Assembly (NCBI GenBank): GCA_001873365.1
Contig: MNYZ01000015.1
Coordinates: forward strand, 1-51,214
Source of the DNA: Oscillatoriales cyanobacterium CG2_30_40_61
Lineage (GTDB): Bacteria > Cyanobacteriota > Cyanobacteriia > Cyanobacteriales > Microcoleaceae
DNA length: 51,214 nucleotides
Direction of reading: 5' to 3'
The notes beneath the pieces were generated by a model, which was not told the DNA's origin, did no database searches, and worked only from the letters and a program-made list of their open reading frames with translations. The translations under genes were made by a program, and so were the position numbers. This document shows positions 1-51,214 of this stretch, in pieces. The first letter of the stretch is position 1, and each line of letters opens with the position of its first letter.

Positions 1-6
1 ACCCCT

Positions 7-127
7 AGAAACCGGGTTTCTTTCCAGATTTAGGATGGCAGATCAGGGTTTATATAGAAACCCGGTTTCTTGTTTCTTTCCAGATTTAGGATGGGGAAAT
101 CAGATTTTGTACAGAAACCCGGTTTCT
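7..127. repeat. Three copies of a palindromic dispersed repeat
   Basis: A 15-bp near-perfect palindrome (AGAAACCSGGTTTCT) occurs at 7-21, 56-70 and 113-127. Copies one and two are followed by a shared tail (TTTCCAGATTTAGGATGG). The spacing is about 50-57 bp. This is too irregular, with spacers too similar, for a CRISPR array. It is a dispersed palindromic repeat of the kind common in filamentous cyanobacteria. Confidence 0.85.
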
Positions 128-182
128 TGTTTCTTTGCCCCCCGGTATTATAGGATGTTTTGATATTTCTCCTGAATTAAAT

Positions 183-1034
183 ATGAAGGCAATATTACCT
201 CCTAGGGTTATTTTAGATCCCCTATTACAACAATGGTTATTAGAAGATATTGGACGAGGCGATCGCACGACCGCAGGATTATTAATCGGAAATCAGATCA
301 AATCTGCCGATTGGATTGTTAAGGAAAAGGGTATAATTGCCGGATTATCGATTGCGGAAAGAGTGTTTCAACTGTTAGATCATAAAATAGAATTTACGCC
401 TTTAGTTAAAGAGGGAGAATGGTGTGAAAAAGGTACAAAAATAGCTATTTTAGAAGGGAGTTTAGAAGCGTTATTAATCGGGGAAAGAGTAGCATTAAAT
501 TTAGCAATGCGACTCAGTGGAATTGCGACGGCGACCAGGAAATATGTAGAAGCGATCGCCGATTTACCTTGTCAATTAGTTGATACTCGCAAAACCACAC
601 CCGGATTAAGATTATTAGAAAAATATGCTACCCAAGTCGGTGGGGCAAAAAATCATCGGATGGGATTAGATGATGCGATTATGATTAAAGATAATCATAT
701 TGTGGCGGCGGGGGGAATTGCAGAGGCGATAACTAAAATTAGAGAAACAATGCCCTATCCTTTAACTATTGAAGTGGAAACAGAAACCTTAGAACAGGTT
801 AAAATAGCGTTAGAATATCAAGCGGATATTATTATGTTAGATAATATGTCCTTAGAGTTAATGAGAGAAGCTGTTGATATAATTCGTCAAGATAACTCCC
901 GAATTAAAATAGAAGCATCGGGAAATATTACCTTAGAAACCATTAATTCAATTGCGGAAACTGGAGTTGATTATATTTCAACTAGCGCCCCGATTACCCG
1001 TTCAAATTGGTTAGATTTAAGTATGAGAATGTAA
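183..1034 (+). CDS. nadC: Nicotinate-nucleotide pyrophosphorylase (quinolinate phosphoribosyltransferase)
   Basis: NadC converts quinolinate and PRPP to nicotinate mononucleotide, CO2 and PPi in de novo NAD synthesis in the cytosol. From the ATG at 183 the protein is 283 residues, the normal family length. It shows the LEDIGRGDRTTAG N-terminal signature, the VDTRKTTPGLR segment that contacts substrate phosphates, NHRMGLDDAIMIKDNH, EVET, and ASGNIT near the C-terminus. An upstream in-frame TTG at 135 would add 16 unrelated residues and begins next to the dispersed repeat, so the ATG at 183 is preferred. No strong Shine-Dalgarno sequence is visible. The gene stands alone and converges on the next gene. 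Confidence 0.95.
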   Translation: MKAILPPRVILDPLLQQWLLEDIGRGDRTTAGLLIGNQIKSADWIVKEKGIIAGLSIAERVFQLLDHKIEFTPLVKEGEWCEKGTKIAILEGSLEALLIGERVALNLAMRLSGIATATRKYVEAIADLPCQLVDTRKTTPGLRLLEKYATQVGGAKNHRMGLDDAIMIKDNHIVAAGGIAEAITKIRETMPYPLTIEVETETLEQVKIALEYQADIIMLDNMSLELMREAVDIIRQDNSRIKIEASGNITLETINSIAETGVDYISTSAPITRSNWLDLSMRM

Positions 1035-1043
1035 ATTAAACGG

Positions 1044-1067
1044 TAGGGGCGAGGTTGCCTCGCCCTA
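1044..1067. terminator. GC-rich hairpin between convergent genes
   Basis: An 8-bp perfect stem (GGGCGAGG/CCTCGCCC, loop TTG) extends to about 10 bp with one bulged G. It sits between the nadC stop and the stop of the minus-strand peptidase gene. There is no U-run. It may serve both convergent genes, or be a copy of a common cyanobacterial REP-like hairpin. Confidence 0.5.
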
Positions 1068-1072
1068 GTATT

Positions 1073-2146
1073 TCACTTAGAAATAAAATGTACCCAAAAA
1101 GTACCATCAGGGATGCAAACTCGGCGGATTAATAAATAGGAATAATTCAAATAAGACCCACTCAAATCCGTGCGATAACCGGAGGAAAACCATTCTCCAT
1201 AGGGGTCATGAACAATAAACCCATATTCGTCATAACCCACCACAGGCATAATATGACCAAAGGAGGTAAAATACCCGTGAATAACGGCGGGATTGCCAGC
1301 CGCAATCCAATCTTTAATATCCTCGATGGTGCCATTTTCAGTAAAATAATCCTGACAACCATAATCGCGAACAATTCGAGCTAAATCCGTAGGGTTATGG
1401 CGACTGTAGCCTTTATTGATAGCATATTCATAGAGTTCATCTTCAAACTGACCGACACTGGTTTTGCGACGAGCTTTGAAATATTCCAAACACATCGCTA
1501 TGGAAGTTACGTTACAAGATCCCGTGGGATTAAACCAATTATCTAATTGAGACTTATAGGGAACATTGAGACGGGCGCTTTTGGGAAGGGGTTTTGGATA
1601 AACTCGACTGCCATTTTCATAAATTTCAGCGTGTTCTCCCCAAATATATAAAACAGAATATCCTCCGTAGGATTCAGTGCGTAGAGCAACTCGTAAATGT
1701 CCCCGAATCGGATCATAAGCTAAAACACTAAATTCTTGAGCGGCGGGAATCAAAAATTTTTCTGAGTCATTGAGTTGGGAAGAAGCAATGGGTTTAACCT
1801 TAAAAACTGTACTTTTAACGGTTTTTAGAATGGGGGTGGCGATCGGAAGCTGGTCTTTTGGCGTTTCGATTAACTTTTTAGCTGTGATTGCACCCAGATA
1901 ACCCGCTTCACCACACTCCATCAACTTTTGAAATTGGTGTAATCCCGCCGTTGATTTCGGGCCAAAAATCCCATCCGCAGGAGGATCAAGCAGTCCTAAA
2001 TCAATCAATCGAGTCTGAATTTGACGGGAAAGTTCGTCGTCTTCAGAAATGGCTTTAATATCATATCGAGTATCTTTACCGAGAAAATCTTGTAGTCTCA
2101 TAAGAAAAGGATGGGAGTCATGATCAGCGTGGCACGATTTTACCAT
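1073..2146 (-). CDS. C39-like cysteine peptidase with N-terminal peptidoglycan-binding domain
   Basis: The protein has 357 residues. Residues about 35-95 look like a PG_binding_1 domain (LIDLGLLDPPADGIFGPKS is typical). Residues about 192-340 are a papain-fold peptidase_C39_2-like domain. Likely catalytic residues are Cys211 (GSCNVTS), His298 (GHIMPVVGYD) and Asp314 (VHDPYG). No signal peptide or membrane helix is visible, so any cell-wall location would need a non-classical route or lysis. The likely role is hydrolysis of a peptide or amide bond in or near the wall. Bacteriocin maturation is unlikely because there is no ABC transporter nearby. The start is the ATG at 2146; a second ATG lies at codon 16. 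Confidence 0.75.
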   Translation of the reverse strand: MVKSCHADHDSHPFLMRLQDFLGKDTRYDIKAISEDDELSRQIQTRLIDLGLLDPPADGIFGPKSTAGLHQFQKLMECGEAGYLGAITAKKLIETPKDQLPIATPILKTVKSTVFKVKPIASSQLNDSEKFLIPAAQEFSVLAYDPIRGHLRVALRTESYGGYSVLYIWGEHAEIYENGSRVYPKPLPKSARLNVPYKSQLDNWFNPTGSCNVTSIAMCLEYFKARRKTSVGQFEDELYEYAINKGYSRHNPTDLARIVRDYGCQDYFTENGTIEDIKDWIAAGNPAVIHGYFTSFGHIMPVVGYDEYGFIVHDPYGEWFSSGYRTDLSGSYLNYSYLLIRRVCIPDGTFWVHFISK

Positions 2147-2206
2147 TATTTCCAGAACCTTCCTAACTCTGGGGTTTTTTAATTAAAGGAAAGTCATTTT
2201 TTTACT

Positions 2207-2240
2207 TTTTCACTGATAACTGATCGCCGATTACTGATCA
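2207..2240. repeat. Degenerate ACTGATAAC / TTACTGATCA short repeat tract
   Basis: Short ACTGATAACTGAT-type words fill the gap between two minus-strand genes and run into the 3' end of the M16 protease gene. Similar tracts occur at 3546-3570, 3699-3720 and 22136-22172, always in intergenic DNA. This is the short tandem repeat type common in cyanobacterial spacers. Confidence 0.5.
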
Positions 2241-3541
2241 CGGCTTGAGGAAGGTTTCAAGATGACAATTCCATAGGCATCAGGAGACAAATACTGTTGT
2301 GCGGCCTGTTGAATGGTTTCTGAACTCAACCCTTGAATATGATCGGGGTAATAGAGACCCGCAGCTAAATCTCCCACCAAAGATTGATAGTATCCATACA
2401 ACCCTGAGCGATCGCTTGGGGTTTCATTTCCAAAGATAAATCGATTGGCTACTTGTGTCCTAACTTTGGCAATTTCGTCTTCAGTAATTAATTGGTTTTG
2501 AATTTCACGAATATGATCGGTAAGAATAGCTTCAACCCGCGTTAAATTCTCTGCGGGTAAACGGGCTGAAATATAAAATACGCCCTGCCAACGCTGGGTC
2601 ATATTACTCGCGGAAATCGATGAGACTAACCCTTGATTTTCTCGTAGATCTTGAAATAGTCGTGACGTTTTTCCCTGACCCAAAATATAAGCTAAAACAT
2701 CTAAGGGATAGGTTTGAGGGAGTTCTTCTAAACCCGGAACACGCCATAACATCAATAATCGGGCTTGTTCCAAGGTATCATCGATGATTTCTTGACGGAC
2801 AATTTCCCTAAAACTCGCTTCAGGAGTCCAGAGTTGCCGTTCAGGGAGGGTAGAATCCTTTGAGGAAGGAGAATAAACCGAACCCACGGCATTTTCTACG
2901 GTTTGAATCAGAGTTTCCACGGGTAAATTGCCCACTACCGCAACGGTCATGGAGCGTGGCTGATACCAAGTACGATGGAAGTCCCGCATTTGTTGGGATT
3001 GTAACTGCTCAATCACTGATGCTGGCCCTAAAACCGGACGACGATAGGGGAGTCGCTCAAAGGCGATTTCCATGGACTGACGGAAGGAACGCCGACCTGG
3101 GTTATCTTCAGCCCGACGAATTTCTTCTAAGACTACAAATCGTTCTCGCTCAAACGCCTCGTCCGCCACACTGGCATTCATCACCACATCAAACTGCAAC
3201 GGAGCTAAATCCGCAAAGTCTTGGGGGGCAGTGGTGATGTAGTAATGGGTATAGTCCTGACTGGTAGCGGCGTTGGTGACCGCGCCCCGTTGTTCGATTT
3301 TTTGCTCAAATTCTCCCACTTGCAGATGGGGTGTTCCTTTAAAAACAATATGTTCTAAAAAGTGCGCCATGCCGTTGATATCATCGGATTCAATGGCTGA
3401 ACCAATATTCATCCAAACATTGAGATTTACCGCATCAACGGCTAACTGTTCTGCCACAATGGTTAAACCATGGTCGAGTTGATGAACCGTGGGGGTATTA
3501 ATCGGTCGAGGCAAAGATGGTTTGACGAGGATAGAAGTCAT
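2231..3541 (-). CDS. M16 family zinc metallopeptidase (processing-peptidase-like)
   Basis: This 436-residue protein carries the inverted zinc motif HxxEH at His60-Glu63-His64 (HFLEH). The distal ligand Glu140 lies in LEEIRRAEDNP at the expected spacing of about 76 residues. An N-terminal catalytic domain (about 20-210) and a C-terminal M16_C domain (about 215-430) with a GGxxS-like LGQGKTSRLFQDLR stretch are visible. The length fits single-unit bacterial M16 proteases that assemble from two subunits. No signal peptide is evident, so it probably acts on peptides in the cytosol. The ATG at 3541 fits the conserved N-terminus. Many cyanobacteria have two adjacent M16 genes; only one is present here. 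Confidence 0.9.
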   Translation of the reverse strand: MTSILVKPSLPRPINTPTVHQLDHGLTIVAEQLAVDAVNLNVWMNIGSAIESDDINGMAHFLEHIVFKGTPHLQVGEFEQKIEQRGAVTNAATSQDYTHYYITTAPQDFADLAPLQFDVVMNASVADEAFERERFVVLEEIRRAEDNPGRRSFRQSMEIAFERLPYRRPVLGPASVIEQLQSQQMRDFHRTWYQPRSMTVAVVGNLPVETLIQTVENAVGSVYSPSSKDSTLPERQLWTPEASFREIVRQEIIDDTLEQARLLMLWRVPGLEELPQTYPLDVLAYILGQGKTSRLFQDLRENQGLVSSISASNMTQRWQGVFYISARLPAENLTRVEAILTDHIREIQNQLITEDEIAKVRTQVANRFIFGNETPSDRSGLYGYYQSLVGDLAAGLYYPDHIQGLSSETIQQAAQQYLSPDAYGIVILKPSSSRDQ

Positions 3542-3723
3542 TTAGTTCAGTAATTAGTAATCAGTTATCCGTAGCTAGACGCGCCCTAGCAAAGCGCAAT
3601 ATCGTCAGGCTAGGCGCATCCGTACCAGTTATTCGTTGATAGTTGATAGTTTTTATTGTATTGTAGGTTATTAGCTAAAAACCGACAACTTTTACACTGA
3701 TAATTGTTTACTGATAACTAATT

Positions 3724-3888
3724 ATGGCATTTTTTCGTCAATATATTGCCCCGTTGATTGTGGTCATGATGTTTTTATTTGCCCTGTTCGTTGTCAGTGC
3801 GCGAATTTTTCTCCCTGGAGATATGACGGCCCCGGCTCCGGTGGGCACGGCGATCGCGCCGACTGGCTCGGATTTATTCCGTGTCTGA
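3724..3888 (+). CDS. Small single-pass membrane protein, 54 residues
   Basis: The ATG at 3724 opens a 54-codon frame. It has a basic N-terminus (MAFFRQY), one strong hydrophobic helix (about residues 8-31, IAPLIVVMMFLFALFVVSA) and a short Pro/Ala-rich tail ending GSDLFRV. The stop (3886-3888) overlaps the GTG start of the downstream GNAT gene by 8 bp, which suggests translational coupling. The gene is too short for most ORF cut-offs. I do not recognise a function; a small membrane subunit or anchor is plausible. The overlap and the clean helix are the main reasons to accept it. Confidence 0.65.
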   Translation: MAFFRQYIAPLIVVMMFLFALFVVSARIFLPGDMTAPAPVGTAIAPTGSDLFRV

Positions 3889-4354
3889 AGTTTTTATCCC
3901 CGGTTATCGTCTGCGCCAGGGGTCACGTTTAGATCGGGCTTTATTACTCAAGTTTGTGTATCGAACTTATAAGGAACAATTCCCGGAGCAAGAGTTAAGC
4001 CATCTAGCCTCTACCGTTGAGCAGTATTTTTCGCCTCAAACTCCTTTATGGTGGGTGGAACAGTTCGACCCAGACCCTGAACCGGCCCGACAAGTGGCTT
4101 GTTTATGGTTAGGCAATGGGATTGATCTGGCCAATGGAGAACGCACCGCCCATGTTTTTTTGTTGTATGTGGCACCCGAACACCGAAAACGGGGTATTGG
4201 TTCAGCTTTAATGGCTCATGCCGAACTCTGGGCCACAGGACGAGGCGATCGCCAAATCAGTCTACAAGTTTTCACTAATAACCAACCCGCCTTGAATCTG
4301 TATCAGAAACTTGGCTATCAACCCCATTCTTTGTTGATGCAGAAAATTCTATAG
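3881..4354 (+). CDS. GNAT family N-acetyltransferase
   Basis: The protein has 157 residues and a single GNAT fold. Motif A is VAPEHRKRGIGSALMAHAE (acetyl-CoA pyrophosphate loop R/QxxGxG/A). It is followed by a motif-B-like stretch ending NQPALNLYQKLGYQP, typical of Rim-like acetyltransferases. The substrate cannot be read from the sequence. It starts with GTG at 3881 inside the end of the small membrane-protein gene, so the two are probably co-translated. Confidence 0.88.
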   Translation: MSEVFIPGYRLRQGSRLDRALLLKFVYRTYKEQFPEQELSHLASTVEQYFSPQTPLWWVEQFDPDPEPARQVACLWLGNGIDLANGERTAHVFLLYVAPEHRKRGIGSALMAHAELWATGRGDRQISLQVFTNNQPALNLYQKLGYQPHSLLMQKIL

Positions 4355-4394
4355 TGAGTTAAATATAGTCGATTAAATCATGTAAATTAATCAT

Positions 4395-5138
4395 ATGGAG
4401 GATCAAAAACTGAGCAGAATCAATACTCAAGACCCGTTAGAGAGTCCTTTGGATCAATTGGATGATGGCGAAGTGGCCAAACCCGATCCAGAGGAGATGT
4501 TGCTGTTGTTAACATCTCCTGAACCTCAACAGCGCATGATTGCAGCCCGGGCTTTTTGTGAAATTCGGGACGTGCGGGCTATTCCTGATTTAATTCGACT
4601 CCTAGAGGATAGTTGCCCTTTGGTGCGGGTGAGTATAGCCTATGCTTTGGGACGCAACTCTAATTCCCAAGCGGTTGAAGCCTTAATTGCACAATTGCAT
4701 CAAGATTGGAATGGCTATGTCCGGAAAGGGGTGGTTTGGGCTTTGGGAACCTGTGGCGATCGCCGCGCCTTGGAACCTTTACTTGATGCCCTGAAAACCG
4801 ATATTCCCGCCGTGCGTCTGTGGGCGGCGAGTTCCCTTGGTCAAATGGCAAAAGTCAGTTATGATGCCGTAATTCGGGCGATTCCCCCGATGATTGAAGC
4901 GATGCGTCAAGATGCGGTGCCGGCGGTTAGAAGTAACTGTGCTTGGGCTTTGGGGCAACTCTGTCGAGAACTACCATCCAATGTTGTTTATGCTGTGGCT
5001 ATTGATGCCTTAATTGAAGCCCTAGAAGAAGATGAGGATGTAGGGGTTAAGGATGATGCTAAATCATCTTTATTAAGGGTGGGTGATCCCCGAGGCTTAC
5101 AAATTATTGAAGACTTGGAAATGGACGGTTTGCTATAA
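4395..5138 (+). CDS. HEAT-repeat protein of the phycobilin-lyase/NblB-like family
   Basis: This 247-residue protein has about five HEAT/PBS-lyase repeats between residues 35 and 235 (IRDVRAIPDLIRLLED, GRNSNSQAVEALIAQL, GTCGDRRALEPLLDAL). The N-terminus is acidic and unstructured. Such repeats occur in CpcE-type phycocyanobilin lyases, in NblB, and in the cyanobacterial HEAT protein IaiH, which interacts with NifU/IscA in Fe-S handling. No CpcF-like partner or phycobiliprotein gene is adjacent, so IaiH-like or NblB-like is more plausible than CpcE. It starts at the ATG at 4395. Its stop codon overlaps the TATAAT box of the downstream ncRNA candidate. Confidence 0.8.
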   Translation: MEDQKLSRINTQDPLESPLDQLDDGEVAKPDPEEMLLLLTSPEPQQRMIAARAFCEIRDVRAIPDLIRLLEDSCPLVRVSIAYALGRNSNSQAVEALIAQLHQDWNGYVRKGVVWALGTCGDRRALEPLLDALKTDIPAVRLWAASSLGQMAKVSYDAVIRAIPPMIEAMRQDAVPAVRSNCAWALGQLCRELPSNVVYAVAIDALIEALEEDEDVGVKDDAKSSLLRVGDPRGLQIIEDLEMDGLL

Positions 5139-5139
5139 T
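5134..5139 (+). promoter_or_regulatory. Consensus -10 box (TATAAT) for the downstream ncRNA candidate
   Basis: A perfect TATAAT overlaps the stop codon of the HEAT-repeat gene. The -35 region is weak (GACTTG at 5112-5117 with a 16-bp spacer is the best fit). The predicted start of transcription is about 5146-5150, just at the first stem arm of the structured RNA candidate. Confidence 0.55.
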
Positions 5140-5145
5140 CTTTTG

Positions 5146-5366
5146 TCGTTGTTATCGATAAGGTTAACCGCAACGCCGTGTTGCCTGTTGCTTTTGACCT
5201 GGGTAAAACCAGGTGGGTACCTCGACCAGACTTAAAGTTTCCGAGTCTAAGCTCGGTTTACTGCCGCCTGCAATTCTCTTGGTTCCCGTATTCTTAAAGC
5301 TATAGATCAAAAAAACATATCGGCAAATCACCAACGTCGCAGCAGAACCTTGAGTTTATTATAACA
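5146..5366 (+). ncRNA. Candidate structured non-coding RNA, possibly 6S-like
   Basis: This 384-bp gap has no credible ORF but has ordered secondary structure. The closing arms are TGTTAT 5150-5155 with ATAACA 5361-5366, then AAGGTT 5160-5165 with AACCTT 5346-5351, then CTGTTGC 5185-5191 with GCAGCAG 5339-5345. Internal hairpins are ACCTGG/CCAGGT (5197-5202/5209-5214) and CCGAG/CTCGG (5241-5245/5252-5256). A TATAAT box sits 10-15 bp upstream. The length of about 200-220 nt and the long-stem shape resemble 6S RNA (ssrS), but I cannot confirm the family. It could also be another cyanobacterial sRNA. Confidence 0.45.
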
Positions 5367-5522
5367 GATCTTTCTGGGATAGCAAGGAGATGGGGGAGAA
5401 AGGAACAAACATGAACGGGTGTGTCCCCCGATGTTAACCCTTCAACCTAGGGACTATCCCGGCTTCACTTTTCCCACCAATCTGACAATCAATTCTTTTC
5501 CCTGGCTGTTGCTAGGAATAAT

Positions 5523-5885
5523 TTAGTCCAAGGAATTGTTATTAGATTTATCTAAAATTTGATTAAACAAACTAGAAATAAAAGAAAGAACAACTGAACC
5601 GAATAATGCAGCCCAAAAACTAGAAATCGAAAATCCCGGAGTTAAATAGGCGACTAAGGAAATAGAAATAGCATTGACCACCAATAAAAATAAACCTAAA
5701 GTTAGAATAGTTAGGGGAAGGGTCAAGATTGTAATAATCGGTTTAATAATAGCATTGACAAAGGCCATAACGATAACTCCAATGGCAGCCGATTGCCAAC
5801 TGCTAATGGTAAAACCCGGAACAATTTGGGCGGTTATTCCCAGTGAAATCGCAGAAATGACCCAAGTGACAAAAAAATTGATCAT
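5523..5885 (-). CDS. Small four-helix membrane protein of the 'phage holin family' (YvlD/DUF360 type)
   Basis: The 120-residue protein is almost entirely hydrophobic, with four predicted membrane segments (about 5-25, 30-52, 56-82 and 86-112). It contains the family-typical AQIVPGFTISSWQSAAIGVIVMAF-type N-terminus with the NAIIKPI motif. The family is widespread on bacterial chromosomes. The 'holin' name comes from topology, not demonstrated function, and no phage genes are nearby. The function is unknown, probably in the cytoplasmic membrane. Confidence 0.85.
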   Translation of the reverse strand: MINFFVTWVISAISLGITAQIVPGFTISSWQSAAIGVIVMAFVNAIIKPIITILTLPLTILTLGLFLLVVNAISISLVAYLTPGFSISSFWAALFGSVVLSFISSLFNQILDKSNNNSLD

Positions 5886-6053
5886 GGATGTTTCCTAAGA
5901 ATAAAAATTAAATCCTCGGGGGCTTTTAGAAACTTGTTATTCTAAAATAACCTGCTTCTGGATTATTTATTTTACACGATTATTCCAAAATTGGGTATGG
6001 GAGAAGTTAACATAACTATAAAGGATTTGATTCTAAAGTGGAGCAGTAAACAG

Positions 6054-6548
6054 ATGATCAGACTTGGGCAATTCATCATTTTAATGGTAGCTGTAGTGCT
6101 ATTTGCTTTTCCGATTCCTTCCTGGGCGGGAAAAAATCCAGCCCATCTGTTTTTTAGTCATAGTTTGCTACAGGGAAGGGATTTTTCTAATCAGTCTTTA
6201 CCGGCGGCGGAATTTGCGAATTCAAATATGGAGTTAGCAAAATTTGATGATTCGGATTTAGAAGGAGCGATTTTTAGTAAAGGAATTCTAACCAAAGCCA
6301 GCTTTAAACAAGCAAATTTAACCTATGCCATGTTAGATCAAGCGGATTTTACTGATGCAGATTTAACTGATGCTGTGTTAGTTGAGGCTTTATTTTTAGG
6401 GTCAACCTTTCGTCGGACAACCATTGCCGGTGCTGATTTTAGCGATGCTATCTTAGACAGAGAACAGATGCGACAATTGTGTGAAATTGCCAGTGGAGTC
6501 AATTCAACGACTGGGGTAGCAACTCGTTACTCTTTAGGATGTCGATAA
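6054..6548 (+). CDS. Exported pentapeptide-repeat protein
   Basis: From the ATG at 6054 the protein is 164 residues. It starts with a signal peptide (basic start, hydrophobic core, cleavage near PSWAG). About 15 pentapeptide units of A(D/N)LXX type then form a right-handed beta-helix (e.g. NLTYAMLDQADFTDADLTDA). A short C-terminal tail carries two Cys. Upstream in-frame starts at 5991 (TTG) and 5997 (ATG) would bury the signal peptide. A GGAG lies about 11 bp upstream of 6054, so this start is preferred. It is probably lumenal or periplasmic; the role is unknown. Confidence 0.8.
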   Translation: MIRLGQFIILMVAVVLFAFPIPSWAGKNPAHLFFSHSLLQGRDFSNQSLPAAEFANSNMELAKFDDSDLEGAIFSKGILTKASFKQANLTYAMLDQADFTDADLTDAVLVEALFLGSTFRRTTIAGADFSDAILDREQMRQLCEIASGVNSTTGVATRYSLGCR

Positions 6549-6556
6549 ACCCGATA

Positions 6557-6615
6557 AAACCCAGGGAAATAATCCTACTTTGATCAAGAATCTTTGGGTT
6601 ATTTTCCCTGAGTTT
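6557..6615. terminator. Bidirectional terminator-like inverted repeat
   Basis: Arms at 6557-6572 and 6599-6615 pair over about 16 bp with one mismatch and one bulge (core CAGGGAA/TTCCCTG flanked by A/T runs). It lies between the convergent pentapeptide gene and the PRK-like gene. Confidence 0.6.
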
Positions 6616-6705
6616 AAACTCAATATAAACCCACTATTTTTTGATTAAGTCAATAAAATTTTTTCCGATTCAGGAAATTAAATTCAACTCAAAATCAAAG
6701 TTAAA

Positions 6706-7638
6706 CTAAACTAATTTAGTCGCTTTAATCATGTGATAGGCAATTAATAATTGGGTTAAAGCTAGGGGATAGCTTTGTAAAATTTCTCCGGTTGTCCCGG
6801 CTAAAATTCCCAAATTTTGATTCCCTCCAGAACTACAGAAATTTTTTAAACTCGGTAATTCATTACATAGCATCATTTCTAATGCGTTGACTTGCTCTAA
6901 AGTTGCGTAACTATCGATTTCTAGGACATCTACGGGTTTACCCATATCTCGATCTAATCCTAGACGCACAGCATCAATATGATTACCACTTTGTTGATCT
7001 AAAATTTCACTAAAATCTGGGTGAGGAATGGTCGGACGCAAAACCAAACGAACGTTCAAGCTAGTTCCATTTTCATTCTGGTCTGGAGGATAAAAGGTGA
7101 CAATAACATCGGCTGATTTTCGTTGGGGACGAATAAAAGCTTCTGAGTCAGGTTCCCGTTGTTTTAAGGCAAGAATTACATCTTCTTCGCTGTAACCCCG
7201 TTTCATTGTATCTCGTTTGATTTTCCACTGACCTCGGAGGGATTCAGGGGGAGCTAAATAGACTTTTACATCATAATTATCCCGAATTCCACGAGTTGCA
7301 TAACCCAGTAAACCTTCTACAATCACAAATCGATTAGGTTTGATATATTCAGGGGGTTCAAATGTTCCATCATGATGATTGTAAATGGGTTTAAGAATAG
7401 ACTGTCCGGTTCTCAATAAAGTTAGATGTTGCTGCATAATATCCAGATAATTACAATCTGGATTTAAGGCAGTAATATCCATTTCAGCCCGTTGTTTGCG
7501 ATCATAACGATGATAGTCGTCGGTACAAATGATCGTTACATTTTCTTCTCCCAAGACTTGAGCAATTCCTCGGGTTAAGGTAGTTTTTCCCGCGGCACTG
7601 TCTCCAACAATTCCTAAAATAATCGGGCGATGTGTCAT
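6706..7638 (-). CDS. Phosphoribulokinase-like P-loop kinase, non-canonical paralog
   Basis: The protein has 310 residues from the ATG at 7638, which has a GTGAGG ribosome site 6 bp upstream; a GTG at 7650 would add four residues. The Walker A is GDSAAGKTT. The PRK signature CTDDYHRYDR and the substrate loop IYNHHDGTFEPPE are present, so the PRK/uridine-kinase fold is clear. The canonical cyanobacterial PRK has GDSGCGKS and a C-terminal Cys pair (WTPCGRKLTC type) for thioredoxin/CP12 control. Here the P-loop Cys is Ala and the C-terminal pair is absent. Only the Cys in ICTDDYH remains. It may phosphorylate ribulose-5-phosphate without redox control, or another sugar or nucleoside. No Calvin-cycle neighbour is present. 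Confidence 0.75.
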   Translation of the reverse strand: MTHRPIILGIVGDSAAGKTTLTRGIAQVLGEENVTIICTDDYHRYDRKQRAEMDITALNPDCNYLDIMQQHLTLLRTGQSILKPIYNHHDGTFEPPEYIKPNRFVIVEGLLGYATRGIRDNYDVKVYLAPPESLRGQWKIKRDTMKRGYSEEDVILALKQREPDSEAFIRPQRKSADVIVTFYPPDQNENGTSLNVRLVLRPTIPHPDFSEILDQQSGNHIDAVRLGLDRDMGKPVDVLEIDSYATLEQVNALEMMLCNELPSLKNFCSSGGNQNLGILAGTTGEILQSYPLALTQLLIAYHMIKATKLV

Positions 7639-7789
7639 CTTAAACCTCACGCAAAAGGAGAAACCGCAATATTTTAATTTGCGGCAAAAACCTGACTTAT
7701 AGTTAACAAACTTCTGCCCCTGTTTGGGGAATCTACAGAAATTAGACTAATATTAGCATGATATAGCAATCCCATCGATTTTCCTAGAG

Positions 7790-9577
7790 CTAATCAAAAG
7801 ATATTTCCGGTAACGAGTCTAGGTCAAGGGTGAGTGAAGATTGCAAAGAAGCATTAAAAGTTGAACCCTGTCCCACCTGACTTTTCAGTAATTGTAAATC
7901 TCCTCCCATCATTTTACAGAAATGACGGCTAATGGCTAAACCTAATCCCGTCCCTCCGTATCGGCGGGCTGTTGCATTATCTCCTTGAATAAAAGCCTCA
8001 AAAACGTATTTTTGTTGTTCTTCAGGAATCCCAATTCCGGTATCTTGAATACAGAAATTAATCTGATAACTCTGTAAAGAATTAGAGGTTGAATTTTGAG
8101 AAGTTAAAGAATCGACAGAAGTATTAATTTTTTCGCGGGTAATTGTTAGTATAATTTGACCCTGCTGTGTAAATTTAGCCGCATTACTGAGGAGATTCAA
8201 TAAAATTTGTCTAACTTTAGTTGAATCTGAATAAATCAAACTTAAACCCGAGTCATAATTCAGGGTTAAAACATTATTGTTTTGACTGACTAAAGGTTTA
8301 ACCGTCGCAACTACACTTTCAATTAACTCTTTTAAATCAAAACTTTCTAAATACAGTTCCATCCGCCCGGCTTCAATTTTTGATAAATCTAAAATATCAT
8401 TAATTAATGATAACAAATGTTTGCCGGCCGTATTAATCATTTCTAAATCAGTAACAAATTCATCCTGACCTAAATCCTTGGCATCTTCCGCTAACATTTC
8501 GCTATAACCTAAAATAGCGTTTAAAGGTGTTCTTAACTCATGACTCATATTAGCTAAAAATTGACTTTTTGCCAGATTAGCAGATTCGGCTGAATTCTTT
8601 GATTGTTCTAACTGCTGATTGCGTTGATCAACCTGTTCAATTAAGTAGTTAACTGAGTTAGCTAAGGAATAAATTTCATGAATATCAGTCTGAAAAGGAA
8701 CTCGCAGATTATAGTCAGATTCCTGGGCAACTTGTTCAGCCACTTTTTGGGTTATACTTAAAGGCTGAGTAATTGAATTGGTGGTTTTTATGGCAGCAAG
8801 AATAGAAATTAAAACGGATAAAAATCCACTAACTATAATAATTAAATTTTGGAGTTTTCGAGCATTTTTCAGTGCTATATCACTCATTTTTTCTTGATTT
8901 TCCGCTTCTTTTAACCATTGTTTTAATTGATCATTTAGTTTTTCTAAGGTTTGAATAGATTGCTGATCAGACAATAAGTTCAATGACTGATAAATTGCCT
9001 GATTTTTCAGGTTAGAGGATAAATTAGGTGAAATTTCTTTTAATATATCAATAGTTTTAGTGTAAATTTTAAAACTATCTTGATAGGTTTTCAAAAACGA
9101 TTTAACTTCCGTTGTTTCTGCAACCAACCAGCTAGGATTTTGATCAATAAAATCTTCAATTTCTATCACAAGATTTTTAAGTTCAGTTAAATCCTGAACG
9201 ATATTTTTTTTCTCCTGATTCCAAATTTTAGGTTGATCCGTGGAAGAAATTAAGTGATAACTCTGCAATTGGAGCTTGAGAACAGCCGTATTAAAATTAT
9301 TGAAAAGTTGGGCTTGTCGGCGAGCATCGGATAATTGATCATAAGCCTGTTTTTGGTAAATATCGGCCAGTAATAATCCCGTGATTGAACCCATAAAACC
9401 AATGGCAATAGCTAAAAAATAACCATAACCAATTTTTTGATAAATAAACCAACGATACCCTGAATGTTGATTCCGTCGAAAAGGATTGTGTTGCTGGATA
9501 TAACCCTTAAAAGAATGGGCTATAAGGGGTTTAGTCTCTGGGTTCGTTGTATTAGATTTTAAGTCTTCAAATGGCAT
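7790..9577 (-). CDS. Membrane-bound sensor histidine kinase
   Basis: The 595-residue protein has a cytosolic basic N-terminus, TM1 at about 51-73, a helical periplasmic sensor region (about 74-243) and TM2 at about 244-263. A HAMP domain follows (about 264-318), then a coiled coil, HisKA with phospho-acceptor His346 (MSHELRTPLNAILGY), and HATPase_c with N box (NLLSNAAKFT), DTGIGIP and GGTGLGLAIS. The catalytic set looks intact. There is no receiver domain and no adjacent response regulator, so it is an orphan kinase. The sensor region has no recognised ligand domain; it looks like a four-helix bundle. The start is the ATG at 9577. Confidence 0.93.
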   Translation of the reverse strand: MPFEDLKSNTTNPETKPLIAHSFKGYIQQHNPFRRNQHSGYRWFIYQKIGYGYFLAIAIGFMGSITGLLLADIYQKQAYDQLSDARRQAQLFNNFNTAVLKLQLQSYHLISSTDQPKIWNQEKKNIVQDLTELKNLVIEIEDFIDQNPSWLVAETTEVKSFLKTYQDSFKIYTKTIDILKEISPNLSSNLKNQAIYQSLNLLSDQQSIQTLEKLNDQLKQWLKEAENQEKMSDIALKNARKLQNLIIIVSGFLSVLISILAAIKTTNSITQPLSITQKVAEQVAQESDYNLRVPFQTDIHEIYSLANSVNYLIEQVDQRNQQLEQSKNSAESANLAKSQFLANMSHELRTPLNAILGYSEMLAEDAKDLGQDEFVTDLEMINTAGKHLLSLINDILDLSKIEAGRMELYLESFDLKELIESVVATVKPLVSQNNNVLTLNYDSGLSLIYSDSTKVRQILLNLLSNAAKFTQQGQIILTITREKINTSVDSLTSQNSTSNSLQSYQINFCIQDTGIGIPEEQQKYVFEAFIQGDNATARRYGGTGLGLAISRHFCKMMGGDLQLLKSQVGQGSTFNASLQSSLTLDLDSLPEISFD

Positions 9578-9785
9578 TAGCCTATACTCCTTTTCCCTCC
9601 TGTGTTACGTTTGATTAAATAATATTTTCTTGGTTCATCTTGTTAAACCTTAACCTTTAAATTTTAAACTTCCAGAACAGAGTATGGGCCTGACTCAACC
9701 CATTTTGATTTTAGGGTGCGACCCCCAACTACAATTGTGACATGGGTGTGTTAGGGTTACTACTGATCTTCGTGATTAAATAGTT

Positions 9786-9825
9786 AAATAAAAATGTGAA
9801 AAACCCTCCAGCTTAAACTGAAGGG
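9786..9825 (-). terminator. Rho-independent terminator of metK
   Basis: Read on the minus strand, an 8-bp stem with one mismatch (CCCTTCAG/CTGGAGGG, 9804-9825) is followed by a T-rich run (TTTTTCACATTTTTATTT). It lies about 140 bp downstream of the metK stop. The intervening 9826-9965 has no gene that I can support. Confidence 0.7.
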
Positions 9826-9965
9826 CTATCGGGACTATAACATTCAAGATTTTAATTGATTTAGAGGGATCTAGGGACTTACCTGAACCCAATGGGAACA
9901 GTTTGTTTAGCAAAGCGACCCCTAGCTGTCACAATCTGTGCATTCCAGTCCCCAAAAACCAGTCA

Positions 9966-11225
9966 CTACTGTCCAACCGCAGCAGGTTGCAGTAAAGCTG
10001 CTTTCAGTAATTCAGCCTTATCGGTTTTCTCCCAAGGTAAATCTAAGTCCGTCCGACCTAAATGACCATAGGCGGCCAAATCTTGGAAGAAACGACCTCC
10101 CCGCACACCCGGTAATTTTTGTAAATTAAAAGCCTGAATCATCCCCGCCGGACGCAGTTCAAAGTTATTTTGTACAGCCTCGAGCAGTTTGTTTTCATCC
10201 ACCTTGCAAGTTCCAAAGGTTTCAATCAAAATGCTCACGGGTCGAGCCACCCCAATCGCATAGCTCAACTGAACTTCACACTTATCAGCCAACCCCGCAG
10301 CCACAATATTTTTCGCCACATAACGGCAAGCGTAAGCCGCGCTGCGGTCTACTTTCGTGGGATCTTTCCCAGAAAATGCCCCACCGCCATGACGAGAATA
10401 TCCGCCATAGGTATCGACAATAATTTTGCGACCCGTTAACCCGGAATCTCCTTGAGGGCCACCAATCACAAATTTACCCGTTGGGTTCACTAAAAAGCGA
10501 GTTTGGTCATCGGGTTTAACCGCAATATCCTCAAATACGGGTTGGATAACAGCAGACCAGAGATCGGCTTTGATTTTTTCTTGTACCGCCGTAGTATCGG
10601 TAATTTCCCCAATTGTCTCGGTATGTTGAGTCGAGACTAAAATGGTATCAATGCCCACGGGACGATCATCTTCATAGATCACGGTCACTTGGGTTTTACC
10701 ATCGGGACGTAAATAGGGGAGTGTCCCGTTTTTCCGCACCATTGCTAATTGCCGAGAAATCCGATGGGCTAAACTGATCGGCATCGGCATCAGTTCCGGG
10801 GTTTCATTGCAGGCAAAACCGAACATAATCCCTTGATCCCCAGCACCAATCGCATCAAGTTCTAGGTCGCTTAACAGTTCCCTGGCTTCATGGGCTTGGT
10901 TCACCCCTTGAGCAATATCAGGAGACTGTTTATCTAGGGCAATCAGAACGGAGCAGCTACTCGCAGAAAAGCCGTTATCTGCATCAACATAACCAATTTC
11001 GGCAATTTTTTTCCGAGCTAAATCAATATAGTTAATTTGCGCGTTGGTGGTAATTTCACCGGTGATCAAGACTAAACCCGTATTCACAACCACTTCTGCG
11101 GCCACACGACTTTTAGGATCTTGAGTTAATAAGGCATCTAAAATCGTATCGGAAATTTGATCGCAGATTTTATCGGGATGGCCTTCAGTCACGGATTCGG
11201 ACGTAAACAGGTAACGGCGAGACAA
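9966..11225 (-). CDS. metK: S-adenosylmethionine synthetase
   Basis: MetK forms SAM from methionine and ATP in the cytosol; SAM feeds the many methyltransferases, including those in this window. The 419-residue protein has [20 protein letters not shown] at the N-terminus, GDQGIMFG, the phosphate loop [18 protein letters not shown], and a normal family length. Translation begins at TTG (11225-11223): an AAGGAGG Shine-Dalgarno lies 8 bp upstream and no in-frame ATG is near. The leader is about 110-120 nt. No SAM riboswitch is recognisable in it. Confidence 0.97.
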
Positions 11226-11352
11226 TAATCATTCCTCCTTATATTCGATTGAGATTTATCGGGTAGAACGGTATTGAAATTACACTACTACAGGATCATC
11301 TCTTAATTCTGATCAAATCCGCAAGTTCACTTTCACCGATCGGACGGATTCT

Positions 11353-11358
11353 ATTATA
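11353..11358 (-). promoter_or_regulatory. metK -10 box (TATAAT)
   Basis: A perfect TATAAT on the minus strand lies about 128 bp upstream of the metK TTG. A TTGCTG-like -35 lies about 15-16 bp further upstream. No other gene starts in this direction here. Confidence 0.5.
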
Positions 11359-11425
11359 GAAAGTTGCGACGATCAGCAAGTATACAGGGGTTATTCCCTA
11401 TTTACCGAAAATTATGGGTTTAAAG

Positions 11426-11455
11426 CCCCGCCCTTTAGCCGAGCGGAGGGCGGAT
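11426..11455. repeat. GC-rich hairpin in the metK-frp spacer
   Basis: A 7-bp stem, CCGCCCT/AGGGCGG, with a 12-base loop lies between metK and frp. It resembles the subterminal hairpin of cyanobacterial IS200/IS605 ends and lies next to the first of two repeats that flank the ocp-frp region. It may be a remnant of an element end or a terminator for frp. Confidence 0.4.
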
Positions 11456-11475
11456 TTGGTAGCCAGATTGTCAAG

Positions 11476-11506
11476 GTTAAAACTCAAATTGTTTTAAGAA
11501 TCCCCG
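11476..11506 (+). repeat. 31-bp direct repeat, copy 1, downstream of frp
   Basis: It matches 13292-13322 at 29 of 31 positions in the same orientation. It contains an internal stem (GTTAAAA and TTTTAAG) and ends in AATCCCCG. The copy lies 22 bp beyond the frp stop. The 11-13 bases at its end match the RE hairpin arm of the tnpB element (AAGAATCCyCGTC). Confidence 0.8.
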
Positions 11507-11528
11507 TCGCGATATTCCTTCTTGTGTA

Positions 11529-11858
11529 TCAAATACGGGAAATCGCGGCTATCTTAGTCAGCTTATTTGGGTTGAGTCCACCTAGTTCATTAAGATGTAG
11601 CCAACCCTCTTTAACCAAACTGGCAAAAATAAAAATTAGTCCTGAATATTCATAATCATATTTGCCATCTATATTGTGTCTTCTAGCACTTAAAAAGTCG
11701 TGTAAACGCCAGATATCATCAATTTCTACAATCGCACTTGATTGTTGACGAACTTCTTCTATCAAAGCCTGTATTTCTCGTTTATAAGCCGTATCAAAGG
11801 CAATTTTAGCTACTTCTTTTTCTGCCTCAGACCATTCAATCTCATTTACTTGCATCAT
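11529..11858 (-). CDS. frp: Fluorescence recovery protein
   Basis: FRP binds the C-terminal domain of active OCP, speeds its return to the orange form and its release from the phycobilisome, and so ends photoprotective quenching. The 109-residue protein matches the FRP family over its whole length (IDDIWRLHDFLSARRHNIDG). The functional residues Trp50, His53, Asp54 and Arg60 occur at the numbers used for the Synechocystis protein. It is all-helical, soluble and expected to be a dimer at the thylakoid surface. It follows ocp on the same strand after 235 bp. The start is the first of two tandem ATGs at 11858. No strong Shine-Dalgarno sequence is visible. Confidence 0.95.
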   Translation of the reverse strand: MMQVNEIEWSEAEKEVAKIAFDTAYKREIQALIEEVRQQSSAIVEIDDIWRLHDFLSARRHNIDGKYDYEYSGLIFIFASLVKEGWLHLNELGGLNPNKLTKIAAISRI

Positions 11859-12045
11859 TACTAAAGTTAAAAGGTTTATTCATCAGAACTTACACAACCA
11901 TAATTAGGCTTATGTTTGTTAAATCGCACCAGCAGGGAAAATAAAAACTATTTATGATCTTACCCTTTAAATCACAAGCTAAAACATACTATTTATTAAA
12001 AAATAGACTCTAAAAAACCAAAACAATCAGGGTTTTGTCTGGGTG

Positions 12046-12067
12046 GCAACGGGTTTAAACCCGTTGC
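12046..12067. repeat. Perfect 22-bp palindrome between ocp and frp
   Basis: GCAACGGGTTT is followed directly by its reverse complement. It lies 27 bp downstream of the ocp stop in the ocp-frp spacer. It would form an 11-bp stem in RNA, so it may limit read-through from ocp into frp. It may equally be a dispersed repeat. The rest of 11859-12093 shows nothing further. Confidence 0.75.
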
Positions 12068-12093
12068 TATATTAAATTAGATTCGTTGATTAA

Positions 12094-13053
12094 TTAACGA
12101 ACTAAATTTAACAACTCTTTAGGTGATGCTAACAAGTCAATTGCCACAAAGAAAATTTTATTGTCAGGACTTAGCAAAAATCTCCAAGCCATATTCATGC
12201 CCACACCAGCACCAAACCAAGGAGTTTGCACTTTACCAGTTACTTTGATTTGGGTATAACCACCATCTGCGGGTTCTGTTACGCCTCGCTCTGGAATCAA
12301 CTTGAGATTCTGACACTCTTCTCGGAAAAATCGAAGCACAGCATCTTTCCCCACAATTGGTTTCTGAAAAGGAGGTTGAAGCGCGCCATCGGGGGTGAAT
12401 AACTCAATGAGCACCTCAAAGTCATTGGCGTTCATGTTATTCATGTAGTTGAGAACCGTGGGATTATCAACGCCTTCGATAGTAACTTGAGTCCGTTGTG
12501 CCATATCTTTAGGAACAACCACAGGTTCAGAAACTCTCTGAAAACTATCAAGCTTACTGGTATCAAATCCCATGTCAACAACGCAATTGCGTAAAACAGT
12601 GATTTGTTGACCTGATTCTAATCCTTGAATTGCTTGCAGTACAGAAGCTGCATTAGCTGATAGCTTATATCCTGATGGAATGGGAGCAACAATTCCTTGA
12701 GCCATCCATTCCCCAAGCTGATACCAAAAACCTAGCTTAATGTTGGCAGTCCAACTACCGTAAGCTCGTGAAATTGGTGTATCGGTTCGGTTTGCCAAAT
12801 CACACATGACCTGTGTTTGTTCTTGGGAAGACATTTGCCGAATTTGATTCATCGTTATTTCAGCAAACTGCATATTAGCCGCGCCTAAAGCAGCAACGGT
12901 AATCGTTTTACCCATTTCAAGGTAAGCAAACCAGATTAATGCCAGTTGATCTTCAGCATTAAGTTGATTGAAGCGGGCGATTGTAGCGGGTACTACGTCA
13001 GCAGTTAAAGTATTTGGAAAAATCCCACGAGCTGAATCGACTGTAAATGACAT
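12094..13053 (-). CDS. ocp: Orange carotenoid protein (OCP1 type)
   Basis: OCP is a blue-green light-activated carotenoid protein that quenches phycobilisome excitation and singlet oxygen. The 319-residue protein has the all-helical N-terminal domain (about 15-165), a linker (about 166-195) and the NTF2-like C-terminal domain (about 196-310). The keto-carotenoid contacts Tyr203 and Trp290 (Synechocystis Tyr201/Trp288), and the N-domain residues Tyr44 and Trp110, are present. So is the interdomain salt bridge Arg155-Glu246 (Glu244 in Synechocystis). With frp next door this fits the FRP-dependent OCP1 clade. The ATG at 13053 gives the conserved MSFTVDSARGIFP start. Confidence 0.97.
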   Translation of the reverse strand: MSFTVDSARGIFPNTLTADVVPATIARFNQLNAEDQLALIWFAYLEMGKTITVAALGAANMQFAEITMNQIRQMSSQEQTQVMCDLANRTDTPISRAYGSWTANIKLGFWYQLGEWMAQGIVAPIPSGYKLSANAASVLQAIQGLESGQQITVLRNCVVDMGFDTSKLDSFQRVSEPVVVPKDMAQRTQVTIEGVDNPTVLNYMNNMNANDFEVLIELFTPDGALQPPFQKPIVGKDAVLRFFREECQNLKLIPERGVTEPADGGYTQIKVTGKVQTPWFGAGVGMNMAWRFLLSPDNKIFFVAIDLLASPKELLNLVR

Positions 13054-13291
13054 AAAGTAAATTCCAGACTAAAATTTGGACAAAAACCAATCCTGGGTTT
13101 CAAAACAGGGGATGAATCTTAACAGAACATGATCGTAAAATCGCTCATGTTTCGACTATAGCACACAAATCTTAAACAAAGTACAAAAATCTTTACATAA
13201 ATTTTTAAACAAGATTACGATCTTGGCGAAAAGTAGTGGCAAAATTAGGGTTAGATCCTAGTCTAGTTGGTATAGGCGTTTTGATATCGCC

Positions 13292-13322
13292 GTTAAAACT
13301 CAAATTATTTTAACAATCCCCG
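13292..13322 (+). repeat. 31-bp direct repeat, copy 2, upstream of ocp
   Basis: This is the second copy of the repeat at 11476-11506, with two mismatches. Its internal stem is perfect (GTTAAAA/TTTTAAC, 9-base loop). It lies 19 bp beyond the stop of the HAD gene and about 240 bp upstream of the ocp ATG. The two copies bracket ocp and frp over about 1.8 kb. Confidence 0.8.
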
Positions 13323-13341
13323 AAAGATACTCTTGGCAGTG

Positions 13342-14100
13342 TCAAGCTCTTAATTGCAATTGATCCCAATGGGAGATTACCACCGTCGCCCGATTTAGGT
13401 GTTTAGGGTGGGATTGGTTCCAACAAACCCCGACACAACCCGCAGCCTGGGCCGCGAGTGCCATATCAATATCGGACTGAGCATCCCCGACCATTAAAGT
13501 ATTGGCGGGATCAACCCCAAGGGCTTGACAAGCATTCAGGAATAAAATCGGATCGGGTTTTGTCGGGCCAGCGTCTACCCCCTGATGAAAGTTAATATAG
13601 GGTTCAAGTTGATGGTGGGTAACAAAATTTTGAACTTCAGCAGTTGGAGCCGCCGACACAATTCCTAATTTTAACCCGGCATCGGATAGGGATTTTAGGG
13701 TTTGCAAACACCCTACAAACAATGGGGAAGCAGGGCTGGACTTTAAATATTGATCCGCATCTGCAAAAGCTCCACGGGCAATATTTACGGACTCTAACCA
13801 TCCTCGTCCAGTTTCGGCAATATAGGCCGCCGCCGCAATTTCATTTTCTCGTCGGCTTCCCACGGCCATTAATCCCGTCGGGTCAATGGTATCTGCTTGA
13901 ACCCCAAAGGCCATTAATAAAGGTTCCCCAACCCCTGGAATTTGAGCATCAATTAAACGCGATCGCTTTTGAGCTAAATTTCTCAAGAAATCCGCAGAAT
14001 CCTCTAAGGTTCCATCCTTATCGAAAATAACAGCTTCAATATTCTTAAAGGTAATATTCTGAACTTGCAGGGTGACCAACCTCAAAAACTCCCAATTCAA
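13342..14100 (-). CDS. HAD-superfamily phosphatase (subfamily IA)
   Basis: The 252-residue protein has HAD motif I FDKDGTLEDS (Asp27, Asp29), motif II in LGIVSAAP, the motif III Lys in GPTKPDP, and motif IV GDAQSDIDMA. The alpha-helical cap between motifs I and II fits type C1 (phosphoglycolate phosphatase-like). The substrate cannot be read from sequence; phosphoglycolate or another small sugar phosphate is possible. It starts at ATG 14100. The gene lies 78 bp downstream of the S1 gene, beyond its terminator. Confidence 0.88.
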   Translation of the reverse strand: MNWEFLRLVTLQVQNITFKNIEAVIFDKDGTLEDSADFLRNLAQKRSRLIDAQIPGVGEPLLMAFGVQADTIDPTGLMAVGSRRENEIAAAAYIAETGRGWLESVNIARGAFADADQYLKSSPASPLFVGCLQTLKSLSDAGLKLGIVSAAPTAEVQNFVTHHQLEPYINFHQGVDAGPTKPDPILFLNACQALGVDPANTLMVGDAQSDIDMALAAQAAGCVGVCWNQSHPKHLNRATVVISHWDQLQLRA

Positions 14101-14131
14101 TTATTAATAGAATTTCTAATTTGTGTACGAT

Positions 14132-14159
14132 AAAAAAAAAGAGGGATAATCCCCCTTTT
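14132..14159 (-). terminator. Rho-independent terminator of the S1 gene
   Basis: On the minus strand a 9-bp stem (AAAGGGGGA/TCCCTCTTT, one G-T pair, loop TTA) is followed by nine T residues. It lies just after the S1 stop. Confidence 0.85.
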
Positions 14160-14178
14160 TGTCTTGATGGCTTGAAAC

Positions 14179-15228
14179 CTATACTCCTTGGGCTTCAGGT
14201 TCCATATCTTCTTCGATCGCAGAAGGAATGTCTTCTTCAATAGCAGAAGGAATATCTTCTTCCTCAACAGCCGATGGAATATCAGCTTCATCCAGTTCCG
14301 TCGGAACTTCTTCCGCCGTGGCACCCTGGCCCGCAGCCAAGAGTTTTTCTCGGAATTTGGCCGCCATTTCCTCGGCTTTCTCATAAACAAGCTGAGGGTT
14401 TTTAACCATAGCTCCTGGTTCGGGTTCCAGTTGTTTTGTCGAAAGGGAAATCCGACCTCGATCTGCATCTAGGTCAATAATCATGACTTTGACTTCATCA
14501 TTGACATTGAAAACACTATGGGGTGTGTCAATGTGATCGTGAGAAATCTCTGAGATGTGGAGCAGACCACTCACGCCACCAATATCAATAAACGCCCCGT
14601 AAGGTTTAATTCCTCTAACGGTTCCTGTCACCACTTCACCCACTTCTAAGCGGTTCATCTTCCGCTCAACTAAAGCCCGACGATGGCTTAAGACAAGACG
14701 ATTGCGATCCTCATCAACCTCTAGGAATTTTAAGGGTAATTCTTCAGCAACGAGTTCTTCTTTGGGTTTGCGTGTACTAATATGGGAGCCTGGAATAAAG
14801 CCCCGCAATCCTTCAATCCGAACCAAAGCGCCGCCTCGGTTTGTGGCAAAGACTTGAGAACGGACGGTAGCATCTTCGGCTTGCAGTTGGCGAACACGCT
14901 CCCAGGCCCGCATATACTCAATGCGACGAATGGAAAGAGTTAATTGCCCATCTTCGTTTTCATCGGTGAGGATAAAAAACTCACGGGTCTCATTAGACTG
15001 TAATACTTCATCAGGACTTTCCACCCGATTAATTGACATTTCTTGTAGTGGAATGTATGCTGCGGTCTTAGCGCCAATGTCAATCAGAGCGCCCCTTGGC
15101 TCCAGACTAAAAACTGTCCCCGCCACTACGTCACCGGGACTAAAGTGATAGTCGTATTTATCGAGTAAGGCGGCAAAATCTTCGTGGGTGAAGCCCACAT
15201 CTTTTGGTTTTGTTTTCTGATTGATCAT
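14179..15228 (-). CDS. rpsA: 30S ribosomal protein S1 (three S1 domains)
   Basis: S1 binds mRNA leaders and helps the 30S subunit load them. The 349-residue protein has three S1/OB folds (about 30-100, 115-180 and 195-262; e.g. GTVRGIKPYGAFIDIGGVSG), as in the short cyanobacterial and chloroplast type. The C-terminus is acidic and contains four near-identical IPSA-type units (ADIPSAVEEED, EDIPSAIEED repeated). The start is the ATG at 15228. A TTGGAC -35 (15373-15378) and TAACTA -10 (15351-15356) on the minus strand lie about 125-150 bp upstream. Confidence 0.95.
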   Translation of the reverse strand: MINQKTKPKDVGFTHEDFAALLDKYDYHFSPGDVVAGTVFSLEPRGALIDIGAKTAAYIPLQEMSINRVESPDEVLQSNETREFFILTDENEDGQLTLSIRRIEYMRAWERVRQLQAEDATVRSQVFATNRGGALVRIEGLRGFIPGSHISTRKPKEELVAEELPLKFLEVDEDRNRLVLSHRRALVERKMNRLEVGEVVTGTVRGIKPYGAFIDIGGVSGLLHISEISHDHIDTPHSVFNVNDEVKVMIIDLDADRGRISLSTKQLEPEPGAMVKNPQLVYEKAEEMAAKFREKLLAAGQGATAEEVPTELDEADIPSAVEEEDIPSAIEEDIPSAIEEDMEPEAQGV

Positions 15229-15984
15229 GCGAGTTTTATCCTAAAGTTGCTCCTATTAAATGGTTGTTTTGCAGTAAGCGCTCTGGTTTTTGATCATGAC
15301 CGATAGGGCCAGTTTTCGCTTTTGCGATCAAAACTACTGCTGACTTGACATAGTTAGTACCATCGAATACCTGTCCAAGACAGAAAAAACGAGCATTACC
15401 ACATCCAGTCAATTTTACACTCCCACTATGACATCGCGATTAACGCAAAAAGAGAGTCTTGTTTCAAAGGGTCTGTCTAGTCTTAGATCATCTCTGCCCT
15501 AAAAACCGCATCCAGATTCTTTTACACAAGCATTTGTCTAAAGCCTACTGACTGTCCGACAGCAGACCCAAAAACCTTAACTATACTCGGACTCCCCGTT
15601 CATCAATCATGTCGCCCCCGTGATCAGGTATTTATATTTCGGCTGGACATTTTTTGAAGACCGAGAATCACTAATCTTGCCGATCTTGGCACAGTTTGGT
15701 AGATTAGCTTTCCTATCCTATCATTTTTTTTCGATTTTGGATCATTTTTTAGGTCGCAACCAACCTGCCGTTAAGCTGATCAACTGTAACGGGAGTCACC
15801 GGAAGCTCCGACCGAAACAAAATTAGTGCTGATCTCTAGGTTAATGAACAGGATACTTGAAGAAAGCCGATACTTTCTCGCTGACTTTTGTTTTGATATT
15901 TAGGCAATATATATATTTTTCCTGAATAGCCCGATAGTAGCATAAACTAGAGACTGTTCGCAAACTAACGACCGGTGATTGGTC
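15229..15984. other. 756-bp non-coding region upstream of the S1 gene
   Basis: The S1 promoter (15351-15378, minus strand) and its leader occupy the left part. The rest, 15380-15984, holds no gene that I can support. A 68-codon plus-strand frame at 15620-15826 has no recognisable features and is probably chance. A small GACC/GGTC hairpin lies at about 15970-15984, just past the nrdR stop. Confidence 0.5.
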
Positions 15985-16557
15985 TTAATGTTGAGATCCG
16001 AGTATGGATGCAGAACACAGAGAAGCAGAGCCCTCTATTGATGAATCTTCACAGCTACAGACAGAATCTTCTTGTGCAACTATTTCCAACTTTTGAGGAT
16101 GATCATTACCTATGGAAAAGTGATTCAACGCCTCCGCAAAATCTTTAATCCCTTGAAATTGTCGATAAACTGAAGCAAACCGGACATAGGCCACTTCACT
16201 CAAGGATTTGAGTCGGTGCAAAACCAATTCTCCAATTTCTTGAGTGGGAATTTCCCGTTGGGAACGTTGTTGGAGTTCCGCTTCAATTTCATCAATAATT
16301 GATTCTAAATCGGGAGCAGAAAGTCCGGTTTTTTCACAAGCTCGAACCATCCCCCGCAATAATTTAGAACGGTCAAAAGATTCCCGCTTTCCATCCCGCT
16401 TCGTTACCGTAATCGGCACAAATTCAATCCGTTCGTAGGTGGTAAAGCGATGCTGACACTGGAGACATTCCCGGCGTCGCCGAATACTTTTACCCGATTC
16501 AGCAGCCCGGGACTCAAGAACTCGACTATTTGTATATTGGCAAACTGGACACTGCAT
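15985..16557 (-). CDS. nrdR: Transcriptional repressor NrdR (ribonucleotide reductase regulator)
   Basis: NrdR binds ATP or dATP through an ATP-cone and represses nrd genes through a zinc ribbon. The 190-residue protein has the zinc ribbon [15 protein letters not shown]...[13 protein letters not shown] (four Cys) and the ATP-cone [20 protein letters not shown], then a low-complexity tail after about residue 140. The start is the ATG at 16557, where AAAGGA lies 8 bp upstream and the protein begins MQCPVCQ as in other NrdR. A longer frame from 16617 would add 20 unrelated residues. It lies downstream of psbB-psbT on the same strand, an order I recall from other cyanobacteria. Confidence 0.95.
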
Positions 16558-16642
16558 AATTAACGTCCTTTGAGCGGTTGTTTCACTGAACAGCCGTTTT
16601 CTGATCAGCGATGACAAAGCACAGCCTTTAACTGTTTAACAG

Positions 16643-16777
16643 TCCAATACTGAGTTATGAGAACTCAGGGTTTTATTTAAACTGGTCAACACCCGCATCC
16701 CCTGGGCAAAATTTAGGGTAATCTGGCAGTACAAAAAGCATTAAATCAACCTTAAACCCCATAAACTCAGTATTGGA
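16643..16777. repeat. 14-bp inverted repeat pair in the nrdR-psbT spacer
   Basis: TCCAATACTGAGTT (16643-16656) and its exact reverse complement (16764-16777) lie 107 bp apart. The first copy also forms its own short stem, CTGAGTT/AACTCAG. The spacer carries psbT 3' sequence and nrdR promoter sequence; what the repeat does is unknown. Confidence 0.6.
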
Positions 16778-16801
16778 GTGGACGAAGATGCTCTAATCGA
16801 G

Positions 16802-16897
16802 CTATTTACCAATCCGAGGCGGTTCTCGGAAGGCAATTGCAAAAAAGAGAACTCCCAAGGCTAATGCCAAAATTAAGATGTAAGCAACACTTTCCAT
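16802..16897 (-). CDS. psbT: Photosystem II protein T
   Basis: This 31-residue single-helix subunit sits at the photosystem II dimer interface in the thylakoid membrane. The sequence begins [15 protein letters not shown] and ends in REPPRIGK, as in PsbT. AGGA lies about 9 bp upstream of the ATG. It follows psbB on the same strand after 227 bp. Confidence 0.97.
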
Positions 16898-17027
16898 GTC
16901 AATTTTTCCTAAACCTATTGTTTTCTAACAGTCTACCATTGAGAGAGTGAACTACCCACTGGATTTAAACCCACATTACCAGTTTTAGAACTTAGAAAAA
17001 AATGATCAACTTCGATCAATCCATCCC

Positions 17028-17072
17028 ATATAAAGAAAGAGTTGGAAACTTCACGAATAAAGTTCCAACTCT
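17028..17072 (-). terminator. Terminator-like hairpin between psbB and psbT
   Basis: A 13-bp stem with one bulge (17038-17051 with 17060-17072) is followed on the minus strand by TTTCTTTATA. It lies 53 bp downstream of the psbB stop. It may end much psbB transcription and lower read-through into psbT, or stabilise the psbB 3' end. Confidence 0.7.
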
Positions 17073-17124
17073 GTTGAGGATTAGGGTTTAGAAACATACC
17101 CCACAAGCCCGAACTAGAGAGATC

Positions 17125-18654
17125 CTAGACGGTCTTTTTAACACGAGTGGTTTTGTCACCCAATTTCTGGAATAGACCCCACTCCACTTGTTCTTCTAAA
17201 TCGGCTTCTACTCCAGCGAACACATCGCGGAAGATCGTCCGAGAACCGTGCCAAATATGACCAAAGAAGAACAATAACGCAAAGCAAGCGTGAGCGTAGG
17301 TAAACCAGCCCCGGGTGCTTGTACGGAATACACCGTCCGATCCCAAGGTTTCCCGATCAAACTCGAAGGGTTCCCCTTGTTGGGCTAAACGAGCGTATTT
17401 TTTGACGGTGGGAGCATCCTTAAAGGTTTTGCCATCTAAGTTACCACCATAGAAACTGACCGTCACTCCAGCTTGTTCAAAGCTGTAGCGGGACTCAGAC
17501 CGACGGAAGGGAATATCTGCCCGAATCACACCGTCTTTATCCGTGAGGACAACGGGGAAGGTTTCAAAGAAGTTAGGAAGACGGCGAACCGATAATTCCC
17601 GTCCTTCAGAATCTTTGAATACGGGATGGCCCAACCAATTTTTGGCAATGCCGTCGCCGTTGTTCATCGGGCCGACCCGGAATAAACCGCCTTTAGCGGG
17701 GCTATTGCCCACATAGTCATAGAAAGCGAGTTTTTCGGGAATTTTTTCCCAAGCTTCAGAATAGCTATCCCCACGGGCAACGCTAGATTGTACCCGGCGT
17801 TGAATTTCCTGTTGGAAATAACCGCTATCCCATTGATAACGGGTAGGGCCAAACAGTTCGATGGGGGTAGCTGCCGAACCGTACCACATGGTTCCTGCAA
17901 CCACAAAAGCTGCGAAGAATACGGCGGCAATACTACTGGATAAAACGGTTTCAATGTTCCCCATCCGCAGGGCTTTGTATAACCTTTGGGGCGGACGAAC
18001 GGACAGATGGAATAGACCCGCAATAATCCCCACAACCCCGGCGGCAATATGGTGAGCCACGATTCCCCCCGCATTAAACGGGTTAAATCCTTCTGGCCCC
18101 CAGGCTGGGGCCACGGGTTGAATACTGCCTGTAATCCCATAGGGATCGGACACCCACATCCCAGGGCCAAATAACCCGGTTAAGTGGAAGGCTCCGAAAC
18201 CAAAGCAAAGCAGACCGGATAAGAACAGGTGAATCCCAAACATTTTGGGTAAATCCAAGGCGGGTTCACCTGTACGGGGGTCGGTAAACAGTTCTAGATC
18301 CCAAAAGACCCAATGCCAAACGGCAGCGAGGAACAGTAAACCAGACAAAATGATATGAGTAGCCGCTACTCCTTCAAAAGACCAAATCCCCGGGTTAGTG
18401 ACTGCTTCTCCGGTGAGGCTCCAGCCCCCCCAAGATTGAGTCACTCCTAAGCGGGCCATAAAGGGCATGACGAACATCCCTTGACGCCACATCGGGTTGA
18501 GGACGGGATCAGAAGGATCATAAATTGCGAGTTCATAAAGGGCCATAGATCCAGCCCAACCTGCCACCAAAGCGGTGTGCATCAGGTGTACAGAAATCAA
18601 CCGTCCCGGATCATTCAGAACGACTGTGTGTACACGATACCAGGGTAGTCCCAT
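17125..18654 (-). CDS. psbB: Photosystem II chlorophyll-binding protein CP47
   Basis: CP47 is the inner antenna of photosystem II, with six membrane helices, His ligands for chlorophyll and a large lumenal loop between helices V and VI. The 509-residue protein begins [18 protein letters not shown], has typical helices with conserved His ([36 protein letters not shown]), and ends normally. AAGGAGC lies 8 bp upstream of the ATG. The upstream flank is unusual: the tnpB element's right end lies only about 40 bp from the start codon. Confidence 0.98.
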
Positions 18655-18696
18655 TGACTACGCTCCTTCTAGTTGATAATGGTTACTTTTTTTTTG

Positions 18697-18931
18697 ACAA
18701 TCCCCGCTCTAAACAGACGAGGATTCTTGATTGAGCGACTGACCTTTAAGCACTATGTCCTTGCGGCAATTCTTAAACCTCCTAACCGTACTACTGTAAT
18801 AATTAGAAAGTCTAAGTCACAGCTACCCCAGAGGGTCTATCTCTACTCATCTTACTACTATACAAGCTTAGAGTTCGGGCCTGTGCCGCCCTAGTGAACT
18901 ACCTACACCGCCCTAATCGGTTCGGTGTAGG
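18697..18931 (-). ncRNA. Candidate reRNA (omegaRNA) region overlapping the tnpB 3' end
   Basis: TnpB guide RNAs run from inside the 3' end of tnpB to the element's right end, with the guide taken from flanking DNA. Here a 9-bp hairpin (CCTACACCG/CGGTGTAGG, 18902-18910/18923-18931) overlaps the tnpB stop codon and the RE hairpin lies at 18699-18725. A guide made from this locus would come from the psbB leader (about 18675-18693). The position is an inference from family behaviour. Confidence 0.4.
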
Positions 18932-20114
18932 CTTCTGATTTCACAGACCGATGCCCCTTACTTTTACAAGCAGGTGGTCTTACACAGCCTCCATCAGCAA
19001 AAACGGGGTTCCCTCCGCCTTTAGTTAATATTCTGACACCTTCGTTCCTGATATTCAGTGCAGCGTTTTCATCGCGGTCATGGTGAGTTTGACAACTTGG
19101 ACAATCCCACTCCCTGACATCGAGAGATAACTCATCCAGTATATGACCGCAACAAGAACAAGTTTTGGAACTAGGGAAAAAGCGATCAATTTCTACAAGT
19201 TCGCCACTTTTTTGCTTCAACTTATAATCAATAAAGTTGATGAATTTTCCCCATCCCACATCAGATATTGACTGGGATAACTTTCGGTTCTTAACCATCC
19301 CCTTGACATTGAGGTTTTCAACGACAATCACTTGGCTTTCGTTTACCAATTTTCTTGATAACTTATGCAAGAAATCTTGGCGGGAATTGGCTATTTTCTC
19401 ATGAACCTTAGCTACATTTTTTCTGAATTTCTCTCTCGATTTACTTCCTTTAGTTTTTCGAGAGAGTTTTTTCTGTTTTCGAGCAAGATTCTTTTGGTGA
19501 CGTTTTAAGTATTTTGGATTAGCATATTTAGTAACATTTTCTCCATTATGAACAATTGCAAAATCTTTTAAACCGAGATCAATTCCAATAATTTTATCTC
19601 CTGATTCCTTGACTTCACTTGGCTCTACTTCACATAAGATAGAAGCAAAGTATTTATTGCTTGAAGTCCGGGAAATTGTCACTGTTTTGATTTTTCCTGT
19701 AATCTCTCGGTGAAATATAGCTTTGATTTCACCAATCTTAGGGACTTTTAGATATTCACTATTAACAGTAACATTCTGAGGATACTGAATTGATTGCTTG
19801 TTATGTTTAGATTTGAATTTAGGAAATTTAGCTCTTCCCTCAAAGAAGTTTTTGTAGGCTCTATCTAAGTTAATGGCTACACAGTGGAGAACCGATGAGT
19901 AGCAATCTTCTTTCAGCCAAGGATATTCTTTTTTGAGTTGAGGTAACATCCCTTTATAGGATTCTAATTTTAGGCTTTTGCCAGTTTCTTGATAGTGCCC
20001 AATACAGGCGTTTAAGGCAAAATTCCAATACCACCTCGCACAGCCCCATGATTTAGCCAATGCCAATTCCTGTTCTGGTGTTGGATAGAGTCTAACCTTT
20101 GTAGCCTTGAGCAC
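18903..20114 (-). CDS. tnpB: RNA-guided endonuclease TnpB (IS200/IS605 family)
   Basis: TnpB cuts DNA complementary to an element-encoded RNA and helps the element persist at its site. The 403-residue protein has the N-terminal helix-turn-helix-like domain (KATKVRLYPTPEQE) and a RuvC-like domain with Asp179 (GIDLGLKDF), Glu266 (VVENLNV) and Asp348 (DRDENAALNI). A zinc ribbon has Cys319/Cys322 and Cys338/Cys341. All catalytic residues are present and the frame is intact, so it is probably active. It begins with GTG. It is co-directional with psbB downstream. Confidence 0.95.
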   Translation of the reverse strand: MLKATKVRLYPTPEQELALAKSWGCARWYWNFALNACIGHYQETGKSLKLESYKGMLPQLKKEYPWLKEDCYSSVLHCVAINLDRAYKNFFEGRAKFPKFKSKHNKQSIQYPQNVTVNSEYLKVPKIGEIKAIFHREITGKIKTVTISRTSSNKYFASILCEVEPSEVKESGDKIIGIDLGLKDFAIVHNGENVTKYANPKYLKRHQKNLARKQKKLSRKTKGSKSREKFRKNVAKVHEKIANSRQDFLHKLSRKLVNESQVIVVENLNVKGMVKNRKLSQSISDVGWGKFINFIDYKLKQKSGELVEIDRFFPSSKTCSCCGHILDELSLDVREWDCPSCQTHHDRDENAALNIRNEGVRILTKGGGNPVFADGGCVRPPACKSKGHRSVKSEAYTEPIRAV

Positions 20115-20196
20115 TTTAAATCACCGCCTTTTTTTAATTATAACCAATTATTGACATTTTCAGAGCTAAAGGCACTGAGATTGCTAAGAGAGCATT

Positions 20197-20224
20197 AGTA
20201 TAATATCACGAACCCTGACTACAA
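20197..20224 (-). promoter_or_regulatory. Candidate promoter upstream of tnpB and psbB
   Basis: On the minus strand TTGTAG (20219-20224), a 16-bp spacer and TATACT (20197-20202) form a credible housekeeping promoter. It lies about 85-110 bp upstream of tnpB. It could belong to tnpB or could be the native psbB promoter now separated from psbB by the element. Confidence 0.4.
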
Positions 20225-20239
20225 TTAACCCCACACAGA

Positions 20240-20611
20240 CTATAGGCTTTGGTTAATTTGACATTCCGTTGTGGCACTGGCTAAACGTTCTAGGACTTGT
20301 TCAGCCGTAATTAGGCGGGTGAGAACTACTTGACCAATGGTATTAGGGGAGTCGCTGGTTGTACTGAGATCCGGTCTGACTTCTAGCATCAAAACAGAAT
20401 CTTCAACCCGATACAGCCACATTTTTTCCTGTTGCTTCTGATCCCACAAACACAAATCCATTCTTTGAATATCCGGTGGACGGCGCCGCAGAGCTTGATC
20501 CCACAGACCCCCTACTCCCCAGACTCGTCCAATTGTCCATCCATCGGTTAAAAAAAAGTATTTCACAGACTTCCTTAAACAAACTGACTTTGGCTCCGAA
20601 TTTTTTAGCAT
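20240..20611 (-). CDS. Conserved cyanobacterial hypothetical protein
   Basis: The 123-residue protein has no membrane segment or recognised enzyme motif. The core YFFLTDGWTIGRVWGVGGLWDQALRRRPPDIQRMDLCLWDQ is Trp- and Arg-rich and resembles small conserved cyanobacterial proteins. The true start may be GTG at 20563, which has GGAAG closely upstream, rather than the ATG at 20611. It lies just upstream of the tnpB element on the same strand. Function unknown. Confidence 0.65.
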   Translation of the reverse strand: MLKNSEPKSVCLRKSVKYFFLTDGWTIGRVWGVGGLWDQALRRRPPDIQRMDLCLWDQKQQEKMWLYRVEDSVLMLEVRPDLSTTSDSPNTIGQVVLTRLITAEQVLERLASATTECQINQSL

Positions 20612-20810
20612 ACCGCGAAAAGATCTATCGTTCTCAATTCAGGGGTAAAATTTGTCTAAGGTCTTGACCCTAGATTGATCACTCAAAAGATATCCAATCA
20701 CAGAAACAGGTTATCTGTTTTGGCGTTTCTGGTTTGAGGCTAGTATTTTTTGGGGAAAATTGACAGATCTCTGTCAACCCTTAAATTAATTATTGAGAAC
20801 TATTGAAATT

Positions 20811-21437
20811 ATGAACAATTCCCCTGGTTTTGTCAGGTTGGTGACTCATCGAGTTCCGAATCAAAGTTTATCCCAATTGATCTCACGGGGGGGTATTTTA
20901 TTATCAACAACAGGGTTAATATTTACCAGTAGTATTAGTGCTTTGTCTCAGGAACATCCGGGTTGTTTTATGAAAACAAAAGCCGGAGAGGTTATGTCTT
21001 TAAATGGAAACCTCTGTATCTTTCCAGAAACTGATCAAAAAACTATTGTTTCTCCTCTCTCAACCCCTGGAGTTTATCAGGCTAAAATCATCAAAAAAGA
21101 ACAAGGAATTCCGGTAATTGAAGCCATATTTAATGATCAAGTTACCTTTGAAATGATGGTGGATACCGGAGCTACTGGAACGGTGATTACTCCTGGGATG
21201 GCGGGGCGGTTAAAGGTTGTTCCTATCGGTCGGGTTAAAGCAGATACACCGAGTCAGAAGGGAGTTGAATTTGATTTGGGTTCTATTCAAAGTCTGAATG
21301 TGGCTGGAGCTGTTAAAAGTAATATTACCGTGGCGATCGCTCCGATGTTAAATGTGGGTTTATTGGGGCAAGATTTTTTTGCTGAATATGATGTTACAAT
21401 TAAGGAAGATGTGGTTGAGTTTCGAGCCAGACAATAA
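20811..21437 (+). CDS. Secreted retropepsin-like aspartic protease, copy 1
   Basis: From the ATG at 20811 (a TTG frame start at 20793 is unlikely) the protein is 208 residues. A hydrophobic N-terminal segment (about 26-45) is followed by a mature domain beginning EHPGCF. The single catalytic motif is MVDTGATGTVIT, with the later hydrophobic partner GLLGQDFF; one such domain must dimerise to form an active site. The pairs PGCF and NLCIFP suggest a disulfide in an exported domain. It is tandem with a paralog 115 bp downstream. Family: clan AA, TIGR02281-like. Confidence 0.85.
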   Translation: MNNSPGFVRLVTHRVPNQSLSQLISRGGILLSTTGLIFTSSISALSQEHPGCFMKTKAGEVMSLNGNLCIFPETDQKTIVSPLSTPGVYQAKIIKKEQGIPVIEAIFNDQVTFEMMVDTGATGTVITPGMAGRLKVVPIGRVKADTPSQKGVEFDLGSIQSLNVAGAVKSNITVAIAPMLNVGLLGQDFFAEYDVTIKEDVVEFRARQ

Positions 21438-21551
21438 ACAATAAACTCAACTTCCAGGAAACCATGGGATTAATTAATCCTGATGAATATTTGGGGAATA
21501 ATTTAAGGATTGAACCCTCTAATTTTTAAATCAGAATCACGGGGTGAGACT

Positions 21552-22133
21552 ATGATCAAAGCAATTTCGATCCGTTCCTATACCCTTAAACTTAGTTTTA
21601 CTTTCCTTTTAACAGGAGGTTTACTAAATAGTATTTCAGTCAAAGCTCAAGAATATCCAGGCTGTTTTATTCGGGAAAAATCTGGAGATGTAGTTAATTT
21701 AACCCAGTCTGTTTGTGGTTTGTTTCCGACTTCATCTCCCCTATCTGCTAACCCGAAAACCCAGGGAGTTTTTCAAATTCCGATTAAACGCCGACAGGGA
21801 GGAATTCCGGTTATTGATGTTAATTTTAATGGTCAAAAATCCTTTGAGATGTTATTAGATACCGGAGCAACTGGAGTAGTAATTACTGCGGAAATGGCCT
21901 TAGCCTTAGCCGTTAAACCCACTGGATTTATACCTGTTAATACAGCCAGCGATCGCAAAATTAATCAAGAAATTGGTCGTGTAAATTCTATTGACGTCGG
22001 AGGGTTACAGATGAAAGATATAGAAGTTTCTATTTCTCCGGTATTAGAAATTGGACTTCTAGGACAAAGTTTTTTTGGAAGTTATGATATCTCCATTAAA
22101 CAAGATACCATCGAATTCCGCGCCCGAGCCTAA
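21552..22133 (+). CDS. Secreted retropepsin-like aspartic protease, copy 2
   Basis: This 193-residue paralog of the preceding gene has a signal peptide (MIKAISIRSYTLKLS start, cleavage near VKAQ). It shares the PGCF...C pattern, the aspartic motif LLDTGATGVVIT and GLLGQSFF. The start is the ATG at 21552; the frame begins earlier with TTG at 21510. Co-orientation and close spacing suggest local duplication and possible co-transcription, so the two could form a heterodimer. Confidence 0.85.
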   Translation: MIKAISIRSYTLKLSFTFLLTGGLLNSISVKAQEYPGCFIREKSGDVVNLTQSVCGLFPTSSPLSANPKTQGVFQIPIKRRQGGIPVIDVNFNGQKSFEMLLDTGATGVVITAEMALALAVKPTGFIPVNTASDRKINQEIGRVNSIDVGGLQMKDIEVSISPVLEIGLLGQSFFGSYDISIKQDTIEFRARA

Positions 22134-22135
22134 TC

Positions 22136-22172
22136 AGTAAACAGTTATCAGTAAACAATTATCAACTGCTGA
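22136..22172. repeat. Short CAGTAAACAGTTATC-type repeat tract
   Basis: Overlapping copies of (C)AGTAAACA(A/G)TTATCA fill the gap between the two convergent genes. The same word family occurs near 2207-2240, 3546-3570 and 3699-3720. Confidence 0.55.
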
Positions 22173-22916
22173 CTAATTACTGAGGAAATTTAAATAGGTT
22201 TGACTAAGTTCCTTTACAGCTAATTCATAAAATTGTTTACCATGTTCGGGGGTAGCCAAGGCGGGGTTAGATCCCATGCGACCATCAGGATAGTGTTGGC
22301 GAAAATCCTCCGAGCCATAAATAGGATGTCCTTTAGCCACTTCTGGTGTCAGGAAACCTTGTTTAATTGAATCAGGATAAACATATTGGGTTAAGGCGAC
22401 TTCGCTGGGTGTGGCGTGGGAACCTTCTTGATCGCCATAGAGTTCTTTTGCTAATTTATAGACGGAGCTACACATAAACCAATTACCGATTTGACATTTG
22501 ACCTGATGGGCTTTGGGTGTATTGATATCGGCTAAATGGGCGTAGGTTTCAGAAAAAGCCGCCTTCAGCGTAGCAATATTTCCCCCATGTCCATTAATAA
22601 AAAAGTAGTGGGTAAATCCAACTTTGGCTAAACTGGTGATATAATCATTAATTACCTGAATTAAAGTCGTCGGTCGGAGGCTGATAGTACCTGGAAAAGC
22701 GGTGTGGTGTAAGGCCATGCCAACATTGATAGTCGGGCTAACTAAAGCCTCGGTTGCTTCTCCCACTCCTTTGGCGATCGCTTCGGCGCAAATCGCATCA
22801 GTGCCGATTAATCCGGTTGGCCCATGCTGTTCGGTGGAACCAATCGGAATAATGATACCGCTTTGGTGAGTCAGATAAACTTCTACTTCTTGCCAGGTAC
22901 TCAGATGTAGTAACAT
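22173..22916 (-). CDS. Creatininase-family amidohydrolase
   Basis: The 247-residue protein carries the family metal-binding residues: Glu29 and His31 (STEQHG), Asp40 (GTD), His110 (NGHGGN) and Glu164 with His167 (QEGSHATPSE). These hydrolases cleave cyclic or linear amide bonds (creatinine, formamides, mycofactocin precursor peptide). No mycofactocin or creatine genes are adjacent, so the substrate is unknown. Length and the ATG at 22916 fit. It is cytosolic. Confidence 0.9.
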   Translation of the reverse strand: MLLHLSTWQEVEVYLTHQSGIIIPIGSTEQHGPTGLIGTDAICAEAIAKGVGEATEALVSPTINVGMALHHTAFPGTISLRPTTLIQVINDYITSLAKVGFTHYFFINGHGGNIATLKAAFSETYAHLADINTPKAHQVKCQIGNWFMCSSVYKLAKELYGDQEGSHATPSEVALTQYVYPDSIKQGFLTPEVAKGHPIYGSEDFRQHYPDGRMGSNPALATPEHGKQFYELAVKELSQTYLNFLSN

Positions 22917-23111
22917 TATGTTAAGTTAAATTAAGTTATACCTATTTAAAATTTCAGCTCAACTTCTATTGTAATGACTCGCGTGATCTGTTGAGCAAGT
23001 GAAAACAGAAGTTAAACCGATTCTAGGAATTAACCCGCGAGTAACCGAAAAGACAATCCGTTGAGAAGTCTTAATTTGATTAGAATAATTTAACCTAAAG
23101 ATTACCCTGGC

Positions 23112-23140
23112 TTTACCTTGTGTTAACCTTCTCCTAATAA
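23112..23140 (+). promoter_or_regulatory. Promoter of the response-regulator gene
   Basis: TTTACC, a 17-bp spacer and TAATAA (23135-23140) give a good promoter about 310 bp upstream of the ATG. It predicts a long 5' leader of roughly 300 nt. Confidence 0.45.
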
Positions 23141-23240
23141 CATGGGAGCCATCTCCACTTATTAGATTCCAAACAACCAGGCAAATTGAGCGTGGAAAAT
23201 GCTTAAAAACCTAAAACCGAGACCAAATCAGGATGGATCT

Positions 23241-23299
23241 GACGACCCCCCAACAAAACCCGGGGTTGGACTTACTGCGGTAGTCCAATATCGGTCGTC
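23241..23299 (+). promoter_or_regulatory. Structured leader element with alternative hairpins
   Basis: An outer stem (GACGACC 23241-23247 with GGTCGTC 23293-23299) encloses two mutually exclusive hairpins: CCAAC 23250-23254 with GTTGG 23265-23269, or TTGGACT 23266-23272 with AGTCCAA 23282-23288. The shared TTGG arm can pair with one partner only. This is the shape of a regulatory RNA switch. No known riboswitch family is recognised. Confidence 0.4.
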
Positions 23300-23449
23300 T
23301 CTGTGTGAAGGAATTCGCAATGGAGAACATAATTACGTGGGATGGTGATGGTTGACCCTTGGCTAAATCCTCAGACTGTCGAAGGGTTTACGGCGACAAT
23401 AGCCAGTTTCAAGATTTTTTAATCATCCAATCCACAACAACAAGTTTTT

Positions 23450-24190
23450 ATGTTTTCTCCTGAATTAAGCAAGAGTCCTTACCGTTCTGATGTAAGACAA
23501 AATGGCCATATCTTACTTTTGGAAAACGAACAGCCTTGGCGAGAAATGCTTTCCCTAGCTTTGGAAGAACAGGGTTATCGGGTTACGGTGACGCCGGATG
23601 GACGGGACACTCTACCCTCAATCCCAAACCATAATTACCCCGTGGGGGATTTTCCGTTTAACCTTTTAATTATGGACTCGATCAACGGTTTAGATCTGTG
23701 TCGTATGTTACGACATCAGGGAAATTCCGTAGCCATTTTAATTATTGGGTTGCGCGAGAGCGCGAATAATTCGGCTTTTTATTTAGAAGCCGGAGCCGAT
23801 GACTATTTAACTAAACCTTTCGGAATGCGGGAGTTTATGGCGCGTTGTCGTGCTTTAATGCGACGAAGACGCTATTGTCAACTGCCAGAGCCAGTCATGC
23901 TGCAATATAAAGAAGTGATTTTGTATCAAGAAGAATGTCGGGTTCTGGTTCGTGGTCAAGAGGTGAAACTATCTCCTAAACAGTTTCGTTTACTAGAGCT
24001 ATTTCTGAGTTATCCTCGGCGAGTTTGGTCACGGGAACAATTATTAGACATCATTTGGGGACAAGATTTTATCGGGGATAGCAAAACCGTTGATGTTCAT
24101 ATTCGCTGGTTACGGGAAAACCTAGAATTAGACCCGAGCAAACCAGAATATGTGATTACTGTTCGGGGGTTTGGCTATCGATTTGGATAA
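23450..24190 (+). CDS. OmpR/PhoB-family response regulator, atypical receiver
   Basis: The 246-residue protein has a receiver domain (about 20-135) and a winged-helix DNA-binding domain (about 150-245, ending YVITVRGFGYRFG). The receiver keeps phospho-acceptor-like Asp76 and Lys122 (DYLTKPFG), but the acidic pair normally D/E-D is Glu25-Asn26, and the usual Thr/Ser switch segment reads ILIIG. This resembles phosphorylation-independent regulators such as NblR. No kinase is adjacent; the orphan kinase in this window lies 14 kb away. It has a long structured leader. Confidence 0.9.
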   Translation: MFSPELSKSPYRSDVRQNGHILLLENEQPWREMLSLALEEQGYRVTVTPDGRDTLPSIPNHNYPVGDFPFNLLIMDSINGLDLCRMLRHQGNSVAILIIGLRESANNSAFYLEAGADDYLTKPFGMREFMARCRALMRRRRYCQLPEPVMLQYKEVILYQEECRVLVRGQEVKLSPKQFRLLELFLSYPRRVWSREQLLDIIWGQDFIGDSKTVDVHIRWLRENLELDPSKPEYVITVRGFGYRFG

Positions 24191-24338
24191 AGTTAGATGG
24201 ATTTTCGCGCTGTTTAATTTTTGTGTTCAATCTGTTTTGAATATATCCCCTAACCCTCTATTCTTCGAGTATGGAGGGAATGTTTATTGGTTTAAAAATT
24301 TGTGAATCCTCTTTTTAATTAATTAATAGCAATAATTT

Positions 24339-26594
24339 ATGTCTGTAAATCGTCGCGATTTTCTATTATTTTTAGGTGCAGGATTTACGACACTAGCCGT
24401 CGGTTCCTGTCAAAATTCATCAAAACTACCTAAAATCTTCCCATCCTCAGAACCTAAATTTCCTCAATCCTTACCGTTTAAACCGATTAAAGGGCCCTTA
24501 CCTAATAGCTTAGATTTGATTCAAGCCCAAACTTCTCAATCCGTAATTCCAGTTAGCAGTAATTCTCCTTCTGCACAACAAATTCAAGCCTATAGTACCT
24601 ACGAAGTTGTTGATGATTTAGTTCTACCGGAAGGATTTACTTATGATGTAATTGCCACTTGGGGAGACAAAGTGGGAAATTCTCGCTTTGGCTATAACAA
24701 TGATTATGTTTCCTTGATCGCAACGGGAGAAGATCAAGGATTTTTAACCATTAACTTTGAATATATTAGTGCCGATATTTGGTTAGAAACCTATGAACAG
24801 GTAATTGGTAAAACCCTACCCCTGAAAAAAATTCAGTCGGATCGGAAGAAAAAAATTAATGCTTTTGAATTACCTCAAAAAGACCCTTTACGCCGGGATA
24901 TTTTACAACTATCTAAAGAAGGATTAACCGATTTAGGGATAGGCGTAATTTCTGTTGGGCGTCAAGCTGATGGTCGTTGGGTGAGAACCTATGCAACTGC
25001 TGATCGAATGATTACCGGACTATCTGGGTGGGAAAATAACCAATATTTAAAAGCCACCGGGCCAGCCGTTGCCATATTTACCAAAAAAGGTCAGGGTTAT
25101 AACGATCAATTAGGTGCCAAAATTATTGGAACTTTTGCTAATTGTGCCGGAGGAACCACACCTTGGGGCACGGTATTAAGTGCGGAGGAAAATTTTCACA
25201 GTCAAGTAACCGAAGCTGTTTATCCCGATGGGACTCCCTATTCGCCCAGGGAAACTCCGTTTTTATTTGAGAAAATGGAGGGTTTGGGTAATGTCTTTGG
25301 ACTAGCGGGAAATAAATATGGTTGGATCGTGGAAGTTGATCCGACAAACCCCGCCGATTATGGCACAAAACATACTTGGTTAGGGCGTTATCGCCATGAA
25401 GCGGTAGGAATTCGGGTGGAAGTCGGTCAACCCTTAGCATTTTATTCAGGATGCGATCGCCGAAGCGGACACCTATATAAATTTGTCAGTAAAGGGAAAG
25501 TTAAAAACCCCCAGGACAAAAAAAATTCCCAGTTATTAGGGGATGGGATGTTATATGCGGCCAAATTTAACTCCGATGGTACAGGGGAATGGATTCCTTT
25601 AAAAGCAGATACGAAGATCAATCCTGATCAGCCTAATATTCATGCTGGGGGAGTTATTGCTTTACCCCAACGGCCAAAAGGTGGGAGTTTTATTGCTAAA
25701 ACCAATCAAGATATCCAAAAATTTAAACAACGGTTTAAGACCCTGGGGGATCTGTATACCGGAAGTCCAGAAGAAAAACAAGGGGCAATTTTAATTGATG
25801 CCCATTTAGCAGCGAGTGCGGTGGGCGCGACCTGTGCAGCCCGTCCCGAAGATACGGAAATCGGGCCAGATGGATCTTTATTTATTGCCTTCACATCGGG
25901 TACGGCCGATGCCCAAACCGGGGGCCCTAACCTAGAAATTTTTCAGGCTGCTTCTGAAAAAAAACCATATGAATATGGATGGGTGATGAGGTTAGTAGAA
26001 GATGGAAATGTTCCCCAGGCGATGACCTTTCGCTGGCAAATGGTCGCCACTGGAGGAGAAGTCGGCCAAGGGGGTTTAGGATTTGCCAACCCCGATAATT
26101 TAGCTATTGACGGCATCGGGAATTTATGGATGGTTACGGATATTTCGACTAGCAAACATAATCAACCCGTTGCCCAGGGTCGTCTTGACAAGAATCAACA
26201 ACCCTTAGATGGCACAGATTTATTAGGTCTGTATGGTAATAATTCGTTTTGGTTTCTGCCCACATCGGGGGAATATGTAGGTCAAGCCTTTTTATTTGCC
26301 ATGGGGCCAATGGAATGCGAACTAACTGGGCCGTTTTTCACTCCCGATCAAAAAACCCTATTTATGGCTGTCCAACATCCGGGGGAATATAACCGCACCC
26401 GCAAGGACGGGGCCACAAAAACCCTTGAATTTGCTTTGCAAACCACCCAAGGAGAAGAATTTATGCAAACTCGTCAAGTTCCTTTGGGATCAAACTGGCC
26501 AGGTAAGGAACCCAATGATCCACCCAAACCATCATTAGTGGCAATTCGACGGATTAATTCTGAACAAATTGTGGAGAAGCCAAACCCTGTCTAA
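24339..26594 (+). CDS. PhoX-like phosphatase (DUF839), Tat-exported
   Basis: The 751-residue protein starts with a Tat signal (NRRDFLLFLGAGFTTLAVGSC). The Cys in VGSC fits a lipobox, so it may be a Tat lipoprotein or an exported enzyme. The rest is a DUF839/PhoX-type beta-propeller (NTPWG-like GGTTPWGTVLSAEENF, GRYRHEA, PDNLAIDGIGNLWMVTDI), which in PhoX holds Ca and Fe and cleaves phosphate esters outside the cytoplasm. It probably releases phosphate from organic phosphates. It lies downstream of the atypical regulator. A Pho box is not clear upstream. Confidence 0.85.
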   Translation: MSVNRRDFLLFLGAGFTTLAVGSCQNSSKLPKIFPSSEPKFPQSLPFKPIKGPLPNSLDLIQAQTSQSVIPVSSNSPSAQQIQAYSTYEVVDDLVLPEGFTYDVIATWGDKVGNSRFGYNNDYVSLIATGEDQGFLTINFEYISADIWLETYEQVIGKTLPLKKIQSDRKKKINAFELPQKDPLRRDILQLSKEGLTDLGIGVISVGRQADGRWVRTYATADRMITGLSGWENNQYLKATGPAVAIFTKKGQGYNDQLGAKIIGTFANCAGGTTPWGTVLSAEENFHSQVTEAVYPDGTPYSPRETPFLFEKMEGLGNVFGLAGNKYGWIVEVDPTNPADYGTKHTWLGRYRHEAVGIRVEVGQPLAFYSGCDRRSGHLYKFVSKGKVKNPQDKKNSQLLGDGMLYAAKFNSDGTGEWIPLKADTKINPDQPNIHAGGVIALPQRPKGGSFIAKTNQDIQKFKQRFKTLGDLYTGSPEEKQGAILIDAHLAASAVGATCAARPEDTEIGPDGSLFIAFTSGTADAQTGGPNLEIFQAASEKKPYEYGWVMRLVEDGNVPQAMTFRWQMVATGGEVGQGGLGFANPDNLAIDGIGNLWMVTDISTSKHNQPVAQGRLDKNQQPLDGTDLLGLYGNNSFWFLPTSGEYVGQAFLFAMGPMECELTGPFFTPDQKTLFMAVQHPGEYNRTRKDGATKTLEFALQTTQGEEFMQTRQVPLGSNWPGKEPNDPPKPSLVAIRRINSEQIVEKPNPV

Positions 26595-26754
26595 GTAAAG
26601 GCTATACTGATTGAATCCGGTTGAAAACAAGCCTTAACATTTGTTCCCCCACTTGACTCTGGAAAAACTATAGTTAAGATATGATACTATTGGTTCAGTC
26701 GAGCTAGGGACTCCCTTGCTTTGTGGTATTTTAAGTGTCGGTGTGAGAATTGAG

Positions 26755-28710
26755 ATGATGAACAAAGTTTTATTGAACACTCTAAAGCATAGTCCAGGCG
26801 TTCTGGGAGCAGCTATTCTCTTAACGAATGCAGCCTTCGCAACCGAGGCTCCATCGGAGAAATTGGCAAATGCTACAGATGCAACGAACATCACCCTCGC
26901 AACTGCCCTTGCAGTTCCGACCTCTGGACAGAATATTGAGTTGCAACCTCAAGCCAATTCCGAGTCATCCACAGAGCAACTTGCCCTGTCTTTGACTCCT
27001 GATGTTGCAGTCGAACCCACCGCTTTAGTCGAGGGTGAGGCTACAGCAACAAATGAACCGGAGACTGTTGCCACGGCTCAACAGTTAAACAGCCCAACTT
27101 CAGAGGCTTCGGCCCCACTACAAACTGCTCAAGCTTCTGAGTTCCAAGTGGCTCAGATGTCATCGACCGAGCCGAGCGAAACCGGTGTCTCAGGCTTAGA
27201 ACAAATTAACGAATATGCTGAAGCTGCCGATGCCCTAGAGCAGGTAACTTCAGTTTCTCAATTATCGGACGTTCAACCCACTGACTGGGCATTCCAGGCT
27301 TTACAATCCTTGGTTGAGCGTTATGGTTGTATCGCGGGTTATCCCGATGGAACCTTTAAAGGCAACCGGGCTATGACTCGTTTTGAGTTTGCCGCTGGTT
27401 TAAATGCCTGTTTAGAGCGGGTTAACGAACTGATTGCTGCGTCCGTAGCCAATTTGGTCACCCGGGAAGATTTAGCCGTTCTGCAACGGTTACAAGAAGA
27501 ATTTGCGGCGGAATTAGCCACTCTACGCGGTCGTGTCTATGCCTTAGAAGCTAGAACTGCCGAATTAGAAGCCAATCAGTTCTCTACCACCACCAAACTC
27601 CGTGGAGAGGTGATCTTCTGGGGTGGAGACGCCGCCGGAGATCGGGCTACTTATAACGTAGTTGGTCAGTTTGCCCACAAGGATAGCGACCCCACGGAAG
27701 CCTATTTCGGTTACCGCGCCCGTTTAAACTTTGATACGAGCTTCACGGGCCAGGATTTGTTGAGAACCCGGTTACAAGCTAAATCTATTCCTAACCTGTC
27801 TGCCTTTAACGTCACCAATACCTTGATGAGTCGTACCTCCATCGATGGTGTGGACAATGGTGTGGTTTTAGATCAGTTGTACTATCGTTTCCCTGTGGCC
27901 AATAGTAAAGGCCAGGTCTACATTGGGGCTAAGGGTCTTAACCAAGATGATATGTATGATACCGTAACCCCCTTTGGTGGTTCTGGAGATGGGGCACTCT
28001 CCCGCTTTGGTCGGTATAACCCGACTACGTTCCGAGGGCCTGAAGGAACTGGGGTAGCTCTGAAATATGCCTTCAGTGATCAGTTTAAGGTCAATTTAGG
28101 CTACTTGGCTGACCAAAACGGTGCATCTTTCGCCAACCAAGGTCAGGGTGTATTCAATGGGGGTTACAGTGCGGGTCTGCAATTGGTATTTAAACCCAAT
28201 CCTAATATTGGTGTTGCTTTAGACTATAACCACCGCTACTTTACCAATGGAGATGTATTTGTCTCTGGGGGTACGGGTAGTTGGATTGCTAATAAACCCT
28301 TTGGTCAAAATGCTACCACCAGTGAAAACGTAGGGTTACAAGCTAACTGGAAGATCTCGAAAAACTTCGAGTTGGGTGGCTGGTTTGGTTCGACCTGGGC
28401 TAACCAACAGAATGGCGGTAATGACAGCGCAACCATTATTAACTGGGCTGTTTCTTTAGCGTTCCCTGATGTCCTGAAAGAAGGCGGTTTAGGTGGCTTA
28501 ATTGTCGGTATGCCTCCTCAAGTTACCAGCCATGATATCAGTGCTTTAGAAGATAAAGATACCTCCATTCACATTGAAGGTTTCTACCGCTATCCTCTCA
28601 ACGACTACATCTCCATTACCCCTGGGTTTTATGTCGTTACCAATCCTGATCACAATGATAACAACAATACCATCGTGGTCGGAACTCTGCGGACTCAATT
28701 CCGCTTCTAA
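26755..28710 (+). CDS. SLH-domain porin of the OprB / iron-uptake-porin family
   Basis: From the ATG at 26755 the protein is 651 residues. A signal peptide (cleavage near AAFATEA) is followed by a Thr/Ala/Glu-rich linker, an SLH domain (about 175-235, LSDVQPTDWAFQALQSLVERYG...GYPDGTFKG) that anchors to the wall, and a coiled coil (about 240-280). A beta-barrel OprB domain fills the rest and ends in Phe (RTQFRF). Such proteins are the main outer-membrane porins of cyanobacteria and pass small solutes and inorganic ions. The frame opens at TTG 26716, which is unlikely to be used. Confidence 0.93.
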   Translation: MMNKVLLNTLKHSPGVLGAAILLTNAAFATEAPSEKLANATDATNITLATALAVPTSGQNIELQPQANSESSTEQLALSLTPDVAVEPTALVEGEATATNEPETVATAQQLNSPTSEASAPLQTAQASEFQVAQMSSTEPSETGVSGLEQINEYAEAADALEQVTSVSQLSDVQPTDWAFQALQSLVERYGCIAGYPDGTFKGNRAMTRFEFAAGLNACLERVNELIAASVANLVTREDLAVLQRLQEEFAAELATLRGRVYALEARTAELEANQFSTTTKLRGEVIFWGGDAAGDRATYNVVGQFAHKDSDPTEAYFGYRARLNFDTSFTGQDLLRTRLQAKSIPNLSAFNVTNTLMSRTSIDGVDNGVVLDQLYYRFPVANSKGQVYIGAKGLNQDDMYDTVTPFGGSGDGALSRFGRYNPTTFRGPEGTGVALKYAFSDQFKVNLGYLADQNGASFANQGQGVFNGGYSAGLQLVFKPNPNIGVALDYNHRYFTNGDVFVSGGTGSWIANKPFGQNATTSENVGLQANWKISKNFELGGWFGSTWANQQNGGNDSATIINWAVSLAFPDVLKEGGLGGLIVGMPPQVTSHDISALEDKDTSIHIEGFYRYPLNDYISITPGFYVVTNPDHNDNNNTIVVGTLRTQFRF

Positions 28711-28763
28711 ATCAGCTTAAAGACTTGCCTGAGCGCGGTCTTTAACTGTTATTACTTTAAGAG

Positions 28764-28808
28764 TTGTCAGTTAAGAGCTAATTATCTTGACTGACAATTT
28801 CTTTTTTT
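28764..28808 (+). terminator. Rho-independent terminator of the porin gene
   Basis: A 13-bp stem with one non-Watson-Crick pair (TTGTCAGTTAAGA with TCTTGACTGACAA, 28764-28776/28785-28797) is followed by TTTCTTTTTTT. It lies 53 bp after the stop and upstream of the convergent malQ end. Confidence 0.9.
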
Positions 28809-28828
28809 GACCCCTAACTGATTCTGAT

Positions 28829-30334
28829 TTAATGGGGTTGACGACCGTAGGTTTCGGTTAGAAATTTGAGACGTTCTGCAATTTCCTCGGTTAATACTCC
28901 TGGTTGAAAACGCCAAGCCCAGTTTCCTTCCGCTTCCCCGGGCATATTCATTTTCGCTTCACTCCCTAAACCTAAAATATCCTGTAGGGGGAAAATGGCT
29001 TGATTTGCCACACAGGACATGGCTAACCGAATTAAATCCCAATGAATCCCATAACCGGAGGTACAGCCCAAATAGCGGGTAACTCGGGCTTGTTCCTGTA
29101 AACTGCGACGGTTAAACCAACCCACGGTTGTATCATTATCATGGGTTCCGGTATAAACTACCCAATTAGCGGAGCCGTAATTATAAGGTAAATAGGGATT
29201 ACCTGAACCCGAATCAAAGGCAAAATGTAGAATTTTCATGCCGGGTAAACCATATTTATCCCGCAATTCTTCCACTTCTGGAGTAATCATTCCCAAATCT
29301 TCGGCAATAATGGGGAGTTTGCCCAATTTCTCATTTAATAAGCTAAAGAAGGCATCTCCAGGTGCTTGTAACCATTGACCGTTAATCGCAGTTGTTTCTC
29401 CTTGGGAAACGGCCCAAAAGGATTCTAAACCGCGAAAATGATCAATTCTAACTAAATCTAAATAGCCTAATAAAGATTCAATTCGTTGGAGCCACCAATG
29501 GAATCCGTCCTGTTGTAAACGTTCCCAATTATAGACCGGATTTCCCCAGAGTTGACCGGTGGCACTAAAATAATCCGGTGGAACTCCAGCCATTAAAGCA
29601 GCTTCTCCGGTTTCTCCATCTAAACAAAAAATTTCAGGATGTGACCAAACATCGGCACTATCATGGGCAACATAAATCGCTAAGTCTCCAAAAATTTGGA
29701 TACCCTGCTCGTTAGCATATTTTTTGAGTTTTGACCATTGTTTGAAAAATTGAAATTGTAGAAATTTATGATAATAGATGGGTTTAGCTAACTTTTCTCC
29801 CCATTTATGTAGATATTCCTGTTTCCGATGAGCAATTCCTTCATCCCATTGATTCCAACTTTCTCCGTTGAATGCCTCTTTAAGAGACATAAAAATAGCA
29901 TAATCATCTAACCAATAATTACTGCGAGAACAAAATTGATTAAATTCTTCTTCCTGTTCTTCTGTAGCATTAGCTTTAAAAGTAACACAGGCTTGATGAA
30001 ACAGTTTTTCTTTAAAGACTTTGACCGCATCAAAATTAACAATATGATTAGGAAAATGGGGCGGATTTGCTAAGTCTTCATCGCTTAATAATTCATCCTC
30101 TTTTAAGAGTTCTAAACTAATTAATAAGGGATTTCCAGCAAAAGCAGAATAGGATAAATAGGGAGAATTGCCAAATCCAGTGGGGCCGAGGGGTAAGACT
30201 TGCCACAGTTGTTGGGCACTCTGTTTTAAAAAATTAACAAATTGATAGGCTACCGGGCCCATATCCCCAACACCAAAGGGACTGGGTAAGGATGTGGGGT
30301 GCAGTAGGATACCGCTAGAACGGGGAAATGACAT
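28829..30334 (-). CDS. malQ: 4-alpha-glucanotransferase (amylomaltase)
   Basis: MalQ transfers alpha-1,4-glucan segments during glycogen and maltodextrin turnover in the cytosol. The 501-residue protein is a GH77 enzyme with the nucleophile Asp in VRIDHFRG, the acid/base Glu in IAEDLG and the third Asp in GTHDNDTTVGW. The N-terminus RSSGILLHPTSLPSPFGVGD is typical. The start is the ATG at 30334. It stands alone, divergent from the GDT1 gene. Confidence 0.97.
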   Translation of the reverse strand: MSFPRSSGILLHPTSLPSPFGVGDMGPVAYQFVNFLKQSAQQLWQVLPLGPTGFGNSPYLSYSAFAGNPLLISLELLKEDELLSDEDLANPPHFPNHIVNFDAVKVFKEKLFHQACVTFKANATEEQEEEFNQFCSRSNYWLDDYAIFMSLKEAFNGESWNQWDEGIAHRKQEYLHKWGEKLAKPIYYHKFLQFQFFKQWSKLKKYANEQGIQIFGDLAIYVAHDSADVWSHPEIFCLDGETGEAALMAGVPPDYFSATGQLWGNPVYNWERLQQDGFHWWLQRIESLLGYLDLVRIDHFRGLESFWAVSQGETTAINGQWLQAPGDAFFSLLNEKLGKLPIIAEDLGMITPEVEELRDKYGLPGMKILHFAFDSGSGNPYLPYNYGSANWVVYTGTHDNDTTVGWFNRRSLQEQARVTRYLGCTSGYGIHWDLIRLAMSCVANQAIFPLQDILGLGSEAKMNMPGEAEGNWAWRFQPGVLTEEIAERLKFLTETYGRQPH

Positions 30335-30663
30335 AGGGATTAACGATAGGGTTTATACAAATTTGGGTTCAACTCACGTTGCTATTGAAAATCACACCAA
30401 CGGATTTGATCCATCCTCTGATCTTACGACTAAGGGGAAGTCCTGTTTGATCAATTTTTTCAGGGAGCGCTGCCATAGGGATAATCTTCAGAGTGAACTT
30501 GAAGATAAAATCATGAATTTATTATGAAATTATTATGATTCATTTATGAATAAAAGCTATGATTTTAACGAATAAAAAACTTAAAAATAGAAAATTTTTA
30601 TGGTAAAGTAAAAAGGCAAAAGTTTGCTGGCTGTTTGTTATCCGATTTAATTCTATTAAAATT
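30335..30663. other. Divergent intergenic region between malQ and the GDT1 gene
   Basis: No ORF is supported. A 7-bp hairpin ATCTTCA/TGAAGAT lies at 30484-30490/30500-30506. An AAGGGGAAGT stretch at about 30431 is faintly like the manganese (yybP-ykoY) riboswitch core, but the rest of that motif is not apparent. Confidence 0.45.
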
Positions 30664-31299
30664 ATGCTAACTGGTTTTACTGCTGCTCTCCTACTGATTA
30701 CTATTTCAGAGCTTGGAGATAAAACTTTTTTTATTGCGGTTATTTTGTCATCAAAATATAACAGAAAAGTTGTATTTTTGGGTGTGGTAGCCGCCTTGGC
30801 AACCATGACGGTTATTTCTGTGGCGGTAGGGCAGATATTTTCATTTTTACCTCGGATTTATATTCATTATGCCGAGATTATTTTGTTTGCTCTATTTGGA
30901 GCAAAACTATTATATGATGCCAGTAAAATGCCTGGGAATATTGGTACAAATGAGGAACAGGAAGAAGCGGTAGAAGCGGTAGAAAAAGCTGATATTAAGT
31001 TTGCCAAAGGCAAAACTAAAGGGAAAATTTTATTAGAATCTTTTTTGTTAACTTTTGTGGCAGAATGGGGCGATCGCACCCAAATTGCTACGATTGCCTT
31101 AGCGACCTTTCATAACCCGATAGGGGTGATTCTGGGGGGAATTGTCGGCCATACTATTTGCGCAGCAATTGCGGTTTTAGGAGGAAAATTAATAGCAGGA
31201 AGATTATCGGAACGGACGATTACTATTATTGGGGGTTGTTTATTTTTAGTATTTAGTGCGATCGCATTATTTAGAGGAGTTGAAAGTTCCGTTGCTTAA
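30664..31299 (+). CDS. GDT1/UPF0016 family divalent-cation exporter (Mnx-like)
   Basis: The 211-residue protein has six to seven membrane helices and the two family signatures ELGDKTFF (about 16-23) and EWGDRTQIA (about 133-141), separated by an acidic/lysine-rich central loop. Cyanobacterial members such as Mnx move manganese (and perhaps calcium) out of the cytoplasm or into the thylakoid lumen, where photosystem II needs Mn. The ATG at 30664 gives a full-length protein. Confidence 0.9.
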   Translation: MLTGFTAALLLITISELGDKTFFIAVILSSKYNRKVVFLGVVAALATMTVISVAVGQIFSFLPRIYIHYAEIILFALFGAKLLYDASKMPGNIGTNEEQEEAVEAVEKADIKFAKGKTKGKILLESFLLTFVAEWGDRTQIATIALATFHNPIGVILGGIVGHTICAAIAVLGGKLIAGRLSERTITIIGGCLFLVFSAIALFRGVESSVA

Positions 31300-31301
31300 G
31301 A

Positions 31302-31382
31302 TTAACTTTCTAAGGTATTAAGGGCTCTAATAGTGGGTTCAAATAAATCGCTAAAAGAAGGAATATTTAAGGATTGATTCAT
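31302..31382 (-). pseudogene. Remnant of an Mrr-N-type winged-helix gene (first 26 codons)
   Basis: Read on the minus strand from the ATG at 31382, the 26-codon frame resembles the start of Mrr-type restriction-associated winged-helix proteins (IPSFSDLFEPTIRAL), then stops at 31302. Only the first helices remain. This is consistent with a deletion that removed the rest of the gene. The similarity is from recall, so moderate doubt remains. Confidence 0.4.
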
Positions 31383-31792
31383 GGTTTCAGCAGTGGCGAT
31401 CGCATCAAACTAATATACTATAGGAGCAGTTATATTTGTCTATTTATCCCTATATTATTAAATGGGAGGAAAACACCTGATGATTAAGCCTGATCAAATT
31501 GGAAAATTTCCTTAATGTTAAAAAGTCTGGGAACAAAAGCAACTTTCCTGTATAATATAGGGCAAGTTGTTTGTCAGGTTAGGTGATGCAAGTTGTCATT
31601 TGAGCAGAGGGACTAGGGACTCATGGCCAATTGATCAAGAAAATTACGGCTAATTTCCCCATTATCGATGTTCATTGATTGCATCTTGAAAACCCCAATT
31701 TATAATTTTGTGGGTTTTTCGCAGCAATTGAACAAAAAGATGATTAAATAGATCGGCCAATTAATATTAAGAACATCTACGAAATATCAACA
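31383..31792. other. Intergenic debris and leader upstream of the TPR-glycosyltransferase gene
   Basis: An 11-codon frame (ATG at 31480, stop at 31515) has a strong GGGAGGA ribosome site 9 bp upstream and may be a second gene stub. TATAAT at 31551-31556, with a poor -35, predicts a leader of about 230 nt for the 1154-residue gene. No other feature is seen. Confidence 0.45.
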
Positions 31793-34700
31793 ATGTTATC
31801 TAAATCCAGTAAGTTAAAAACAGCTACAGATTTACTAGAAGAAGCCAATCAACTGAAACAATCAGGTCAGTTAGAAGCGGCTATTCTTACCTATCGTCAA
31901 GCGACACAAGTTAACCCTAATTTTCATTGGGTTTACCATAATTTAGGTGAAGCGTTAGCAGAAAATAATCAACTATTAGAGGCAATGCAAGCGTTTCAGC
32001 GCGCTATTGAATTAAATCCTGATTCGGCTTGGGCACAATATAAATTAGCAGAAGTTTTATTAAAATTAGGTAATTTACCTGATGCAATTGATGCGTTAAA
32101 TTGTGCAATTACTATTAATCCTAATGTAACTGAATTTTATAATAGTTTAGGGAAAGCTCTATTTAAACAAGGTGAATTAGAACAAGCAATTAGTTACTAT
32201 CAAAAAGCTCTGGAACTTAATTCAGAAGATGCAATTTCGTATCAATATTTGGGAGAAACATTAGCACAACAGGGTAAACTGGATGAAGCCATAGACTCAT
32301 GTAGAAAAGCGATTAATTTGAATCCAAACTCAGGAAATACCTATGAAATATTAGGCAAAGTATTAGTCCAGAAAGGTTTGTTTGATGAAGCCTTAAATAC
32401 ATTATTAGAAGCTGTAGAATTTAATCTTAAATCTCCAGAAATCTATCATGCACTGGGAGATGTTTATAGTCATTTCAAACAGTGGGATCAAGCTATTCAA
32501 TCCTATTCCCAAGCTATTCAAATTAAACCCAATGCAGCAATATTTCATCATGGTTTGGGAAATGTTTTTGCTCAACTTAATCAATGGGAAAATGCAGTTT
32601 CTGCTTATTCCCAAGCGATCGTATTAAATCCTGAATCAGCCGAATGTCATCAAAGTTTTGCGGAAGTTTTAGCTAAATTAGAAAGATGGGATGCTGCGAT
32701 CGCTTCCTATACAAAAGCGTTAGAATTAAACCCTGATTTAACTAATATTTATCCTCGGTTAGCCGATGCTTTAAAACACCGAGGAACCCCAAGCGATTTA
32801 CAAAAAGCAAATCAATATTATCAAAAAACGATAGAACTCAATGTTGATGATCTTGAAGCATATCAAAGTTTATTAAAATCCCAGCCAGATAACTTAGATT
32901 TATGTTGGAAATACGCTAATTTATTATGGAGTAAAAATCAGCGTGAACAAGCTCTAATTTATTATAAAAAAATCAAAGATGCTCAACCCCAAGACTTTGA
33001 ACTATTGCTAAAGTTGGGAGAAGCCTTTGTTAGGATGAGTGAATTTGAAGATGCGATCGCAGTTTATCAAAAAGCCTTAGAAATTAACCCCAATTCATCG
33101 GATATTTACCATCGTTTAGGAGAACCTTTAGAAAAAATAGGTGAACTGGAAGCAGCAGCAAAAAGCTACCAAGAAGCGATTGAATTAAACCCTGACTTTT
33201 TTGGTTCCTATCACAATTTAGGGGATATTCGACAACGCCAAAAGAAATTTGAACAAGCGGTTTTATCTTATAAAAAAGCTATTGAATTAAATCCTAGTTT
33301 TTACTGGTCTTATCATAATTTAGCTGATACTTTAGAGAAACAAGGTAATTCAGAAGAAGCGATCGCAACTTACCGCAAATGCTTAGAAATCAACCCGCAT
33401 TTTGGTTGGTCACACTGTAACTTAGCAACCGCTTTAGCTAAACAAGGTAAAATAGAAGATTCTCTACATCATTATCGACGTGCTGCTGAACTTGATCCCG
33501 CATTAGGAATCGATTTTAATGGTTTAAAAACAGCACTTTTAGAGCAAATTTTAGTTGAAGATTATATGTATAAACTCTGGAGAGACAAGAATTTTCCCAG
33601 AGCATCCGATTTAAGAAAAATGGCAGAAACAATGGAATTATTCCGGTATAAACCCGTATTCAGCGTGATTATGCCTGTTTATAATACCCCAGAAGAATTT
33701 CTCCGAGAAGCCATAGAATCTGTGATCAATCAAATTTATCCTTATTGGGAATTTTGCATTGCTGATGATGCTTCTCCATCCCCTCACGTTAAAGCTATTT
33801 TAGAAGAATATAAAGCCAAAGATTCTCGAATAAAAGTTATTTATAGAACAGAAAATGGTCATATTTCTGCATCCTCTAACTCGGCATTGGAATTAGCAAC
33901 AGGGGAATTTATTACCCTATTAGATCATGATGATTTAATTACTCCCGATGGGTTGTATGAAGTCGCTTTATTATTAAATCGGAATCCTGATTTAGATATG
34001 ATTTATTCCGATGAAGATAAAATTAGTCCCAATGGTAACTTAATTAATCCTTACTTCAAACCAGAATGGTGTCCAGAATCCTTTTTATCTCGGATGTACA
34101 CCTGCCATTTAGGAACCTACCGACGTTCTATTATAGAAGAAATTGGGGGATTTAGAATCGGTTATGAAGGCGCACAGGATTATGATTTAGTCTTGAGATT
34201 TACCGAAAAAACTGATAAAATTGCCCACATTCCCAAAGTTTTATATCACTGGCGAATGCACTCCGGTTCCACCGCAGGAGGAAGTGAAGCCAAACCCTAT
34301 GCTTATGAAGCGTCTAAAAAAGCAATTCAGGATGCTGTAGAGAGACGGGGAGAAACAGGAATAGTAACAGGAGTTCCAGGGTTTTTAGGACATCATTTAG
34401 TCCGGTATGAAATTACTAATTATAAAAAAGTTAGTATTGTCATTCCGACCAGAGATTTAGGTGAAGTTTTAGACCGATGTTTAGAGTCTATTTTTACTCT
34501 AACAACCTACCCCAACTATGAAGTGATTGTGATTGATAATGGCAGTGTTCAAGACTATACATTTAAAGTATTTTCTAAGTGGAGTGATCAAGAAACTTCA
34601 CGATTTAAATGTTATCGTTTAGATATTCCATTTAACTTTTCTACAATTAATAATTATGGAGTCAGTCAAGCAACGGGAGATTATCTGTTATTCTTAAATA

Positions 34701-35257
34701 ATGATACCGAAGTGATTAATCCTGACTGGATGAAGGCGATGGTAGAACAAGTTCAACGTCCTCAAATTGGTGCGGTAGGAGCGTTATTATTATTCCCTGA
34801 TAATACCATTCAACACGCTGGCGTTGTCATGGGTTTAGGTGGCGTTGCTGGTCATGGATATTATGCCATGTCTTCTGATATCCCCGGATATTTTGGTAAT
34901 GTTATTGGGTTTAATAATGTTTCTGCGGTTACCGGTGCTTGTTTGATGTGTCGGCGAGAAGTATTTGAACAAATAGGGGGTTTTGATGAACATTTGACAG
35001 TCGCGTATAATGATGTCGATTTGTGTTTAAAGATGCTAGACAAAGGCTATCGTAATTTGTACTTACCTCACGTTACACTTTATCATCATGAATCAAAAAG
35101 TCGAGGTTATGAAGATACACCAGAAAAGAAAGAACGTCTAAACCGAGAATCAAAAATCATTGCCAGACGTTGGCAGAAGTATATTGAGAATGATCCGTGT
35201 TATAGTCCTCACTTGACAAGAGTTTGTCAAAACTTTAGTATTAAGGTGCAGGATTAA
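31793..35257 (+). CDS. TPR protein with two GT2 glycosyltransferase domains
   Basis: The 1154-residue protein has about 17 tetratricopeptide repeats (residues about 10-600; SAWAQYKLAEVLLKLGNLPDAIDAL type). A GT2 domain follows at about 620-825, with the nucleotide-sugar site DDAS and the metal motif DHDD (near 711). A second GT2 domain lies at about 878-1100, with NNDTE near 969 and a C-terminal rhamnosyltransferase-like tail. There is no signal peptide or membrane helix. It probably adds two sugars in sequence while the TPR part holds a substrate protein or complex. It is followed on the same strand by two methyltransferase genes (74 bp), so a short operon is likely. Confidence 0.93.
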   Translation: MLSKSSKLKTATDLLEEANQLKQSGQLEAAILTYRQATQVNPNFHWVYHNLGEALAENNQLLEAMQAFQRAIELNPDSAWAQYKLAEVLLKLGNLPDAIDALNCAITINPNVTEFYNSLGKALFKQGELEQAISYYQKALELNSEDAISYQYLGETLAQQGKLDEAIDSCRKAINLNPNSGNTYEILGKVLVQKGLFDEALNTLLEAVEFNLKSPEIYHALGDVYSHFKQWDQAIQSYSQAIQIKPNAAIFHHGLGNVFAQLNQWENAVSAYSQAIVLNPESAECHQSFAEVLAKLERWDAAIASYTKALELNPDLTNIYPRLADALKHRGTPSDLQKANQYYQKTIELNVDDLEAYQSLLKSQPDNLDLCWKYANLLWSKNQREQALIYYKKIKDAQPQDFELLLKLGEAFVRMSEFEDAIAVYQKALEINPNSSDIYHRLGEPLEKIGELEAAAKSYQEAIELNPDFFGSYHNLGDIRQRQKKFEQAVLSYKKAIELNPSFYWSYHNLADTLEKQGNSEEAIATYRKCLEINPHFGWSHCNLATALAKQGKIEDSLHHYRRAAELDPALGIDFNGLKTALLEQILVEDYMYKLWRDKNFPRASDLRKMAETMELFRYKPVFSVIMPVYNTPEEFLREAIESVINQIYPYWEFCIADDASPSPHVKAILEEYKAKDSRIKVIYRTENGHISASSNSALELATGEFITLLDHDDLITPDGLYEVALLLNRNPDLDMIYSDEDKISPNGNLINPYFKPEWCPESFLSRMYTCHLGTYRRSIIEEIGGFRIGYEGAQDYDLVLRFTEKTDKIAHIPKVLYHWRMHSGSTAGGSEAKPYAYEASKKAIQDAVERRGETGIVTGVPGFLGHHLVRYEITNYKKVSIVIPTRDLGEVLDRCLESIFTLTTYPNYEVIVIDNGSVQDYTFKVFSKWSDQETSRFKCYRLDIPFNFSTINNYGVSQATGDYLLFLNNDTEVINPDWMKAMVEQVQRPQIGAVGALLLFPDNTIQHAGVVMGLGGVAGHGYYAMSSDIPGYFGNVIGFNNVSAVTGACLMCRREVFEQIGGFDEHLTVAYNDVDLCLKMLDKGYRNLYLPHVTLYHHESKSRGYEDTPEKKERLNRESKIIARRWQKYIENDPCYSPHLTRVCQNFSIKVQD

Positions 35258-35330
35258 ATACAGATATATGAATCGTTGAATTAATTCTGATCGCTTAGAT
35301 TCGTGAAACTTAAATATAAGGAATGGGGAT

Positions 35331-36305
35331 ATGTTGGTAGAAGATGAAAACTTAATTTTATCAGTTGATGAATCTTGGTCAGATGATCATGCAATTGGTT
35401 TAAGAGGGTGGATTACTTCAAAAAAAGGTGCTTTAGATAAAGTAGAAATTTATGTCGGGGTTAATAGTGTTCCGATCACTTCTTGGCATCCCCGTCCCGA
35501 TGTCGAAGCAGCATATCCCCTGTATTACACAAAAAATTGTGGTTTTGTTGTCCATATTCCTCGCATTGCGAAACATCAGGTTACGTTTAATGCGAAAGGT
35601 CAAGGTAAAACTTTTAATAAAACTGTTTTCTTTGATGGGTCATTACCACCACCACCTGATCCTAACATTTTTCCTGATGGTTCTGGTCTTTACCATGACT
35701 TTATCAAAATTGTTAATAATAATCACTTAAAAGTTTTAGAAATTGGCTCACGTATGGTTGTTTCTGGAACTAACAGTCAAAGAGTTTTTTATCAAGGAGC
35801 ATCTTCTTACATAGGATTTGATTATTATCCAGACAGTAATACAGATGTTGTAGGAGATGCACACCAGTTATCTAAATACTTTGAAAAAGAGAAATTTGGT
35901 GCTATATTTTCTCTAGCAGTATTTGAACATTTAGCAATGCCTTGGGTTGTAGCATTAGAGATTAGTAAACTACTTGAAGTAGGGGGTATAACATTTCATC
36001 AAACCCATTTTGCTTTTCCCAGTCATGAGCTTCCTTGGGATTTTTGGCGATATTGTGATGCGGGTCTGAAGGTTTTGTTTTCACCTGCTTTGGGATTTGA
36101 AGTCATTCAATCTGCTTTTCATGAACCCGTCCGTTTATATAGCGATCGCTTAAGTGCTAATCTTGAACGTTTACCAAGTTTTCCTGTTTTTACTAATGTT
36201 TCCATTCTAGCTAGAAAAGTTAAACCAGTAAATTACGATGAATTCAAGTGGAATGTAACAATAGAAGATCTCCTAGATCAAAACAGCCATTATCCCCAAC
36301 CTTAA
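35331..36305 (+). CDS. Beta-domain plus SAM-dependent methyltransferase, copy 1
   Basis: The 324-residue protein has a beta-rich N-terminal module (about 1-105; ILSVDESWSDDHAIGLRGW, RPDVEAAYP, CGFVVHIP) followed by a class I methyltransferase. Methyltransferase motif I is VLEIGSR rather than GxGxG, then FDYYPDSNTDVVGDAH and the motif around AVFEHLAMPW. It probably methylates a sugar or protein in the surface-glycan pathway. AAGGAAtgggg precedes the ATG. It is strikingly similar to the next gene. Confidence 0.8.
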   Translation: MLVEDENLILSVDESWSDDHAIGLRGWITSKKGALDKVEIYVGVNSVPITSWHPRPDVEAAYPLYYTKNCGFVVHIPRIAKHQVTFNAKGQGKTFNKTVFFDGSLPPPPDPNIFPDGSGLYHDFIKIVNNNHLKVLEIGSRMVVSGTNSQRVFYQGASSYIGFDYYPDSNTDVVGDAHQLSKYFEKEKFGAIFSLAVFEHLAMPWVVALEISKLLEVGGITFHQTHFAFPSHELPWDFWRYCDAGLKVLFSPALGFEVIQSAFHEPVRLYSDRLSANLERLPSFPVFTNVSILARKVKPVNYDEFKWNVTIEDLLDQNSHYPQP

Positions 36306-36329
36306 TTGAAAATATAAAGGAAAAAGTTG

Positions 36330-37304
36330 ATGTTTGTAGAAGACGAAAAAATTATTTTAGCAGTAGATGAATCTTGGTCAAATGACTACTCTATTACAAT
36401 TAGAGGCTGGCTCATTTCTAAAAAATCAGGATTAGACAAAGTAGAAATTTCTGTAGATCGTAATAGAGTCCCGATTACTGCATGGTATCCTCGTCCTGAT
36501 GTAACTGCTATTTATCCCCAGTATCAAACTCAGAATTGTGGTTTTGTAGTTCATCTCCCTCGTTTAAGCCAACATCAAGTCACGTTTAATACTCACGGTC
36601 AAGGTGAAACTTATGAAAAAACAGTTGTTTTTGATGGGTCGTTGCCTCTGCCCCCTATAGACTATATTGATGCGGGCAGTTTATTTAATGATTTTATTAA
36701 TTTAGTTAACCAAAATCATCTAAACGTTTTAGAAATTGGTTCGCGCATTGTTTCTCCTGGCAGTGCCAGCAAGCGACCTTTATTTCCTGATTGTAAATCT
36801 TATACTGGATTTGATTATTACCCAGATTCTAATACAGATGTGGTTGGAGATGCTCATAAAATCTCTCAATACTTCGGAAATCAAAAGTTTGATGCAATTT
36901 TTTCTATCTCTGTCTTTGAACATTTAGCAATGCCTTGGATCGCTGCTAGAGAAATTAGTAAACTCCTTGACGTTGGTAGTGTTACTTACCATAGTAGTCA
37001 TTTTGCTTGGCCTCTCCATGAAAAACCTTGGGACTTTTGGCGTTTTTCTGATGAAGGTTTAAGGGTATTGTTTTCTCCAGCTTTAGGATTTGAGATTATC
37101 AAATCCGGTCTTTTTGCGCCTTTGCGCCTTCATTTGGATCAAGTGAATTCACCTCAAGAATTACTGGCAACCCAGCCAGGTTTTGGGGGAGTTGCTATTT
37201 TAGCCAAAAAAGTTAGAGAAGTTAATTATGATAAATTTAGATGGGATGTGACGTTAGATGATGTTTTGGAGTCTGAAAGTTATTATCCCAAGCCACAACT
37301 TTAG
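36330..37304 (+). CDS. Beta-domain plus SAM-dependent methyltransferase, copy 2
   Basis: The 324-residue paralog of the preceding gene shares architecture and motifs (DESWSNDYSITIRGW, RPDVTAIYP, VLEIGSR, FDYYPDSNTDVVGDAHK). The ATG at 36330, with AAAGGA upstream, is preferred to the TTG at 36327. It lies 24 bp after copy 1, so the two are co-transcribed. The duplication may give two methylation specificities. The adenosyl-binding region is conserved in both, so neither looks dead. Confidence 0.8.
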   Translation: MFVEDEKIILAVDESWSNDYSITIRGWLISKKSGLDKVEISVDRNRVPITAWYPRPDVTAIYPQYQTQNCGFVVHLPRLSQHQVTFNTHGQGETYEKTVVFDGSLPLPPIDYIDAGSLFNDFINLVNQNHLNVLEIGSRIVSPGSASKRPLFPDCKSYTGFDYYPDSNTDVVGDAHKISQYFGNQKFDAIFSISVFEHLAMPWIAAREISKLLDVGSVTYHSSHFAWPLHEKPWDFWRFSDEGLRVLFSPALGFEIIKSGLFAPLRLHLDQVNSPQELLATQPGFGGVAILAKKVREVNYDKFRWDVTLDDVLESESYYPKPQL

Positions 37305-37326
37305 CAAATTTAGATCATAAAAATAA

Positions 37327-37364
37327 AAAACCGTCCGAGCTTAATTTATAGCGAAGACGGTTTT
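37327..37364. terminator. Bidirectional terminator between convergent genes
   Basis: Arms AAAACCGTC (37327-37335) and GACGGTTTT (37356-37364) form a 9-bp stem with A/T runs on both sides. It can stop transcription from the methyltransferase pair and from the giant gene on the other strand. Confidence 0.85.
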
Positions 37365-37388
37365 AGGCTTTTTTCTGAGCTATTGAAC

Positions 37389-40300
37389 TCAAACCGATAA
37401 ATCTGTTTGAGATAATTGGCGTTGATGAAGTTGCCCGTGAGCTTCTTCTAATTCTGTTAGAACTTCATCAAATTGAGATTGCGATCGCTCTAATTCTTCT
37501 TTTGTTTGGTGCAGTTCTGCTTTAATTCTTACTAACTCTTGACAAATTACTTCTGAATCTCGATATTGTTCTGTAATACGTTTTTCTAAGCTACCTCCTG
37601 AAAAAAACTCTACCGCTTGATATTTGTCTTTCCAAACTTCTACATTTTGCCAATAGTTATGATTAGCAAGAGACTCTAGATCAAGATCATGAGAAAAATC
37701 TTTATTGGGCTTTGGCCCATGAAAGTGAATAACTTTTGCATTAGGATTTAAATCCCAATAAGATTTCCAGTTGAGAGTAGGATCTAGGTGTTGCCATCGA
37801 TCCTTAAAAAATAAATTGTATGCTCCTTGATCGAAGGCCCACTTCATAATCTCCATCAGATTGTACATAATAAAATTGTTAAATTCTTGATCAATCTTGA
37901 GAAGATTTTTAATATTCATATAAAGTACACCACTATTCAGGTAACTCCAGTTGCTCGGATCAAATTCAGGGGCTGCTGCTATATACTCACAAGTGACTCC
38001 TTTGAGGTAATCAACCACATCATTTTGAAACATTGTGTCGCAGTCAGTGTATAAAACATATTCATCCTGCATCCCATATTTTTGGACAATTTTAGGAATT
38101 TCAATTCTCAAAAATGCCCCAGCAGCTACATGAGCAGCACCAGGGATATCCCTCTTAAATTGGTCATAGTGTGAGCTTCTGTAATGGATTACTTTTACCC
38201 CATTTTTTCGTAACCACTCTGTTAATTCATTTTCTTGACCATCGTAAATACAATAGGGTTCTAATGTAGTATTTTGTTTAGCCGTTAAAACAGATACTTT
38301 CATCATTTGACTATATACTTCAAACCCTTCACCCTCATCACTGATAGCAAAGAACCACTTGATTGCTGGTTGGTTCAATAATGATAAAGTTGGTAAATTA
38401 GACTTTTTCCAATATTCTCTATACCATCCTACTTGAGATTGATTCAATTCAACTTTAACTTGGTTTAATTCATCTTCTCGTTGATATAGCTCAGACCGTT
38501 CATGTAGAATTACCTCACCTGATTCAATATAAGGTTGGATAATATCAATTAAATTATCGGTACTGTTGTTGTTGTAAAGATAAAATCTTTCTAGTCCAAC
38601 TATTTTATGAAACTCCAGCAACTCAATAATATATGGAGATTCATTTTTTAAAATTGCAGAGATACTTAGTTCAAATTGCCCTCGGGGTTTGGCTTTAGAA
38701 ACCGAAACTACAGACCATTTTTGTTCCGTTGGTTGAAAATGAATAACACCTAATTTCACACGGATTTGATCGGCTAAAACAACTTGAATCTGAATTTCCG
38801 AAATAGATTGTGTTTCAGGAACTTTAATTAACGCTGCATAACCACTTTCCAGTGCAAAAGAAGCATCTGGGTAAGATTGAGCGACATCTTCGCGAATATC
38901 ACCCACAGGAATTTGACGAATCACCTGACCCTGGTGAATCAATTCAACGACTACTGCTTTTGCCTGTTTTCCAATGACCCAACCACTGATTAAGACTTGA
39001 CTAACCACTAATTTGCCAACGGCAGGAGCATCAATATGATGTCCACAGAGCAATTCTGAATTCTCCGACTCAACTGAGTTTACTTGGAGTAAATGGTGTA
39101 ACGTAAGATTTTCCGTGTGTTCGGGATGGTCATGTAATAAAGGTTCACTATTCCAGGGATCAATTTTATTTCCTAAACGACCAAAATTTGCTTCTCCTAA
39201 AAGGGATGCTGTGATCACAGGTTTCGTGAGGCTTAAATCGTCACCCCAAGTCCCTCTTCCGTGCCAGAATAAAGGTTCACTATCCCAAGGATCAAAAGGA
39301 ATTAGTTTTTTACTAAGTAAATGAGGGCGGAAGAACAATTTACACCGTTCATTTAGCATAGCTGCGGCGAAAGAGAATGTGCTATTGGAAATGGCTAATA
39401 CATCACAGTGACTTAATAGATAAAAGTCAGGATAAAAACTAGCTTCTGGAAGTTCAATCCCTAAATCTTTTGTGGTAACTGGATGATAATCGGCAAAATC
39501 TTCCAGCATCGATTCCAAATCATCACTAGCAATAAATAATACAGGAGATTCTAAGGTTTCCCACAACCCTCTTAACCAATTTCTATAGCAAGAATTGGGT
39601 GCATAAAACATAAAATCTGCATAAGGTTCTCTATAATCTCCCCTTCGCAAATGTAAGCCAACAATCGTTTTCCCACGTTCATGCAAACGTTGGAGTGCTT
39701 CTTTCATTTTTGCTTCAATTGTAGGAATCGGTTTGAATAAAGAACGGAAAAAGTCTTTATAAGGGGCATAATACTTGGTATGTATTTGATAAGTTGGGCC
39801 ACCAAATTCTACATTTTTAAAAGGTTCTTTACCATTCAGAATTGAAAGTCCTGAGTCCAATTCTATGGGTAAATCTTTGGAAATCAGAGGCTCATGATGA
39901 CCAAATAAATATTGACCCAGCCAAGGTGTTGTTTCAACATGAATATCATGTTCTTTTTGATAAATTTTCAATGCTGCGTAGAGAAATATTTGATTTCCAA
40001 AGCGAGCGCGACTCAAAATTGACATGGTAACGAGTGGTTTCTTCACATAAAAGGCATCCCCCCAGAATGGATGGGGTGTTGTAGTTGCCACCCGTTGCAA
40101 GCCATACTGATCTAGAAATTCATCTAAATCATCAATTAATGCACAGCCTTCATATAGTTCTTTATAGTTAACTTCTGTATTAATAGCTTCCACATATTGC
40201 AGCCAGTTGGTTGCACCTTGTAACGCTAAAAGTTCTGCTCCTTGAATATCAATGTTGAGAATATTAAAATCAGCAGGATTCAGTCCTAATTCTTGTAATA

Positions 40301-42065
40301 GGGTATCCAAGGTTCGGGAAGGAACAGTAACTTGTTCTGTTTCTTGAATGGTCGGATAGATATCTAAATGATGCTTTAAAGGGAGAATTGAACTACTTTG
40401 ATCAAAAGAAGTCACTCGCAAGGTAACAGTCCCATTTTCATGACTAATTGCATAGTTAACCGCCTGCACATTTGGATATTGAGCAATATTGGTTTGTAAA
40501 CGTTCAAATACAGTCGGGTTAGCTTCAATAAACAGTACCCTTTGCGCTCCCATCGCTAAATAGTATTCGACTTCTGAGCCTTCATGGGCTCCAACATGAA
40601 CAATACCTCTGGGTGTAATCGAATGTTGGCGACAGAGTTGGGGAACATCTAATAGCCCCAGGGGTTCACCCAATACATTCGCGCGAAAGCGCTCATTTAC
40701 TGCCAAATAATTACTATACTCATAATTTTCATCCGAGGGCTCAAAGACTGGCTTATATTCCAAGCTGTTTCCCTGAATTTTAAACATTACATAACAAAAT
40801 TTATGCAAATATTCAAATGTCTCTTTTAATGTTATTTTGGCATCTAAATAAGTGCCTCCATATTCAAACTGAATATAGTCTATTTTTCCTTTCTTTAAGC
40901 AGTTTTTTGCCCCTTTTAAAACATCTAATTCTCCACCTTCCACATCAATTTTCAGGAAATTAATTCTCTCTAAATTTTGTTGAATACAGTAGTTATCTAC
41001 AGTATTTTTCAGCACTTGGATTTCCTGGGGCTGTTGCAGCGTTCCAGTTTTTTCAACTTCTAATCGCCGATGAAATGTACTCAATACGGATTGGGCTGGA
41101 TAGTGATAAAATGTTTGCACTCCAGCTTGATTCCCAATGGCAAAACTATTAGGGATGATTTGGGCTGTTGAGAATTTTCCCCCTAAGTTTTTAATTAAGT
41201 CTTTGTAAACGACTGGAATCGGTTCAAATAAATGAATTTCTGCATCGGGGCAAATGCTTAAAACTGCTTTTGTCCAATCTCCTAAACCAGCCCCCACATC
41301 AAGAACAACTGAACCTGGGGTAACAAATCTTCGGATCACTTGAGCTTCTCCACTACCCTCAAATTGAAGGCTATCGGGTTCAGCCTGCGGTGCTATTGCT
41401 GTCTGAACTACTGGAGTGGTTTGGGGATTTTCAAAAGAGATAGGATAACCCAACGTATGAAAAGAACGAGCATATTCTTCCCAAACTTTTGTAATTCCGT
41501 TTTGACAATAGCTGCCTAATACCGATTTTGCCCTTTCTGGAACTGAAATAATCGCATCTTCGATAACGACAATGTATTGACGTTTAAACGTAAGTAGTTC
41601 TTCGATGACTTCATGGATAGCAGGCCATTGTTCTAATTGATGGGGAGCATGAGGAGGCGATAAAAACATCCGTGCATCATCAATTAATATGAAGTGTTCC
41701 CATTCCGAGGCTTTGATGATTTGTAATTCTTCAAGTATAGGACATTCTTCTTCTTGTCCTGCTGTAATTCCCCCTGACCAATGGGCATCCAACCAAAACA
41801 AAGCTGATCCTTGCAGCTGAGGAATTATTGCTTTTAAGTGTTCTGTGGTGTGACCGTACAGAAATTGGATGTTTTGAATATGTTCATAATTTTTTGATGT
41901 GGTTTCATAGAACTGTTGGCATAATTCAATGGTGAATACATTTTTAAACAGATTAGATGCCCAAACTGCTGTTCCGCCCTGAAAGGTTCCGGTTTCAATA
42001 AAGGTTTCAATGTTATATTCCTTTTGCAGTAGACTCATCAGATTCTGGCAATTTCCTAATCCCAT
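37389..42065 (-). CDS. Giant multidomain glycan enzyme: three methyltransferases, GT11-like and GT8-like transferases
   Basis: The 1558-residue protein has these parts in order: a class I methyltransferase (about 10-200; ETGTFQGGTAVWA, WLDAHWSGG); FkbM-type methyltransferase 1 (about 240-460; DVGAGLGDW, KIDVEGGELDVLKG); FkbM-type 2 (about 470-675; VHVGAHEGSEVEYY, NIDIQGAELLALQG); a GT11/alpha-1,2-fucosyltransferase-like domain (about 679-935; HLRRGDY at 805-811); a beta module (about 1010-1110); a GT92-like start (about 1130-1195; AILKNESPYIIELLEFH); a GT8-like domain with metal motif DCD at 1341-1343 (about 1235-1480); and a C-terminal coiled coil (about 1495-1545). No signal peptide is seen. 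It probably builds and methylates a fucose-containing surface glycan. The ATG at 42065 lies 60 bp from a divergent TPR gene. Confidence 0.9.
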   Translation of the reverse strand: MGLGNCQNLMSLLQKEYNIETFIETGTFQGGTAVWASNLFKNVFTIELCQQFYETTSKNYEHIQNIQFLYGHTTEHLKAIIPQLQGSALFWLDAHWSGGITAGQEEECPILEELQIIKASEWEHFILIDDARMFLSPPHAPHQLEQWPAIHEVIEELLTFKRQYIVVIEDAIISVPERAKSVLGSYCQNGITKVWEEYARSFHTLGYPISFENPQTTPVVQTAIAPQAEPDSLQFEGSGEAQVIRRFVTPGSVVLDVGAGLGDWTKAVLSICPDAEIHLFEPIPVVYKDLIKNLGGKFSTAQIIPNSFAIGNQAGVQTFYHYPAQSVLSTFHRRLEVEKTGTLQQPQEIQVLKNTVDNYCIQQNLERINFLKIDVEGGELDVLKGAKNCLKKGKIDYIQFEYGGTYLDAKITLKETFEYLHKFCYVMFKIQGNSLEYKPVFEPSDENYEYSNYLAVNERFRANVLGEPLGLLDVPQLCRQHSITPRGIVHVGAHEGSEVEYYLAMGAQRVLFIEANPTVFERLQTNIAQYPNVQAVNYAISHENGTVTLRVTSFDQSSSILPLKHHLDIYPTIQETEQVTVPSRTLDTLLQELGLNPADFNILNIDIQGAELLALQGATNWLQYVEAINTEVNYKELYEGCALIDDLDEFLDQYGLQRVATTTPHPFWGDAFYVKKPLVTMSILSRARFGNQIFLYAALKIYQKEHDIHVETTPWLGQYLFGHHEPLISKDLPIELDSGLSILNGKEPFKNVEFGGPTYQIHTKYYAPYKDFFRSLFKPIPTIEAKMKEALQRLHERGKTIVGLHLRRGDYREPYADFMFYAPNSCYRNWLRGLWETLESPVLFIASDDLESMLEDFADYHPVTTKDLGIELPEASFYPDFYLLSHCDVLAISNSTFSFAAAMLNERCKLFFRPHLLSKKLIPFDPWDSEPLFWHGRGTWGDDLSLTKPVITASLLGEANFGRLGNKIDPWNSEPLLHDHPEHTENLTLHHLLQVNSVESENSELLCGHHIDAPAVGKLVVSQVLISGWVIGKQAKAVVVELIHQGQVIRQIPVGDIREDVAQSYPDASFALESGYAALIKVPETQSISEIQIQVVLADQIRVKLGVIHFQPTEQKWSVVSVSKAKPRGQFELSISAILKNESPYIIELLEFHKIVGLERFYLYNNNSTDNLIDIIQPYIESGEVILHERSELYQREDELNQVKVELNQSQVGWYREYWKKSNLPTLSLLNQPAIKWFFAISDEGEGFEVYSQMMKVSVLTAKQNTTLEPYCIYDGQENELTEWLRKNGVKVIHYRSSHYDQFKRDIPGAAHVAAGAFLRIEIPKIVQKYGMQDEYVLYTDCDTMFQNDVVDYLKGVTCEYIAAAPEFDPSNWSYLNSGVLYMNIKNLLKIDQEFNNFIMYNLMEIMKWAFDQGAYNLFFKDRWQHLDPTLNWKSYWDLNPNAKVIHFHGPKPNKDFSHDLDLESLANHNYWQNVEVWKDKYQAVEFFSGGSLEKRITEQYRDSEVICQELVRIKAELHQTKEELERSQSQFDEVLTELEEAHGQLHQRQLSQTDLSV
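39136..39295. repeat. Internal duplication inside the giant gene
   Basis: A 28-bp sequence at 39136-39163 recurs at 39268-39295 with two mismatches. In protein it is DPW(D/N)SEPL, at about residues 925-932 and 969-976, and the text around it (WGDxxxxxKPxxTxS then FG) also echoes residues 668-690 at the GT11 domain start. A partial domain-junction duplication is likely. Confidence 0.75.
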
Positions 42066-42125
42066 TTTTTTATTCCTTTTCTACTTTTGCTGAAAAAATT
42101 ACTAAAGATTATCTATTACACTAAA

Positions 42126-43379
42126 ATGAATACCTTATTAAAAGTTACTTTGCAAGTATCTATGAGTCATTTTGACCAAGCAAATAAACAGAAGCAATCA
42201 GGCCAGCTTCAGGAATCCATCGCTGTCTACCATCAAGCCATCACTGAAAAGCCTAACTTTTCCTGGTATCACCATAACTTAGGGGAAACCCTGGCTCAAC
42301 TGGGTCAGGTGGAGGACGCGATCGCAAGTTATCAAAAAGCCTGCGAACTCAACCCCAACTCGGCTTGGTCTTACTATAACCTAGGTGAACTCCTAGAGCA
42401 ACAGGGTAAAATTCCAGAAGCAACAGAGGCTTATCGTCGTGCTGTAGAACTTAATCCTGATTTTTATGAGTTTCAGCAGAGTCTCGGTAAACTACTCTGT
42501 CAACAGGGACAGTTTTCGGAAGCGATCAGTTCCCTGGAAAAAGCAATTGAACTCGAACCCGATGCCACTGTCTGTTATCAATATCTGTGGGACGCCTTCG
42601 CTCAACAGGGACAGGGACGCGAAGGCATAGCCTATTTACATAAAGCGGTGACGGCAACTCCCAATAGTGGGGAACTCCATCAACAGTTGGCCGAAGCGTT
42701 AAAGGCAAATAATCAAATTCAGGAAGCGATCGCTTCTTACCAAAATGTAATTCAGATTAACCCCAAATCCGCTTGGAGTTATTATCAGTTAGGGATGATT
42801 TTTCGAGATCAAGGTCAATATCAGGATGCGATCGCCTACTACCGCAAAGCCACCGAATATGACCCAAAATCGGCCATTTATTATCATTTCCTGGGACATA
42901 CCCTATCCCTAGTTCATGATTGGGAAAATGCGATCGCAGCTTACAAGAAAGCCTTAGATCTCGCCCCGACTTCAGGGATTATTTATCAACACTTAGGAGA
43001 TGCCCTCTCCACCCTTCAACGTTGGGAGCAGGCGGCTACCGCTTACCGGAAATCCGTAGATTTGGAACCCCATTCCCTAGAAGCGCAGGATCATCTAGGG
43101 TTTGCCCTAGCTCAACTCCAACGCTGGGATGATGCGATTTTAGCCTATCGGCGGGCCTTGGATGTGAGCTTATCTGATGTGGTGTATGGACATTTAGGGG
43201 ATGCTTTGGAAAAGCGTTCCCATGTTCAACCCCTGGAAAAAGATGCTCGTACCGATCTTGAAGATGCGGTGAGTTGTTATCGTCAAGCCCTGGAATTAAA
43301 TCCTAATCAAGAGGCTATTTCCCAGCAGTTAAATCATGCTTTGGCTCAACTTAATCGGGCTTATAAATTAAGGAATTAG
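42126..43379 (+). CDS. TPR-repeat protein
   Basis: The protein, 417 residues from the ATG at 42126, consists of about 11 TPR units (SAWSYYNLGELLEQQGKIPEATEAYRRA type) and has no catalytic domain. It resembles the TPR half of the 1154-residue protein. The true start is uncertain: TTG at 42087, ATG at 42126 or ATG at 42162, none with a good ribosome site. It is divergent from the giant gene with about 60 bp between frame starts, so the promoters overlap. It may be a scaffold for the glycan enzymes. Confidence 0.85.
   Translation: MNTLLKVTLQVSMSHFDQANKQKQSGQLQESIAVYHQAITEKPNFSWYHHNLGETLAQLGQVEDAIASYQKACELNPNSAWSYYNLGELLEQQGKIPEATEAYRRAVELNPDFYEFQQSLGKLLCQQGQFSEAISSLEKAIELEPDATVCYQYLWDAFAQQGQGREGIAYLHKAVTATPNSGELHQQLAEALKANNQIQEAIASYQNVIQINPKSAWSYYQLGMIFRDQGQYQDAIAYYRKATEYDPKSAIYYHFLGHTLSLVHDWENAIAAYKKALDLAPTSGIIYQHLGDALSTLQRWEQAATAYRKSVDLEPHSLEAQDHLGFALAQLQRWDDAILAYRRALDVSLSDVVYGHLGDALEKRSHVQPLEKDARTDLEDAVSCYRQALELNPNQEAISQQLNHALAQLNRAYKLRN
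42594..42626. repeat. Palindromic insert inside the TPR coding sequence
   Basis: GCCTTCGC (42594-42601) and its reverse complement GCGAAGGC (42619-42626) frame a 17-bp loop. It is in frame and encodes part of one TPR unit (DAFAQQGQGREGIAY). It resembles dispersed palindromic repeats of filamentous cyanobacteria. Confidence 0.5.
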
Positions 43380-43394
43380 AGGTCAAATCATTAA

Positions 43395-43532
43395 AAATTG
43401 AGAATTAAAATTATAGCAGTTTTTGTAGGTATGTTGACAACGGTAAAGTCTAATTTAACCACAAAGACACGAAGACACAAAGAAGTTGTCAACACTAACC
43501 TACTGATTGCTATAAAAATTAATTCTCAATTT
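43395..43532. mobile_element. MITE-like 138-bp inverted-repeat element
   Basis: The outer arms AAATTGAGAATT (43395-43406) and AATTCTCAATTT (43521-43532) are exact complements. Inner arms continue through TATAGCA/TGCTATA and end in GTTGACAAC (43433-43441) and GTTGTCAAC (43485-43493). The overall arms are about 47-60 bp and imperfect. The loop carries the dispersed ACCACAAAGACACGAAGA-type repeat. No ORF is present. It lies between the convergent TPR gene and exbD gene and may also end transcription. Confidence 0.6.
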
Positions 43533-43572
43533 AGTTGGCTCAGGAGGATTTAAACAAACCCCATTTCCCCTA

Positions 43573-44253
43573 TTAAAAGCTTCTTTGTCCTTGACCATTA
43601 GAAGGAATATTATTGCCAGAAGGAGGAATTTGAGGGGCAAAGGGATTCGTATTGTCCGGTTGGGGTACGGTCGGAGTTAAGACTGGACTATCCTGAGCCG
43701 GAAGACTATTGGGTAAAGTCGGAGGTAAGGGAGAAATCGGAGGGAGCATATCCCCTGAGTTGGGTGCTGTGGGAGCAAAAGGCGGGGTGAGATTACCGGG
43801 GGGGGTTAATGTCGGATTTAATGGATTTGTTGGGGGTTTGATTTCCTGAGAACTGGGTAATGTGGCCAGGGCGACCCGTTCTCCGCCAATTGCTCTCAAA
43901 CGGTCTAACACCATCACCACGTCATTATAACGGGCTTCTTTTGGGGCATAGAGTACAATTAATCCATTAGGATTCCAACGTCGAAATCGTAATAAAGATC
44001 GGTCTAATTGATCTTGATTAACGGGTTGTTGTTCAATATAGGTTTGTCCGGCGGTATCAATTCCCACAATTAACATTTTTTGCATTTGGGTTTCCCCCGT
44101 ACTCGCCTTGGGTAAATCCACATTAATCGCCTGTTGACGAGTTAATTGTAGGGATGCCAAAATAAAGAACGTGAGAATACAAAACACCACGTCAATTAAG
44201 GGAATTAATTCTATTCTTGCTTCGTCTTCGGTCGAATCTGTCCTAATTTTCAT
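43573..44253 (-). CDS. exbD: ExbD/TolR family biopolymer transport protein
   Basis: The 226-residue protein has a short cytosolic start, one membrane helix (about 16-38; LIPLIDVVFCILTFFILAS, with the conserved proton-path Asp), a periplasmic ExbD domain to about 145 and a long Pro/Asn/Ser-rich tail (about 150-226). ExbB/ExbD use proton flow to drive TonB or TolA partners that energise the outer membrane. It is downstream of exbB (68 bp), one operon. The tail is unusually long for ExbD. Confidence 0.9.
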   Translation of the reverse strand: MKIRTDSTEDEARIELIPLIDVVFCILTFFILASLQLTRQQAINVDLPKASTGETQMQKMLIVGIDTAGQTYIEQQPVNQDQLDRSLLRFRRWNPNGLIVLYAPKEARYNDVVMVLDRLRAIGGERVALATLPSSQEIKPPTNPLNPTLTPPGNLTPPFAPTAPNSGDMLPPISPLPPTLPNSLPAQDSPVLTPTVPQPDNTNPFAPQIPPSGNNIPSNGQGQRSF

Positions 44254-44321
44254 AAAAATTTGGGGATTAATGTCAAGCTAGTTTTTTAGAAGAAAATAGT
44301 AATCTTAGTTTTTGAAACCCT

Positions 44322-45134
44322 TTATTTTTCATCTTTTTCGTCATCTAAAGACTCTGATTTTTTTCTGGGTTTAGGTTTTTTTTCCGGTTCAGGACTGGAG
44401 TGATTATTGTCTTCTTCGACTAGGGGAAATTTTAAAAGCGGTTCATCGATTTCTTCTGGTTCTTCGGCTTCTTCTTCATCGGTTTCGGGAATTTGTAACT
44501 GAGATTTGGCATAGGGCCAATTCTGACGATACATCAATTCTAATTCGTTTCCGGCTTTGCGAAATATTTTGACCTGACCAAACATTAACCCCTGAAAAAA
44601 ACGATAAAATGCTAAGCTAATAATAGCCACAATTAATCCCGTTGCGGTTGTAATTAAGGCTTCCCCAATCCCCAAGGTGACATCCGCAGATGATGAAGTT
44701 CCAATATCACCTAAACGAATCGAACCGAGGGAATTAATTAACCCTAACACCGTTCCCAAGAGTCCCAACAGAGGGGCCATGGCAATCACCGCCTCAAAAA
44801 TTTTATCGCCCCGCCGCATGGATGCTAATTCTTCATCCGCCGCCGCTTCTAGGGCTAAACGAAACAGTTCGGGGTCGGGAGACTGCAACCGCAGGGGGGC
44901 ATAGAGAAACCGTCCCATGGGGAGGTTACTAGATTGTTTGGCAATTTGATGGGCTTTGCCCCATTGTCCCCGTCGGGCTGAGTCGATGACTCGGTTGACG
45001 ATTTGTTTTTCTTTGGTTAGGGTCGTTGTCCAAAACCAAATCCGTTCTAAAATCACACTCATCGATAAAATGGACAAGACCAGCAGCGGCCACATTGCTG
45101 GCCCACCCTTGGCAAAAATCTCTTGAATATTCAT
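44322..45134 (-). CDS. exbB: ExbB/TolQ/MotA family proton channel protein
   Basis: The 270-residue protein has three membrane helices (about 13-33, 110-135 and 150-180) and the conserved [16 protein letters not shown] and [17 protein letters not shown] segments that line the proton path. A long acidic/Lys-rich cytosolic tail (from about 213) is unlike E. coli ExbB. It forms the channel with the ExbD homologue encoded immediately downstream. No tonB is in the window. Confidence 0.92.
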
Positions 45135-45484
45135 CTAAGTCGCACAACCTCCTAAAAACCTCACCCCTACAACTGTATTAGATGTACAGCTCATTTGGCG
45201 AACAAAAAGCCAAACCGTTTCAATTTTGCCATTCTCATAGGGTGAATCGCTAGGGGTTTCTGGTTTCAAATTCTCCGGTATCACTATTTAATCCTAATCA
45301 GTTAATTAATAACTGGCATAATTTTGACTATCTAAATAGGGAGAAAAAAATGAATTCCTAATATTTAACGCTGTTAATGACCGCCATTGTAGTGGGCGAG
45401 GCGAGGTGCGCCCATCAGTGTCAACTTCAGGCGAAAAGTAGGCGAGTTTACAGAAAATTTTTTGCTCTTATTTATAGTTTTTGA
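45135..45484. other. Non-coding left half of the exbB-mutS spacer
   Basis: Between exbB (minus strand, starting 45134) and the C-rich repeats lies DNA with no supported ORF. It should hold the exbB promoter. A short GGCGAGGCGAGGTGCGCCC stretch near 45400 recurs in part near 45668. Confidence 0.5.
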
Positions 45485-45624
45485 TCCCCCCTAACCCCCC
45501 TTAGAAAGGGGGAATTAGAGTTCAAAGTCCCCCTTTACCCCCCGAAACCCCCCCTAACCCCCCTTAGAAAGGGGGGAATTAGAGTTCAAAGTCCCCCTTG
45601 GGAAGGGGGATTTAGGGGGATCTA
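45484..45624. repeat. C-rich palindromic repeat array
   Basis: Two direct copies (about 45487-45534 and 45549-45599) each join CCCCCCTTAGAAAGGGGG-type palindromes to AATTAGAGTTCAAAGTCCCCC. The array starts with GATCCCCCCTAA and ends with the inverted form TTAGGGGGATC, so the whole block is a large imperfect palindrome. It is probably a REP-type element. The remainder to 45707 shows nothing. Confidence 0.8.
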
Positions 45625-45707
45625 ATCTTGTCTATAATCAGAGGTTTTTGGCTTAATTTGACACCGATAGGTGCGCCCCAATCCTACGATGAATTGGATT
45701 TTTGAAA

Positions 45708-48371
45708 TTAATCCTCAAAAATATCTAACTGTTCTACAGAATCATCTTTGTTATCCTGTTTCTTAATTCCTTTTCTCAATCCCATAGCTATTTTACTATG
45801 CTTTTCAATTTGACGCATCACCTGTTTAGCCCGTTGAATTACCACATCTGGTAAACCCGCTAACCGTCCCGCTTCAATTCCATAGGATTTATCTGCACCT
45901 CCGGGTTGAACTTGATGCAGAAATATAATTTTATCGGGTAATTCTTTAACCGTAACTTGATAGTTTGCTACATTGGGAATAATTGAAGCCAGTTCATTTA
46001 ATTCGTGGTAATGGGTGGCGAAAATTGTCCGAGAACGGATTTCTGTGGCTAAATATTCCGCTACTGACCAAGCAATTGATAACCCGTCAAAAGTAGCTGT
46101 CCCGCGACCAATTTCATCTAATAATACTAAGGATTTTTGAGTTGCATGATTTAAAATATTAGCGGTTTCATTCATTTCTACCATAAATGTAGATTGACCT
46201 GTGGCTAAATCATCCACCGCCCCAACTCGGGTAAAAATGCGATCGCAAATTCCTAATTTAGCGGATTTAGCCGGAACAAAACTACCAACTTGAGCTAATA
46301 ATTGAATTAAGCCAATTTGCCTGAGATAACAACTTTTACCACTGGCATTTGGCCCAGTTAAAATAATTAAATCTGGGTGAGAATATGGTTTAACTCCTGG
46401 GGTTTCTGATTCTTCCTCCTGACTTCCTAACTGAGCGGTATTGGGAACAAAAAACCCCGGAGGTAAGGATTTTTCGACTACGGGATGGCGACCTTCAATA
46501 ATTTTAACTTCTCGACTTTCTACCATTTCAGGACGACAATAACCCTGATAGACTGCAATATCCGCTAACCCCGATAAAACATCAATTGCAGCCACCGCCC
46601 GCGATACATCTCTAATTAATTCTGAGTGTTCTCCGACTTCTAATCTTAATCGCAGAAAAATCTCATATTCTAATTGGTTTAAATCGTCTTTGGCGGTTAA
46701 AATTCTGGCTTCTCGCTCTTTCAATTCCGGGGTAATAAATCGTTCTTCATTGGTTAAGGTTTGTTTCCTAATATAATCATTGGGAGCTTGATCTAATTTA
46801 GATCGTGTTATACTAATATAATAGCCAAAGGCTTTATTAAAACCTACTTTTAAAGTAGAAATTCCAGTACGTTCCCGTTCTTGAATTTCTAAATTTGCTA
46901 ACCATTGTTGATCGGCTTCTGCTAATACCCGCAGCGAGTCTAATTGTTCATCCATTCCCGACCGAATTATCCCCCCTTCTTTCAAATGTGGAGGCGGAGA
47001 TTCCACTAAATAGGATTGAATTTTATGGGCTAATTCTTCTAATACGGGGGGAACAGTTTGTAGGGATTTTAAATAAGGAGAATGACCTTGACTGACTAAA
47101 ACCGATAATTCCGGTAATTTAGCTAAGGAATCGGCTAAAGCCACTAAATCCCTAGCATTTGCAGTACCATTTCCAGCCCGTCCAGTTAACCGTTCTAAAT
47201 CATAAATTTGCCGGAGTAATTGTTGCAATTGATATCTTAATTCATGGTTTTCTACTAACTCTTGAATAGTATCATGGCGCGCCCGAATTCCTCGCAGATC
47301 TAATAATGGTTGTAATAACCAACGACGCAACGCCCGACCCCCCATGGCGGTGCTAGTTTTATCTAAAGCCCATAATAAAGAACCGTGTAAAGTTCCATCC
47401 CGAACGGTTTGGGTAATTTCTAAATTGCGGCGACTTTGATAATCTAAGATTAAATAATCGCTAATTGTATAGGTATGAAGTTTTTGTAGGGGAACTTGAT
47501 TTTCCCTTTGAGTATCTTCTAAATAATCTAATAATCCTCCGGCGGCGCGCACTCCTAGGGGTAAATGATCACAACCTAATCCCTCTAAAGAACGTAGTTG
47601 AAATTGTTCTAAAATTTGGTTTCGGGCTTCACTTAAACTAAAGGGAAATTGCGATCGCAGGGAATAACAAAAACAATTAGGTAAACAGTCCGGTAACTGA
47701 CTAGATTTTTCCCCAGGACGCAACATTTTCCCTAAATCCGGGGCATTAATTGGAAATAATACCTCCGACGGTTGTAGACGCATTAACTCCTGGGTGAGTT
47801 GTTCTAAATTTTGCGATTGGGTGGTTAAAAATTCCCCCGTAGAAATATCAGAATAAGCTAACCCCCAATGATCTCCAGCAATCACAACTGCTGCCAAATA
47901 ATTATTTTTACGACCCTTGAGCATTCCGTCATCCGTCAGAGTTCCGGGGGTTAAAATTCGGGTAATTTCTCGACGAACTTGGCGTTTTTCCCTAGCTGCA
48001 ATTTCCGCATCTTCAACTTGATCACAAATCGCCACCGCATAGCCTTTTTCTAATAACATGGTGGCATAGCGTTCGACTGCATGATGGGGAACACCCGTCA
48101 TCGGCACTCGCCCGATTTCTTTGCCTCCGTGTTTTGCCGTTTGCACTAATTCCAATTCTTGAGCTATGGTAATAGCATCTTGAAAAAAACACTCAAAGAA
48201 ATCTCCGACCCGAAATAATAGTAAGGCATGGGGATATTGTTCTTTGACTTCGATATAGCGGTGCATCATTTCCGATAACTTTTCCCGATCAAGCTGGCGA
48301 TAGTCTGCATTGGGCGGAAGTGAATTTTCGGGAACTGAAGGGGCAGAGGACGCACTGGGGGGAACGCTCAT
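45708..48371 (-). CDS. mutS: DNA mismatch repair protein MutS
   Basis: MutS detects mismatches and clamps on DNA using ATP. The 887-residue protein has the N-terminal mismatch-binding domain (Phe-x-Glu in [10 protein letters not shown]), connector, lever/clamp, and an ATPase with Walker A GPNASGKS, Walker [13 protein letters not shown] and the ATHYHEL motif, then the helical C-terminus. Length fits MutS1, not MutS2. The ATG at 48371 gives MSVPPSAS; an upstream TTG at 48395 is unlikely. Confidence 0.97.
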
Positions 48372-48513
48372 AGTTTTTTTGAAGATGCAAGCCAAGACTA
48401 ACCCTTAATACTTTAGCGCGTTTAGTGGCTTTTTGCCAATAGGTAGCACTTTAGTTTAAACTTTAATTCACGCAAATCTTAGTCCACAACAGTCGTCAGA
48501 CTGTATTTTTAAA

Positions 48514-50388
48514 GTGACAAGTGATCGCATTTTATCCAAAAATCTAGCCCTAGAATTGGCTAGTATTTACGCTTTTCTCAGTAGTATTTGGGTGTTTTCA
48601 TCCGATCAACTCCTGTATTTCCTCGCGCCTAATTCCCAATTTTTAAATCTGATTCATAGCATAAAAGGAGAATTTTTTATTGCCATCACAAGCACCCTGC
48701 TCTACTTTCTCATCCGGTTAGGAACTCGTCACTTAGAGAAGTCCGAACACAGATATCAAAGTTTGTTTTCTGCCCATCCTCAACCGATGTGGATTTATGA
48801 TGTCAAAACCCTTAACTTTCTCGCGGTTAATGAAGCCGCAATTCAACATTATGGCTATTCAGAAGCCGAATTTCTCGGTATGAAAATCACAGAAATTCGA
48901 CCTCCTGAAGATATTCCCCGACTAATGGAAAGTCTATCTAAAATTGAGATGGGATTGAATCGAGTTGGGCTATGGCGACATTATAAGAAAGATGGTACAT
49001 TAATCGCCGTAGAAATAACCGGTCATACTTTAGAATGGAAAGGTAAATTTGCTGAAGTCATTCTCGCTCAAGATGTTACAGAACGGCTCAAAACTAAAGC
49101 CGAATTAGAACACTATGCCTTTAGTGATTTACTCACCGGATTAGCCAATCGGAGTTTATTGTTAGAACGCTTACAAATTGCGATTAATTACTCCTCCCAA
49201 AAATTTGCGGTTTTATCCTTAGATATTGATCGATTTAAGCCTCTTAAATATGCCTTTGGTCATGATTTAGCAGAACAACTATTAATTGCCATTGCCCAGC
49301 GCCTGAAAACCTTTGTCAATCCCAGGGATATTGTAGCAAGAGTTGGAACCGATGAATTTGCAATTTTATTTACTGATATTGGCAATTATAATATTTTAAC
49401 CGAAAAAATTGAACGTATTCATGCGGCTTTAGATTTTCCCTTTCGGTTAGATACGGTGACGATTTCATCAGCTACCAGTATTGGCGTAGTTTTAGAACAA
49501 TTCCAAAGTCAACGTCCAGAAGATTATCTCCAAGCCGCCGATACTGCCATGTATTATGCCAAACAAAAAGGCCGGGGAACAACGGTATTTTATGAACCCA
49601 GTATGGCAAAAATTGTGGCTGAACATTTGCAATTAGAAGCGGATTTACAACGGGCAATTGAACGTCAACAACTAAGTTTAAATTATCAACCGATTGTTTG
49701 CATAGAAACTCAAAAAGTGGTGGGTTTTGAAGCCTTAGTACGTTGGCATCATCCGCAACGGGGTTTTGTGTCTCCAGTTGAGTTAATTAATTTAGCCGAG
49801 AAAGCCGGGTTAATTGTCTCCATGGGCCAATGGGTTTTATCCCAAGCTTGTAAACACTTATTAGAATGGCAAACCCAATTTCCTCATCTCTATGTGAGTG
49901 TTAATCTTTCGGAAATTCAATTACGATATCCGAATTTAATTCAAGAAGTGAAAAGGGTTTTAGATGCTTTAGAACTTCCGCCTTTTAGCCTAAAACTAGA
50001 AATTACCGAAAGCAGTTTAATGGAGAATATAAACCATGCCACCGGATTATTAGAACAGTTAAAAGCTCTCAAAATTCGGTTATTAATTGATGATTTTGGT
50101 ACGGGATATTCTTCTTTAAGTTATTTACAAAAATTGCCCGTAGATACCTTAAAAATAGATCGCTCTTTTGTCCAAAATATCGAAGTTGAAAACAAGGATT
50201 TTGAGATTGCTAAAACAATTATTAATTTAGCTCATAGTTTGGGTTTAGCAGTCGTGGCTGAAGGCATTGAAACCTCCCAACAAGTTGAAATTTTTCAGCA
50301 ACTCGGCTGTGACTTTGGACAGGGATATTTATTTTCTCCTCCCCTAAATCCCACAGAGGTGATGAATTTTATTAACCAAAATAGTTGA
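48514..50388 (+). CDS. Membrane PAS-GGDEF-EAL c-di-GMP signalling protein
   Basis: The 624-residue protein has two membrane helices (about 13-35 and 48-68), a PAS domain (about 77-195), a GGDEF domain (about 200-355) and an EAL domain (about 370-620). The GGDEF signature reads VGTDEF, so cyclase activity is doubtful. The EAL domain keeps EALVRW and DDFGTGYSSLSYL, so phosphodiesterase activity is likely. It would lower c-di-GMP in response to a PAS-sensed signal. It starts with GTG. Neighbours give no target. Confidence 0.92.
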   Translation: MTSDRILSKNLALELASIYAFLSSIWVFSSDQLLYFLAPNSQFLNLIHSIKGEFFIAITSTLLYFLIRLGTRHLEKSEHRYQSLFSAHPQPMWIYDVKTLNFLAVNEAAIQHYGYSEAEFLGMKITEIRPPEDIPRLMESLSKIEMGLNRVGLWRHYKKDGTLIAVEITGHTLEWKGKFAEVILAQDVTERLKTKAELEHYAFSDLLTGLANRSLLLERLQIAINYSSQKFAVLSLDIDRFKPLKYAFGHDLAEQLLIAIAQRLKTFVNPRDIVARVGTDEFAILFTDIGNYNILTEKIERIHAALDFPFRLDTVTISSATSIGVVLEQFQSQRPEDYLQAADTAMYYAKQKGRGTTVFYEPSMAKIVAEHLQLEADLQRAIERQQLSLNYQPIVCIETQKVVGFEALVRWHHPQRGFVSPVELINLAEKAGLIVSMGQWVLSQACKHLLEWQTQFPHLYVSVNLSEIQLRYPNLIQEVKRVLDALELPPFSLKLEITESSLMENINHATGLLEQLKALKIRLLIDDFGTGYSSLSYLQKLPVDTLKIDRSFVQNIEVENKDFEIAKTIINLAHSLGLAVVAEGIETSQQVEIFQQLGCDFGQGYLFSPPLNPTEVMNFINQNS

Positions 50389-50460
50389 AATAACCGCCCT
50401 AGATGTTCCCATAAAAACCGTTAAGATAAAAGAGAAATTGAAATAATCATTAAAAATCCT

Positions 50461-51141
50461 ATGGCAAGAGGCGACCAAATCTATATTTTTCGGGAATTTT
50501 GGAATTTCGAGGGTTTATATGAACATCATGGGATTGATTGTGGCGATGGTACGGTGATTCATTATCGCAAACCCAGCGAAATTATTGAACGGACTTCAAA
50601 GGAAATTTTTTCCAGGGGTCAAAAGATTTATATTCGACAATATCCTATTCGTTATATTGCGGATACGGTTATTAACCGCGCCCAAAGTCGCTTAGGAGAA
50701 AAACAATATAATTTACTGTTTAATAATTGTGAACATTTTGCGACTTGGTGCATGACTGGGGAAAGTAAAAGTCAACAGGTTGAGAATTTTATCCCCCTGC
50801 TTCGTTATATTAATATTGATACCCTCTCTGAGCCTCTCAAACAAGCTTTTATGGGCGGTCAAACCCAGGATACTAAACAACTGTTAAATCGAGCTTTAGG
50901 AGAAATTCGGGTGGCTTGGGATGACGTTCATCCTCAGTATAAACAAGCCCTAGCTGAAATGAATTCTTGGCATCAAGTGGCAATTGAGGCTTTAAAACGA
51001 AATCGAGAAGATTTAGCCCGAGCAGCCCTGAAACGAAAACTCAATGCTAAAAAACAAGCAACGGAATTAGAAGAAAGTTTGGAAAAATTAGCCACTATGA
51101 CTCAAAATCTGTTGAAAAATCAAGTGGATAATGGAGAATAG
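50461..51141 (+). CDS. LRAT-like (NlpC/P60 superfamily) acyltransferase or peptidase
   Basis: The 226-residue protein carries the LRAT fold in residues about 5-110: catalytic-type His22/His23 (YEHHGIDCGDG) and Cys90 (FNNCEHFATWC). The rest is helical and basic, with a coiled-coil-like C-terminus from about 150. Family members move acyl groups or cleave amide bonds; the substrate here is unknown. It lies 72 bp after the c-di-GMP gene on the same strand. There is no signal peptide. Confidence 0.82.
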   Translation: MARGDQIYIFREFWNFEGLYEHHGIDCGDGTVIHYRKPSEIIERTSKEIFSRGQKIYIRQYPIRYIADTVINRAQSRLGEKQYNLLFNNCEHFATWCMTGESKSQQVENFIPLLRYINIDTLSEPLKQAFMGGQTQDTKQLLNRALGEIRVAWDDVHPQYKQALAEMNSWHQVAIEALKRNREDLARAALKRKLNAKKQATELEESLEKLATMTQNLLKNQVDNGE

Positions 51142-51143
51142 GG

Positions 51144-51182
51144 ATCACGGATTTAAGAGGATTTCACGGATTTCACGGATTT
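51144..51182. repeat. Short ATTTCACGG tandem repeat at the window end
   Basis: The words ATCACGGATTT and ATTTCACGGATTTCACGGATTT run from about 51145 to 51182, a microsatellite-like tract in intergenic DNA after the last gene. Confidence 0.5.
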
Positions 51183-51214
51183 TAATCTGCCTAATCTTCT
51201 CAAATATGTGATGG

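What the first reader, a model, noticed from the sequence alone, without database searches (positions are those of the whole stretch)
18655..20240. TnpB element inserted about 40 bp upstream of the psbB start codon
The right end of the tnpB element ends near 18694 and the psbB ATG is at 18654. The native promoter of an essential photosystem gene must therefore lie inside the element or beyond it. A good candidate promoter (20197-20224) sits upstream of tnpB. psbB may be read through tnpB, or an outward promoter in the right end may drive it. Insertion so close to psbB, with an intact tnpB, is unusual.
Basis: partly seen in the sequence, partly recalled or inferred. Interest (0 to 1): 0.72.

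Follow-up and report, generated by a model that had tools for sequence, protein, structure and literature searches.

The report
Nested mobile elements upstream of psbB
In this Planktothrix genome a gene for an RNA-guided DNA-cutting enzyme has landed inside an older mobile guide-RNA element next to a core photosynthesis gene, and in most of the Planktothrix genomes examined the gene's probable old promoter is no longer found there.

Summary
The tnpB gene (18903-20114, -) and the psbB start (18654) are real, but two elements were read as one. The tnpB element ends at 18894, 239 bp from psbB: 13 of 13 copies in relatives end at the same GTTCAC. The IS-like end at 18694, 39 bp from psbB, belongs to an older element: 18694-18893 is the truncated 3' part of a tnpB-less mobile unit (432 nt when complete) that carries a covarying omegaRNA-like RNA. 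Five of nine congeners carry the unit upstream of psbB without tnpB; two of them (G007, G004) show the empty site TTTAG|TAGGGCG, TTTAG being the motif before most tnpB elements of this family. A deletion then removed the tnpB left end and part of the unit. Where psbB transcription starts was not determined. The components are known kinds; the arrangement is moderately interesting and testable.

The parts
17125..18654 (-). psbB (CP47), intact
   Evidence: ORF; PF00421 E 1.8e-275 over residues 1-500
18655..18693 (-). what remains of the native psbB leader (39 nt, with the likely ribosome site AGAAGGAG)
   Evidence: aligns with AAAAAAGTAGACCATTATCAACTAGGAGG... of G003/G002; native site AGCAAAGTTAT|AAAAAAGTAGACC in G003 against unit end GTCAA|AAAAAAAGTAACC here
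18694..18893 (-). truncated 3' part of a tnpB-less, omegaRNA-bearing mobile unit (432 nt in the one copy measured between empty-site borders); its right end is at 18694
   Evidence: present upstream of psbB without tnpB in G001, G004, G006, G007, G009; other copies elsewhere; covarying fold; precise insertion at rplM of G008; R1 match 18695-18896 (this sequence was among the 16 that built the model)
18894..20147 (-). tnpB element remnant: right end exact at 18894, left end deleted; left border ambiguous within about 20144-20161
   Evidence: 13 of 13 relative copies end at GTTCAC; left ends of relatives; the junction resembles both parent sequences over AATGT(T)CAA
18903..20114 (-). tnpB, GTG start, 403 aa, RuvC motif residues present
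   Evidence: NF040570 358 bits, cut-off 100; aligned to ISDra2 TnpB 8bf8, E 5.8e-78; pairwise dN/dS 0.08-0.13 against 8 open relatives
18903..18930 (-). hairpin of the tnpB element's right end (CTACACCG...CGGTGTAG), overlapping the 3' end of tnpB
   Evidence: sequence; kept in most relatives' copies
18878..18893 (-). predicted guide segment of the TnpB omegaRNA (first 16 nt beyond the right end, lying in the older unit)
   Evidence: position; rule that the guide is encoded just outside the RE: PMC8612924 and PMC10278001 (passages); of 10 genus genomes, within 3 mismatches, TTTAG-flanked matches only in G007 and G004, one mismatch each
20197..20224 (-). promoter-like site of the left flank (TTGTAG-16-TATACT), candidate for tnpB and read-through into psbB; the flank weakly resembles a tnpB-element left end
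   Evidence: TATAAT in G007 and TATATT in G001, changed at the -10 in G006 and G004; left-end HMM hit in G007 E 3.8e-4, weaker in others, none listed for G000 (the G000 entry there did not reach this flank); not above chance as a promoter pattern
20240..20611 (-). 123-aa ORF upstream, no Pfam or NCBIfam match at E 0.001; its 3' end marks the left limit of the psbB upstream region
   Evidence: homologous frame found in the same place in the other 8 Planktothrix regions and, at least in part, in 14 of 20 others

Best explanation
The psbB upstream region of this Planktothrix genome was built in steps. (1) Shown by comparison: a conserved promoter-like block (TTGCAA-17-TACACT) found upstream of psbB in G002, G003 and several other genera is missing in the other seven Planktothrix examined. 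(2) Shown: a tnpB-less mobile unit of the IS200/IS605 type, carrying an omegaRNA-like structured RNA, inserted at TTAT|AAAAAA, 39 nt before the psbB ATG, in an ancestor of at least six of these genomes. (3) Shown: a TnpB element of a different omegaRNA family later inserted inside that unit at TTTAG|TAGGGCG in this genome's lineage. (4) Inferred from the junction: a deletion between similar AATGT(T)CAA sequences then removed the tnpB left end and about 97 bases of the (already left-truncated) unit, so the tnpB copy probably cannot move by itself any more, although the gene and right end are intact. Works like: an ordinary TnpB homing system whose guide (16-20 nt past the right end) is now unit sequence in the psbB leader, so it would cut TTTAG-bearing empty alleles such as those of G007 and G004, if one mismatch is tolerated, and not its own locus. 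psbB itself is inferred to be transcribed either from a start inside the 239 bp it shares with the unit-bearing congeners (about 50%) or by read-through from the 20197-20224 site through tnpB (about 35%).
For: tnpB element borders: 13 of 13 right ends; TTTAG before the left end in 11 of 14 copies, GTTAG in 1, unrelated left ends in 2. Empty sites in G007 and G004. No TnpB homologue in the 1000 bp before psbB in 8 of 8 congeners examined, all of which reach the upstream ORF (G005 not examined, its contigs break there). Unit mobility: rplM site empty as TTTAT|T(C/G)TTAAA in 8 of 8 genomes read, filled by 432 nt in G008 with no target duplication. Unit RNA: 35 of 65 predicted pairs have double-sided changes in 21 sequences; model R1 matches the 3' ends of tnpB genes in L140 (E 4.6e-26) and L142 (1.2e-24). 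psbB insertion site: G003 AGCAAAGTTAT|AAAAAAGTA, G001 AGCAAAGTGAT-unit-AAAAAAAAGTA. Promoter block: above the inclusion threshold in 13 of 29 upstream regions, 2 of 9 Planktothrix and 11 of 20 others (11 of the 13 built the profile, G038 and G010 did not); absent from window 18655-21000.
Against: No transcription data: that the block is the psbB promoter, and that it no longer acts, is inference. Nine of 20 regions outside the genus also lack the block, so psbB can be expressed without it there too; only 29 of the 59 genomes were examined. No convincing sigma-70 site lies in the shared 239 bp (best 8 of 12). A shuffled-sequence test of unit against tnpB 3' ends by global alignment was mostly negative, and part of the R1 score against tnpB genes comes from the shared terminal hairpin. 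The deletion step rests on one genome and one junction.
Confidence: 0.86

Rival explanations
1. psbB is the second gene of a tnpB-psbB transcript started at 20197-20224; TnpB then trims the message and its guide is the 5' leader of psbB.
For: The site has TATACT here, TATAAT in G007 and TATATT in G001; tnpB lost its left end, so it needs an outside promoter; no terminator-like hit on the psbB strand between it and psbB; a TnpB processes its own mRNA at the 5' side (PMC10278001, passages).
Against: The -10 is altered in G006 and G004, where an element left end abuts; those strains would need another start. The pattern is not above chance.
Confidence: 0.35
2. One reading: a single tnpB element ends at 18694 and 18697-18902 is its right end.
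For: 18694 is a true IS605-type end with a terminal hairpin (one search shows the same hairpin after tnpB genes of another family, L140 and L142).
Against: 13 of 13 copies end at 18894; the 200 bp occur without tnpB in relatives and at other loci; model R1 finds no match at E up to 1 in the four copies of this tnpB element that were searched, L055, L056, L060, L067.
Confidence: 0.02
3. 18694-18893 is a psbB regulatory leader RNA of the genus, not a mobile element.
For: Kept upstream of psbB in six genomes, with 0-3 of 65 pairs broken in the five complete enough to count.
Against: Copies stand at many other loci, with a precise insertion at rplM; two congeners have the native sequence instead; the copy in this window is truncated with 5 of 55 pairs broken.
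Confidence: 0.05
4. The TnpB here is domesticated as an RNA-guided regulator of psbB (TldR-like).
For: Probably immobilised copy with an open frame, next to a core gene; low pairwise dN/dS.
Against: RuvC motif residues are present; dN/dS against mobile copies mostly reflects their shared past; within 3 mismatches the predicted guide has no TTTAG-flanked target in this genome.
Confidence: 0.04

Closest known systems
ISDra2-type TnpB of IS200/IS605 (PMC8612924, passages)
   Same: TnpB sequence family and RuvC motif residues, right end next to the gene's 3' end, guide outside the right end, short motif 5' of the insertion
   Different: motif TTTAG here instead of TTGAT; left end lost in this copy; tnpA not searched for
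PATEs, palindrome-associated transposable elements (PMC3119063 and PMC7290912, passages)
   Same: no transposase gene, ends related to IS605-type elements, no target duplication (seen at rplM)
   Different: 432 nt with a long covarying omegaRNA-like RNA; no Rfam match at E up to 10 in the two copies tested at that level
Omega RNA / reRNA of TnpB (PMC8612924, PMC10278001, passages)
   Same: 3' end coincides with the right end; the model also matches the 3' ends of tnpB genes (L140, L142)
   Different: about 280 nt in the tnpB-less unit against about 150 nt for ISDra2; binding to a TnpB not tested
IS200/IS605 elements of Planktothrix (PMC9366434, passages only)
   Same: IS200/IS605 is the most abundant IS family there (30%); TnpB groups of 1212 bp are listed, the length of this gene
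   Different: in that main text the words psbB, non-autonomous and promoter do not occur

Membership tests
IS200/IS605 TnpB | TnpB protein with RuvC and zinc-ribbon parts | tested here: met
   D, E and D aligned with ISDra2 (D191 seen in PMC8612924 passages; the other two positions recalled)
IS200/IS605 TnpB | defined right end shared by copies | tested here: met
   13 of 13 end at GTTCAC
IS200/IS605 TnpB | left end preceded by a fixed short motif | tested here: not met
   met in relatives (TTTAG in 11 of 14); in this copy the left end is deleted, so it is a remnant, not a complete element
IS200/IS605 TnpB | TnpA Y1 transposase partner | not tested
   no search for tnpA was made; many IS605 elements are tnpB-only (recalled)
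IS200/IS605 TnpB | RNA-guided cleavage | not testable with these tools
   needs an assay
PATE-like tnpB-less unit | no transposase gene in the unit | tested here: met
   432 nt between empty-site borders at rplM
PATE-like tnpB-less unit | ends related to IS605-type elements | tested here: met
   terminal hairpin and RNA shared with tnpB genes L140, L142
PATE-like tnpB-less unit | moves without target duplication | tested here: met
   rplM empty and filled sites; one locus
omegaRNA | conserved RNA fold up to the right end | tested here: met
   35 of 65 pairs with double-sided changes
omegaRNA | binds a TnpB | not testable with these tools
   a TnpB of the L142 family with an overlapping R1 match exists in this genome at C89:44314-45522; binding untested
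TldR (inactive TnpB regulators) | loss of RuvC catalytic residues | tested here: not met
   residues present; the definition is recalled

The most novel reading that the evidence does not exclude
In most Planktothrix the ancestral promoter of a core photosystem II gene has been replaced by sequence of mobile omegaRNA elements, which now serve as promoter and leader; in this genome the guide of a nested TnpB is cut from the psbB message itself, so that guide supply follows photosystem expression.
Probability: 0.22. Interest if true: 0.65.

Novelty: new member of a known kind. Interest (0 to 1): 0.42.

Why it matters
If transcript mapping agrees, it is a traceable case of selfish guide-RNA elements rewiring the promoter of a core photosynthesis gene, with before, intermediate and after states in sequenced strains. 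It also gives a covarying omegaRNA-like RNA that had no Rfam match in the copies tested, and natural empty and filled alleles for testing TnpB homing.

Tried and rejected
Rfam: the only gathering-level match in the window is 6S RNA; none in seven loci with units; in 18600-20700 one match at E up to 5, PsrR1 at E 3.7 inside tnpB and far under its cut-off, taken as chance; none at E up to 10 for two full units. A HEARO/IscB reading of the unit was considered and dropped on this ground. Global alignment of units against tnpB 3' ends versus 300 shuffles: the rplM unit scored below the null mean in all three tests; the G028 unit beat all shuffles only for L142, not for L140 or L131; the claim therefore rests on R1 and the fold. 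Promoter patterns are at chance level and no strong site lies in the shared leader. Left-end remnant in the left flank: E 3.8e-4 in G007, 0.016 in G006, 0.094 in G004, 0.76 in G001 and G009; kept as a hint only. The 1000-bp region of G000 used ends inside tnpB; for the promoter block this was repaired by searching window 18655-21000 (best E 0.49), for the left-end search it was not. One search also found a 23-residue TnpB-like stretch upstream of psbB in G014, outside the genus, not followed. Literature: no paper held the three terms on a psbB promoter start in cyanobacteria; searches listed no paper that I saw to describe this locus, judged from listings, abstract starts and the passages only. 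No structure prediction was run.

Full report
What is there. The window is contig 52 of a 4.8-Mb genome whose genus is Planktothrix: records matching the psbB start include P. rubescens PCC 7821 and P. paucivesiculata PCC 9631, whose contig lengths equal those of G001:C1 and G007:C133. tnpB (18903-20114, -) is an open 403-aa frame; among solved structures its closest natural relative is ISDra2 TnpB (E 5.8e-78; a designed nuclease scored higher). psbB (17125-18654, -) is intact.

Two elements, not one. A DNA search of 59 genomes (58 relatives and the own) returned the tnpB element and the psbB upstream region as separate blocks: the closest tnpB copies matched from query 541-571 to 1807-1809, and the psbB regions of the genus from 1792-1800 on, or only from 2009 on (G002, G003) or 1969 on (G005, at a contig end). 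In 13 of 13 tnpB copies with their right end fetched, the element ends at GTTCAC, which is window 18894. Of 14 left ends, 11 follow TTTAG, one GTTAG, and two are unrelated. In G007 and G004 the psbB upstream region carries TTTAG|TAGGGCG with no tnpB, which is the empty site of the window's insertion. Against G007, the window lacks the tnpB left end and about 97 bases of the older unit; both sides of the junction share AATGT(T)CAA, so a deletion after insertion is the simplest reading. The unit of G007 and G004 is itself shorter on the left than that of G001 or G006.

The older unit. The sequence 18694-18893 has relatives at many other loci. The copy at rplM of G008 runs from C(GAGAATTTGGG) after TTTAT to GTGTCAA; eight of eight congeners read have the uninterrupted TTTAT|T(C/G)TTAAA there (only G000 has G), and G008 has 432 nt in between, without a target duplication (G005 gave no rplM match). 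Twenty-one copies give a consensus fold in which 35 of 65 pairs show changes on both sides. A covariance model of the 3' 200 positions, built from 16 sequences including the window's, matches the 3' ends of tnpB genes in L140 and L142 and several tnpB-less repeats, and 13 to 74 places per Planktothrix genome at E up to 0.01 (150 candidates scored per genome, so these may be lower bounds). I read the unit as a PATE-like, tnpB-less carrier of an omegaRNA. Some of the model's score against tnpB genes comes from the common end hairpin, and a simpler alignment test was mostly negative.

The psbB promoter. I examined 29 psbB upstream regions of 1000 bp, 9 of Planktothrix and 20 of others, out of the 59 genomes. 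A profile built from 11 of them finds the block TTGCAAT.GGTTCTAAC.ATCGATACACTTCTTTAA, or a weaker form, above the inclusion threshold in G002 and G003 and in 11 of the 20 outside the genus: at 177-205 bp from the ATG in eight, 377-498 bp in G018, G023, G011 and G038, and 276 bp in the weakest, G010. It has the spacing of a promoter, but no experiment was available. The other seven Planktothrix regions do not show it (G000, G001, G004, G006, G007, G008, G009); in all but G000 the region reaches the next gene upstream, and for G000 window 18655-21000 was searched as well. In G001 and G009 the unit follows AGCAAAGTGAT, the counterpart of the native AGCAAAGTTAT of G003, and before that lies another IS605-like end, CTGAGAACGTCAA; G008 has CTGAGAGTGTCAA at the same place. 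So element ends reached this leader more than once, and the block was probably lost before or with the first of them. Nine of 20 outside genomes lack the block too, so its absence alone does not prove that a promoter was damaged.

Where psbB starts now. The other stretch shared by the six unit-bearing genomes is the last 239 bp, where the best patterns are weak. I lean to a start in that stretch (about 50%) over read-through from the left flank (about 35%).

TnpB. Eight of the 13 relative copies are open over at least 395 aa by my test; five are broken or shorter than that cut. dN/dS of the window copy against the eight is 0.08-0.13, which mainly says that the gene was recently under constraint. 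The predicted guide, the 16 nt from 18893 down, has TTTAG-flanked matches (up to 3 mismatches in a 23-nt pattern, 10 genus genomes) only in G007 and G004, each with one mismatch; in this genome the sole match is the filled site itself, where TTCAC stands in place of TTTAG. This fits the published model in which TnpB cuts empty sites (PMC8612924, passages).

Verdict. The sequence features are real, but the boundary and the cause were misassigned. All components are known kinds. What lifts it above routine is the turnover of a photosystem gene's upstream region by nested guide-RNA elements, with intermediates preserved in sequenced relatives.

Noticed in passing
window 16947-16955: A second copy of the tnpB right-end letters (GTAGTTCAC on the - strand) lies just downstream of psbB, preceded by ACTGG...CCAGT; these are the only two such sites in the window.
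   Followed up: no
L117, L121, L116, L128, L118, L111, L124: Copies of the tnpB-less unit stand upstream of, and in the same sense as, genes matching trigger factor, ribosomal protein L13, MreB, PAPS reductase and FraC, and, below curated cut-offs, a phycobilisome linker (ApcE by recall) and a PBP1A-like protein; other copies are not placed so, and the bias was not tested.
   Followed up: partly
L043 (G004 psbB upstream): A further IS605-like insert of about 230 bp sits at TTAT of the psbB left flank in G004; not seen there in the other genomes printed.
   Followed up: no
L164 (G008 psbB upstream): G008 has a shortened unit about 270 bp upstream of psbB and another IS605-like end about 50 bp upstream, and lacks the conserved promoter block.
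   Followed up: partly
L131-L134, L143, L144: Another family of repeats without a tnpB frame at the end, alike over the 380 nt displayed, in genomes outside Planktothrix, ends with the same hairpin and matches model R1 where tested (L131, L132, L144).
   Followed up: no
window 5161-5348: 6S RNA gene on the - strand.
   Followed up: no
window 20793-22133: Two adjacent similar ORFs with a DTGAT motif like aspartic proteases (motif recalled).
   Followed up: no
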